A DNA stretch of 49,264 bases, taken from Acidovorax sp. Leaf191 (GTDB lineage: Bacteria > Pseudomonadota > Gammaproteobacteria > Burkholderiales > Burkholderiaceae_C). The position numbers were made by a program, and so were the translations under genes. Positions within the stretch are counted from its first letter, which is position 1. Every line of letters starts with the position of its first letter. Below the pieces are notes generated by a model. The model saw only the letters and a program-made list of their open reading frames with translations, made no database searches and was not told the DNA's origin. The stretch is taken from NCBI RefSeq assembly GCF_001424425.1, contig NZ_LMPT01000010.1, positions 1 through 49,264 of the forward strand. The letters are read 5' to 3'. Shown piece by piece: positions 1 to 49,264 of the stretch.

Positions 1-11
1 GGACTTTCATC

Positions 12-305
12 ATGAACAAGACTGCACGTTTCCTCTCCATCGCCGCTGTGTCCGCTTTCGCTGCCTTCGGTGCCCACGCTGACGAAGCCGATGCTTCGCA
101 ATTCGCCGCCAAGTACGACACCAGCCGCACCCGCGCCGAAGTGATGGCCGAAGCCTCCACCGTGGCTGCCACCAGCAGCACCATTCCTTCCGGTTCGCGC
201 GTCCTGTCCTTCACCTCCACGGCCGACCGCGCTGCCGTGCAGGCCCAGGCAGCAGAAGCCCTGCGCACCGGCCGCATCTCTTCGGGCGAAATCGGTTCGC
301 TGTAA
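12..305 (+). CDS. Small exported Ala-rich protein, DUF4148-like
   Basis: A 97-residue protein begins with a clear signal peptide: MNK followed by a hydrophobic stretch ending in AFGAHA, with probable cleavage before DEADA. The mature part is short and Ala/Ser/Thr-rich, with SRTRAEVMAEA near its start and LRTGRISSGEIG at its end. That pattern is typical of the small DUF4148-like periplasmic proteins common in Burkholderiales, whose function is unknown. A weak GGA lies just upstream of the ATG at the window edge. It is monocistronic, since a strong terminator follows about 50 bases after the stop. The exact family assignment is by pattern only. Confidence 0.75.
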   Translation: MNKTARFLSIAAVSAFAAFGAHADEADASQFAAKYDTSRTRAEVMAEASTVAATSSTIPSGSRVLSFTSTADRAAVQAQAAEALRTGRISSGEIGSL

Positions 306-353
306 TTTGCTGATATTGCGGCAGCATTAGCTGCTGTAGCCAAACTAAAAGTC

Positions 354-391
354 AAAAGGCTGGGGCTCCTTTCGGAGCCCCAGCCTTTTTT
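354..391 (+). terminator. Rho-independent terminator after the DUF4148-like gene
   Basis: A perfect 16-base-pair inverted repeat (354-369 and 374-389) with a TTTC loop is followed by a T run. The arms read AAAAGGCTGGGGCTCC and its exact complement. The A-rich foot of the 5' arm makes it usable from both strands. Confidence 0.93.
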
Positions 392-618
392 GCGTTGGCG
401 GCAGCAAAGCTTGCCAGCGCTATGACGCAGTGGTCGAAATAGGCAAAGCTGCCGCAAAAATCCTCAAATCAGCATAAACGAACATCCAAAACGCTCATGG
501 AAATTCATTCAATCAAATACGTTTTCTGACCATTGTTTGAGGTGTTGCGAGCCCAGTCCAACAATAAGATGCGCGCCGAAGAATTGATACCTTTAATCTC
601 CGCCAGCAAGCCATTCCC
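392..618. other. AT-richer intergenic stretch
   Basis: No convincing gene lies between the terminator and the next CDS. The stretch is visibly AT-richer than the rest of the window, consistent with a promoter region for the following lower-GC gene pair. I could not assign -35 and -10 boxes with confidence. Confidence 0.5.
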
Positions 619-1527
619 ATGATCAAGGCCGCCGCGCTCTATGCAGCCCACTCAATCATCACCGACTTCGAAAATTCATCCCAATTCGCAGCACACGTAG
701 CCTGGGGAGTGAACAGAAATCAGTTGATTCAACAACTTTTACATCGAATCAGTCACGGCCAATATTCCTGGCCTGACCAGGGCGATACCAGCCTTTGCGG
801 GCCTGCAGCCTTCATGTTTTGTCTTATCCATGATAGACCCGACCTGTATGTAGGGCACATCATTGACTTGTGGACTGGCCGCCCTGCGACGCTGGGCCAA
901 CGCAGCATAAAGCCCAGCGCACAAGTTCGAACCACCGCAGAGACCCGGACGGAGACCGTCAACCCCAGGACTGGCGCCAAAGAAATGCAGACCGTCCCTC
1001 AAGCCGCTCGCATCAATGCCGTCGACTGGATCAGCATGGCAAGCCTGCGCAACGATAGCCCCAGTCTGATTCCGTTTTCCAGTTACGATCATCCGTCGGC
1101 CATGGCTTCAGCAATAACGAGGCCCGCATATTTGAAAGCCTGGTTCAATGAGGTGGACTCTACAACGCTGCTTGACAACACCAACGAAATTTTCCCAATG
1201 GCGGATTGGAAGGAACTGCTGGAATTGGCCCCTTACCAGCCTAGCGCCTGGGTAGTAATGCTGGTTTCCGCTGCCATGTTTGGCGGTTCTGGCAGCACCT
1301 ACAAGAATCATTGGGTAGTATTGAACGGCCCTATCACGGTGAATGGAAGACCCATTAGCGGCTACTCGGCCAATCAGAAACCGGACCTTGCCACTGCCTC
1401 CGTCCAGGCTCGGATATTTACGTGGGGAGACGAAGCCAAGGGGTTGGCAAGCACTACTGCCTTGCCACACCTGTCACACTTTCTCAAGTGCTTTCACGGC
1501 GGCATCGCTTTCTCGTCCATCCCTTAG
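619..1527 (+). CDS. Uncharacterised protein with papain-like Cys/His signature
   Basis: A 302-residue protein without a signal peptide or membrane segment. Near residue 60 it has SLCGPAAF, and at about 231 it has KNHWVVLNG. A Cys in a CGP context near the N-terminus and a His before a hydrophobic beta strand near the C-terminus is the usual arrangement of papain-like (C39/NlpC-like) cysteine peptidases or amidotransferases. I infer Cys60 and His231 as a candidate dyad, with Asn237 a possible third residue. Base composition is clearly lower in GC than the flanking genes, suggesting transfer. The next gene starts 19 bases after the stop, so the two are probably cotranscribed. A secreted toxin/effector is possible, but no VgrG, PAAR or other secretion gene is in view. 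Confidence 0.6.
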   Translation: MIKAAALYAAHSIITDFENSSQFAAHVAWGVNRNQLIQQLLHRISHGQYSWPDQGDTSLCGPAAFMFCLIHDRPDLYVGHIIDLWTGRPATLGQRSIKPSAQVRTTAETRTETVNPRTGAKEMQTVPQAARINAVDWISMASLRNDSPSLIPFSSYDHPSAMASAITRPAYLKAWFNEVDSTTLLDNTNEIFPMADWKELLELAPYQPSAWVVMLVSAAMFGGSGSTYKNHWVVLNGPITVNGRPISGYSANQKPDLATASVQARIFTWGDEAKGLASTTALPHLSHFLKCFHGGIAFSSIP

Positions 1528-1546
1528 TACATCCAGCGATCTTCCA

Positions 1547-2899
1547 ATGTTCTCGCCCCACTTGATATCGAACCGTTTTCCTTGGCGCGCGGCCTGGATT
1601 CGCACTGGCACCTCCATCGTGGCGACGCTGCTGGCCACCACAAGTCTGGTGCTGCACGCTGCTGGCGCACCGTCAATTCCCACCCCAACTTCCGATCCCG
1701 CTCCATCTTCGGGCAGCCGCATGCTGAACACACGCTCTCAGCCTGTGCCACTTCAGTCATTGGGCATGCTCGGCACTACCAGCGAAAGCGTACAGGCCGA
1801 TTTTTCGCCCACCGGCGAAAGGTTTGCGCGCAGAAATGACAAAGAAATTGAGCTGTGGCAAACCTCGCCGCTCAAACGGCTCGTCCGCGTCGGAGCGAGC
1901 AACTGGACCGCCATCCATCAGATGCTGTTCAGCGCCAACGGTCAGCTGCACTACATTGACTACGACAGGCATCACTGGATCACGCCGGATCTGCAGCAAG
2001 GAACGGGTATCAAGATGAGCCTCTTGAGTGCAGATGGTCGGCACGCGCTGCGCATAGCACCGCAGGATGGTGAAGATGGTTTCGAGCCTATCTACTACGG
2101 TGCGACCAGCGATGTGTACGACCTGCAGGAAAAACGCAGCGTGTGCCAATTCCCGCACATTGATTTGTTGTCGGGCCCTGTTTTTGCCAATGGCTGGTTC
2201 GCGGTCCAACTGGCCTCTGTCGGGCCAAGGTCACCGCAACCACTGGCTGTGTGTGAGTTGGCCACGGGACGTGCAGTGCTCATGCCTTTTGGCGGGGCCA
2301 GCCGCTTGTACCCAACCTTGGATCCACAAGGTCGCTGGCTGATGGTCCACGCCAGCGGTACGCGCTTCCTGGGCTTGTCCAACTGGTCGGAACGCAAAGT
2401 CTTCGCCCTGCCTCTGGCACAGCACGCGTTCTCGCACAACCCTGACAACCAGCCCTACGCTTGTGTCCATTTGCCGTGTGGAAATCCCGACCCCTCGCCG
2501 ATGGCAAACCAGCTACCCCAGTTCGCCCCATTCATGTCGCCCGATGGCTCCTGGCTCGTATTTCGCGGCAGCGAATCGCTGCAGATCTTCAGGAACCCCC
2601 ATATGGCGCAAGTGGCCAAGCTGCCACATGCGGCCTTCAAAGACCCGTCCGCTGACGCAAAGACCGGGCACTACCGCATTGTGTTTTCAGCCAACAGCCG
2701 GTTCATGGGACTACAGGTGAACAACCACCTGTACCGCCTCGATCTGCAGGGTCAACCGTTGCAACTGCAAGAAATGGCGCCCCCGGTGGCCGACTTCAAT
2801 CTGCAGGCCATCTCCAGCGACGGCCTGCATTGGCTGGTTCAGCACAAGACAGGGCCCCAGCAAACTTTTCAAGGCGCTCTGTGGCGTGGCAATCCTTGA
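1547..2899 (+). CDS. Exported beta-propeller-like protein (WD40/PD40-type repeats)
   Basis: The frame is open from 1343, but its first 200 bases overlap the preceding gene, so I take the ATG at 1547 (about 450 residues). The N-terminus has basic residues and then a hydrophobic segment ending LVLHAAGAPS, a signal peptide or anchor. The rest contains recurring short units such as ADFSPTGERFARR, LFSANGQLHYI, LDPQGRWLMVH, MSPDGSWLVFRG and FSANSRFMGLQ. These resemble PD40/WD40 blade motifs of a six- or seven-bladed propeller. It follows the putative Cys/His protein by 19 bases and shares its lower GC. It may act as a partner or periplasmic binding protein for it, but the function is unknown. Confidence 0.6.
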   Translation: MFSPHLISNRFPWRAAWIRTGTSIVATLLATTSLVLHAAGAPSIPTPTSDPAPSSGSRMLNTRSQPVPLQSLGMLGTTSESVQADFSPTGERFARRNDKEIELWQTSPLKRLVRVGASNWTAIHQMLFSANGQLHYIDYDRHHWITPDLQQGTGIKMSLLSADGRHALRIAPQDGEDGFEPIYYGATSDVYDLQEKRSVCQFPHIDLLSGPVFANGWFAVQLASVGPRSPQPLAVCELATGRAVLMPFGGASRLYPTLDPQGRWLMVHASGTRFLGLSNWSERKVFALPLAQHAFSHNPDNQPYACVHLPCGNPDPSPMANQLPQFAPFMSPDGSWLVFRGSESLQIFRNPHMAQVAKLPHAAFKDPSADAKTGHYRIVFSANSRFMGLQVNNHLYRLDLQGQPLQLQEMAPPVADFNLQAISSDGLHWLVQHKTGPQQTFQGALWRGNP

Positions 2900-2988
2900 C
2901 CGGATTGCGAACACGAAACGCCTCAGACATGAAGTTGAAACAGGCCAACACGCGGCATTGACGCGGTCGGCCAACCCTCAGACTGCCG

Positions 2989-4008
2989 TCACTTCCCACC
3001 GCGCGCCGCAGCCACCGCGCCCTGCACTTCCTTCCACAGGTCTTCGCCGACATTGGCTGCAATGCTGGCGTTCACCGCGCCCAGCTTCTCGCGCATGCGG
3101 CTGGCTTCGGCGGATGACAGTTCGTTGACCTGCATGCCCTTGGCCTTGAGGTCGGCCAACGCCTTGGCGGCTTCGTCACGCGTGTCCTGGCGCTCGAAGT
3201 CGCGGCTCTTCCTGGCAGCGTCCAGCAGCACCTTTTGCTCGGCCTTGGAGAGGCCATCCCAGTACTTCTTGCTGACCAGCACGATCCAGGGGCTGTAGAC
3301 GTGGTTGGTCACCGTAAGGTACTTCTGCACCTCGTAGAACTTGCTCGACAGGATGGTGTTGTACGGGTTCTCCTGGCCGTCGACCGTGTTGGTTTCCAGG
3401 GCGGTGAAGAGCTCCGAGAACGGCAGAGGCACGGCGTTGGCGCCGAGGGTCTTGAAGCTGTCGAGGAACACGTTGTTCTGCATCACGCGCAGCTTGATGC
3501 CGTTCATGTCCTCCAGCTTGGCCACGGGGCGCTTGCTGTTGGTCAGGTTGCGAAAGCCGTTCTCCCAGTACACCAGGCCCACCAGGCCTTTTTCCTGCAG
3601 CTTGTCCATCACCTTCTGGCCCACGGGGCCGTCGAGCACCACGTCGGCTTCCTTGGCGTTGTTGAACAGGAAGGGCGTGTCCCAGATGGCCATTTCCTTG
3701 GTGATACCCACCAAGGTGGCGGTGGAGCCCACCATCATCTCCTGCGCGCCGCCGACCAGCGCCTGCTGCATCTGCAGGTCCGAGCCCAGTGCGGCAGCAC
3801 CGATGGCGCGCACCTTCATCTTGCCGCCCGACGCCTTTTCGACCTCCTGCGCAAACAGCTTGGTGGCGCGGCCCTGGTTGGACACTTCGTTGAGGCCATA
3901 GCCGAAGCGGATGATGCGCGGCTTGAAGTCCTGGGCGGCGGCCTGGAACGAGGCGGCAAAGGCAGCCACCGATAGGGCGGTCAGCAAGGTACGGCGGAAA
4001 GTCTTCAT
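2989..4008 (-). CDS. dctP: TRAP transporter periplasmic substrate-binding protein (DctP family)
   Basis: A 339-residue extracytoplasmic solute receptor. The start at 4008 is chosen because GGAG lies 6 bases before that ATG and the protein then begins MKTFRRTLLTALSV, a clean signal peptide cleaved near QAAAQ. Family features include FGYGLNEVSNQGRATKLFA, a mid-protein GLVYWENGFRNLTNSKRPV and the PLPFSELFTALETNTVDGQ stretch, whose Arg and Glu/Asn positions shape the carboxylate pocket in DctP proteins. It is the last gene of the gntK-dctQ-dctM-dctP run, 55 bases after dctM. Co-location with gluconokinase suggests gluconate or a related sugar acid as the ligand; this is inference from context. 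Confidence 0.92.
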   Translation of the reverse strand: MKTFRRTLLTALSVAAFAASFQAAAQDFKPRIIRFGYGLNEVSNQGRATKLFAQEVEKASGGKMKVRAIGAAALGSDLQMQQALVGGAQEMMVGSTATLVGITKEMAIWDTPFLFNNAKEADVVLDGPVGQKVMDKLQEKGLVGLVYWENGFRNLTNSKRPVAKLEDMNGIKLRVMQNNVFLDSFKTLGANAVPLPFSELFTALETNTVDGQENPYNTILSSKFYEVQKYLTVTNHVYSPWIVLVSKKYWDGLSKAEQKVLLDAARKSRDFERQDTRDEAAKALADLKAKGMQVNELSSAEASRMREKLGAVNASIAANVGEDLWKEVQGAVAAARGGK

Positions 4009-4063
4009 GGTTGTCTCCATTGGCAAAGAATTGAAAGGCACGAAAAAGAAAGCACCGCGGACA

Positions 4064-5365
4064 TCACCGCATCCACGTGACGGGCAAGGTCACGATCTGG
4101 GGGAAAGCCACCAGTAGCGCCAGGATGAACACGTAGGTGATGAGGAACGGGTTGACGCCCTTGATGACGCTGTGCATCGAGATGCGGCCCACGCCGGCCA
4201 CCACGTTGAGCACGGTGCCCACGGGCGGGGTGATGAGGCCGATGGCACCGTTGAGCACGAACATCAGGCCGAAGTAGACCGGGTCGATACCCGCCTTCAC
4301 GGCAATCGGCAGCATCACGGGCGCGAAGATCAGGATGGTGGGCGTGAGGTCGAGCGCCGTACCGATGAGCACCAGCACGATCATCATCACCGCCATCAGG
4401 ACGCGGGGGTTCTCCACCAGCGGGCCGAGCCAGCCGGTCAGCACGGTGGGCAGGTCGGCCAGCGTGATCATGTAGCTGGCCACCTGGGCGCCAGCGCACA
4501 GGAACATCACGATGGCGGTGGTCTTGGCGGCGCGCACCAGCACGCTGTAGATCTCGGACACCTTCATCTCGCGGTGCACGAACAGCGCGACCACCAGGGC
4601 ATAGAAGGCTGCGACGACCGCCGCCTCGGTGGGCGTGAACACGCCGGACTTCATGCCGCCGATGATGATCAACGGCATCAGCATGGCCCAGAAGGCCTTG
4701 AGCGTGGCGCGCAGGCGCTCGCGCAGGGGCAAGGCAGGCCGGCTGTCGGGCAGGTCGATGCCGCGCAGCACCCAGCGCCACGCGAAGATCAGGCCCACGC
4801 CCATCATCAACCCGGGCACGATGCCCGAGACGAACAGCGCCGAGATCGATGTGTTGGTCGTCACGCCGTAGATCACGAAGGGCATGGACGGCGGAATGAT
4901 GGGGGCGATGATCCCGCCCGAGGCGATCAGCCCGGCCGATGTGTTCATCGGGTAGCCCTGCTGGCGCATCATGGGCAGCAGGATGGTGGCCAGCGCCGCC
5001 GTGTCGGCCAGGGCCGATCCGCTCATGCTGGCCATGAGGACCGCCGCGCCGATGGCCACGTAGCCCAGCCCGCCGCGGATGTGGCCCACCCAGGCCTGCG
5101 CCATGTCGATGATGCGCCGGCTGATGCCGCCGGAATTCATGAGCTCGCCGGCCAGGATGAAGAAGGGCACGGCGAGCAGCGGGAAGCTGTCGACCCCGGC
5201 CACGAGGTTCTGGGCCAGCAGCTGGGTGTCGAAGAAGTCGAGCACCCAGGCCATGCCGGCGCCGGTGAGCACCAGGGCCAGGCCCATGTTCATGCCGGTG
5301 CCCATGAACACCAGCATGCCCAGCGAAAAGACGATGAAAGCCTGAGCTTCGGGACCCATGTGCAT
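4064..5365 (-). CDS. dctM: TRAP transporter large permease (DctM family)
   Basis: About 433 residues with some twelve hydrophobic segments; this is the ion-coupled transport subunit in the inner membrane. Family-typical stretches include FFILAGELMNSGGISRRI, GSALADTAAL, IIPPSMPFVIYGV and LNGAIGLITPPVG. The start ATG at 5365 overlaps the dctQ stop by one base (TGATG), and an AGAAG lies 7 bases upstream. A second ATG six bases further on (5359) has GGAG at good spacing and is an equally possible start. One-base overlap with dctQ shows translational coupling of the two membrane subunits. Confidence 0.93.
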   Translation of the reverse strand: MHMGPEAQAFIVFSLGMLVFMGTGMNMGLALVLTGAGMAWVLDFFDTQLLAQNLVAGVDSFPLLAVPFFILAGELMNSGGISRRIIDMAQAWVGHIRGGLGYVAIGAAVLMASMSGSALADTAALATILLPMMRQQGYPMNTSAGLIASGGIIAPIIPPSMPFVIYGVTTNTSISALFVSGIVPGLMMGVGLIFAWRWVLRGIDLPDSRPALPLRERLRATLKAFWAMLMPLIIIGGMKSGVFTPTEAAVVAAFYALVVALFVHREMKVSEIYSVLVRAAKTTAIVMFLCAGAQVASYMITLADLPTVLTGWLGPLVENPRVLMAVMMIVLVLIGTALDLTPTILIFAPVMLPIAVKAGIDPVYFGLMFVLNGAIGLITPPVGTVLNVVAGVGRISMHSVIKGVNPFLITYVFILALLVAFPQIVTLPVTWMR

Positions 5366-5892
5366 CACTCCACTTCTGCGCCGTGACCCAGGTCCAGCGG
5401 CTTGCGTTGAATCAGTTCGATGAAGGCCATCACACCGATGGCCATCGCGCACAGGAAGGCAGGCAGCGGCAGCAGCGCGGCCGAGTAGCCCAGCACCACC
5501 GAGTGGCTGCCCAGACCCACCACCACCTGCTGCCATGCTCCCCAGGCCAGCATGGCGCAGGCGGCGATCACCAGCAGCCGGATCAGCGCGCTGAGCGCTG
5601 CAAAAGCCAGCGGCCGCCGGGCCAGCAAGCCGGCCAGGCTGGTAAAGGCCATGTGTTCACCCGCGGGGTAGGCGGCCGCCGCGCCGATGAACACCATCCA
5701 CACGAACAGCAGGCGCGACAGCTCTTCGCTGGCCACCACGCCGCTGCCAAAGCCATAGCGCAGCACCACGTTGACGAAGACCGCCACGGCCATCACGCCC
5801 AGGCAGGCGGCCATCAGGGCCTCGGCCGTCCGGGTGAAGCGGCCCGCCGGCCGGGGTGTGGGGGAATCGGGCGGGAGGGGTGTGTTGCTCAT
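5365..5892 (-). CDS. dctQ: TRAP transporter small permease (DctQ family)
   Basis: 175 residues with four predicted membrane segments. The characteristic DctQ stretch FVNVVLRYGFGSGVVASEEL followed by SRLLFVWMVFIGAAAAYPAG is present at about residues 40-75. The start codon overlaps the gluconokinase stop in an ATGA arrangement, so kinase and transporter form one transcription unit. Together with DctM and DctP it completes a three-part sodium-coupled importer. Confidence 0.92.
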   Translation of the reverse strand: MSNTPLPPDSPTPRPAGRFTRTAEALMAACLGVMAVAVFVNVVLRYGFGSGVVASEELSRLLFVWMVFIGAAAAYPAGEHMAFTSLAGLLARRPLAFAALSALIRLLVIAACAMLAWGAWQQVVVGLGSHSVVLGYSAALLPLPAFLCAMAIGVMAFIELIQRKPLDLGHGAEVE

Positions 5893-6410
5893 GCTGCCTC
5901 CGTGGCGGCAATCCAGGCGGACGCCTGTTGTTGAAGGGTTGCCAGGTCCACCGTGGCATCGAGCCGCAGCACGCCGGCCTCACCGACGGGCGACTCCAGC
6001 GTGGCGAACTGGCTGTCGACCAGGGCGGTGGAAAAGAAGTGGGTCCCCGCCCGCGCCGCCACGCGCTGGCCGGCACTGGCGCGGTCGATCTCCAGGAACA
6101 CGAAGCGCAGCCCGGGGCAGGCATTGCGCAGGCGGTCGCGGTACGCCTTCTTGAGCGCCGAGCAGGTCAGCACCACGCCCTGCGGGTGCGCCTGCAGCAG
6201 TTGGCCCAGCGTGGCGAGCCAGCCCTCGCGGTCGGCGTCGGTGAGCGCGATGCCCTGGCGCATCTTTTCCCGGCTGGCGGGGCTGTGGTGGTCGTCCCCT
6301 TCGATCAGGGGCAGGCGCTCGGCCTGGGCCAGGGCGGAACCCAGGCTGGACTTGCCGCAACCTGCCACACCCATGACCACCAGAAACACCGATGACGGTA
6401 CAAAATTCAT
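5889..6410 (-). CDS. gntK: Gluconokinase (GntK/IdnK family)
   Basis: A 173-residue P-loop kinase that phosphorylates D-gluconate to 6-phosphogluconate for the Entner-Doudoroff or pentose phosphate route. The Walker A motif GVAGCGKSS is at about residues 14-22. It is followed by the family stretches LIEGDDHHSPASREKM, GIALTDADREGWL and VVLTCSALKKAYRDRLR. The first ATG at 6410 is used; upstream extension would need a TTG start. No good ribosome site is visible, and the start lies 2 bases from an operator-like palindrome. It heads an operon whose later genes encode a TRAP importer, implying that the imported sugar acid is phosphorylated here. Confidence 0.93.
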   Translation of the reverse strand: MNFVPSSVFLVVMGVAGCGKSSLGSALAQAERLPLIEGDDHHSPASREKMRQGIALTDADREGWLATLGQLLQAHPQGVVLTCSALKKAYRDRLRNACPGLRFVFLEIDRASAGQRVAARAGTHFFSTALVDSQFATLESPVGEAGVLRLDATVDLATLQQQASAWIAATEAA

Positions 6411-6411
6411 A

Positions 6412-6428
6412 TTGGTAGCGCTATCCAA
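6412..6428. promoter_or_regulatory. GntR-type operator (TAGCGCT core), copy 1
   Basis: The palindromic core TAGCGCTA (6416-6423) is flanked by TTGG and TCCAA, immediately upstream of gntK. The same AGCGCTATCC string recurs at 6531. TAGCGCT is the core reported for gluconate repressor (GntR/LacI family) sites in pseudomonads. Its place next to gntK and a LacI-family gene supports repression by that protein. Confidence 0.7.
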
Positions 6429-6524
6429 CGAACTTTTGAAAAAGCATCCTTGCCGGATGCTCAAAATACAGAGGAAATTTCCGCCTCTTCGGATAAAAAT
6501 CAGGCATTCGCCTTGTCCAAGCCA

Positions 6525-7604
6525 ATGGACAGCGCTATCCTAACCAGATCCCAGCCCATACCCATCCGGGTTAACCCTTTGAACAAACCAGAGTCCCGCC
6601 GCCGCTCCAGCGGCCGCATCACGCTCAGCGACGTGGCCAAAACCGCCGGGGTGAGCCCCATCACCGCGTCGCGCGCACTGCGCGGCGAGCGGGGTGTGGC
6701 CCAGGAGCTGGTGCAGCGTGTGAAGGATGCCGCGCAGCAAATGGGCTACGTGCCCGACCCCGCAGCCCGCGCACTCGCCTCGCAACGCAGCGTGCAGGTG
6801 CCGGTGCTGGTGCCGCTGCTGTCCAACGCACTGTTCGTCGACGTGCTGGACGCCGTGCACCGCACCCTCTTCCCGCACGGCTACCAGGCGCTGATCGGCG
6901 TGACGCACTACGACCCGCAGGAAGAAGAGCAGTTGCTGCGCACCTACCTGGCCCACCGCCCGGCGGGCCTGCTGGTGACGGGCTTTGACCGCACCGAGGC
7001 ATCGCGCCAGATGATCGCCACCAGCGGCGTGCCCTGCGTGCACCTGATGGAGATGACGTCGGCGCACGGCGTGTACTGCGTGGGCTTTTCGCAGCAGGAT
7101 GCAGGCCACGCCATGACGGCGCATTTGCTCGCGCAGGGCCGCAAGCACGTCGCGTTCGTCGCGGCGCAGCTGGACCCGCGCACCCTGCAGCGCGCCGAAG
7201 GCTACCGCCGCTGCCTGCGCGAGGCGGGCCTCTACGACCCGCGGCTGGAGCTGCTCAGCGCCCAGCCGTCCTCCATCCGCCTGGGCGCCGAGCTCCTGGA
7301 AGAAGTGCTGCGCACCCGCCCCGGCGTGGATGCCGTCTTCTTCTGCAACGACGATCTGGCGCAGGGCGGCGTGCTGGCGGCGCACCGGCTGGGGCTGTCC
7401 GTTCCGGGCCAGGTGGCGATTGCAGGGTTCAACGACCTGGCGGGCAGCGACCAGATGCTGCCGCCGCTGACCACCGTGCGCACACCGCGTTCGGCGATTG
7501 GCGAGGCCAGTGCGCAGATGCTGCTGGCGCTGATGCGGGGCGAACTGCCGGATCAGAACTCGGTGGACCTGGGCTTCGAGCTGACGGTGCGCGGGAGCAC
7601 GTAG
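6525..7604 (+). CDS. gntR: LacI-family transcriptional regulator, gluconate repressor type (GntR)
   Basis: A LacI-family repressor of about 359 residues. The helix-turn-helix is ITLSDVAKTAGVSPITASRA followed by LRGERGVAQELVQRV. The periplasmic-binding-protein-like sugar domain follows, with VPLLSNALFVDVLDAVH, LLVTGFDRTEASRQMI, FFCNDDLAQGGVLAAHRLGL and VAIAGFNDLAGSDQMLPPLT. The start is uncertain: ATG 6525 is the first ATG, but the HTH lies unusually far in, and TTG 6579 would give a normal N-terminus beginning with the residues NKPESRRRS. Divergent from gntK with matching operators between them, it most likely represses the gluconokinase-TRAP operon, relieved by gluconate or 6-phosphogluconate. 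Confidence 0.88.
   Translation: MDSAILTRSQPIPIRVNPLNKPESRRRSSGRITLSDVAKTAGVSPITASRALRGERGVAQELVQRVKDAAQQMGYVPDPAARALASQRSVQVPVLVPLLSNALFVDVLDAVHRTLFPHGYQALIGVTHYDPQEEEQLLRTYLAHRPAGLLVTGFDRTEASRQMIATSGVPCVHLMEMTSAHGVYCVGFSQQDAGHAMTAHLLAQGRKHVAFVAAQLDPRTLQRAEGYRRCLREAGLYDPRLELLSAQPSSIRLGAELLEEVLRTRPGVDAVFFCNDDLAQGGVLAAHRLGLSVPGQVAIAGFNDLAGSDQMLPPLTTVRTPRSAIGEASAQMLLALMRGELPDQNSVDLGFELTVRGST
6527..6543. promoter_or_regulatory. GntR-type operator (AGCGCTATCC), copy 2
   Basis: GGACAGCGCTATCCTAA repeats the ten-base AGCGCTATCC of the site next to gntK. It falls at or just after the ATG at 6525, so either the repressor gene starts further downstream (TTG at 6579) or the operator overlaps its first codons. 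Two sites about 111 bases apart would suit autoregulation or looping. Confidence 0.6.
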
Positions 7605-7757
7605 CCCCAGGCACGGCCGCTTCGCGGCGTCCTCCGGAGGAGGCTACCGGTGGCACGCGCAGCCGCATTCCGGGCATTGCTGGTCGTGGCAGCGCCCATT
7701 GCGAACGCGCTGCAGCCTGGCCAAGCTGGGGCAGGCTGTGCCGGCGAGGTTGGGGCC

Positions 7758-9416
7758 TTACACCGGGGCCAGCTCGCGGCTCGAAGACGACGCCCCCTTG
7801 CCCTTCATCTCCTTGCGCAACGCCACCGCATCCCGCGCCTGGTTTGGCGCCGACGCGTCGATGCGGAACACCTGCACCGTCTCGGTCATGGTCTGCGCCT
7901 GGCCGTTGAGCTGCATGGCCGAGGCGGCGTTTTCCTCCACCAGCGCGGCGTTCTGCTGCGTGATGGTGTCCAGCTGCGCGACGGCCGAATTGACCTGCGA
8001 GATGCCGCTGAGCTGCTCGTTGGAAGCGCTGTGGATCTCGCCGATCAGCGTGTTCACGCGGCGCACCAGCTCCAGCGACTCGGTCATGGTCTTCTGGGCG
8101 GCGTCGGTCTTCGCGTGGCCTTCGCTCACCTTGTTGGCCGAGTCGTCGATGAGCTGGCGGATCTCCTTGGCGGCCGATTGCGTGCGGTGCGACAGGCTGC
8201 GCACCTCCGATGCCACCACCGCAAAGCCCCGGCCCTGCTCGCCCGCGCGTGCGGCCTCGACCGCCGCATTCAGCGCCAGGATGTTGGTCTGGAACGCGAT
8301 GGAGTCGATGAGCTGCGTGATCTCGCTGATGCGGCCGGATGCGGCCTGGATCTGCTTCATGGTGCTGGCCACGCCATCGACCGCCTCGCTGCTGCGCTCG
8401 GCCACCTGGGTGGCCTGCGTGGCCAGCACGGTGGCCTGGCGCGCGGACTCGGCGGTCTGCTTGACGGTGCCGGTGATCTCTTCCATGGATGCGGCCGTCT
8501 GCTGCAGGTTGCTGGCCTGGGCCTCGGTGCGCGACGACAGGTCCTGGTTGCCCTGCGCGATCTCGCGCGTGGAGACCTGCATGTGCTCGCTTTCCTGCCG
8601 GGCGTCGCGCACGATGGACAGCAGGTTCACGTTGAGCTGCGCCAGCGCCTTTTGCAGGTCGCCCACGGTGTCGCTGCGCGACGCGGTGATCTTTTGCGTG
8701 AGGTCGCCGGCGGCCATGCGGTTGGCCCAGCGCAGCATCTGCGCCAGCGGAGCGACGGTGGCCTTGTGCAGGTACGACGCCATGCCCAGCGCCAGCAGCA
8801 CCACCGCCACCCAGGCCACGCCGGATGCGACCGTCATCTGGTGCCCGCCCAGCCAGGCGGCGCCGAAGGAGACGATCACCAGCAGCAAGGTGCACAGCAT
8901 CATCTTGCCCATGGGCCCCAGGCGCACCGCGTTGGCCAGACGCCCCCACGAGGTGTTCTTCACCACCTGGCCGGCGCGCAGCACGTGCACCTGCGCGCCC
9001 GCCTGTTTCTCGGCCTGCATCTGTCGGTATAGCTGGTCGGACGCGTTGATCTGCTCGCGCGTGGCCTCGGTGCGCACCGACATGTAGCCGGTGGGCTGGT
9101 CGCCCTGCATCAGCGGGGTGACGTTGGCCATGACCCAGTAGAAGGAGCCGTCCTTGCGGCGGTTCTTGACCGCTGCCGACCAGGGCGCCCCGCTGGCGAT
9201 GGTCTCCCACATATCGCGGAAGGCCTCCTCGGGCATGTCCGGGTGCCGGATCATGTTGTGGGGCTGGCCCAGAAGCTCTTCCTTTTCGTACCCGCTGACC
9301 TCGATGAACATCGGGTTGCAGTAGAGGATGCGGCCCTTGAGGTCGGTGGTCGAGACCAGGGTCTCACCCTTGGGGAAGGCATATTCTTGCGTGCTGACCG
9401 GGAGATTGACGCGCAT
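7758..9416 (-). CDS. aer: PAS-containing methyl-accepting chemotaxis protein, Aer-like
   Basis: About 552 residues. The N-terminal PAS domain (residues about 10-125) carries the Aer signature HNMIRHPDMPEEAFRDMWET and the core NRRKDGSFYWVMANVTPL. Two closely spaced membrane segments (about 165-210) are followed by a HAMP-like linker and a full MCP signalling domain with NAAVEAARAGEQGRGFAVVA at its hairpin tip. Such receptors sense redox or energy state through FAD bound by the PAS domain and signal via CheA/CheW. ATG 9416 is preferred because the PAS begins at once and AAAGGG lies 6 bases upstream; longer starts would add a non-homologous leader. No che genes are nearby. Confidence 0.9.
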   Translation of the reverse strand: MRVNLPVSTQEYAFPKGETLVSTTDLKGRILYCNPMFIEVSGYEKEELLGQPHNMIRHPDMPEEAFRDMWETIASGAPWSAAVKNRRKDGSFYWVMANVTPLMQGDQPTGYMSVRTEATREQINASDQLYRQMQAEKQAGAQVHVLRAGQVVKNTSWGRLANAVRLGPMGKMMLCTLLLVIVSFGAAWLGGHQMTVASGVAWVAVVLLALGMASYLHKATVAPLAQMLRWANRMAAGDLTQKITASRSDTVGDLQKALAQLNVNLLSIVRDARQESEHMQVSTREIAQGNQDLSSRTEAQASNLQQTAASMEEITGTVKQTAESARQATVLATQATQVAERSSEAVDGVASTMKQIQAASGRISEITQLIDSIAFQTNILALNAAVEAARAGEQGRGFAVVASEVRSLSHRTQSAAKEIRQLIDDSANKVSEGHAKTDAAQKTMTESLELVRRVNTLIGEIHSASNEQLSGISQVNSAVAQLDTITQQNAALVEENAASAMQLNGQAQTMTETVQVFRIDASAPNQARDAVALRKEMKGKGASSSSRELAPV

Positions 9417-9700
9417 GGAAAACCCTTTCGTGGAGATGCCTCGCACCCCAGCGGGAGAACTCGGCTGTTCTGAAAGCCGATCACATGCTAAGACCCGAAT
9501 CGGTTTTTTTGAAACAACTAAATGTCCACCGGGCAGATTCTCCATCGTGGTGCAGTGCACCAACTCCAGGCCCAGCTGCCGCGCGGCGCCGCACCATAAC
9601 GGAGGACGCTGCAGACACGATATTCAAATTAATAGCAGTAACCCCTTATGGAGCAAGCGTCAGGCGGCCAAAAGGCTTGAGATGGTGCAGCACCAACCGC
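9417..9700. other. Intergenic region between aer and the narK promoter
   Basis: No credible gene is seen. The region holds two palindromes built from NtrC-like half sites and presumably the divergent aer promoter, which I could not locate with confidence. Confidence 0.5.
9548..9562. promoter_or_regulatory. Palindrome of NtrC-like half sites (TGGTGCA/TGCACCA)
   Basis: TGGTGCA, one base, TGCACCA is a perfect inverted repeat about 165 bases upstream of the inferred narK transcription start. A similar one, TGGTGC A GCACCA, lies at 9683-9695. Known NtrC sites have the halves in the opposite order (GCACC, spacer, GGTGC), so this is a candidate enhancer only. An activator is expected because the promoter is of the sigma-54 type. 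Confidence 0.35.
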
Positions 9701-9716
9701 TGGCATAGCCATTGCT
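9701..9716 (+). promoter_or_regulatory. Sigma-54 promoter of narK
   Basis: TGGCAT, five bases, TTGCT matches the -24/-12 consensus (TGGCAC-N5-TTGCW), with GG and GC exactly 10 bases apart. Transcription should start near 9727, giving a leader of about 205 bases. The same element precedes the FAD reductase gene and the mini-chemoreceptor of this cluster. Confidence 0.8.
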
Positions 9717-9726
9717 TCGTGGAGGC

Positions 9727-9863
9727 TGCAGCCAAAGCTGGCTGCATGGCAGCCCGGTGCAACGGCGGATTGGGCGAACAGGACGTCGGCGTCTTCACGG
9801 AATGCGTACAGGCTCTGCAGTAGCAGCAGCCTGCGCGGTCCGTGCAGGCGCCTTTTTGTTTTT
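9727..9863 (+). promoter_or_regulatory. Leader attenuator of narK, ANTAR (NasT)-type antitermination
   Basis: The leader begins with a seven-pair hairpin (arms 9727-9733 and 9740-9746) whose six-base loop is AAAGCT. A in position 1 and G in position 4 are the hallmarks of ANTAR targets. A second small hairpin, GGAC/GTCT around the hexaloop GTCGGC (9781-9794), keeps G4 but has G in position 1. Its loop and 3' arm overlap the 5' arm of a terminator: GGCGTCTTCACGG (9788-9800) pairs with CCGTGCAGGCGCC (9840-9852), followed by TTTTTGTTTTT. The second hairpin and the terminator exclude each other, as expected for binding by an ANTAR protein such as NasT. Confidence 0.68.
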
Positions 9864-9930
9864 CTGGCCCGGTTGCAGATGGAGCTCCCTCCCGCCATCG
9901 CAGCCTTTCAGCGCTTCGCACACGACAGCC

Positions 9931-11145
9931 ATGCTTCAATTTCGAGAGTTCCTCAAATCCGGCCACGCCCCCACGCTGTGGTCGTCGTTCCTGTACTTCG
10001 GGTTTTCGTGCGCCATCTGGGTGATCAACGGCGCGATGGCGCCCTTCATCCGCGAAAGCTTCAACCTCACGCCCACGCAGATGGGCATGATGCTGTCGAT
10101 CCCCATCTTCGCGGGCGCGCTGATGCGCTTTCCGCTGGGCATCCTCGCGCAGTACATCGGCCGCAAGCGCGCCACGCTGGTCGAGATGGCGGGCATCTTC
10201 TTCGCCATGGGCTATGGCTTCCTGTTCGTGCACACCTACAACGACCTGCTGGCCATGGGCGTGCTGCTGGGCGTGGCGGGCGCGAGCTTCGGCGTGGCGC
10301 TGTCGCTGGGTTCGGGCTCCTTCCCCCCGCGCTACAAGGGCCTGGCCATGGGCATCGTGGGCGCGGGCAACGTGGGCACGGCGGTGGCAGCCCTGCTCGC
10401 ACCCGCACTGGCGCAGAAGTTCGGCTGGCAGGCGGTGTACGGCTTTGCGGCGGTGAGCGTGGCCATCCCTGCGCTGGTGATGGCGGTGTACGCCAAGGAG
10501 CCGCCAGACTTGGCGCCCCATTCGAGCTTTCGCGACCACATCGCCTGCCTGTTCGAGAAGGACGGCTGGGCCTTCAGCCTGATCTACGCCGTGACGTTTG
10601 GCGGCTTCATCGGCCTGACCACGTTTTTGCCCAGCTACTTCAACGACCAGTTCGGCGTGAGCAAGGTGCAGGCGGGGCAACTGACGATGATGGCGGCCTT
10701 TCTGGGCGCGGCGCTGCGCATCTTCGGCGGCTGGCTGTCGGACCACTGGGGCGGCGTGAACACGCTGACTGGCGTGCTGGCCATCACCGCAGTGAGCATG
10801 GTGCTGTGCGGCCTGGCGGAGAACTCCCTGCCCGTCACCATGCTGCTGTTCCTGCTGTGCTTTGCCGCACTGGGCGCAGGCAACGGTGCACTGTTCCAGC
10901 TGGTGCCCCTGCGCTGGCCGCTGACCACGGCGGTGGCCGGATCGATGATCGGCGAGATCGGCGCACTGGGCGGCGGCCTGATCCCCAATGGCATGGGCAT
11001 CTCGCGCCAGTACACGGGCACGTACCTGTGGGGCTTCGTCGGGATCGCCGTGTGTGCGCTGGCCATGCTGGTGCTGCTGCGGGTGATGCAGCAGCGCTGG
11101 ACGCGGACCTGGGCAGAAAAGGGCGGCCGTGCGCGCAGCGCATGA
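9931..11145 (+). CDS. narK: Nitrate/nitrite MFS transporter (NarK/NasA type)
   Basis: 404 residues and about twelve membrane segments. Nitrate-porter family motifs are GVLLGVAGASFGVALSLGSG (first glycine-rich signature) and LGAGNGALFQLVPLRWP (second signature), with the cytosolic loop RFPLGILAQYIGRKRA. The start ATG 9931 begins MLQFREFLKSGHAPTLW; earlier in-frame codons fall in the attenuator region. No good ribosome site is seen. It stands first in an assimilatory nitrate cluster behind a sigma-54 promoter and an attenuating leader, so its likely role is nitrate uptake for assimilation under nitrogen limitation. Confidence 0.93.
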   Translation: MLQFREFLKSGHAPTLWSSFLYFGFSCAIWVINGAMAPFIRESFNLTPTQMGMMLSIPIFAGALMRFPLGILAQYIGRKRATLVEMAGIFFAMGYGFLFVHTYNDLLAMGVLLGVAGASFGVALSLGSGSFPPRYKGLAMGIVGAGNVGTAVAALLAPALAQKFGWQAVYGFAAVSVAIPALVMAVYAKEPPDLAPHSSFRDHIACLFEKDGWAFSLIYAVTFGGFIGLTTFLPSYFNDQFGVSKVQAGQLTMMAAFLGAALRIFGGWLSDHWGGVNTLTGVLAITAVSMVLCGLAENSLPVTMLLFLLCFAALGAGNGALFQLVPLRWPLTTAVAGSMIGEIGALGGGLIPNGMGISRQYTGTYLWGFVGIAVCALAMLVLLRVMQQRWTRTWAEKGGRARSA

Positions 11146-11254
11146 CGTGCGTGAGCACGTGAGCGCGAAGCGCTTGCCGACCTTTCGCTAAAAGGGCGGC
11201 CGTGCGCGCAGCGTATGACGGGTGCCAGCACTTGCGACCTTTAGTTAAAAGGCG
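11117..11254. repeat. 73-base direct repeat overlapping the end of narK
   Basis: A 31-base string at 11117-11147, containing GGGCGGCCGTGCGCGCAGCG and the narK stop region, recurs at 11190-11220 with one difference. A degenerate third start follows at about 11236 (GACCTTTAGTTAAAAGGCGG after GACCTTTCGCTAAAAGGGCG). The unit is about 73 bases. It looks like local tandem duplication of the gene end. Confidence 0.75.
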
Positions 11255-11319
11255 GACACACATAAGGCTTGGGGGTGCCCGACCCTCTACGTCCACACGC
11301 TCCATGCTGAGCGCTTAAA

Positions 11320-11427
11320 ACCCCCTCTCCCCTCGCGGGAGAGGGTTGGGGAGAGGGGGCAGAACAGGCAGTGCGCCCAGTTGTACAAACCCCCTCCCCC
11401 GCCCTCTCCCACAAGGGGAGAGGGAGT
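11320..11427. repeat. Pair of CCCTCTCCC/GGGAGAGGG hairpins (REP-like)
   Basis: Two hairpins with the same 9-base arms and five-base loops occur at 11324-11346 and 11403-11425, each extended by further C- or G-rich runs. They lie between the convergent narK and kinase/phosphatase genes. Such GGGAGAGGG palindromes are widespread intergenic repeats in proteobacteria. They may also act as bidirectional transcription barriers. Confidence 0.7.
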
Positions 11428-11500
11428 CAATACCGCGCCGCGCTGGGTGGTGAAGCTCTGGCGCCAAATCAAGGCGCAGAAAAGCGCTGCACTTCAAATA

Positions 11501-11559
11501 AAAACCGCCCCTACCGCTTTCTGGAAAAGCGCTAACAGCTACACTTTTGATAGCAAAAC
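11501..11559. repeat. Short palindromic element, copy 1 (intergenic)
   Basis: A stretch with CCGCTTTCTGGAAAAGCGCT and then AACAGCTACACTTTTGATAG aligns with copies at about 19302, 26440, 31978, 39986 and 41321. The shared pattern is CCGCTT, eight bases, AAGCGC, then CAGCTA and TTTTnATAGC. It ends just before the stop of the kinase/phosphatase gene, in the convergent gap. Confidence 0.65.
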
Positions 11560-11569
11560 AATCCCCACC

Positions 11570-13369
11570 CTACCTCGGCAAAAACACCAGCCAATACACC
11601 AGCAGCACATTCACCAGCACGCTCACCACCAGCGCGATCTTCCACAGCGCCATAGCGTCGCGCTGCATCAAAGGCTGGGGCCTGGCAGGCGCCAGCGGGC
11701 GCGAGGCACCGCGCTCCAGCGCCAGCAGAAGTTCCTCGGCCGTCTCGAATCGCTGCGCACGCTGCCGTGCCACGGCCTTCAACGCAATGTGATCGAGCCA
11801 GATCGGCACGCCCGGGTGGTGGCGGCTGGGAGCCACGGGGTCACGGTGGTAGCGGCCCAGCTGGTAGGGCACGACGTCGCCATACGGCAGACGGCCCTGG
11901 CTGAGCAGTTGGTACAGCGTCACCCCGAGGGCAAACAGGTCGCTGCCGGCATCGGGCAGTTGCCCCTCGGTGTCTGCGCTGCGCTCGTAACCCGGCCACT
12001 GCTCGGGGTTCATGTAGGTAGGGGTGCCCGCGTGCAGGCGGCGCGTGGCGGTGGGTTCGCGGCCGGACAAGGCCACGCCCAGGTCCAGCACGCGCAGCAC
12101 GCCGTCGTCGCCCAGGTGCAGGTTGTCGGGCTTGATGTCCCGGTGCACCACGCCCTGGCGGTGCAGCCAGCCCAGCACCCGCGCGGCCTGCACGGTGACC
12201 GCCAGGGTCTGGGCCACGCTCAGGTGCTCGCGGCGGCGCAGGCGCTGGCCCAGCGTGGCGCCTGCATGCCAGTCGTACAGCAGGTAGAAGGCGCTGGGGC
12301 CGGGGAGCGCGGCCTCGTCCGCGGTGGCGCTGGCACTGGTTCCCGCACCGTGGGGCGGCCAGTCGTTCAGCCGCGCCAGGTGCGTGGCCGCCTGGCCGGA
12401 CTGCATGCGCCGCGCCACCCAGGCTTCGTGGGCCAGCGTGGCGCGTTCTTCGGTGTCATGGGCGCGCGACGGCAGCAGGGTCTTGAGGGCGTACAGCCGC
12501 TGCGTGGCGCCCTCGCGCCCGGCATCGCGGACCTGGTAGATGCGGTGGATGCCGCTGTCGGCCACCAGCGCCGTCACCGTGAGGCCGTCGACCTGGTCGC
12601 CCACCTTGAGCAGCGGCAGCACGGGCAGGTCCTGGGCGCGGCGGGACTCGTCCTGCAGCGTGGCCTCCTGCACGCCCTGCACGCGCACCACCAGCGCGGT
12701 CACGTTGTCGTTGCTGCCGCGGCGCAGTGCGGCTTCGGTCAGCGCATCGCTCAAGGCCTGCGCGGTGCCGCCCTCGCGCAGCAGGTGGCGCAGCTCGCGC
12801 TCGGGCACGCGGCCATGCACGCCGTCGGACAGCAGCACGAACAGGTCGCCGCTGTGCAGCTCGCCCTGGCTGTAGTCGACCACCACGTGGTCGTCCAGCC
12901 CCATGGCGCGGGTGATCTGGTGCGCGAAGTCGCGCTGCGCCATCACGTGGTCGGTGGTCAGCAACTGCAGGCGGCCGCCGCGCAGCAGATAAGCCCGCGT
13001 GTCGCCCACGTGGGCCAGCGTGTACGACTGCCCCCGCAGCACCAGGGCTGTGAGGGTGGTCAGCCCCACCGCGGGCTGGCGGCGCCGGTTCATGGACGCC
13101 AGCCAGCCGTTGTGCGCACTCAAGATGCGGTCCAGCGCCACCGTGGTGTCCCAGGTGTCGGGCGTGGCGAAGTAGTCGTTCACCAGCGTGTTCACGGTGG
13201 TCTGCGCGGCCTCGCGGCCATTGCCGCCGGTGCTCACGCCATCAGCAATGGCGGCAATGGCGCCCCGCTCGCGGTCGCGCCCTTGCCCTTCCACCAGCGC
13301 GGCAAAGTCCTCGTTCAGCGGCTTGCGCCCCGCCTCGGAGGTGAACCCAAAGTCCAGTTCAAAACTCAT
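11570..13369 (-). CDS. Fused PP2C-type phosphatase / Ser-Thr protein kinase
   Basis: About 599 residues. The N-terminal PP2C domain (residues about 1-240) has GRKPLNEDFAAL, IADGVSTGGNG, LAHVGDTRAYLLR and LLSDGVHG, keeping the metal-binding Asp residues. The C-terminal Hanks-type kinase has YALKTLLPS (Lys of subdomain II), VVHRDIKPDNLHL (catalytic loop, about residues 407-419), VLDLGVALSG (DLG in place of DFG) and GTPTYMNPEQWPGYE. A single membrane segment ends the protein (KIALVVSVLVNVLLVYWLVF). ATG 13369 has GGAG 7 bases upstream. Genes of this fused type recur in assimilatory nitrate clusters, for example in Pseudomonas. The substrate is unknown. It is convergent with narK and divergent from the FAD reductase gene. 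Confidence 0.88.
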   Translation of the reverse strand: MSFELDFGFTSEAGRKPLNEDFAALVEGQGRDRERGAIAAIADGVSTGGNGREAAQTTVNTLVNDYFATPDTWDTTVALDRILSAHNGWLASMNRRRQPAVGLTTLTALVLRGQSYTLAHVGDTRAYLLRGGRLQLLTTDHVMAQRDFAHQITRAMGLDDHVVVDYSQGELHSGDLFVLLSDGVHGRVPERELRHLLREGGTAQALSDALTEAALRRGSNDNVTALVVRVQGVQEATLQDESRRAQDLPVLPLLKVGDQVDGLTVTALVADSGIHRIYQVRDAGREGATQRLYALKTLLPSRAHDTEERATLAHEAWVARRMQSGQAATHLARLNDWPPHGAGTSASATADEAALPGPSAFYLLYDWHAGATLGQRLRRREHLSVAQTLAVTVQAARVLGWLHRQGVVHRDIKPDNLHLGDDGVLRVLDLGVALSGREPTATRRLHAGTPTYMNPEQWPGYERSADTEGQLPDAGSDLFALGVTLYQLLSQGRLPYGDVVPYQLGRYHRDPVAPSRHHPGVPIWLDHIALKAVARQRAQRFETAEELLLALERGASRPLAPARPQPLMQRDAMALWKIALVVSVLVNVLLVYWLVFLPR

Positions 13370-13519
13370 GCACCAGCTCCATGCAGGTTTCATGCCCAAG
13401 GTGGTGCATGCCGCGCCAGGCCAGGGCGCCCGCACCCAGCGCCTGCGCAGCCCTGGGGCCGATGCGCACCACCACCCAGCCGTCCCGCCGCGTGCCGCCC
13501 CACATCAGTGCGCAGCGAC
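13370..13519. other. Divergent intergenic region upstream of the second nitrate operon
   Basis: No gene is seen. Half sites TGCACCA (13369-13375), TGGTGCA (13402-13408) and TGCGCACCA (13463-13471) could form activator sites for the sigma-54 promoter that follows. The kinase/phosphatase promoter must also lie here but is not obvious. Confidence 0.4.
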
Positions 13520-13535
13520 TGGCACAGGCATTGCT
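13520..13535 (+). promoter_or_regulatory. Sigma-54 promoter of the nitrate reductase operon
   Basis: TGGCAC, five bases, TTGCT fits the -24/-12 consensus at every key position, with correct GG-to-GC spacing of 10 bases. The inferred start near 13546 gives a leader of about 166 bases before the FAD reductase ATG. Confidence 0.87.
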
Positions 13536-13582
13536 TTACACCACCAACGACCCTTCGGGGTCTCGCGGCTCCCCCTTGCAAT

Positions 13583-13675
13583 GGCGCACGGAAGAGCTGC
13601 CCGGACAAAGGCGTCCCCACATGCCGTTTCGAGATGGATCGAGGCAGCATCGTGAGGGACGCCTTTTTTGTTTTT
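13583..13675 (+). promoter_or_regulatory. Leader attenuator of the nitrate reductase operon, ANTAR-type
   Basis: A four-pair hairpin GGAC/GTCC (13603-13616) displays the hexaloop AAAGGC, with A1 and G4 as in ANTAR targets. Its loop and 3' arm form AAAGGCGTCCC (13607-13617), the 5' arm of a perfect 11-pair terminator. The matching GGGACGCCTTT is at 13656-13666, and the T-rich tail runs to 13675. A weaker upstream hairpin (13583-13601) could present a second A1/G4 hexaloop, ACGGAA, but contains a G-A mismatch. The overlap means hairpin and terminator are mutually exclusive, the mechanism known for NasT/NasR-controlled nas leaders. Confidence 0.72.
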
Positions 13676-13711
13676 CGCACTGGCCCCGCAGTGGCGCAGA
13701 AGGAGTCATGA

Positions 13712-14941
13712 ATGAAAAAGCTCAAACTGGTGATGGTAGGCAACGGCATGGCCGGCGTGCGCACCCTGGAAGAGCTGCTCAAGATTGCCCCCGACCTGTA
13801 CGACATCACGGTCTTCGGCGCCGAGCCCCACCCCAACTACAACCGCATCATGCTGTCGCCCGTGCTGGCGGGCGAGCAGACCCTCGACGAGATCATCCTG
13901 AACGACTGGTCCTGGTACACCGATCACCACATCGCGCTGCACACCGGCTTCACGGTGAACGAGGTGGACCGCGTGCGCCGCGTGGTCAGCGCCACCAACA
14001 GCGCAGGCGATGTGGTCACGGCCGAGTACGACCGGCTGATCCTCGCCACCGGCTCCAACCCCTTCATCCTGCCCGTGCCCGGCAAGGACCTGGCGGGTGT
14101 GCTCGCCTACCGCGACATTGCCGACACGCAGGCCATGATCGACGCTGCCGCCACCTACCAGCACGCCGTGGTCATCGGCGGCGGCCTGCTGGGCCTGGAG
14201 GCCGCCAACGGCCTCATGAAGCGCGGCATGACGGTGAGCGTGGTGCACGTGGGCAACACGCTCATGGAACGCCAGCTCGACGACGTGGCCGGCCGCATGC
14301 TGCAGCAGACGCTGCAGGAGCGCGGCATGAATTTCCTCCTCAACGCCCAGACGCAAGAGCTGGTGGGCGGCGCCGACGGCCGCGTCACGGCCGTGAAGTT
14401 CAAGGACGGCCGCACGGTGCCCGCCGACCTCGTGGTGATGACCGTGGGCGTGCGCCCCAACACCGCGCTGGCCGAAAAGATGCGCCTGCACGTGAACCGC
14501 GGCATCGTGGTCAGCGACACGCTGCAGACCATCACCGACGCCCGCATCTACGCGGTGGGCGAATGCGCCGCGCACCGGGGCGTCGCGTACGGCCTGGTGG
14601 CCCCGCTGTTCGAGCAGGGCAAGGTGCTGGCCAACCACCTGGCAGAGATGGGCATCGACCGCTACCAGGGCTCGCAGACGTCCACCAAGCTCAAGGTCAC
14701 GGGCATCGACCTGTTCTCGGCGGGGGACTTCCAGGGTGACGAACACACCGAGGAGATCGTGATGAGCGACCCCATGACCGGCATGTACAAAAAGCTCGTC
14801 ATCAAGGACAACAAACTGGTGGGCGCCTGCCTGTACGGCGACACGGTGGACGGCAGCTGGTACTTCGAGCTGCTGCGCGAGGGCCGCGCGGTCGAAGAGA
14901 TCCGCGACCAGCTGATGTTCGGCCCGTCGAGCGCGGACTGA
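13712..14941 (+). CDS. NirB-like FAD/NAD(P)H reductase, probable electron donor of nitrate reductase
   Basis: 409 residues with AAGGAG 6 bases before the ATG. It matches the FAD/NADH half of NirB and the NasC electron-transfer subunit: VMVGNGMAGVRTLEELL (FAD Rossmann), NYNRIMLSPVLAGE, LILATGSNPF, VVIGGGLLGLEAANGL (NADH Rossmann) and IYAVGECAAHRG. It ends with the conserved STKLKVTGIDLFSAGDF region and about 80 further residues. The BFD, iron-sulfur and siroheme domains of full NirB are absent, so it cannot reduce nitrite by itself. A BFD domain sits instead on the nitrate reductase two genes later, so I infer that it passes NAD(P)H electrons to that enzyme. Confidence 0.87.
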   Translation: MKKLKLVMVGNGMAGVRTLEELLKIAPDLYDITVFGAEPHPNYNRIMLSPVLAGEQTLDEIILNDWSWYTDHHIALHTGFTVNEVDRVRRVVSATNSAGDVVTAEYDRLILATGSNPFILPVPGKDLAGVLAYRDIADTQAMIDAAATYQHAVVIGGGLLGLEAANGLMKRGMTVSVVHVGNTLMERQLDDVAGRMLQQTLQERGMNFLLNAQTQELVGGADGRVTAVKFKDGRTVPADLVVMTVGVRPNTALAEKMRLHVNRGIVVSDTLQTITDARIYAVGECAAHRGVAYGLVAPLFEQGKVLANHLAEMGIDRYQGSQTSTKLKVTGIDLFSAGDFQGDEHTEEIVMSDPMTGMYKKLVIKDNKLVGACLYGDTVDGSWYFELLREGRAVEEIRDQLMFGPSSAD

Positions 14942-14991
14942 CCGCCTCCATCCACAACCCACTTGCGCAACGCTACCCCAAGGCCACCACG

Positions 14992-15840
14992 ATGAAGACT
15001 GCCGCCGCCCGCCTGCCCGCCGACCTGCACCGCAGAACCCTGCTGACCACCGCAGGCGCTGCAGCGGTGGCCTGCGCCCTGGCCGGGATGGCCCGGCCAG
15101 CACACGCACAGGTCGCCAACCTCAACGACGCCATCAACAAGGCCGGCCGCCAGCGCATGCTCAGCCAGCGCATGGGCAAGGCCTGGCTGGCCCTGGCGCA
15201 CAAGGTGCAGGAGAACGCCGCACGCCAGGTGCTGGAGCAGTCCGTGGCGCTGTTCGAGCGCCAGCTGGCCGAACTCAAGGCCTACGCGCCCACCCCGGTG
15301 ATCCGCGAGACCTACGGCCAGCTCGACACCGCCTGGGCCGCCCACAAGGCCACGCTGATGGCCGGCACGCCCGCACTGGCCGGCGCCGCCCCCATGCTGC
15401 AGGCCGACGCCAAGGTGCTGGCCCTGGCCCACCTGGGCACCGTGCAGTACGAGGCCGCTTCGGGCAAACCTGTGGGCCACCTGGTCAACGTGGCGGGGCG
15501 CCAGCGCATGCTGAGCCAGCGCATGGCCAAGTTCTACCTGGCGGCGCTGCTGCCAGTGGACGCCGCAGCGGCTGCGTCCGAAATCGCCAAGGCGCGCACC
15601 GAGTTCGTGGCGGCCAACGAGGTGCTGCGCAAGGCACCAGAAGCCAATGACCGCATCCGCCAGGAGCTGCAGCTGGCCGACGGGCAATGGGTGTTCTTCG
15701 ACGCGGCCCTGCAGCGCATGCAGGCCGGCAATGCCACGGGCAACACGGCGAGGCTGGTGTCCGATGTGTTCGTCGCCAGCGAGAACCTGCTGTCCAGCAT
15801 GGACAAGGTGACAGGCCTCTATGCGGCCCTGGCCAACTGA
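14992..15840 (+). CDS. Tat-exported protein with two PilJ/NarX-like P-box modules
   Basis: 282 residues. The N-terminus has a twin-arginine motif HRRTLLT (13-19), a hydrophobic stretch and a cleavage-like RPAHAQ, so it is probably periplasmic. Two copies of a nitrate P-box follow: AINKAGRQRMLSQRM at residues 47-61 and VNVAGRQRMLSQRM at about 165-178. They resemble INKAGSLRMQSYRL of the NarX sensor and the PilJ-type N-terminal domain of chemotaxis transducers. No kinase, HAMP or MCP output follows. It lies between the FAD reductase and the nitrate reductase. It is probably a periplasmic nitrate/nitrite-binding component, but whether it signals, buffers or delivers ligand is unknown. Confidence 0.8.
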   Translation: MKTAAARLPADLHRRTLLTTAGAAAVACALAGMARPAHAQVANLNDAINKAGRQRMLSQRMGKAWLALAHKVQENAARQVLEQSVALFERQLAELKAYAPTPVIRETYGQLDTAWAAHKATLMAGTPALAGAAPMLQADAKVLALAHLGTVQYEAASGKPVGHLVNVAGRQRMLSQRMAKFYLAALLPVDAAAAASEIAKARTEFVAANEVLRKAPEANDRIRQELQLADGQWVFFDAALQRMQAGNATGNTARLVSDVFVASENLLSSMDKVTGLYAALAN

Positions 15841-15888
15841 CAGGCCGCCATCGCCCACCGCCCCACACCATCACCACAAGACCACGGC

Positions 15889-18726
15889 ATGACAGAGACC
15901 CGATCCACCTGCCCCTACTGCGGCGTAGGCTGCGGCGTGATCATCGAGAGCGACGGCCCGCAGATCATCGGTGTGCGCGGCGACCCGCACCATCCCGCCA
16001 ACTTCGGCCGCCTGTGCACCAAGGGCTCCACCCTGCACCTCACGGCCAGCAGCCCCGTCACCCTGCAGACGCGCCTGCTGCAACCGCAGCAGCGCCTGCA
16101 GCGCACCGATACGCCCCAGCCGCTATCCTGGGACGCGGCCCTGGGCCTGGCGGCCGGCCAATTCGCCGACATCATCCAGCAGCACGGCCCCGACGCGGTG
16201 GGCTTCTACGTCAGCGGCCAGTTGCTCACCGAGGACTACTACGTCTTCAACAAGCTGGCCAAGGGCCTGATCGGCACCAACAACATCGACACCAACTCGC
16301 GCCTGTGCATGAGCAGCGCCGTGGCGGGCTACAAGCAGACCCTGGGTGCCGATGCACCACCCGCCTGCTACGACGACGTGAAGCACGCGCAGTGCCTCTT
16401 CATCGTTGGCAGCAACGCGGCCTGGGCGCACCCCATATTGTTCCGCCGCATCGAAGATGCGCGCGCCGCCAACCCCGGCATGAAGGTCATCGTGGCCGAC
16501 CCGCGCCGCACCGACACCGCGGGCATGGCCGACCTGTTCCTGCCGCTGCAACCGGGCAGCGACGTGATGCTGTTCAACGGCATGCTGCACCTGATGCTGC
16601 GCGAGGGCTGGACCGATGCGAAGTACATCGCCGCGCACACCAACGGCTTTGCCGAACTGCAGGCGCTGGTGCGCGAAGCCACACCCGAGCGCGTGGCCGA
16701 GGTGTGCGGCATTTCGGTCGCTGACCTGACCACCGCCGCAAAGTGGTTTGCCACCTCGGCATCGACCCTGAGCCTGTACTGCCAGGGCCTGAACCAGAGC
16801 AGCAGCGGCACGGCCAAGAACGCCACGCTCATCAACCTGCACCTGGCCACCGCGCAGATCGGCAAGCCCGGCGCGGGCCCCTTCAGCCTGACCGGCCAGC
16901 CCAACGCCATGGGCGGGCGCGAGGTGGGAGGCCTGGCCAACCTGCTCAGCGCGCACCGCGACCTGGCCAACCCCCAGCACCGCGCCGAAGTCGCCGCGCT
17001 GTGGGGTGTGGCCGACGTGCCCGCCACACCGGGTAAGACAGCCGTGGAGATGTTCCAGGCCGCCGCCGACGGCGAGATCAAAGCGCTGTGGATCGCCTGC
17101 ACCAACCCCGCGCAAAGCATGCCCGACCAGGCCACCGTGCGCCGCGCCCTGCAGCGCGCCGAGTTCGTGGTGGTGCAGGAAGCCTTTGCCACCGCCGCCA
17201 CCTGCGCGTACGCCGACCTGCTGCTGCCCGCCACCACCTGGGGCGAGAAGACCGGCACGGTGACCAACAGCGAGCGCCGCATCTCGCGCGTGCGAAGCGC
17301 CGTGCCTGCGCCGGGCGAGGCAAGGCACGACTGGGCGATAGCCGTGCAGTTCGCGCAGCAACTCGAGGCGCGGCTGCGCCCCGGTGCGGCCACCCTCTTC
17401 CCCTACACCACCGACCACGCCGACGCAGGCGCTGAACGGGTATGGCAGGAGCACCGCGAGAGCACGCGCGGACGCGACCTGGACATCACCGGCCTGTCGT
17501 GGAGCCTGCTCGAATCGCAAGGCCCCCAGCAGTGGCCGCTGCCGGAGGGCACCACCACCGGCAAGGCCCGCCTGTACGAAGACGGCATCTACCCCACCGC
17601 CGACGGCCGGGCCCGCTTTGCCGCCCACGCCTGGAAGCCCGTGGCCGAGCCGCGCGAGTCGCGCTACCCCTTCAGCCTGACCACCGGCCGCCTGCGCGAC
17701 CAGTGGCACGGCATGACGCGCACCGGCACCCTGGGCCGCCTGTTCGGCCACGTGGCCGAGCCCAGCGTGCAGCTGAACCCGCAGGACATGGAACAGCGCG
17801 CCCTGAAGAACGGCGACCTGGTCTACGTGACGAGCAAGCGCGGCACCATCGTCGTGCCCGTGCAGGGCGACACAACCGTGGGCGTGTCGCAGGCCTTCAT
17901 GGCCATGCACTGGGGCAGCGAGTTCCTGAGCGGCTGCTCATCGACCGGCGAACGGCTGGCAGGCGTCAATGCGCTGACCACCTCGGCCTACTGCCCCACG
18001 TCCAAACAGCCCGAGCTCAAGCACGCAGCCGTCAAGATCCTGAAGGCCGAGCTGCCCTGGACGCTGCTGGCCATGGCCTGGCTGCCTGCCGACACGGCGC
18101 AGGCCACGCGCGAGGCGCTGTCCGCGCTGATGGCGCAGTTTCCGTTTGCCAGCTGCGTGCCCTTCAGCAACAACACGCCGTTGAACGAACCGGGCCGCGA
18201 GCGCGTGGGCGTGCTGCTGCGCGCCGCCGCGCACGAAGCCCCGCCGGACGCGACCATCGAGCACATCGAATCGCTGATGGGCCTGGCCGCCAACGACACA
18301 CAGCGCTACGCCGACAAAAAGCGCGGCCAGCGCCGCGCGGCGCGCCTGGTGCGCCGGCCTGATGCCATGACGCTCGAAGGCATCGTGCTGGCCGGCGACA
18401 CCAGCGCCGAAGGCTGGCTCAAGACCCTGCTGCAGGAAGAACTCCCCGCCCAAAGCTACGGCCGCCTGCTGCTGGTCCCCGGCGCCAAGGCCCCGGTGGC
18501 GGTGCAGTCGCGCGGCAAGACGGTGTGCACCTGCTTCAACGTGACTGACGCCGCCATCACCACCGAACTGGCCCGCTGCCACGGCACCGACGCCGACCGC
18601 CTGGCCCAGCTGCAAGGCGCACTGCGCTGCGGCACCAATTGCGGCTCCTGTCTGCCCGAACTCAAGCGCATGGTCCGCGCCACCGGCCCCCTGGCCCCGA
18701 AACCTTTGGCGCAGGCCACCATATAA
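15889..18726 (+). CDS. nasA: Assimilatory nitrate reductase catalytic subunit with C-terminal BFD domain
   Basis: 945 residues. Cys8, Cys11, Cys15 and Cys43 form the N-terminal [4Fe-4S] site. The Mo-bis-MGD domains follow with DTNSRLCMSSAVAGY, CLFIVGSNAAWAHPI, FSLTGQPNAMGGREVGG and the C-terminal molybdopterin-binding stretch TTGRLRDQWHGMTRTG. The last about 75 residues are a BFD-like [2Fe-2S] domain with CTC at 880-882 and RCGTNCGSC at about 913-921. This layout is that of cytoplasmic assimilatory (NasA) reductases, which convert nitrate to nitrite with electrons from a flavoprotein such as the one encoded two genes upstream. It needs molybdopterin guanine dinucleotide. Confidence 0.94.
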   Translation: MTETRSTCPYCGVGCGVIIESDGPQIIGVRGDPHHPANFGRLCTKGSTLHLTASSPVTLQTRLLQPQQRLQRTDTPQPLSWDAALGLAAGQFADIIQQHGPDAVGFYVSGQLLTEDYYVFNKLAKGLIGTNNIDTNSRLCMSSAVAGYKQTLGADAPPACYDDVKHAQCLFIVGSNAAWAHPILFRRIEDARAANPGMKVIVADPRRTDTAGMADLFLPLQPGSDVMLFNGMLHLMLREGWTDAKYIAAHTNGFAELQALVREATPERVAEVCGISVADLTTAAKWFATSASTLSLYCQGLNQSSSGTAKNATLINLHLATAQIGKPGAGPFSLTGQPNAMGGREVGGLANLLSAHRDLANPQHRAEVAALWGVADVPATPGKTAVEMFQAAADGEIKALWIACTNPAQSMPDQATVRRALQRAEFVVVQEAFATAATCAYADLLLPATTWGEKTGTVTNSERRISRVRSAVPAPGEARHDWAIAVQFAQQLEARLRPGAATLFPYTTDHADAGAERVWQEHRESTRGRDLDITGLSWSLLESQGPQQWPLPEGTTTGKARLYEDGIYPTADGRARFAAHAWKPVAEPRESRYPFSLTTGRLRDQWHGMTRTGTLGRLFGHVAEPSVQLNPQDMEQRALKNGDLVYVTSKRGTIVVPVQGDTTVGVSQAFMAMHWGSEFLSGCSSTGERLAGVNALTTSAYCPTSKQPELKHAAVKILKAELPWTLLAMAWLPADTAQATREALSALMAQFPFASCVPFSNNTPLNEPGRERVGVLLRAAAHEAPPDATIEHIESLMGLAANDTQRYADKKRGQRRAARLVRRPDAMTLEGIVLAGDTSAEGWLKTLLQEELPAQSYGRLLLVPGAKAPVAVQSRGKTVCTCFNVTDAAITTELARCHGTDADRLAQLQGALRCGTNCGSCLPELKRMVRATGPLAPKPLAQATI

Positions 18727-18784
18727 CCAAAAGTTGTCTGGCTTAAAGGAAAATAGCGGCTCAGTTCCCTTCGAACCCCCACAA

Positions 18785-18884
18785 GGACTTGTGCAACAGG
18801 GCTCCAGCTAGGCATTTTCGGCGCAGACAGTACTTGCGTACGGCAAGCCGAAATAACGACGCTGGAGCCCTGTTTCACAAGTCC
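18785..18884 (+). repeat. Large structured hairpin element, copy A
   Basis: Outer arms of 24 bases (18785-18808 and 18861-18884) match at 23 positions and enclose a 52-base core. The core reads TAGGC, an inner arm, GCAGACAGTA, a short apical hairpin, GTACGGCAAG, the complementary inner arm and AACGAC. The inner arms TTTCGGC/GCCGAAA pair perfectly, and GTAC pairs with GTAC at the tip. The element at 31321-31419, read on the minus strand, has the same loop sequences but different and equally complementary stems. There is no T run after the right arm, so it is not a simple terminator. Confidence 0.85.
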
Positions 18885-18899
18885 CGCTAAAAAAATACC

Positions 18900-19823
18900 A
18901 TGGGCATAAGCCAGTACATCAAGGAAATTGGGCGCGGCGCGCGCGGCGCCAAGCCGCTTACGCGCGAGCAGGCCACCGACCTGTTCGGCCAGGTGCTGGA
19001 CGGCCACGCGAGCGACCTGGAGGTCGGCGCCTTCTGCCTGGCCATGCGCATCAAGGGCGAGACGGCCGAGGAGATGTGCGGCTTTCTCGACGCCACGCAC
19101 CAGCGCCTGTCCCTGCTGCCTGCCACCGACCGCCCGCTCATCGTGCTGCCCAGCTACAACGGCGCGCGCAAGCTGCCGGTGCTCACCCCACTGCTGGCCC
19201 TGCTGCTGGCCCGCAAAGGCTTACCCGTGCTGCTGCACGGCATGCGCACCGAGGCGCGCCGCATCCTGGCGTCGGATGTGCTGCTCGCGCTCGACATACC
19301 TGCGCTGACAGCTCCTGAAAAGATAGCAAACGGAACCGTGCGCCACATCCACACCCAGCACCTGCATGCGGGCCTGGCCCGCCTGCTGGCCGTGCGCGAG
19401 GTGGTGGGCCTGCGCAACCCGGGGCACAGCGTGGTCAAGCTGATGAGCCCGTGCGCTGGGCCGTCGGTGGTGGTCACCGCGTACACCCACCCAGAGTACT
19501 TCGAGATGCTGCAGACCACCTTCCGCACGCTGGGCATGACCGCCCTGCTCTCGCGCGGGCTCGAAGGCGAAGTCGCCACCGACCCGCGCCGCACCCCGCG
19601 CTACGACGGCTTCGTCCACGGCACACATGAGTTGCTTGAGGCCCAGCAGCCCGGCACCGCCAGCGAGGTGCCCGGCCTGCCCGCCGAGATCGACGTGGCC
19701 ACCACCGCCGCCTACACCCGCCGCGTGCTGGCGGGCGAGCTGCCCAGTCCGCCTGCCATCGAAAAACAGGTGGAACACATCTTGCACCTAGCGGATCAAA
19801 CAGTCCCGGAGACATCGCCATGA
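18900..19823 (+). CDS. ybiB: YbiB family protein (TrpD2-like, glycosyltransferase family 3 fold)
   Basis: 307 residues, similar throughout to the DNA-binding protein YbiB/TrpD2, a relative of anthranilate phosphoribosyltransferase that lacks that activity. Recognisable parts are LTREQATDLFGQVLDG, EVGAFCLAMRIKGETAEEM, LIVLPSYNGARKLPVLTPL, GLPVLLHGMRTEARRIL and LMSPCAGPSVVVTAYTHPEY. The ATG is preceded by an A run without a clear ribosome site, just after hairpin element A. Residues about 135-145 (ALTAPEKIANG) are encoded by a piece of a palindromic repeat. The stop overlaps the cobA start (ATGA). Why it travels with nitrate genes is not clear. Confidence 0.85.
   Translation: MGISQYIKEIGRGARGAKPLTREQATDLFGQVLDGHASDLEVGAFCLAMRIKGETAEEMCGFLDATHQRLSLLPATDRPLIVLPSYNGARKLPVLTPLLALLLARKGLPVLLHGMRTEARRILASDVLLALDIPALTAPEKIANGTVRHIHTQHLHAGLARLLAVREVVGLRNPGHSVVKLMSPCAGPSVVVTAYTHPEYFEMLQTTFRTLGMTALLSRGLEGEVATDPRRTPRYDGFVHGTHELLEAQQPGTASEVPGLPAEIDVATTAAYTRRVLAGELPSPPAIEKQVEHILHLADQTVPETSP
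19302..19331. repeat. Short palindromic element, copy 2 (partial, inside ybiB)
   Basis: GCGCTGACAGCT followed by CCTGAAAAGATAGCAAACG matches the right half of the element family (GCGCTnnCAGCT, then TTTTnATAGCAAA in intergenic copies). It is in frame and adds about 10 residues to YbiB. Confidence 0.6.
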
Positions 19824-20659
19824 GCCGCCCCACGCCACCCGCCAGTCCCTCCACACCTGCCGCCGCAGTCACCTTGACGCCCCACCTGGGCACCGGCGGC
19901 CGCTGCACCCTGGTCGGCGCCGGCCCGGGAGACCCGGAGCTGCTGACCATCAAGGCCCTGAAGGCCATCCAGGCGGCCACGGTGCTGCTGGTGGACGACC
20001 TGGTCAGCGATGCCATCGTGGCGCACGCCCCACCCACCGCCCGCGTGGTCTACGTGGGCAAGCGCGGCGGCTGCAAGAGCACGCCGCAGGCCTTCATCGA
20101 AAAGCTGATGCTCATGGCCGTGAACGAGGGCGAGAACGTGGTGCGCCTGAAGGGCGGCGACCCCTTCATCTTCGGCCGCGGTGGCGAAGAGGTGGAGCAC
20201 CTGCGTGCCGCGGGCGTGCAGGTCGAGGTCATCAACGGCATCACCTCGGGCCTGGCAGGGCTGACCTCGCTGGGCGTGCCGCTGACCCACCGCGAGCATG
20301 CGCATGGCGTGGTGTTCGTCACCGGGCATGCGAAGCCTGGCGATGCGGGCACCGACTGGCGCCAGCTGGCGGCGACGGCCCGCGACGCCAAGCTCACGCT
20401 CGTGATCTACATGGGCGTGAGCGGCGCGGCCACCATCGAGCAGGAGCTGCTCACCGGCCTGCCCGCCCATACCCCCGTGGCCATCATCCAGCACGCCAGC
20501 CTGCCCCAACAGCGCCACGCCATCACCACGTTGGGCGCCTTGCACGCCACCATCACCCGCGAGGGGCTGGCCAGCCCCTCGGTGATCGTGGTGGGCGATG
20601 TGGTGCGCGGCGTGGCGCTGGCATCGCAGGACCTGCCGATGGCACGCCGCGCGGGCTAG
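19820..20659 (+). CDS. cobA: Uroporphyrinogen-III C-methyltransferase (SUMT)
   Basis: 279 residues. It methylates uroporphyrinogen III at C2 and C7 to precorrin-2, the first step toward siroheme. Family motifs are LVGAGPGDPELLTIKALKAI (about residues 33-52), VVYVGKRGGCK, VVRLKGGDPFIFGRGGEEV, VEVINGITSGLAG and GVPLTHREHAHGVVFVTGH. The start overlaps ybiB by four bases. Here it stands alone, without the CysG dehydrogenase/ferrochelatase half. Siroheme is the cofactor of assimilatory nitrite and sulfite reductases, which explains its place behind nitrate reductase. Confidence 0.94.
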   Translation: MSRPTPPASPSTPAAAVTLTPHLGTGGRCTLVGAGPGDPELLTIKALKAIQAATVLLVDDLVSDAIVAHAPPTARVVYVGKRGGCKSTPQAFIEKLMLMAVNEGENVVRLKGGDPFIFGRGGEEVEHLRAAGVQVEVINGITSGLAGLTSLGVPLTHREHAHGVVFVTGHAKPGDAGTDWRQLAATARDAKLTLVIYMGVSGAATIEQELLTGLPAHTPVAIIQHASLPQQRHAITTLGALHATITREGLASPSVIVVGDVVRGVALASQDLPMARRAG

Positions 20660-20860
20660 CGCCTCAGGTACGGCACGGACTGGCGGCCAGGGCGGGCCGC
20701 CGTGCACTGCCGCGGCGCCAATGCCGACCCACGACCCCCTGTAGGGCCGCGGTGCGTGCGCGGCTTTGCGCCCACGGCTGCGCAGCGTAGCGGGCGGTCA
20801 GCGGCGCCTTGGCTGATGGCCGTTGCGACCCCGCTGCACGCTGGCCCGTCGAATGAACAC
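20660..20860. other. Intergenic region between cobA and the mini-chemoreceptor promoter
   Basis: GC-rich sequence with no credible gene. I see no clear terminator for the long operon upstream, nor a clear NtrC site. Confidence 0.45.
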
Positions 20861-20876
20861 TGGCCCGGCTATTGCT
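20861..20876 (+). promoter_or_regulatory. Sigma-54 promoter of the mini-chemoreceptor gene
   Basis: TGGCCC, five bases, TTGCT has the invariant GG and GC 10 bases apart. The start near 20887 gives a leader of only about 30 bases, with no attenuator, unlike the other two sigma-54 promoters in this cluster. Confidence 0.72.
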
Positions 20877-20915
20877 TGTTGCGGGTATCTGAATGCAACA
20901 AGCACAAGGACCACC

Positions 20916-21629
20916 ATGGCAGCCTACCCCGTCCCCTCTCGCACCGGCATGCCTGCATCGCCCTCCACCCTGCCGGCACCGTCGCCCGCCGCCTCGCGCG
21001 ACACCGACATGTCGCTGGTCAACCTGGCCGCACGCCAGCGCATGCTGTCGCAGCGCATGGTGCTGCAGACCGTGCTGGCCGCCGGTGGCAGCGAGCTGCA
21101 CTTGAAGGCGGCGCGCACCACGCTGACCCTGTTCACCGCCAGCCAGGCCCGCCTGGTCGACACGCCGCGGCACCTGGACGGGGCAGATGCTGAGCGTGTG
21201 CGCAAGGTCTACGGTGCTCCTGGCGGCGTCGGCGCCACCATCGATGCCTTTGCCCGCCAGGTCGGCACCGCGCTGGACCTGACCGAAGCGCGCAGCCCCC
21301 GCGTGGAGGACGCACTGGCCCGGCTGGTGGAAAACACCGATGCCGCACTCGAAGCGCTGAACACCGCCACCACGGTGTTCGACCAGGTGGGCAAGGCCAA
21401 GGCCGAGGTCCTCATGAAAGAGCTGGCCGGCATCGTGGCCTCCATCCAGACGGTGGCGCGGGAGGCCAAGGTGGTGAGCTTCAACGCCCAGGTGATGGCC
21501 GCCCGCGCGGGCCAGCATGGGCGGGAGTTTGCGGTGGTCGCCAATGTGCTGTCGGGCATCACCAACGAAATCGACGGCCTTTCGCTCCAGGCCGTGTCGC
21601 TGGCGGGGCGCAGCCGCAGCGCCGCCTGA
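20916..21629 (+). CDS. Soluble P-box protein fused to a minimal MCP hairpin
   Basis: About 237 residues, with AAGGA 5 bases before the ATG and no signal peptide or membrane segment. Residues 34-48 (LVNLAARQRMLSQRM) are a nitrate P-box almost identical to those of the Tat-exported protein of this cluster. Near the C-terminus (about 185-215) lies VSFNAQVMAARAGQHGREFAVV, the hairpin-tip signature of chemoreceptors, but only about 30 residues flank it on each side. The long coiled-coil, HAMP and methylation helices are missing. I infer a cytosolic nitrate/nitrite sensor that might still touch CheA/CheW-type proteins. It is controlled by its own sigma-54 promoter. Confidence 0.82.
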   Translation: MAAYPVPSRTGMPASPSTLPAPSPAASRDTDMSLVNLAARQRMLSQRMVLQTVLAAGGSELHLKAARTTLTLFTASQARLVDTPRHLDGADAERVRKVYGAPGGVGATIDAFARQVGTALDLTEARSPRVEDALARLVENTDAALEALNTATTVFDQVGKAKAEVLMKELAGIVASIQTVAREAKVVSFNAQVMAARAGQHGREFAVVANVLSGITNEIDGLSLQAVSLAGRSRSAA

Positions 21630-21999
21630 CCGGGGCTCGCTCTGGCCACTCGCCGCAGCGTGGTCCGCTGGCTCGTCGACACGCAAAACGTCGGACGGCG
21701 TTGCGTTGCGTTGCGTTGCGTTGCGTGGTGTGGTGTGGTGTGGTGCGGCGCTGAACACCGCTGCATGGCGAACCCTCGCCCTTGGCTCGGTGCCGTTGCA
21801 TCGTGATCGACATAGCGTCTGTGGGACGCGGCCAACACCCAGACGCGTCCCTAACAGGCGCTTACAAGGCGGGCCCGATACCTCGGCATTTGCGTGCTCT
21901 GCGGACCTATGATTTCCGTAGAAATTGCCTGCCCGGCCACCCGCTGGACTCCCTGATCCGGAGACGCACGGCACCCAACACCCAGCCAGAGAGGATTCC
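21630..21999. other. Intergenic region upstream of the cellulase gene
   Basis: No gene is supported. It contains a double simple-sequence repeat (21701-21745) and presumably the cellulase promoter, which I could not define. Confidence 0.45.
21701..21745 (+). repeat. Simple-sequence repeat: five TTGCG units then four TGGTG units
   Basis: Five perfect copies of TTGCG (21701-21725) run straight into four perfect copies of TGGTG (21726-21745). Tracts of this sort are prone to slippage. It lies about 255 bases upstream of the cellulase start codon. Confidence 0.95.
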
Positions 22000-23499
22000 A
22001 TGCAGCTCACCACACTTTGCCAACGCCTGGCGCTCGCCGGCTGTCTGCTCGCCACCTGCAGCGGCGCCTGGAGCTACTCCATCAACGCCGGCAAGGTCAC
22101 CGACAGCGCCGGAAATGCGGTGCAGCTGCGCGGCGTCAACTGGTTCGGCTTCGAAACCCAGACGAACGTGGTGCACGGCCTGTGGGCCCGCAACTGGAAG
22201 GACATGATCACCCAGATGCAGCAAAGCGGATTCAACGCCGTGCGGCTGCCGTTTTGCCCCGCCACGCTGCGCGGCAATGCCCCCAACAGCATCGACTACA
22301 GCCGCAACGCCGACCTGCAGGGCCTGTCGGCCATCCAGGTGATGGACACCATCGTGCAGGAGCTCAGCCGCCGGGGCATGTATGTGCTGCTGGACCACCA
22401 CACGCCGGATTGCCAGTCCATCAGCGAGCTCTGGTACACGCCGAACTACAGCGAGCAGCAGTGGATCGCGGACCTGACCTTCCTCGCGCAGCGCTACGGG
22501 GGCGTGGCCGGCGTCATCGGCATCGACATCAAGAACGAACCCCACGGCGCAGCCACCTGGGGCACGGGCAACCAGGCCACCGACTGGAACCGCGCGGCCG
22601 AACGCGCTTCCGCCGCAGTGCTGCAGGTGGCGCCGCACTGGCTGATTGCGGTGGAAGGTATTGGCGAAAACCCCGTGTGCTCCAGCAACACGGGCCACTT
22701 CTGGGGCGGCAACCTGGAGCCGCTGGAATGCACGCCGCTGAACATCCCCGCCAACCGCCTGCTGCTGGCACCGCACGTCTACGGCCCCGACGTGTATGTG
22801 CAGCAGTATTTCAATGCGGCGGATTTCCCGGCCAACATGCCGGCCATCTGGGACCGGCACTTCGGCCGGTTTGCGCAGGCCGGCTATGCGGTGATGCTGG
22901 GCGAGTTCGGCGGCAAGTATGGCCGGGGCGATGCACGCGACGTGCTGTGGCAGAACGCGCTGGTGGACTACCTCGTGGCCAAGGGCATGCGCAGCGGCTT
23001 TTACTGGTCTTGGAACCCCAACAGCGGCGACACCGGCGGCATTCTGAACGACGACTGGGGCACCCTGCGCGCGGACAAGGTGCAGTTGCTGCAACGGCTG
23101 TGGGGCAGCGTGGCACCCGCGCCTGCTCCCGCACCGACACCAGCACCTGCGCCTACTCCAGCACCTGCGCCCACGCCTGCACCCTCCCCCACTCCGGCAC
23201 CGGCACCCACACCTGCGCCCGCTCCAACGCCCGCTCCGGCACCCGCACCCAATTTCTCGGTCGTGCAGATCATGGACAGCGACTGGAGCGCCGGCTATTG
23301 CCAGCGCGTCCGAGTCATCAACATGGGTTCGGCGTCCGGCAACTGGGCCGTCAACATCCCCATCAGCGGCACCATCAACAATCTGTGGAACGCCACCTGG
23401 ACGCAATCCGCAGGCCGCTTGAGCGCTTCGGGTGTGGCCTGGAACAAAACCCTGGCCCCGGGCGCCACGGCCGAGTTCGGATTTTGCGCGGCGCGCTGA
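22000..23499 (+). CDS. Secreted GH5 endoglucanase (cellulase) with CBM2 domain
   Basis: 499 residues; GAGAGG precedes the ATG. The signal peptide MQLTTLCQRLALAGCLLATC ends near SGAWSYS. The GH5 catalytic domain (about 25-368) has VQLRGVNWFGFE, VRLPFCPATL, YVLLDHHTPDC, IDIKNEPHG with the acid/base Glu180, and MLGEFGGKYG with nucleophile Glu302. A linker of Pro-Ala/Thr repeats (about 370-416) leads to a C-terminal family 2 carbohydrate-binding module with DWSAGYCQRVRVINMGS, WAVNIPISG and WNKTLAPGATAEFGFCA. It cleaves internal beta-1,4-glucan bonds outside the cell. Similar enzymes occur in plant-associated Xanthomonas, Ralstonia and Acidovorax, so plant association is possible. Confidence 0.93.
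   Translation: MQLTTLCQRLALAGCLLATCSGAWSYSINAGKVTDSAGNAVQLRGVNWFGFETQTNVVHGLWARNWKDMITQMQQSGFNAVRLPFCPATLRGNAPNSIDYSRNADLQGLSAIQVMDTIVQELSRRGMYVLLDHHTPDCQSISELWYTPNYSEQQWIADLTFLAQRYGGVAGVIGIDIKNEPHGAATWGTGNQATDWNRAAERASAAVLQVAPHWLIAVEGIGENPVCSSNTGHFWGGNLEPLECTPLNIPANRLLLAPHVYGPDVYVQQYFNAADFPANMPAIWDRHFGRFAQAGYAVMLGEFGGKYGRGDARDVLWQNALVDYLVAKGMRSGFYWSWNPNSGDTGGILNDDWGTLRADKVQLLQRLWGSVAPAPAPAPTPAPAPTPAPAPTPAPSPTPAPAPTPAPAPTPAPAPAPNFSVVQIMDSDWSAGYCQRVRVINMGSASGNWAVNIPISGTINNLWNATWTQSAGRLSASGVAWNKTLAPGATAEFGFCAAR
23109..23250 (+). repeat. Pro-Ala/Thr linker repeat inside the cellulase gene
   Basis: Degenerate tandem repeats of about 18 bases encode repeated PTPAPA units between catalytic and cellulose-binding domains. 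Repeat number probably varies between strains. Confidence 0.85.
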
Positions 23500-23596
23500 A
23501 CGGCGGCTTGCTCACACCAGCCGACGGCTTCATGGCTGGCCACAGTGACCACGGCAAGCCACGCTGTCAAGGCGCGGCGCTTGCCCGGGCCGCAGG

Positions 23597-24085
23597 CTAG
23601 GTGCCCGCCGTCTCCCGCACCTGCGTGAACCGCTCGGCCAACTCCTTGCGCAAGGCCTTGCGCAGCAGGGCCGCCTCCCAGCGGCGCTTCTCGTCCGCCG
23701 TGCTGGGCGACAAGGGCGGCACCTTCACCGGCTTGCGCGATTCGTCCACCGCCACCATGGTGAAGAAGCAGCTGTTCACATGCCGCACCACCTGCGTGCG
23801 GATGTCTTCGGCCACCACCTTGATGCCGATCTCCATCGACGAAGAGCCGGTGTAGTTCACGCTCGCCAGAAACGTCACCAGCTCACCCACATGGATGGGC
23901 TGCAGGAACATCACCTGGTCCACGCTCAGCGTGACCACGTAGCAGGCCGAATAGCGGCTGGCGCACGAATACGCCACCTGGTCCAGCAGCTTCAAGATGG
24001 CCCCGCCGTGCACATTGCCCGAAAAATTGGCCATGTCGGGGGACATCAGCACGGTCATGCTGAGTTGGTGTGAGGGGATGTTCAT
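23597..24085 (-). CDS. Hotdog-fold acyl-CoA thioesterase
   Basis: 162 residues beginning MNIPSHQLSMTVLMSPDMAN. The core NFSGNVHGGAILKLLDQVAY is the hotdog central helix with the conserved Asn/His-Gly-Gly of YciA/acyl-CoA hydrolases. VVTLSVDQVMFLQPIHVGEL and VVRHVNSCFFTMVAVDE complete the fold. It hydrolyses acyl-CoA to free acid and CoA; chain length cannot be read from the sequence. The gene is convergent with the cellulase gene and divergent from the desaturase-like gene. Confidence 0.9.
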   Translation of the reverse strand: MNIPSHQLSMTVLMSPDMANFSGNVHGGAILKLLDQVAYSCASRYSACYVVTLSVDQVMFLQPIHVGELVTFLASVNYTGSSSMEIGIKVVAEDIRTQVVRHVNSCFFTMVAVDESRKPVKVPPLSPSTADEKRRWEAALLRKALRKELAERFTQVRETAGT

Positions 24086-24279
24086 GCTGGAATTTTAGGT
24101 GGGGGTGGGATGGGGTGCGTCGCGCCCTCGCAACGCCGCGGCCGCTAAACTTGGGCGCAGCACAACCCATGCCACGGCGCCAACGGCCGGTCGCCCCAGA
24201 CCATGGCCCTAAGCGCCGCAGGCCGCCCGAATGCGGCGCATACCGATACCAGGCACACGATGCCGGAGGGAACAGCAAC

Positions 24280-25413
24280 ATGCTCGACATCGACAAGCTC
24301 AATGAATTCACCGAAAGCCACGGTGCGCTGCGGCGCGGGCGTGGCCTCGTCTCGGGGGTCATCGCCCTCACCCTGGCCATCCTGTGCTTTCTGGGGGTGC
24401 TGGCGTTCCACTTCCCCGAATACCTGACCACGCCGCAGTTGCGCAAGAGCTACGACGTCTCGGTCATCCGCTACATCATGCTCGGGGCCATGGCGGTTGC
24501 AGGCGGCATCTCGCTGGTCAACATCCTGTTCAACCGCTCGCGCTGGCTCTCGACCTTCGCCTTCGCCATCGTGGCCCTGGCCGCCTTCCTGGGCGGCCAC
24601 AAGGTCGAAGTGGACCCCAACTTCCCGGACAACACGCCCTACATCGGCCTGGACTGGTTCATCCTCGACCTGCTGGGCAGCTCGCTGATCTTCATCTTCA
24701 TCGAGAAGCTGTTCGCGCTGCGCAAGGACCAGCCCATCTTCCGCGAGGAGTGGCAGACCGACTTTCACCACTTCATCGTGAACCACATGGTCGTGGGCTT
24801 CGTGCTGCTGGCCACCAACCTCATCGTGCACAGGTTCTTCGGCTGGGCGGCCAGCGACGGCATCCGCGGCTGGGTGCAGGGCCTGAACTTCTGGGTGGCC
24901 CTGTTCCTGATCGTGCTGGTGGCCGACCTCGTGCAGTACTGGACGCACCGCGCCTACCACGAGGTGCCGGTGCTGTGGCGCCTGCATGCCGTGCACCACA
25001 GCGTCAAGAGCATGGACTGGATGGCCGGCTCGCGCCAGCACATCCTGGAGCTGCTGATCACGCGCACGCTGGTGCTGGCGCCGATCTACGTGCTGGGGTT
25101 TTCCAAGGAGGTCATCGACGCGTACATCGTCGTCGTGGGCTTCCAGGCGGTCTTCAACCACGCCAACGTGAGCGTGCGCCTGGGCCCGCTGCGCTACGTG
25201 CTGGTCACGCCCAATTTCCACCACTGGCACCACAGCCAGGACCAGGAGGCGCTGGACAAGAACTATTCGGCGCACTTCGCGTTTCTGGACTACCTGTTCG
25301 GCACGGCCGTGAAAAGCGACAAGCTCTGGCCCGAGAAGTACGGCGTGCTGGGCGACTATGTGCCCAATGGGTTCGTGAAGCAGTTCAAGTTTCCGTTCAC
25401 CTGGAAGGGGTGA
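24280..25413 (+). CDS. Sterol desaturase / fatty acid hydroxylase family membrane protein
   Basis: 377 residues, with GGAGG upstream of ATG 24280 and the N-terminus MLDIDKLNEFTESHGALRRG. There are about six membrane segments. The eight-His di-iron motifs are present: HRAYHEVPVLWRLHAVHH (HxxxH and HxxHH, about residues 226-243) and FHHWHHSQDQ (about 314-323). The family oxidises C-H bonds of sterols, fatty acids or carotenoids at the membrane. No sterol or lipid gene is adjacent to fix the substrate. A tract of charged residues at the N-terminus precedes the first membrane helix. Confidence 0.88.
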   Translation: MLDIDKLNEFTESHGALRRGRGLVSGVIALTLAILCFLGVLAFHFPEYLTTPQLRKSYDVSVIRYIMLGAMAVAGGISLVNILFNRSRWLSTFAFAIVALAAFLGGHKVEVDPNFPDNTPYIGLDWFILDLLGSSLIFIFIEKLFALRKDQPIFREEWQTDFHHFIVNHMVVGFVLLATNLIVHRFFGWAASDGIRGWVQGLNFWVALFLIVLVADLVQYWTHRAYHEVPVLWRLHAVHHSVKSMDWMAGSRQHILELLITRTLVLAPIYVLGFSKEVIDAYIVVVGFQAVFNHANVSVRLGPLRYVLVTPNFHHWHHSQDQEALDKNYSAHFAFLDYLFGTAVKSDKLWPEKYGVLGDYVPNGFVKQFKFPFTWKG

Positions 25414-25447
25414 GGCGACGCGGGCCGCACGATTAAAAAACGCGCGG

Positions 25448-25933
25448 TCAGAGCGTGCCGAGTTCCTTCTCGAGCGCCCTCAACTGCTCGCGCAGCTCCT
25501 CCGTGCGGGCCTCGCACGCGGTCTTTTCCTTGGCCGCCGCTGCCGCCAGTTCCTGCGCGAACTGATTGCCGGACGCAATGGACTTGCGCAACGGCCCCGC
25601 AGTGGCCACGGCCTCTGCCGGTGCTGCGGCGCATTCCCGCTGGTTGCGATCCACCGCCGCGCGAGCCTGTGGCACTCCCTGGTTCTGCAGGTAGTTCTTG
25701 CGTTGCCACGATGGGCCGAATGCGCCTTCTTTCCCGGTGGACTGCGCGGGTGCTATGGGCGTGGCGCCCTCCATCGCGGGCCGCGCCTCGATCTTCTCGC
25801 TCTGCCCAACCACGCACGGAGCATCCTGGAACGCCACCTTGCCATCGGCGCCGGTGCATTTGTTGATGGCCCAGGCCGGGGCCAGAAAGCCCAGGGCCAG
25901 GGCGCAGGCGGCGTAGCGGATGGTGGGGTGCAT
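25448..25933 (-). CDS. Exported DUF4124-like protein
   Basis: 161 residues with signal peptide MHPTIRYAACALALGFLAPA cleaved near WAINK. The first mature residues, INKCTGADGKVAFQDAPCV, match the DUF4124 pattern (a short beta unit with two Cys and KxTDADGxVxFxDxPC-like spacing). The C-terminal half is a charged helical region, probably a coiled coil (EKTACEARTEELREQLRALE). The function is unknown, probably in the periplasm or envelope. It is divergent from the flavoprotein gene. Confidence 0.8.
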   Translation of the reverse strand: MHPTIRYAACALALGFLAPAWAINKCTGADGKVAFQDAPCVVGQSEKIEARPAMEGATPIAPAQSTGKEGAFGPSWQRKNYLQNQGVPQARAAVDRNQRECAAAPAEAVATAGPLRKSIASGNQFAQELAAAAAKEKTACEARTEELREQLRALEKELGTL

Positions 25934-26030
25934 GGATCGGTCCTCGAAAAATGGCGGCGCGTGCCGACAGCCATCCTACAGCGCCACACGGCCGGTGGTC
26001 CAATGGCGACCACTACAATCCGCCGCTCCC

Positions 26031-27278
26031 ATGACCACCCCATTCTTTGACGCCATCATCATCGGCGCCGGCGCTGCCGGCCTGTTCTGCGCGGGCCAGG
26101 CGGGCCAGCGGGGCCTGAAGGTTCTGCTCATCGACCATGCCGAGAAAGTGGCGGAGAAGATCCGCATCTCGGGCGGCGGGCGCTGCAACTTCACCAACCG
26201 CGACCTGGACCCCGCCGCGCCGCACAAGCACTTTGTCGGCCAGAACCCGCAGTTCTGCCGCTCGGCCCTGTCGCGCTACACGCCGGCGGACTTCATCGCG
26301 CTGGTGCAAAAGCACGGCATCGCCTTTCACGAAAAGCACAAGGGCCAGCTGTTTGCCGACCGCTCGGCCGAGGACATCATCGCCATGCTGCTGGCCGAAT
26401 GCGCGGCCGGCGGTGTGACGCACTGGCAGCCGTGTGGTGTCAAAAAATTGGTCTTTTTGCCCTCTTCCGCTGATCCGACAAGCGCCGGCAGCTATCAAAT
26501 TGATACTGACCGGGGTCCAGTGCAGGCACGCTCGGTCGTCATCGCGACCGGTGGCCTGTCGATCCCCAAGATCGGCGCGACCGACTTTGGCTACCGGATG
26601 GCGCAGCAATTCAACCTGCCCCTCGTCGAGCGCCGGCCCGGCCTGGTGCCGCTGACGTTCGACGGCGATGCCTGGGCACCGTTTGTGCAGCTGGCGGGCC
26701 TGGCGCTGCCGGTGGACATCAGTACCGGCGCCAAGAAGGACCGCATGGCCTTCCACGAAGACCTGCTGTTCACCCACCGCGGCCTGTCGGGGCCGGCGGT
26801 GCTGCAGATCTCGAGCTACTGGCGCGAGGGCACGCCGCTGGCCGTCAACCTCGCGCCCACCGTGGACCTGCCCGCGGCACTGGCGCAGGCCAAGTCCCGC
26901 TCGCGCAAGCTGATCGCCAACGAACTGGCCACGCTGGTCCCGAGCCGCCTGGCCGATGCCTGGGCGGGCCGCGAGGCCGACTGGCAGCGCCCGGTGAACG
27001 AGGCCTCCGACAAGGCCCTGGCGCGGCTGGCCGAGCAGTTGGCCCGCTGGGAGCTGACCCCCACCGGCACCGAGGGCTACAAGAAGGCGGAAGTGACCCT
27101 GGGCGGCGTGGACACCAAGGCGTTGTCGCAGCAGACCATGGAGTGCAAGGCACAACCCGGCCTGTACTTCATCGGCGAGGTGGTGGACGTGACCGGCTGG
27201 CTGGGCGGCTACAACTTCCAATGGGCCTGGGCCAGCGGCCATGCGTGCGCACAGGCGTTGAAGGCGACACCCCCCTGA
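26031..27278 (+). CDS. HI0933/YhiN-family flavoprotein
   Basis: 415 residues. The FAD-binding N-terminus is FFDAIIIGAGAAGLFCAGQA followed by the family signature KIRISGGGRCNFTNRDL. The C-terminus holds GGVDTKALSQQTMECK, GLYFIGEVVDVTGWLGGYNF and QWAWASGHACAQAL, the standard HI0933 closing motif. The family binds FAD, but its reaction is not established. TACAAT at about 26013-26018 is a plausible -10 box, giving a very short leader. Residues about 137-158 (KKLVFLPSSADPTSAGSYQI) come from a palindromic repeat embedded in the frame and are lower in GC than the rest. Confidence 0.9.
   Translation: MTTPFFDAIIIGAGAAGLFCAGQAGQRGLKVLLIDHAEKVAEKIRISGGGRCNFTNRDLDPAAPHKHFVGQNPQFCRSALSRYTPADFIALVQKHGIAFHEKHKGQLFADRSAEDIIAMLLAECAAGGVTHWQPCGVKKLVFLPSSADPTSAGSYQIDTDRGPVQARSVVIATGGLSIPKIGATDFGYRMAQQFNLPLVERRPGLVPLTFDGDAWAPFVQLAGLALPVDISTGAKKDRMAFHEDLLFTHRGLSGPAVLQISSYWREGTPLAVNLAPTVDLPAALAQAKSRSRKLIANELATLVPSRLADAWAGREADWQRPVNEASDKALARLAEQLARWELTPTGTEGYKKAEVTLGGVDTKALSQQTMECKAQPGLYFIGEVVDVTGWLGGYNFQWAWASGHACAQALKATPP
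26440..26505. repeat. Short palindromic element, copy 3 (inside the HI0933-type gene)
   Basis: TTCCGCTGATCCGACAAGCG and then CCGGCAGCTATCAAATTGAT align with the intergenic copies (CCGCTT, eight bases, AAGCGC, CAGCTA). It is AT-richer than the flanking codons, in frame, and encodes about 22 residues. Confidence 0.7.
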
Positions 27279-27399
27279 GGCCCTGCGGGCCTTCCCCCCG
27301 CTCTCGCAGCGCCAGAGCGCTGCGGGCAGGGGGACGACGCCCTCGCTGCGGGGCGGCCCTTGCTCGGCGTCCCTCGCCTGCGCAGCGCATGTTCGGCCG
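27279..27399. other. Convergent gap with GC-rich inverted repeats
   Basis: It contains small palindromes (GGCCCTGCGGGCC and CGCAGCGCCAGAGCGCTGCG) and the string GGGGCGGCCCTTGCTCGGCG. I take it as a REP-like gene-end repeat. No gene is present. Confidence 0.45.
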
Positions 27400-30300
27400 C
27401 TACGCCGTCGCAACCGCCCTCACTTGCAGCGCCCGCTGCTGCAACGCCCAGTCTTCCAGCTGCGCCACCGCCAGCGGCCGGCTGAAGTGGTAGCCCTGCA
27501 GCTCCTCGCAGTCGAGCACGCCCAGCACCTGCGCGGTGGCCAGGTCTTCCACGCCCTCGGCCACGATCTTGAGCCCCAGCGTGTGGCCCAGCGCGATGAT
27601 GGCGCGCGTGATGGCCATGTCGGCGGGGTTGTTCAGCATGTCGCGCACAAAGGATTTGTCGACCTTCAGGCGGTCGATGTCAAAGCGCTTGAGGTAGGCC
27701 AGGCTCGAATAGCCCGTGCCGAAATCGTCGATGGACAGTTGCACCCCCAGCGACTTGAGCGCCGCCAGTTGCTGCTCGGCCGCGTGGGCGTTGTCCATCA
27801 GTTGCGACTCGGTGATCTCCAGCTCCAGCCGGTGGGCGGGCATGCCGGTGCGGGCCAGCAGCGCCTCGATGTCGGGCACGAGCAGCGGGTCGGCCATCTG
27901 CGCGGCCGACAGGTTGACGGACACCGAGATGTCCGCCAGCGGGTGCCGGGCGCCACCAGTACCGCCACCACTGCCACCGCCGCCATCCCCCGCTGAGCGC
28001 GGCAGCGCCTGCCAGCGCGCCCACTGCTCGCAGGCCTGCTGCAGCACCCAGCTGCCGATGGCGCGGATCATGCCGGTCTCTTCGGCGATGGGGATGAACT
28101 CGCTGGGCGGTATGGCGCCGATGGACGGGTTGTTCCAGCGCAGCAGCGCTTCCACCCCCAGCAGGCGCCCGCCCTTGGCCGCCAGGCGCGGCTGGTAGTG
28201 CAGGCTCAGCTCGTGGCGCTCCAGCGCGCGGCGCAGGTGCTGCTCCATGGTCTGGCGCGCCAGGGCGCGCTGGTCGGTCTCCACCGAATAGAAGCGCGCC
28301 GCGTCACGGCCGGTGGTCTTGGCCTCGTACATGGCGGCGTCGGCGCGGCGCATGAGCTCGTCGATGTCGCCGCCATCCTCGGGGTACACGGCGATGCCCA
28401 CGCTGCACGACACGTTCAGCTCGTGCCCCTCCACCGGGTGGCTCTGGCGGATGAGCGGGATCAGCCGCCGCTCCACCAGCTGCTGCACGTCGTCGTGCCC
28501 GGCCACGTCGCGCATCACCACCACGAACTCGTCGCCGCCCAGGCGGCTCACGGTGTCGCGGCTGCGCACGGCCTGCGTGAGGCGTCCGGCCACCGAGCGC
28601 AGCAGCCCGTCGCCGATGTGGTGGCCCAGCGTGTCGTTGATGGCCTTGAAGCGGTCCAGGTCGATGAACAGCACGGCCACCTTCTCGCCGGTGATCGGCG
28701 CCTGCGCCAGCGCCAGCTGCAGGCGCTGCACGCACAGCGACCGGTTGGGCAGCTCGGTCAGCACGTCGTGGTGCGCCAGGAACTGGATGCGCTCTTCATT
28801 GAGCTTGCGGTCGGTGATGTCGATGGCGATGCCGATGTGGTTGGCCACGGCCCCGCCCTTGCTCTCGCGCACGGCCGACACCATGAGCCAGGCCGGGTAG
28901 GTCTCGCCGGAGCGGCGGCGAAACCTCACCTCGCCCTGCCAGGATTCCTTGTCGAGCATGGTGCGGCTGATCTGCGCCGACAGCGGCTCGCCGCTCGCCT
29001 CTTCCAGCAAGAAGCCCAGGTCCTCGCCGATGACCTCGTAGAAGTCGTAGTGCGTGCTGCGGCAGAACGCCTTGTTCACGCTGATGATCTGCTGCTCGGC
29101 GTTCATGATGATGATGCCCTCGGACGAGGCCTCGAACACCTTGGCCCACAGCTCCAGCCGCTGCTCCATGACCTTGAGCACGTTGATCGGCGTGAACGCC
29201 GTGAGCACCGCGTCGCGGCCCTGAAACTGCAGGCGCCGCGCCGACAGCACGGCCCACGAAGGCTCGGTGCTGCCCTTCCAGCGCACCTCGAACTCATCGA
29301 CCGAGCCCTGGTCCGCCAGGCGCTGGAAGAACCGCGCCCGCACGCCGGGCTCCAGCCCGACGGCCCAGGGGTCGGTCTTGCGCCCGCCCAGCCAGTGGCC
29401 GGCCGGCGCGTTCGAATGCAGCACCTCGTGCTCGGGCACCGAGGTGACGACCATCGGGATCGGGAACGCCTCCACCAGCTCGCGCTGCGCCTCGGCCGCG
29501 CGGGCGCTGGCGGCCAGCTCCTGCTGCAGCACGCGGTCGCGGTCGAGCTGCGAGAGCATCTCGTTGAACGCGGTGACCAGGCGGCCGATCTCGTCGCGGC
29601 TCGACCAGTGCGCGCGCAGCGTGTGGTCGCCGCTCTTGCGCACCTCGTCGGCCACGCGCGCCAGCTGCTGCAGCGGCTTGGCGATCTGCCGGGCCACCAG
29701 CGTCACCAGGCTCAGGATGCAGCCCAGCAGCACCAGCGCCGTGCCCAGGTGCAGCCACATGCGGGCATAGAGCCCGTCCACGCGGCGGTTCAGCAGCCGC
29801 TCCAGGTCGGTGATGCCCACGCCCCAGGCATCGCGCAGCGCGCCCAGCACCTGCGCCTGCTGCGCGCCCACCTGGGCCAGCGTCAGGCGCGACTCCCCCG
29901 CCGCCATGCCCTGCAGCAGCGCCTGAAAGCTCTCCAGCGAGGCCTTCAATGCCTCGCGCTGCGCCATGAGGGCGGTGCGCATCTCAGGCGATCCGGCGAT
30001 GAACGCCTGGTTGTAGTCGGACTCGATGCCCAGCATCACCGCGTCGAGCCGGCCCACCAGCGTGAGCAGCTCGGACGACCACTGCGGCCCGCGCCCCGTG
30101 GGCGCCGCGTGCAGGAACACCACGGTGTCGTGCACCGCCTGCAGCAACTCGGGAAACCGCAGCACCACCAGCGACATGCCGTAGTAGCTGTCCAGGTCCG
30201 GGTCCAGGATCAGGTTGGACTGGTTGCCCACGGTGGTGAGCAGCTCGCGCCCCTCGCGCAGCAGCTGGCTGCGCAGCCGGGTCAGCGCGATGGGGTCGGT

Positions 30301-30666
30301 GGCGGGCGGCGGGCTTTGCACCAGCTGCTGCAGCACTGAACTGAAGCGCTCGCCTACCTCGTGCGTGTGCAACTGGTCGTCGTAGGCCTGGCGCACACCC
30401 GCCAGCCGCGTGAGCACGTCGGCCACCAGGGGCGGCTGCTGCTGCGGGGCTGCGAGGAACTGGCCCATCAGCCCATCGCGCAGGACCGCCGCGTAGGTGG
30501 TGCCCACGATCTCCTTGCGCGTGAAGTCGATGGCCACGTACTTCTCGTGGATCAGGATGCTGGAAACGTAGATCACCGCCGACAGGTCGAGCAGGTAGAT
30601 GAGCATGAGCTTGCGGCCCACACTGAGGCGGCCCAGCCAGCCCGAAACGCGGTGCATGAATGCCAT
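27400..30666 (-). CDS. HAMP-PAS-GGDEF-EAL cyclic-di-GMP protein with N-terminal sensor
   Basis: 1088 residues. A first membrane helix (about 18-40) and a second (about 300-325) bracket a helical periplasmic sensor of roughly 260 residues. HAMP follows (ARQIAKPLQQLARVADEVRK), then two PAS-like domains (about 395-640). The GGDEF domain has an intact RLGGDEFVVVM (about 708-718), and the EAL domain has GVEALLRW (about 836-843), EITESQLMDN, DDFGTGYSSLAYLKRF and VAEGVED, so both active sites look competent. A run of Gly (GDGGGGSGGGTGGA) sits inside the EAL domain, a low-complexity insertion. ATG 30666 is used. It should make and/or degrade c-di-GMP in response to an extracellular signal. Confidence 0.93.
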   Translation of the reverse strand: MAFMHRVSGWLGRLSVGRKLMLIYLLDLSAVIYVSSILIHEKYVAIDFTRKEIVGTTYAAVLRDGLMGQFLAAPQQQPPLVADVLTRLAGVRQAYDDQLHTHEVGERFSSVLQQLVQSPPPATDPIALTRLRSQLLREGRELLTTVGNQSNLILDPDLDSYYGMSLVVLRFPELLQAVHDTVVFLHAAPTGRGPQWSSELLTLVGRLDAVMLGIESDYNQAFIAGSPEMRTALMAQREALKASLESFQALLQGMAAGESRLTLAQVGAQQAQVLGALRDAWGVGITDLERLLNRRVDGLYARMWLHLGTALVLLGCILSLVTLVARQIAKPLQQLARVADEVRKSGDHTLRAHWSSRDEIGRLVTAFNEMLSQLDRDRVLQQELAASARAAEAQRELVEAFPIPMVVTSVPEHEVLHSNAPAGHWLGGRKTDPWAVGLEPGVRARFFQRLADQGSVDEFEVRWKGSTEPSWAVLSARRLQFQGRDAVLTAFTPINVLKVMEQRLELWAKVFEASSEGIIIMNAEQQIISVNKAFCRSTHYDFYEVIGEDLGFLLEEASGEPLSAQISRTMLDKESWQGEVRFRRRSGETYPAWLMVSAVRESKGGAVANHIGIAIDITDRKLNEERIQFLAHHDVLTELPNRSLCVQRLQLALAQAPITGEKVAVLFIDLDRFKAINDTLGHHIGDGLLRSVAGRLTQAVRSRDTVSRLGGDEFVVVMRDVAGHDDVQQLVERRLIPLIRQSHPVEGHELNVSCSVGIAVYPEDGGDIDELMRRADAAMYEAKTTGRDAARFYSVETDQRALARQTMEQHLRRALERHELSLHYQPRLAAKGGRLLGVEALLRWNNPSIGAIPPSEFIPIAEETGMIRAIGSWVLQQACEQWARWQALPRSAGDGGGGSGGGTGGARHPLADISVSVNLSAAQMADPLLVPDIEALLARTGMPAHRLELEITESQLMDNAHAAEQQLAALKSLGVQLSIDDFGTGYSSLAYLKRFDIDRLKVDKSFVRDMLNNPADMAITRAIIALGHTLGLKIVAEGVEDLATAQVLGVLDCEELQGYHFSRPLAVAQLEDWALQQRALQVRAVATA

Positions 30667-30869
30667 GGTCTTGGTGTCTGCGCGTAGCGGGCCCCGGTCA
30701 AGAGGGCCCGCCGTTCGCGGTGAATGTTGCTGTTACAACATGAAGCAACTTCCACGCCACTCGGGATCTTGGCGCGGGCGCAGACCCGATTCCGTGCGGG
30801 TTTTGCTTTCCGACTCGCCGCTGCGGGCGACTTCCGGCCCGGTGGCGAGCAGGGGTGCACAAGGACCGC
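30667..30869. other. Divergent intergenic region upstream of rpsU
   Basis: No gene is supported here. It presumably holds the promoter of the GGDEF-EAL gene, which I could not identify. Confidence 0.4.
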
Positions 30870-30900
30870 TTGCACAATGCGGCGGGACAAGGGCTATAAT
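30870..30900 (+). promoter_or_regulatory. Sigma-70-type promoter of rpsU
   Basis: TTGCAC (30870-30875) and a perfect TATAAT (30895-30900) are separated by 19 bases, slightly long. They lead into an untranslated region of about 120 bases before rpsU. Confidence 0.65.
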
Positions 30901-31027
30901 CTCCGGCTTTGCTGGCAATGCCCCGTCGGCCAAATACTAGTTACAGACGGGGAACCCGCCACACACGGCCTTCAGGCTCGATCTCCTGGAGTCCCTCTGT
31001 GGGCACATTTTGGAAACCATTTAGCTA

Positions 31028-31240
31028 ATGACTACGATCCGCGTAAAAGAAAACGAACCCTTTGACGTCGCACTGCGCCGCTTCAAGCGCACCATTGAAA
31101 AGCTCGGCCTGCTGACCGACCTGCGCGCCCGTGAGTTCTACGAAAAGCCCACCGCCGAGCGCAAGCGCAAGAAGGCAGCCGCCGTGAAGCGTCACTACAA
31201 GCGCGTTCGCAGCATGCAACTGCCCAAGAAGCTGTACTAA
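31028..31240 (+). CDS. rpsU: 30S ribosomal protein S21
   Basis: 70 residues, very basic, starting [20 protein letters not shown] and ending with [20 protein letters not shown]. This matches bS21 over its full length. S21 binds the 30S platform near the anti-Shine-Dalgarno region of 16S rRNA. As in many bS21 genes, no strong ribosome site precedes the ATG. A terminator follows, so yqeY is not simply part of the same message despite the usual rpsU-yqeY order. Confidence 0.97.
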
Positions 31241-31277
31241 GTACAACTTCGGCTTTGTCCCTCACCGGGCAGCCGCC

Positions 31278-31313
31278 AAACCCGCGCTAGGGACGCCAAG
31301 CGCGGGTTTTTGT
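31278..31313 (+). terminator. Terminator after rpsU
   Basis: AACCCGCGCT and AGCGCGGGTT form a 10-pair stem around about 10 bases, followed by TTTGTTTTTT. It sits 40 bases after the rpsU stop and directly before hairpin element B. Confidence 0.9.
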
Positions 31314-31320
31314 TTTTTCG

Positions 31321-31419
31321 GGTCTGCCAAAAGGCTTTCTGGCGTCGTTGCAACGCCTTGCCGTAGCGGGACTACTGTCTGCGGCGTTGACGCCTAGCCA
31401 GAAAGCCTTTTGGCAAACC
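31321..31419 (-). repeat. Large structured hairpin element, copy B
   Basis: Outer arms of 23 bases (31321-31343 and 31397-31419) match at 22 positions around a 53-base core. On the minus strand the core reads TAGGC, inner arm, GCAGACAGTA, apical hairpin, CTACGGCAAG, inner arm, AACGAC. The loop strings equal those of copy A at 18785. The inner stem is CAACGCC/GGCGTTG and the apical stem GTAG/CTAC, both different from copy A and both still complementary. The outer arms share no similarity with copy A. Confidence 0.85.
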
Positions 31420-31463
31420 CTGTGTCCCCTGTCCCTGCCTGAAACCCCAAGAAGGATGCCGCC

Positions 31464-31910
31464 ATGAGCCTCAAGGAAAAGATCACCGAAGACATGAAGA
31501 CCGCCATGCGCGCCAAGGACAGCGAGCGCCTGGGCACCATCCGCCTGCTGCAGGCCGCGATGAAGCAAAAGGAAGTGGACGAACGCATCGAGCTGGACGA
31601 CGTGGCGGTCGTGGCCATCGTGGACAAGCTGATCAAGCAGCGCAAGGACTCCATCACCGCCTTTGAAGGCGCGGGCCGCCAGGACCTGGCCGACAAGGAA
31701 AAGTCGGAAATGGCCGTGCTGCAGGCCTACCTGCCCGAGCGCATGTCGGCCGACGAGACGCTGGCCGCCGTCAAGGCCATCGTGGCCGAGCTGGGCGCTG
31801 CAGGCCCCGGCGACATGGGCAAGGTCATGGGCGTGGTCAAGACCCGCCTGGCCGGCAAGGCCGACATGGGCCAGGTCTCTGCCGCCGTGAAGGCTGCGCT
31901 GGCGGGCTGA
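31464..31910 (+). CDS. yqeY: GatB/YqeY domain protein
   Basis: 148 residues, all helical: MSLKEKITEDMKTAMRAKDS, LGTIRLLQAAMKQKEVDERI, YLPERMSADETLAAVKAIV and MGKVMGVVKTRLAGKADMG. This is full-length YqeY, related to the tRNA-binding tail domain of the GatB amidotransferase subunit. It probably interacts with tRNA, but its role is not settled. AAGGA lies upstream of the ATG. The rpsU-yqeY order is common in proteobacteria, here separated by a terminator and hairpin element B. Confidence 0.92.
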   Translation: MSLKEKITEDMKTAMRAKDSERLGTIRLLQAAMKQKEVDERIELDDVAVVAIVDKLIKQRKDSITAFEGAGRQDLADKEKSEMAVLQAYLPERMSADETLAAVKAIVAELGAAGPGDMGKVMGVVKTRLAGKADMGQVSAAVKAALAG

Positions 31911-31977
31911 TCGCCCCGCGGTGGCACAGCGCCATGGAGCCACAGCGCCACGGCGCTGCGGGTGGCCCAGGCCATCC

Positions 31978-32035
31978 ACTATCAAAACAATAGCTGCTGG
32001 CGCTTGTTGGACAAGCGGTAGCGGCTATTTTTTCA
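31978..32035. repeat. Short palindromic element, copy 4 (supplies the LysR stop codon)
   Basis: AATAGCTGCTGGCGCTTG and CAAGCGGTAGCGGCTATT form an imperfect hairpin with a TTGGA loop and a T run, so it may also act as a terminator for yqeY. Read on the minus strand it encodes the last residues (MKK) and the TAG stop of the LysR gene. Confidence 0.75.
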
Positions 32036-33020
32036 TCAAGGGCTGAGCGACCGCCGGGCCTGCGCCTGCAGACCCTGCCCCCTGTGCGTCCAAGACCTGC
32101 CCGCCTTGCGACCGCACCTTGCCCCACCCCGTGCGGAAGTACTCCTCCAGAAACTCCACACACACCCGCACCTTGGCCGAGCGGTCCAGCCGCGTGGGGT
32201 ACACGGCCCACACATTGGCCTCCTGGTACCAGTCGGGCAGCACCTGCACCAGCCGCCCGGCCCGCAAGTGCACGCCCACGTCCCACAGCGAGCGCAGCGC
32301 GATGCCGCGCCCATCCACGGCCCACTGCACCACCATCTCGCCGTTGTTGGCCGAGAGCGGGCCGCGCACCTTCACCGTCTCGTCCACCGCGCCGCTGCGC
32401 AGCCGCCACACACCGAAGGGGTGGTCGCGCTCCTTGATCACCAGGCAGTCGTGGCTGGGCAGCTCGGCCAGCGTGCGCGGCGTGCCGTGGCGCGCGAGAT
32501 ACGCGGGGGCGGCGCACAGCACCCGGTGGTTGTCGGCCAGGCGGCGGGCGATCAGGTGCGGCGCGATCTCGTCGCCCACGCGCACGTCCAGGTCAAACCC
32601 CTCGCCCGCCACATCCACCAGCCGGTCGAAGACCTCCAGCCGCACCTGCAGGCCCGGGTGCTGCTCCACCAGGCGCGACAGCGCAGGCGCCACGATCTGG
32701 CGGCCAAAGCCGAAGCTGCTGCTCACCCGCAGCTGCCCGCGCGGCTCGCGCCGGGTGATGGCCACCTCCTGCAGCAGCTGGTCCATGTCGTCCAGGATGC
32801 GCTGCGCCCAGTGGAAGACGCGCTCCCCCTCCTCAGTCACCGCCACGCGCCGGGTGGTGCGGTGCAGCAGCTTCACGGCCAGCTCCTGCTCCAGCATTCG
32901 GATGCGCTTGCTCACGTACGCGGGCGAGACGCCCAGCTCCGTGGCCGCATCGCCAAAGCTGGCTTTGCGCACGACCACGGTGAACACGCGCAGGTCGTCG
33001 GTGGCCGGGTTTTTATGCAC
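32025..33020 (-). CDS. LysR-family transcriptional regulator
   Basis: About 331 residues if started at GTG 33020 (residues HKNPATDDLRVFTVVVRKAS follow). The only in-frame ATGs lie inside or before the divergent dehydrogenase gene. The winged HTH is SFGDAATELGVSPAYVSKRI followed by RMLEQELAVKLLHRTTRRVA. The effector domain follows with GQLRVSSSFGFGRQIVAPAL, LDVRVGDEIAPHLIARRLA and MVVQWAVDGRGIALRSLWDV. It resembles DmlR/TtuA-type regulators and is divergent from a tartrate/malate dehydrogenase gene, which it probably activates. The extreme C-terminus is encoded within a palindromic repeat. Confidence 0.88.
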   Translation of the reverse strand: MHKNPATDDLRVFTVVVRKASFGDAATELGVSPAYVSKRIRMLEQELAVKLLHRTTRRVAVTEEGERVFHWAQRILDDMDQLLQEVAITRREPRGQLRVSSSFGFGRQIVAPALSRLVEQHPGLQVRLEVFDRLVDVAGEGFDLDVRVGDEIAPHLIARRLADNHRVLCAAPAYLARHGTPRTLAELPSHDCLVIKERDHPFGVWRLRSGAVDETVKVRGPLSANNGEMVVQWAVDGRGIALRSLWDVGVHLRAGRLVQVLPDWYQEANVWAVYPTRLDRSAKVRVCVEFLEEYFRTGWGKVRSQGGQVLDAQGAGSAGAGPAVAQPLMKK

Positions 33021-33049
33021 GATGTGTGAAGAATAAGAGCACAGTTGCC

Positions 33050-33083
33050 GGATTGTATTTTTTGGTGGCCTGCCGAACAATCC
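33050..33083. promoter_or_regulatory. Candidate LysR operator between the divergent genes
   Basis: GGATTGT (33050-33056) and ACAATCC (33077-33083) form an exact seven-base inverted repeat across 20 bases in the 112-base divergent gap. The spacing is longer than the classic T-N11-A site, so the assignment is tentative. Confidence 0.4.
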
Positions 33084-33132
33084 TGCTACACCCTGATTTT
33101 TTCTTCCTCTCTCCAGACCCAAAGGAACCCGC

Positions 33133-34227
33133 ATGAGCACCAGCCCCACCTACAAGATCGCCGTCATCCCTGGCGACGGCATCGGCAAGGAAGTCATGCC
33201 CGAAGGCCTGCGCGCGGTGCAGGCCGCCGCCCAGCGCTTCGGCATCCAGCTCGAAACCACCACCATCGACTGGGCCAGCTGCGACTACTACGCCGCCCAC
33301 GGAAAAATGATGCCCGACGACTGGAAGGCGCAGCTGTCGGGCATGGACGCGATCTTCTTCGGCGCCGTCGGCTGGCCCGCCACCGTGCCGGACCATGTGT
33401 CGCTGTGGGGCTCGCTGCTCAAGTTCCGCCGCGAGTTCGACCAGTACATCAACCTGCGCCCCGTGCGCCTGTTCGAAGGCGTGCCCTGCCCCCTGGCCGG
33501 CCGCAAGCCTGGCGACATCGACTATTACGTGGTGCGCGAGAACACCGAGGGCGAGTACACGTCGCTCGGCGGCATCATGTACGAGGGCACCGACCGCGAG
33601 ATCGTGATCCAGGAGTCGGTCTACTCGCGCCACGGCGCCAACCGCCTGCTCAAGTTCGCGTTCGACCTGGCCCAGAGCCGCGCCAAGAAGCACGTGACCC
33701 TGGCCACCAAGAGCAACGGCATCGCCATCAGCATGCCCTGGTGGGACCAGCGCGCCGACGACGTCGCCAAGGCCTACCCCGACGTCAAGCTGGACAAGCA
33801 GCACATCGACATCCTCACCGCCCGCTTCGTGCTGCAGCCCGGCCGCTTCGACGTGGTGGCCGCCACCAACCTGTTCGGCGACATCCTGAGCGACCTGGGC
33901 CCCGCCACCACCGGCACCATCGGCCTGGCGCCCTCGGCCAACCTGAACCCCGAGCGCAATTTCCCCAGCCTGTTCGAGCCCGTGCACGGCTCGGCGCCCG
34001 ACATCTACGGCCAGAACATCGCCAACCCCATCGCCATGATCTGGTCCGGCGCGCTGATGCTGGACTTCCTCACCCAGGGCCAGGGCGCGGGCCGCGCCGC
34101 GCACGATGCCATCGTGGGCGCGATCGAAGAAGTGCTCAAGAACGGTCCGCGCACGCCGGACCTGGGCGGCAGCGCCAACACCACGCAGATCGGCGAGGCC
34201 ATTGCAGCATTGATTGCGCAGGGCTGA
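33133..34227 (+). CDS. ttuC: Tartrate dehydrogenase/decarboxylase or D-malate dehydrogenase
   Basis: 364 residues of the isocitrate/isopropylmalate dehydrogenase superfamily. Motifs are KIAVIPGDGIGKEVMPEGL, AIFFGAVGWPATVPDHVSLW, LLKFRREFDQYINLRPVRL, VVRENTEGEYTSLGG, DILTARFVLQPGRFDVV, NLFGDILSDLGP and FEPVHGSAPDIYGQNIANP. The D-x-W and AVGWP features and the LysR partner favour the tartrate/D-malate group over leucine biosynthesis. It oxidatively decarboxylates D-malate, and tartrate more slowly, with NAD+ and a divalent metal. AAAGGA lies upstream of the start. Confidence 0.92.
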   Translation: MSTSPTYKIAVIPGDGIGKEVMPEGLRAVQAAAQRFGIQLETTTIDWASCDYYAAHGKMMPDDWKAQLSGMDAIFFGAVGWPATVPDHVSLWGSLLKFRREFDQYINLRPVRLFEGVPCPLAGRKPGDIDYYVVRENTEGEYTSLGGIMYEGTDREIVIQESVYSRHGANRLLKFAFDLAQSRAKKHVTLATKSNGIAISMPWWDQRADDVAKAYPDVKLDKQHIDILTARFVLQPGRFDVVAATNLFGDILSDLGPATTGTIGLAPSANLNPERNFPSLFEPVHGSAPDIYGQNIANPIAMIWSGALMLDFLTQGQGAGRAAHDAIVGAIEEVLKNGPRTPDLGGSANTTQIGEAIAALIAQG

Positions 34228-34239
34228 AATCGATCAGAC

Positions 34240-34869
34240 TCAGGCCACCACCGCTTGCGCACCCTGGTGCTCGGGCAGGTAAGGCCCCAGGTACCTCAGC
34301 GCGTTGGCCACATAGGCCTCCTTCTCGCCCACCGGGGCCACGTAGTGCAGCGCGGCCGTGGCGGCCTCCAGGCCCTCCGAGCGGGCGATGATCCAGGCGG
34401 CCAGGTAGGGCGATGCCAGGCAGCCGCCCGCAGTCGCCACGTTGCCCTCCGCGTAGAACGGCTGGTTCAGCACGTTCACGCCCGCGGCTTGCACCCAGGG
34501 CCTGGTGGTGAGGTCGGTGCACGCGGGTACCGCCCCCAGCAGCCCCAGCCGGGCCAGCACCAGCGTGCCCGAGCACTGCGCCGCGATCAGCTGGCGCGCA
34601 GGGTCCAGCGACAGCTGGGCCATCAGCGCTGCGTCTTCCACCACCTCGCGCGTGCGCACGCCGCTGCCCACGATGACGGCATCGGCCGTGCGGGCCTCCG
34701 CCAGCTGGGACTGCGCGCGCACCGTCACGCCGTTCATCGACGTGACCTCCGGCGTGGGGCAGCACAGGCTCACGCGCCAGCCCGGGCGCTTGATGCGGTG
34801 CAGGATGCCCAGCGCGATGAGCGAGTCGAGTTCGTTGAAACCGTCGAAGGTCAGGATGGCAATGTGCAT
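34240..34869 (-). CDS. DJ-1/PfpI family protein
   Basis: 209 residues. MHIAILTFDGFNELDSLIAL gives the first strand and the conserved acidic region. AAQCSGTLVLARLG is the nucleophile elbow with the reactive Cys near residue 98, and AGGCLASPYLAAWII follows. Members include glyoxalases, isonitrile hydratase-like enzymes and chaperones, and the reaction here is not evident. It is divergent from a MocR regulator, which may control it, and convergent with the dehydrogenase gene. Confidence 0.88.
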   Translation of the reverse strand: MHIAILTFDGFNELDSLIALGILHRIKRPGWRVSLCCPTPEVTSMNGVTVRAQSQLAEARTADAVIVGSGVRTREVVEDAALMAQLSLDPARQLIAAQCSGTLVLARLGLLGAVPACTDLTTRPWVQAAGVNVLNQPFYAEGNVATAGGCLASPYLAAWIIARSEGLEAATAALHYVAPVGEKEAYVANALRYLGPYLPEHQGAQAVVA

Positions 34870-34939
34870 GGCAGGTGCGCCGCAGCGGGCGTGTGGGGTG
34901 GGGTTGAAGAACAGAGTTCATCGTAGGCAAGCTGCCCCA

Positions 34940-34956
34940 TACAATCAAAAAATTGT
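34940..34956. promoter_or_regulatory. ACAAT/ATTGT inverted repeat in the DJ-1/MocR gap
   Basis: ACAAT (34941-34945), six bases, ATTGT (34952-34956) is a small palindrome in the 154-base divergent gap. TACAAT could also serve as a -10 box on the plus strand. It is a candidate MocR operator or promoter element. Confidence 0.35.
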
Positions 34957-35023
34957 CCTGAGTACATCCCGCAGCCATCGTTCGGGCCCATCTCATTCGC
35001 CCTGCACCACACCCCCGCGCAAC

Positions 35024-36373
35024 ATGACCCTGCCCCTGTTCCAACCCGTCGTGGACGACCTCGCTGCACAGATTCGCGCAGGTCATCTGCCGCCCGGCAC
35101 CCGCCTGCCCACGCACCGCCAGCTGGCACGCCAGCACGGCATCGCGCTGACCACGGCCACGCGGGTCTATGCCGAGCTGCAGGCCCTGGGCCTGGCCAGC
35201 GGCGAAGTGGGCCGCGGCACCTTTGTGCGCGAGGCCCCCGTCTCCGCGGGCCAGGCCGTGGACCAGCAGGCCGTCGCCGCCGGGGTGATGGACCTGAACT
35301 TCAACTACCCATCACTGCCCGGACAGGCCCGTCTGCTGGCCAGCGGCCTGCGCCGGCTGGCGGCGGGCGGCGACCTGGAGGCGCTGCTGCGCTACGCCCC
35401 GCACGGCGGCCGCCAGCACGAGCGCGCGTGCGTGGCCCAGCACCTGGCCAGCGCACGCGGCCTGGTGGTGGACCCCGCCCAGGTGCTGATCGTGGACGGC
35501 GCCCAGCACGGCCTGGCCGTGGCCTGCATGGCGCTGCTGCAGCCGGGCGACGTGGTGGCGGTGGACGCGCTCACCTACCCTGGGTTCAAGGCGCTGGCCG
35601 GCATGCTGCACCTCACGCTGGCGCCGCTGCCCGCCGCGGCAAACGGCACCGAGGGCCCCGACCTGGACGCGCTGCGGCGCCTGTGCGCCCGCCGGCGTGT
35701 GAAGGCCATCTACACCATGCCCACCCTGCACAACCCGCTGGGCTGGGTCTGCAGCGCGCAGTGGCGGCAGGACCTGGCGGCCATCGTGCGCCAGCATGGC
35801 CTGGTGGCCATCGAGGATGCGGCGTACGCCTTTCTGGCCAAGGATGCGCCCGCGCCCCTGGCCACCGTCGCCCCCGAATCCACGGTGTACGTGTCCGGCC
35901 TGTCCAAGAGCGTGGCCACCGGGCTGCGCTTCGGGTTCACGGCCGCACCGCCGCAGTGGGCACCGCTGCTGCAGCGCGCCATCCGCACCACCACGTGGAA
36001 CACGGCCGGCGTGGTCACCGCCCTGGCCTGCGGCTGGCTGCAGGACGGCACCGTGCGCCGGCTGGAGGCAGAAAAGCGCCGCGACGCCACGGTGCGGCAA
36101 ACCATCGCGCGCAAGGTGCTGGCCGGGCTGCCGCTGGTGGGCCACCCTGCGTCGTACTTCAGCTGGCTGCCCCTGCCCGAGGGCGTGCGCGCCGACCGCG
36201 TGGCGGTGGCGCTGCTGAAGAGCGGCGTTTCCGTTTCCACCGCCGAGCCGTTCGCCACCTCGCGCCAGGTGCCCCACGCGATACGGCTGGCACTCGGCTC
36301 GGTAGCGCACGAGCAACTGCGCAGTGCGTTGCAAACGGTGCGCAGCGTAGTGCAGGACCTCACGGATCGCTGA
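35024..36373 (+). CDS. MocR-type GntR/aminotransferase-like regulator (PLP-dependent)
   Basis: 449 residues from ATG 35024. The N-terminal GntR winged helix is FQPVVDDLAAQIRAGHLPPG, then LPTHRQLARQHGIALTTATR and VYAELQALGLASGEVGRGTF. An aminotransferase class I domain follows, with YTMPTLHNPLGW, AIEDAAYAFLA and the PLP-lysine region YVSGLSKSVATGLRFGF. MocR regulators use PLP chemistry for effector sensing and typically control a divergent gene, here the DJ-1/PfpI gene. The target metabolite is not known. Confidence 0.92.
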   Translation: MTLPLFQPVVDDLAAQIRAGHLPPGTRLPTHRQLARQHGIALTTATRVYAELQALGLASGEVGRGTFVREAPVSAGQAVDQQAVAAGVMDLNFNYPSLPGQARLLASGLRRLAAGGDLEALLRYAPHGGRQHERACVAQHLASARGLVVDPAQVLIVDGAQHGLAVACMALLQPGDVVAVDALTYPGFKALAGMLHLTLAPLPAAANGTEGPDLDALRRLCARRRVKAIYTMPTLHNPLGWVCSAQWRQDLAAIVRQHGLVAIEDAAYAFLAKDAPAPLATVAPESTVYVSGLSKSVATGLRFGFTAAPPQWAPLLQRAIRTTTWNTAGVVTALACGWLQDGTVRRLEAEKRRDATVRQTIARKVLAGLPLVGHPASYFSWLPLPEGVRADRVAVALLKSGVSVSTAEPFATSRQVPHAIRLALGSVAHEQLRSALQTVRSVVQDLTDR

Positions 36374-36539
36374 CACGTGGGCGGTCGGCGCACATCGCCA
36401 TCGCCGCCCATCGCCCCTCCTCCCACCACGCAAAAAACTCCAGCGTTTGCGGGAGTCTCTGGTGCGAGGGCGCAATCCTATGCAGATCAGCGCCCGCACT
36501 TGGCTGTCAGTGCGCGAAGCGGCGGCGTCGATCAGTGAT

Positions 36540-37025
36540 CTATTTCGTCGGCCAATCTCCCAGCACATCCTCAGTCACGTCATTGCAAAGCGATTGCAAA
36601 ACGCGCTCGCGCCGCCGGGGTTCCCTAAACCCCGGGTTTGCCACCAGCAACATGGCGAGTCCATGGGCCATATCGTTGATTTGCACCGGGGTAAGCGGTC
36701 CGTCCACCGCGTCATAGGCGAGTGTGGCATCGAACCCAGCCATGATGCGCTGGACGTCAGTGCTCGGCACAGACCCAATATCCAAGCCCGGTGCAATCAG
36801 CCCCACCAGTTCTTTGGCCTCAAGGGCGTAGAAATCTTGGTCCGACTGACTCAGCGCGGGATACAGGTGGGCAGCCCGGTAATACCCGCATGCCCATGCC
36901 CGAGTCCAAGTCCCCGCGTGCTGCGCGAACCGTGTTTGCAGCGACTCGATGGCCGGCTCATCCAGAGTCAGAAAGGCCACTACCGCCGCGTGAAAGGTGC
37001 TGAGGAACGATTCGTGCTGAGACAT
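36540..37025 (-). CDS. Unrecognised 161-residue protein
   Basis: I do not recognise this protein. It begins MSQHESFLSTFHAAVVAFLT, has no signal peptide or membrane helix, and looks mostly helical. Notable stretches are GTWTRAWACGYYRAAHLYPA, YALEAKELVGLIAPGLDIG and VQINDMAHGLAMLLVANPGF. GC is lower than in neighbouring genes, suggesting a recent arrival. It sits 19 bases before pmbA on the same strand order (pmbA is upstream), so it could be its last cotranscribed gene. Confidence 0.6.
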   Translation of the reverse strand: MSQHESFLSTFHAAVVAFLTLDEPAIESLQTRFAQHAGTWTRAWACGYYRAAHLYPALSQSDQDFYALEAKELVGLIAPGLDIGSVPSTDVQRIMAGFDATLAYDAVDGPLTPVQINDMAHGLAMLLVANPGFREPRRRERVLQSLCNDVTEDVLGDWPTK

Positions 37026-37044
37026 GCCAATGCCTTCGGTAGTG

Positions 37045-38478
37045 TCAGCTGCCCGCCACCTTCATCCGGTTCACCAGCACCGAGCCCACGGACTTGGCGC
37101 CGTAGTTGTACACATCCGCCCCCACGGCTTCGATGCCCTTGAGCATGTCCTTGAGGTTGCCCGCGATGGTGATCTCGTGCACGGGGAAGGCGATGCGGCC
37201 GTTTTCCACCCAGAAACCGCTCGCGCCGCGCGAATAGTCGCCCGTCACGTAGTTCACGCCCTGGCCCATGAGCTCGACCACGAACAGGCCGGTGCCCAGC
37301 TTCTGCAGCATGGCATCGAGGTCGTCGCCCGGTTGCGTCAGGCGCGACGTCAGCGTCAGGTTGTGCGAGCCACCGGCGTTGCCCGTGGTCTTCATGCCCA
37401 GCTTGCGCGCCGAGTAGCTCGACAGGAAGTAGCCCTGCACGCGCCCGCCCTGCACCACCTTGCGCGGCGCCACGCGCACGCCCTCTTCGTCGAACGGCGA
37501 GCTGCCCTTGCCGCGCAGCACGAACGGGTCTTCGGCGATGTCGATGTGCTTGGGGAACACCATCTTGCCCAGCGAGTCGAGCAGAAAGCTGCTCTTGCGG
37601 TACAGCGAGCCGCCGCTCACGGCCTGCACGAAGCCGCCCAGCAGGCCCGCGGCCAGCGTGGATTCGAACAGCACCGGGCACTGCGTGGTGGGGATCTTGC
37701 GGCTGCCCAGGCGGCTCAGCGCGCGCTGCGCGGCGTAGCGGCCCACGGCCTCGGGCGAGGCCAGCTTGGCCGCGTCGCGCATGGAGCTGTACCAGGCGTC
37801 GCGCTGCATCTCGGCATTGCGGCCGGGCAGCGATGCGATGGGTGCCACCGAGAAGCTGTGGCGCGAGCTGGCATAGCCGCCCCGAAAGCCGCGCGTGTGG
37901 GCGCTGAAGAAATGGCTTTGCTGCGCCGACACGCCCGCACCTTCGCTGTTGGTGATGCGCCGGTGGGTCTTGAGCGCCGCGGCCTCGCATTCCATGGCCA
38001 TCTGGGCCGCCTGCTCGCTGTCGACGGCCCAGGGGTGGAACAGGTCCAGGTCGCGGTGGGTGTCGGTGGGCGCGATGTCATCGGCATCGGGTAGGCCCGC
38101 CACCGGGTCTTCGGCCGTGAAGCGGGCGATGTCGTACGCCGCCTGCACGGTCTGCTCGATGGCCTTCGTGGAGAAGTCGGAGGTGCTGGCGTTGCCGCGG
38201 CGGTTGCCGAGGTAGACGGTCACGCCCAGCGACTTGTCGCGGTTGCGCTCGACATTTTCAAGTTCGCCCTTGCGCACGCTGACCGACAGGCCGCAGCCTT
38301 CGGACGCTTCGGCGCCAGCATCGGTGGCGCCCAGCTTCTTGGCGTGCGCCAGGGCGCGGTCCACCAGCTCTTCAAAGAAGGGGCGGCTGTAGCTGAAGCC
38401 CGAGTCGGGAGTGCGGGGTGCGGTGGCTGCGGCAGCAGCGCCAGGCGCGCGCGCGGCGCTTTGGGAGGGTTTGTTCAT
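37045..38478 (-). CDS. pmbA: Metalloprotease PmbA (TldE)
   Basis: 477 residues from ATG 38478 (residues NKPSQSAARAPGAAA follow). TldD/PmbA family features are DAGAEASEGCGLSVSVRKGE, LGVTVYLGNRRGNASTSDFS, VLFESTLAAGLLGGFVQAVS, LGKMVFPKHIDIAEDPFVLR and the closing GDYSRGASGFWVENG. PmbA/TldE pairs with TldD to process peptides such as microcins and antitoxins. The catalytic metal site is on TldD, which is not in this window. The gene is divergent from yjgA with a 64-base gap, a common pairing in beta- and gammaproteobacteria. Confidence 0.95.
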   Translation of the reverse strand: MNKPSQSAARAPGAAAAATAPRTPDSGFSYSRPFFEELVDRALAHAKKLGATDAGAEASEGCGLSVSVRKGELENVERNRDKSLGVTVYLGNRRGNASTSDFSTKAIEQTVQAAYDIARFTAEDPVAGLPDADDIAPTDTHRDLDLFHPWAVDSEQAAQMAMECEAAALKTHRRITNSEGAGVSAQQSHFFSAHTRGFRGGYASSRHSFSVAPIASLPGRNAEMQRDAWYSSMRDAAKLASPEAVGRYAAQRALSRLGSRKIPTTQCPVLFESTLAAGLLGGFVQAVSGGSLYRKSSFLLDSLGKMVFPKHIDIAEDPFVLRGKGSSPFDEEGVRVAPRKVVQGGRVQGYFLSSYSARKLGMKTTGNAGGSHNLTLTSRLTQPGDDLDAMLQKLGTGLFVVELMGQGVNYVTGDYSRGASGFWVENGRIAFPVHEITIAGNLKDMLKGIEAVGADVYNYGAKSVGSVLVNRMKVAGS

Positions 38479-38542
38479 AGCGACGGCTATGATACTTGCC
38501 GCTGTGGCGCGCGCTGCGCCACCTCCCATTTGCCCCCACCCC

Positions 38543-39229
38543 ATGTCACGCAAACCCAAAAAAGGCTACTTTGTGAGAGGCCAGTTCGTTGCCGAAGGCA
38601 GCGAACTGGACATTCAACTCAAGGCCGAACTCAAAGGCACGCCGGATGCCAGCCGCACGGATATGAAGCGCGAGAGCGATGAACTTCAGGATCTGGGCAA
38701 GGAACTGCTGGGCCTGCGCGCCGACCTGTTCAACAACGTGGGGCTGCCCGACAAGCTGGTGGATGCCATCAACGAAGCCAAGCGCATCACCAACTTCGAG
38801 GGCAAGCGCCGCCAGATGCAGTTTGTGGGCAAGCTCATGCGCAAGCTCGAGCCCCAGCTGGTGGATGCCGCCCGCCAGGCGCTGGAAGTGCAGCGCACCG
38901 GCTCGGCCTCCGACAAGCTGGCCCTGCACCTGGCCGAGCAGTGGCGCGACCGCCTGATCGCCGACGACGACGCCCTGCCCCAGTGGATGGACGAGCACCC
39001 CGGCACCGACACGCAGCAGCTGCGCGCCCTGATCCGTCAGGCGCGCAAGGATGCCCAGCCCGCAGGCAAGGAGGCCAATGTCCAGGTCTCCCAAGGCCTG
39101 GCGCCGCGCAAGGGCCGCGCGTACCGCGAGCTGTTCCAGCTGGTGCGCGAGCACCTGGGCGGCGGTGCCAGCGACGCCGATGACCACGGCGACCTGGACG
39201 AAGACGGCGACGAGGACGGCAATGACTGA
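38543..39229 (+). CDS. yjgA: Ribosome biogenesis factor YjgA (DUF615, DarP)
   Basis: 228 residues. MSRKPKKGYFVRGQFVAEGS is followed by the DUF615 core: DMKRESDELQDLGKELLGL, LPDKLVDAINEAKRITNFEG, RRQMQFVGKLMRKLEP and QVSQGLAPRKGRAYRELFQL. It is a dual-domain factor of large-subunit assembly. The tail (DADDHGDLDEDGDEDGND) is strongly acidic. It overlaps mogA by eight bases and is divergent from pmbA. Confidence 0.94.
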   Translation: MSRKPKKGYFVRGQFVAEGSELDIQLKAELKGTPDASRTDMKRESDELQDLGKELLGLRADLFNNVGLPDKLVDAINEAKRITNFEGKRRQMQFVGKLMRKLEPQLVDAARQALEVQRTGSASDKLALHLAEQWRDRLIADDDALPQWMDEHPGTDTQQLRALIRQARKDAQPAGKEANVQVSQGLAPRKGRAYRELFQLVREHLGGGASDADDHGDLDEDGDEDGND

Positions 39230-39848
39230 CACCCCCACAGGCACGGGCGGCGTGCCGCACGATGCCGTGCGCATCGGCATCGTCTCGGTCAGCGACCGCG
39301 CCAGCACCGGTGTGTATGAAGACAAGGGCCTGCCGGCCCTGCAGGACTGGCTGACCCGCGCGCTGCACAACCCCATCACCTTCGAGCCGCGCCTGATCCC
39401 CGACGAGCAGGATCGCATCAGCGCCACGCTGATCGAGCTGGTGGACACGGCGGGCTGCCACCTGGTGCTCACCACCGGCGGCACTGGCCCCGCACTGCGC
39501 GACGTGACGCCCGAGGCCACGCTGGCCGTGGCGCACAAGGAGATGCCGGGCTTTGGCGAGCAGATGCGCCAGATCAGCCTGAAGTTCGTCCCCACGGCCA
39601 TCCTCTCGCGCCAGGTGGCGGTGATCCGCGGCCAGAGCCTGATCATCAACCTGCCCGGCCAGCCCAAGGCGATCGCCGAGACGCTGGAAGGCCTGAAGGA
39701 CGCCGAGGGCGGACAGATCGTGCCCGGCATCTTCGCGGCCGTGCCCTACTGCATCGACCTGATCGGCGGGCCGTACCTGGAAACGCACGATGCGGTGTGC
39801 AAGGCGTTCCGACCCAAGAGCGCGGTGCGGGCGCCGCGCCAGGCCTGA
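39222..39848 (+). CDS. mogA: Molybdopterin adenylyltransferase
   Basis: 208 residues from ATG 39222. RIGIVSVSDRASTGVYEDKG opens the fold. HLVLTTGGTGPALRDVTPEA is the MPT-binding TTGGTG motif with the downstream acidic residues, and SLIINLPGQPKAIAETLEG closes it. It adenylates molybdopterin before molybdenum insertion, so it feeds enzymes such as the nitrate reductase in this window. The eight-base overlap with yjgA implies coupled translation. No other moa or moe gene is nearby. Confidence 0.94.
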   Translation: MTDTPTGTGGVPHDAVRIGIVSVSDRASTGVYEDKGLPALQDWLTRALHNPITFEPRLIPDEQDRISATLIELVDTAGCHLVLTTGGTGPALRDVTPEATLAVAHKEMPGFGEQMRQISLKFVPTAILSRQVAVIRGQSLIINLPGQPKAIAETLEGLKDAEGGQIVPGIFAAVPYCIDLIGGPYLETHDAVCKAFRPKSAVRAPRQA

Positions 39849-39885
39849 GTTTCGGCACATTGATGTGTCGGCATTTTTGAACTAA

Positions 39886-39961
39886 GCCCACCGTTCGGGC
39901 TGAGCTTGTCGAAGCCCTGCGCTGCGCTTCGACAAGCTCAGCGTGAACGGCTCAGTGGGTT
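39886..39961. repeat. REP-like palindrome (GAGCTTGTCGAAG / CTTCGACAAGCTC)
   Basis: GGCTGAGCTTGTCGAAGC and GCTTCGACAAGCTCAGCG are inverted around a short loop. The repeat extends outward through CCGTTC/GAACGG to AAGCCCAC and GTGGGTT. This is a widespread intergenic palindrome type in beta- and gammaproteobacteria. It may also terminate transcription between the convergent mogA and cysE. Confidence 0.85.
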
Positions 39962-39985
39962 GTTGCAGGCCAGATCATTCGAAGA

Positions 39986-40043
39986 AAAATAGCTGCCACC
40001 GCTTGATAAGAAAGCGCTGGCAGCTATATTTTCAATAGCAAAC
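39986..40043. repeat. Short palindromic element, copy 5 (intergenic)
   Basis: AATAGCTGCCACCGCTTG and AAGCGCTGGCAGCTATATTT form a hairpin, then TTCAATAGCAAAC. It is the clearest copy of the family with members at 11501, 19302, 26440, 31978 and 41321. It lies between mogA and cysE. Confidence 0.8.
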
Positions 40044-40075
40044 CGTGCCAATGCGTCGCGATGGTTTGGCCGCGC

Positions 40076-40858
40076 CTACTTGCCCACCAGCTCGTTGAAC
40101 TTGCCGGCCTCGAACTGCTCCTTGATCGCCGCATCGCACGGTACGCAGTCCTTGGCCTGCTGCGATGAAGCCGACAGCTTCTCGATGGCCTGCCACAGCA
40201 GCGCGATCTGGTGCTCCTGCGACGAGGCGTTGTCGATCAGGCCGCGCATGGCCTGCGAGAGCGGGTCGTCTTCCTGCGTGATGCCGTAGGCCGTGAACTT
40301 GCGGGCCTGCTGGGGTTCGGTGACGTCGGCGCTCTCGCCCGCCTTGGACGGGATGATGCGGGCCGGAATGCCCACGGCCGTGGCGCCCGGCGGCACGGGC
40401 TTGATCACCACGGCGTTGCTGCCGATCTTGGCGCCGTCGCCCACCTCGAAGCCGCCCAGCACCTTGGCGCCCGCGCTCACCACCACGTCGCGACCGAGCG
40501 TGGGGTGGCGCTTGGCGCCCTTGTACAGCGAGGTGCCGCCCAGCGTCACGCCCTGGTAGATGGTGCAGCCGTCGCCGATCTCGGCGGTCTCGCCCACCAC
40601 CACGCCCATGGCATGGTCGAAGAACACCCGCTCGCCGATCTTGGCGCCGGGGTGGATCTCGATACCCGTGGACCAGCGCGCGAAGTGCGAGATGAAACGC
40701 CCCGGCCACTTGAGGCCGTTGTTCCAGCACCAGTGCGCGGGCCGGTGCAGCCAGATCGCGTGCAAGCCCGGATAACAGGTGATCACCTCCCACGTGCTGC
40801 GCGCGGCAGGATCGCGGTCGAGGATGCACTGGATATCGGAGCGCAGTCGGGCGAGCAT
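40076..40858 (-). CDS. cysE: Serine O-acetyltransferase
   Basis: 260 residues. [20 protein letters not shown] begins the helical N-domain. The left-handed beta-helix has hexapeptide repeats: [60 protein letters not shown] and [20 protein letters not shown]. The catalytic His lies in FFDHAMG. It makes O-acetylserine from serine and acetyl-CoA for cysteine synthesis. The C-terminal extension of about 75 residues past the helix is charged. It is probably cotranscribed behind trmJ, with 35 bases between them. Confidence 0.94.
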
Positions 40859-40893
40859 CGGTTCTTCTGGTTATGAGTTTATGGCCACACAGT

Positions 40894-41676
40894 CTATCGT
40901 TTTGGCCCGCCGGCCTCGATCATGGCTTTGGCGACACCTCGCAGGATGTGGATTTCTTCGGGGCTGAGCTGCGCGCGATTGAAAAGCTGGTTAAGGCGGG
41001 GCATGAGCTTCTTGGGTGCGGCCGGGTCCAGGAAGCCGATGGCCGTGAGCGCCTGCTCCCAGTGGCCCAGCATGCCGGCCACCTGGGCGGCGTCGGCCAG
41101 GCTGCGCTCGGTGGTGGCGTCCTGCACCGCAAAGCCGCCCAGCGCCAGGCGCCATTCGTAGGCGATCACCTGGATGGCCGCGCCCAGGTTGAGCGAGCCG
41201 AAGCCGGGGTTGGTCGGGATGGAGAGCGCCACATGGCAGCGGTAGACGTCCTCGTTGGCCATGCCGAAGCGCTCGGAGCCAAAGAGAAAGGCCACGCCAG
41301 CCTGTCCGCCGGCGGTGGACACCAGATCGGCATCTGGCGCTTGTCCAGACTGCGTCGCCAGCTCACTTTTCAGGAGCATCTCGAAGTGATCCCGGGGCGC
41401 CGCCGTGGGCGGGCCGAAGTCGCGCGGGGTCATGGCGGTGGCGCACAGGTGGCTGATGCCGTCGAGCGCCTCGTCCAGCGTGGCGACGATGCGCGCGTTG
41501 TTCAGCACGTCCAGGGCGCCGCTGGCGCGCTGGATGGTTTCCTCGCGCCGCAGCACGTTGGCCCAGCGTGGCGCCACCAGCACCAGATCGTCGAAGCCCA
41601 TGGTCTTCATGGCGCGGGCGGCGGCGCCCACATTGCCGGCGTGGCTGGTGTTGATCAGGACAAAACGGGTCTTCAT
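40894..41676 (-). CDS. trmJ: tRNA (cytidine/uridine-2'-O-)-methyltransferase TrmJ
   Basis: 260 residues of the SPOUT superfamily. FVLINTSHAGNVGAAARAMK is the N-terminal NxxxAARA signature, AFLFGSERFGMANEDVYRCH the knot's second motif, and CHVALSIPTNPGFGSLNLGA the third. It methylates position 32 of certain tRNAs. Residues about 100-119, LLKSELATQSGQAPDADLVS, are encoded by a copy of the short palindromic repeat and look like an insertion in a surface loop before AFLFGSERFG. The gene is divergent from suhB. Confidence 0.92.
   Translation of the reverse strand: MKTRFVLINTSHAGNVGAAARAMKTMGFDDLVLVAPRWANVLRREETIQRASGALDVLNNARIVATLDEALDGISHLCATAMTPRDFGPPTAAPRDHFEMLLKSELATQSGQAPDADLVSTAGGQAGVAFLFGSERFGMANEDVYRCHVALSIPTNPGFGSLNLGAAIQVIAYEWRLALGGFAVQDATTERSLADAAQVAGMLGHWEQALTAIGFLDPAAPKKLMPRLNQLFNRAQLSPEEIHILRGVAKAMIEAGGPKR
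41321..41379. repeat. Short palindromic element, copy 6 (inside trmJ)
   Basis: ATCTGGCGCTTGTCCAGA followed by GTCGCCAGCTCACTTTTCAG aligns with the family pattern (CGCTTG, spacer, GC, CCAGCT, then TTTTCA). The reading frame of trmJ is kept. Confidence 0.62.
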
Positions 41677-41745
41677 GGCGCAGGAACGGGTAGGAGCGCA
41701 ACGGCGCAGAAAAGCCGTGCGTTAGGCAAAAAAAGGCTGTCCGGG

Positions 41746-41751
41746 TAAAAT
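41746..41751 (+). promoter_or_regulatory. Possible -10 box of suhB
   Basis: TAAAAT stands 109 bases before the suhB ATG in the divergent trmJ-suhB gap. No good -35 box is seen at the right distance (TAGGCA at 41723). Confidence 0.35.
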
Positions 41752-41859
41752 CCCGCCCTCATTGTCGCCGCCCGCATCGCCGGGACGGACCGACCCGCTC
41801 ATGATTCGCAGGCCGCCACGCCCTTTTTGTGCCGGGCGCCCTGCTCACCACCACAATTT

Positions 41860-42837
41860 ATGTCGTCCAATCTGCACCCCATGCTCAACGTGGCCATCAA
41901 GGCTGCACGCGCCGCCGGCGCCATCATCAACCGCGCGGCCCTGGACGTGGAATCGGTGCGGATCTCGCAAAAGCAGATCAACGACTTCGTGACCGAAGTG
42001 GACCATGCGTCCGAGAAGATCATCATCGAGACGCTGCTCACGGCCTACCCCGGCCACGGCATCCTGGCCGAAGAATCGGGCACGGAATACGGCGCCAAGG
42101 ATTCGGAATTCGTATGGATCATCGACCCGCTGGACGGCACCACCAACTTCATCCACGGCTTTCCCGTCTACTGCGTCAGCATCGCGCTCGCCGTGAAGGG
42201 CAAGGTCGAGCAGGCCGTCGTGTACGACCCGAGCCGCAACGACCTGTTCACCGCCACCAAGGGCCGCGGCGCCTACCTGAACGAGCGCCGCATTCGCGTG
42301 AGCAAGCGCACCCAGCTCAAGGACTGCCTGATCTCCACCGGCTTCCCCTTCCGCCCGGGCGACAACTTCAAGAGCTACCTGAACATGATGGCCGACGTGA
42401 TGCAGCGCACCGCCGGCCTGCGCCGCCCCGGTGCCGCCGCGCTGGACCTGGCCTATGTGGCCGCGGGCTTTACCGATGGCTTCTTCGAGACCGGCCTGTC
42501 GATCTGGGACGTGGCCGCGGGCTCGCTGCTGGTGACCGAGGCGGGTGGCTTGGTGGGCAACTTCACGGGTGAAGCGGACTTTCTGGAGCAGCGCGAGTGC
42601 CTGGCCGGCAACCCCCGCATCTACGGCCAGCTGGTGCCCATCCTGGGCAAGTACAGCAAGTTCGCCGGCGCTGGCGACAAGGCCGCAGTGCGCCAGGCCG
42701 CGTTGGCGGACGGCGGCAGCGGTGCCGATCCGGTCGATGCGCAAGAGCCCGCCGCAGCGGACGATGCGGATGAAGGCCACGAGGACAGCACCGCAGGCAA
42801 GGACCGCAGCGCCAAGGGCGACGACGCGCCGTTCTGA
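41860..42837 (+). CDS. suhB: Inositol-1-monophosphatase family protein SuhB
   Basis: 325 residues from ATG 41860; the ATG at 41881 ([13 protein letters not shown]) is an alternative. Metal-binding motifs are [28 protein letters not shown] and [16 protein letters not shown], all intact. The enzyme dephosphorylates inositol-1-phosphate. SuhB also acts as a ribosomal RNA antitermination factor in E. coli. The last about 55 residues ([20 protein letters not shown] and onward) form an acidic Ala-rich tail beyond the normal end of the family. Confidence 0.93.
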
Positions 42838-42972
42838 TGCCGGTGTTGTGAGCCGGGAGGCCTGAGGACGCTGGTCGGGCGCCAGCGCCCGGGGCCCACC
42901 GCCCCGGTGGCGCTCCGCAGCCCGCAGCGGTCAGCCGTCGAAGGTCTAACGCCTAACGCCTAACGTCAGCCT

Positions 42973-44103
42973 TCAGCCCGGGTCCGGATACTTCTGGGCG
43001 ATGTTGCGGAAGTCCTCCGCGATGTCCAAGAACGCATCCACCATGTCCGGGTCGAAATGCGTGCCCTTGCCCCGCACGATGGTGTTGCAGGCCTGGTCGT
43101 GGGAGAACGCGGGCTTGTAGACACGCTTGCTGATCAGTGCGTCGTACACGTCCGCCACGGCCATGAGGCGGGCCGACACCGGAATCTCTTCGCCCTTGAG
43201 GCCCTCGGGGTAGCCCGAGCCGTCCCACTTCTCCTGGTGGCTGTAAGCGATTTCCTTGGACACGCTGAGAAACGCCACGCGCATGCCCAGGCGGCGCTCG
43301 GCCTCCTGGATGGCGTTGCGGCCCAGCGTGGTGTGGGTCTTCATGATCTCGAACTCTTCGACCGTGAGCTTGCCCGGCTTGAGCAGGATGGCGTCCGGGA
43401 TGCCGATCTTGCCGATGTCGTGCAGCGGCGCCGACTTGTACAGCAGCTCGATCATGCGGTCGGTCAGCGCATGCTCGAAGCGCGGGTGGTTGCGCAGCCG
43501 CTCCGCCAGCGTCTTCACATACAGCTGCGTGCGGCGGATGTGGTTGCCGGTCTCGTTGTCGCGCGTCTCGGCCAGCGAGGTCATGGCCATGATGGTCACG
43601 TCCTGGATGGCCTGCACCTCCAGCGTGCGCATGGCCACCTCGCGCTCCAGGTACGAGCTCTTGTCGCGCAGGAAGTCGGCCGTGGCCTTCAAGGCCAGGT
43701 GCGTGTTCACCCGCGCCAGCAGGATGGGCGGGCTGATGGGCTTGGTGATGTAGTCCACCGCCCCCAGCGCCAGTCCCATGCGCTCGTCGTTGGGGTCCGA
43801 GCGCGCGGTCAGGAAGATCACCGGGATGTCGCGCGTGGCGGGCGCGGCCTTCAGGCGGCGGCAGACCTCGTAGCCGTCGATCTCCGGCATCATGATGTCC
43901 AGCAGGATCAGATCGGGCGGCGTGCTCGACTGCGCGATCTTCAGCGCCTTCTCGCCATGGTTGGCCACCTTCACCAGATAGTGCTCGCGCAGCAGGCTGC
44001 CCATCAGGGTGAGGTTGTCGGGCGTGTCGTCCACCACCAGCACCGTCGCGATCGGCTTGTCGACGAGTGCGGATTGCTGGGGGGCAAAAGGCGCGTGGTC
44101 CAT
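42973..44103 (-). CDS. HD-GYP response regulator (RpfG type)
   Basis: 376 residues. The receiver domain has VLVVDDTPDN, the phosphoacceptor Asp69 in LILLDIMMPEIDGYEV and the Lys of YITKPIS. The HD-GYP domain has SAPLHDIGKIGIPD (HD at 228-229), HTTLGRNAI and KWDGSGYPEGLKG (GYP at 297-299), all the metal and signature residues of c-di-GMP phosphodiesterases. It starts 33 bases after the hybrid kinase stop on the same strand, so the kinase is its likely partner. Confidence 0.93.
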   Translation of the reverse strand: MDHAPFAPQQSALVDKPIATVLVVDDTPDNLTLMGSLLREHYLVKVANHGEKALKIAQSSTPPDLILLDIMMPEIDGYEVCRRLKAAPATRDIPVIFLTARSDPNDERMGLALGAVDYITKPISPPILLARVNTHLALKATADFLRDKSSYLEREVAMRTLEVQAIQDVTIMAMTSLAETRDNETGNHIRRTQLYVKTLAERLRNHPRFEHALTDRMIELLYKSAPLHDIGKIGIPDAILLKPGKLTVEEFEIMKTHTTLGRNAIQEAERRLGMRVAFLSVSKEIAYSHQEKWDGSGYPEGLKGEEIPVSARLMAVADVYDALISKRVYKPAFSHDQACNTIVRGKGTHFDPDMVDAFLDIAEDFRNIAQKYPDPG

Positions 44104-44136
44104 GGAGTCGGGTCCTGCGTAGTGCTCTGCCCGGTG

Positions 44137-48978
<4,842 letters not shown>

Positions 48979-49119
48979 GCCGACACCTCCGCCCGCGCGC
49001 TTCACACCGGGCCCCTGGCCGCTGGTGGATGCGCACCACGGCGGGGCGATCCCCAGCCGCCGTGCGATTCGGCGCCGGGCGCACAAGCCCGCCATCGCCC
49101 TGGTGTGCGCTGCGCAGTC

Positions 49120-49264
49120 TCAGCGTGTGGCAAACAAAAAGGCATCGATGTCCTCCACCGGCCCGGGCCGCCCGAACAAATACCCCTGGAACCCCTCGCA
49201 CCCGTGCAGCCGCAGGAAGCCCAGCTGCCCCGTCGTCTCCACCCCCTCGGCCACCACCTCCAGG
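49120..49264 (-). CDS. EAL-domain protein, C-terminal end only (runs off the window)
   Basis: The last 47 codons of a minus-strand gene are present, ending at a TGA. The translation contains VVAEGVETTGQLGFLRLHGC then EGFQGYLFGRPGP, the closing signature of EAL c-di-GMP phosphodiesterase domains (VAEGVE and the QGYLFGRP helix). The remainder, including any GGDEF or sensor part, lies beyond the window. It ends about 140 bases upstream of the hybrid kinase start on the same strand. Confidence 0.9.
   Translation of the reverse strand, partial: LEVVAEGVETTGQLGFLRLHGCEGFQGYLFGRPGPVEDIDAFLFATR

What the first reader, a model, noticed from the sequence alone, without database searches (positions are those of the whole stretch)
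18785..18884. Two copies of a structured hairpin with conserved loops and fully compensated stems
This copy and the one at 31321-31419 (minus strand) share TAGGC, GCAGACAGTA, ACGGCAAG and AACGAC in the same order and spacing. Every helix differs in sequence yet stays paired: inner stem TTTCGGC/GCCGAAA versus CAACGCC/GGCGTTG, and tip GTAC/GTAC versus GTAG/CTAC. The outer stems of 23-24 pairs are unrelated. Conserved unpaired strands with covarying helices are the signature of a selected RNA or folded single-stranded DNA, not of a plain decayed repeat. I cannot name it as any described element.
Basis: seen in the sequence. Interest (0 to 1): 0.9.

Follow-up and report, generated by a model that had tools for sequence, protein, structure and literature searches.

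The report
Correia-like folded hairpin carried by transposons
Both window hairpins are copies of one folded module that also forms the core of the Correia elements of Neisseria and recurs in many Beta- and Gammaproteobacteria, where it is likely carried by miniature transposons and would act as a folded RNA for a still unknown cell factor.

Summary
In detail: both copies fold far better than shuffles (z about -9), keep their loops, and differ in their helices while staying paired. They are not a two-copy oddity: a covariance model matches 93 of 150 genomes of the window's family and 98 of 250 of its order, 17 times in the window's genome and 107 times in a Diaphorobacter. The same fold and loops form the core of Neisseria Correia elements (CREE), so 'no described element' fails; yet a 2016 paper calls CREE unique to Neisseria, and here they are one branch of a wide superfamily. 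Outer arms differ because repeat families differ: one family shares its ends with an 864-bp IS5-family insertion sequence and shows 3-bp TNA target duplications. Mismatches are strand-asymmetric (G.T 71, A.C 23), and one inherited locus shows 6 double compensations and no broken pair, so one strand is selected to fold. Whether it acts as RNA or as single-stranded DNA is open; I lean to RNA. Bordetella BRE repeats may be the same element, but their sequence could not be read. Verdict: a new, very widespread variant of a known kind, with an unexplained folded core.

The parts
18784..18883 (+). Copy 1 of the folded module, whole
   Evidence: model match 91.4 bits; fold
18786..18808 (+). copy 1 outer stem, 5' arm (3' arm 18861-18883)
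18809..18815 (+). copy 1 internal loop A, 5' side TAGGCAT (3' side TAACGAC 18854-18860)
18816..18822 (+). copy 1 inner stem, 5' arm (3' arm 18847-18853)
18823..18829 (+). copy 1 internal loop B, 5' side GCAGACA (3' side GGCAA 18842-18846)
18830..18841 (+). copy 1 tip stem GTAC/GTAC and its loop
31321..31421 (-). Copy 2 of the folded module, whole
   Evidence: model match 99.3 bits; fold
31397..31419 (-). copy 2 outer stem, 5' arm (3' arm 31321-31343)
31390..31396 (-). copy 2 internal loop A, 5' side TAGGCGT (3' side CAACGAC 31344-31350)
31383..31389 (-). copy 2 inner stem, 5' arm (3' arm 31351-31357)
31376..31382 (-). copy 2 internal loop B, 5' side GCAGACA (3' side GGCAA 31358-31362)
31363..31375 (-). 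copy 2 tip stem GTAG/CTAC and its loop
15889..18726 (+). gene before copy 1: molybdopterin oxidoreductase, nitrate-reductase-like, with BFD domain; stop 57 nt before the module
18900..19823 (+). gene after copy 1: YbiB; start 16 nt after the module
31028..31240 (+). gene on one side of copy 2: ribosomal protein S21 (rpsU)
31464..31910 (+). gene on the other side of copy 2: YqeY-like protein

Best explanation
The two hairpins are copies of one strand-specific folded module, shared with the Correia elements of Neisseria, that is likely carried by miniature transposons moved in trans through their outer arms by insertion-sequence transposases, and that likely acts, once its top strand is transcribed, as a folded RNA bound or processed by a conserved cell factor. 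Shown: the shared fold and loops, covariation in the helices, selection on one strand, very wide spread, different outer arms in different repeat families, and for one family the same ends as an IS5-family insertion sequence plus 3-bp TNA duplications. Inferred: that the other families move in the same way, that RNA rather than single-stranded DNA is the acting form, and that one conserved partner reads the loops. RNase III cleavage of the long outer stem, reported for Correia transcripts, is the likely first step, and the released core would be the active part.
For: Fold and loops. Covariation; at the inherited rpsU-yqeY locus 34 pairs give 25 unchanged, 3 changed on one side and still paired, 6 double compensations, 0 broken, with 2 of 27 loop columns different. 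Strand: single mismatches in 99 of 110 elements are G.T 71, A.C 23, A.G 80, C.T 13. Loop positions covary (26 with 76: MI 0.82, largest of 500 shuffles 0.19). Same core in Neisseria between published Correia ends: 10 of 12 core matches tested, model scores 62-85 bits for the short form. Mobility of one family: nested insertion with TAA on both sides, identical 3-bp flanks, all TTA or TAA, in 6 of 15 elements, IS with the same ends and an IS5-family transposase. RNA level by literature: RNase III binds and cuts Correia hairpins in mRNA (PMC2649163, passages); RNA-seq reads at 91 of 96 gonococcal sites where Correia elements lie near predicted small RNAs, 74 of these 91 with low coverage (PMC5039591, passages).
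Against: Tandem-gene neighbours: top strand antisense 46, sense 19 and antisense 29, sense 20, which is not what an element working in its neighbours' mRNA would show. In Diaphorobacter 74 of 96 copies follow one replication orientation, which an RNA role does not predict. No expression data for the window copies. 9 of 15 elements with GAG..CTC ends show no identical 3-bp flanks, and the IS itself has TAA on one side and TTA on the other. An IS with matching ends was found for one family only.
Confidence: 0.45

Rival explanations
1. The folded top strand acts as single-stranded DNA, as a substrate in transposition or at the replication fork, much as REP hairpins are read by Y1 (RAYT) transposases.
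For: Orientation follows replication: 74 of 96 listed copies in Diaphorobacter, with switches at the GC-skew switches, and 27 of 33 in its congener (8 of 500 shuffles as good). The G.T preference is equally expected for folded DNA. Inverted twin modules in some genomes resemble REP doublets. 10 of 12 genomes searched hold a Y1 transposase gene.
Against: No module match within the 20 loci around Y1 genes, E up to 1. A third genome shows no orientation bias in the 11 of 21 copies listed; in 102 diverse loci the skew lean is weak, 59 against 42. The one family with known ends uses a DDE (IS5-family) transposase, which needs no folded strand.
Confidence: 0.3
2. The elements are ordinary miniature transposons; the arms stay complementary by template switching during replication (quasi-palindrome correction) and the loops look conserved because copies are recent.
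For: Copies are mobile and numerous; template switching makes double changes without selection (recalled mechanism).
Against: Template switching is blind to strand, but mismatches are not: G.T 71 against A.C 23, A.G 80 against C.T 13. At the inherited rpsU-yqeY locus the loops changed less than the stems. The core is shared by families with unrelated arms in many genera.
Confidence: 0.12
3. The module works in cis at gene ends, as a two-way transcription terminator or mRNA-end stabiliser.
For: In Diaphorobacter 76 of 84 copies lie between tandem or convergent genes and 2 between divergent ones; 33 of 49 tandem copies start 45-115 nt past a stop codon.
Against: The simple scan finds no terminator-like site made by either window copy, though it only allows loops of 3-8 bases. 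Copy 1 ends 16 nt before the ybiB start. 14 of 129 diverse loci are divergent. Siting behind genes is also what survives of random insertions.
Confidence: 0.1

Closest known systems
Correia repeat enclosed element (CREE, NEMIS) of Neisseria
   Same: Core letters GCAGACAGTA..TACGGCAAG, AAGGCG and CAACG, same fold, small size, intergenic siting, high copy number; Neisseria copies score 62-85 bits with a model built without the published Correia sequences. The alignment behind the model did hold two Neisseria-type rows, L095 and L144.
   Different: Window copies lack the TATAGTGG Correia ends and have other arms; published Correia elements are described as unique to Neisseria (PMC5039591, passages) and are often upstream of genes.
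BRE, Beta-proteobacterial repeat element (Hot et al. 2011, PMC3110155)
   Same: About 90 bp, intergenic, repeated and sometimes tandem, in Comamonadaceae and other Betaproteobacteria, origin of an 80-nt RNA antisense to both neighbours (abstract, passages and section 14 seen).
   Different: Unknown: its sequence stands in a supplement that could not be opened. I think it more likely than not a member.
[quoted passage not shown]
   Same: The GAGCSGCTAACAAAAC family shares its ends with an 864-bp IS5-family IS, has TNA duplications and many copies.
   Different: The interior is not left over from that IS and is shared by families with other ends.
REP / BIME / REPIN palindromes
   Same: Dispersed extragenic palindromes behind genes, at times as inverted doublets.
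   Different: REPs are 20-40 bp with a GTAG or CGTC tag (PMC3733652, passages); no module copy lies beside a Y1 transposase gene in 20 loci.

Membership tests
Correia repeat enclosed element (CREE) | characteristic core | tested here: met
   same loops and fold; named Neisseria copies match the model
Correia repeat enclosed element (CREE) | 26-bp Correia repeat ends (TATAGTGGATTAA..) | tested here: not met
   window copies have AGGACTTGTGCAAC and AGGGTTTGCCAAAA arms; Neisseria copies have the ends at 10 of 12 core matches
Correia repeat enclosed element (CREE) | RNase III substrate when transcribed | not testable with these tools
   reported for Neisseria (PMC2649163, passages)
MITE of an IS5-family IS | ends shared with an autonomous IS | tested here: inconclusive
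   met for the GAGCSGCTAACAAAAC family; no IS found with the arms of the window copies
MITE of an IS5-family IS | target-site duplication | tested here: inconclusive
   6 of 15 elements of the GAG..CTC type and one nested insertion; none seen by eye at the window copies
REP (RAYT-associated) | element copies beside a Y1 transposase gene | tested here: not met
   0 model matches in 20 loci; loop motifs not found as a set by pattern in 8 loci
BRE of Bordetella | sequence of the ~90-bp repeat | not testable with these tools
   sequence only in a supplement
any Rfam family | match at gathering score | tested here: not met
   0 matches in the window

The most novel reading that the evidence does not exclude
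The module is a portable folded-strand gene: one ancient RNA (or single-stranded DNA) device captured by many unrelated transposon ends, spread through most genera of a family and beyond the order, in places as inverted twins inside elements of about 175-290 bp, and kept by selection because one conserved cell protein reads its loops; Correia elements are only its Neisseria branch.
Probability: 0.4. Interest if true: 0.9.

Novelty: new variant of a known kind. Interest (0 to 1): 0.72.

Why it matters
Correia elements have been treated as a Neisseria speciality whose mover and core function are unknown. Placing them in a superfamily with a covarying, strand-specific core gives a structure to test, a candidate type of mover (IS5-family transposases) for one branch, and non-pathogenic hosts in which to test it. 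It also means that a common structured element, absent from Rfam, sits between genes in a large share of Burkholderiales genomes.

Tried and rejected
Y1/RAYT transposase as mover: genes exist in 10 of 12 genomes but no module match lies in the 20 loci around them (pattern check of 8 of these loci). IS ends for other arm families: the DDE loci L455-L458, L460-L462 and L470 have other inverted repeats. Arms as per-copy inverted duplications of host DNA: rejected, since arms form families within one genome. BRE identity: the paper's text, a literature search and model searches in the families of G305 and G363 did not lead to a genome that I could recognise as Bordetella. Plasmids: 7, 1 and 2 records matched three queries, several of them megaplasmid-sized. 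A ProQ link: listing only, no paper read. Correia outside Neisseria in print: searches in the open-access library; their listings showed no paper that describes it, but I read passages of five papers only (PMC3110155 with its section 14, PMC2649163, PMC3733652, PMC10969869, PMC5039591), so this is no proof of absence.

Weak points of my own counts: the script counted A.C cells twice, so its printed AC totals are wrong; summing its per-pair list gives G.T 165 and A.C 45 in 81 rows of A3. In the Diaphorobacter set A2 A.C-type cells outnumber G.T cells because of the two outermost columns (144 cells); without the four outermost pairs it is A.C 14 and G.T 24. Alignment A1 was picked for good pairing (34 of 50 picked sequences used), so one search is biased, and model R1 leans the same way in A3. 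Gene contexts rest on my own ORF caller. One search used 46 of the 49 tandem copies. Orientation used the 96 of 107 matches whose places one search listed and that lie on the main chromosome. p-values ignore relatedness.

Full report
What is there. Two hairpins of about 100 nt lie at window 18784-18883 (+) and 31421-31321 (-). Each has an outer stem (23 model pairs), an internal loop A (TAGGCAT or TAGGCGT opposite TAACGAC or CAACGAC), an inner stem of 7 pairs, an internal loop B (GCAGACA opposite GGCAA) and a 4-bp tip stem with a short loop. They fold far better than shuffles. Copy 1 lies between a nitrate-reductase-like molybdopterin oxidoreductase and ybiB, 57 nt past the stop and 16 nt before the next start, top strand sense. 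Copy 2 lies between rpsU and yqeY, top strand antisense.

How common. It matches 93 of 150 genomes and 87 of 141 genera of the family, 98 of 250 genomes of the order, 71 of 116, 29 of 150 and 58 of 121 genomes of three other families (the last at E 0.01, the others at E 0.001), and 47 of 274 genomes of the class. Only a limited number of candidates per genome is scored, so copy numbers are lower bounds. E-values of the short calibration are rough. The matches outside the order that I printed mostly keep recognisable loops (AAGGCG, GCAG, CAAG, CAACGCCG), with loop B more changed.

Correia elements. Loci named Neisseria sicca, gonorrhoeae, bergeri and elongata, and viral contigs, carry the exact core between published Correia ends: 10 of 12 core matches in 10 loci have one of the four published end variants; the two in L155 have none letter for letter. 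The short forms score 62-85 bits with R1; a 151-base match in L155 scores 31.6. At its record end L155 also shows the published IHF string of the long Correia form, placed after GTACGG, that is in loop B; the GCAGACA side is cut off there (1 of 24 loci searched has the string). PMC5039591 (passages) states that Correia elements are unique to Neisseria.

Selection on the fold. Model matches, mostly one best match per genome (94 from 82 loci), pair in 90.2% of cells against 55.9% in shuffles; all 34 pairs show at least one change on both sides; even the tip stem swaps GTAC, GTGC, GTAG and GTGG. These matches were found with the model and lean to it. Sets defined by the core letters alone agree: inner stem 5.20 of 7 pairs against 3.54 with shuffled partners in 159 elements; outer arms 14.78 of 22 against 8.66 in 110 non-redundant elements, of which 59 lie above the 99th percentile of the shuffles and 51 do not. 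At one inherited locus, rpsU-yqeY, checked by tblastn of both neighbours, two congeners differ by 6 double compensations and 3 one-sided changes between a Watson-Crick and a G-U pair, with no broken pair among 34, while 2 of 27 loop columns differ.

Which strand. Template switching at palindromes can keep arms complementary without selection, but it is blind to strand. Isolated mismatches in 99 of 110 elements, read on the strand with GCAGACA, are G.T 71, A.C 23, A.G 80 and C.T 13. So the strand with GCAGACA is the one whose folding matters. Two pairs of loop positions covary without being Watson-Crick throughout: 26 with 76 (A:C 43, T:A 27, G:A 6 of 82) and 40 with 62 (C:A 63, A:G 7), which suggests structured internal loops. 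G.T tolerance fits RNA and single-stranded DNA alike.

Ends and mobility. Outer arms fall into families. Of 11 further loci read from the window's genome, seven have arms of the GAGCGGCT.ACAAAACTC type, some with one arm degraded, three of the GCGGATTTGCATTCA type, one is apart; the two window copies add two more types. In Paracidovorax oryzae a GAGCCGC-type element sits inside an older copy of the copy-2 type at the same rpsU-yqeY locus, with TAA on both sides. Of 15 elements with recognisable GAG..CTC ends, 6 have identical 3-bp flanks, all TTA or TAA. In genome G222, which has 84 and 72 matches to these ends on the two strands with up to one mismatch, an 864-bp insertion sequence with these ends holds an IS5-family transposase in two frames, DUF4096 and DDE_Tnp_1; its flanks are TAA and TTA, so not a clean duplication. 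In two genomes outside the order, 20 copies sit in units of about 175-290 bp with shared outer repeats, and 9 of 17 loci outside the order show two modules in inverted orientation close together. The module is thus carried by several kinds of element.

Where copies sit. In Diaphorobacter, of 84 copies 49 lie between tandem genes (29 antisense, 20 sense), 27 between convergent, 2 between divergent genes, 5 inside genes, 1 at an edge. Across 129 loci: tandem antisense 46, tandem sense 19, tandem unassigned 14, convergent 26, divergent 14, inside genes 7, one-sided 3. In Diaphorobacter 74 of 96 listed copies have their top strand on the G-poor strand, with switches at the skew switches; in its congener 27 of 33 split the same way in position, without a skew check; a third genome shows no bias in 11 of 21 copies; in 102 diverse loci the lean is weak, 59 against 42.

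Mechanism. Most likely IS5-type and other transposases move the elements by their ends, and the top-strand RNA folds, is cut by RNase III in the outer stem as reported for Correia transcripts (PMC2649163, passages), and shows its two loops to a conserved factor. The movement step is shown by sequence for one family; the RNA steps are inferred. The antisense lean and the replication lean are not explained by this and keep a single-stranded-DNA role open.

Membership. The core makes the window copies relatives of Correia elements; their ends do not, so I do not file them as Correia elements. They fail the REP test for a neighbouring Y1 transposase. BRE of Bordetella may belong here (size, hosts, tandem arrays, an 80-nt RNA antisense to its neighbours), but its sequence was out of reach.

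Noticed in passing
L067, L074, L133, L135, L140: Module copies in records named Avibacterium, Streptococcus (two) and Candidatus Regiella; four of the five (not L140) score 45.7-72.9 bits. Transfer or contamination not examined.
   Followed up: partly
L485:1206-2546: Two short elements with GAG..GCTAACAAAA ends flank a stretch of about 1.1 kb in G222, like a composite transposon; content not read.
   Followed up: no
left outer arms of A1 and A3 rows with CAGCGAAGCGG, CTCGTAGAG or CTCGCAGAG: Several arm families carry an extra small hairpin closed by a C(GNA)G triloop on one side only; such triloops are recalled to be unusually stable in DNA.
   Followed up: no
L197:1501-2042, L042:1838-2077: Tandem arrays of the module, period about 110 and 107 bp.
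   Followed up: no
L217-L296 (G018): Conserved flanks beyond the hairpin: left part with GCAGCG..GGGCGC..GAA, right part TCAAAACGA..CCAATCGAAGCC..GGCTTCG, a further small hairpin.
   Followed up: partly
L305 (own genome), L302-L304, L301: A single Y1_Tnp (RAYT-like) gene per genome in these relatives, with no module copy nearby.
   Followed up: partly
window 27400-30666: Large GGDEF/EAL protein with HAMP and PAS domains, unrelated to the finding.
   Followed up: no
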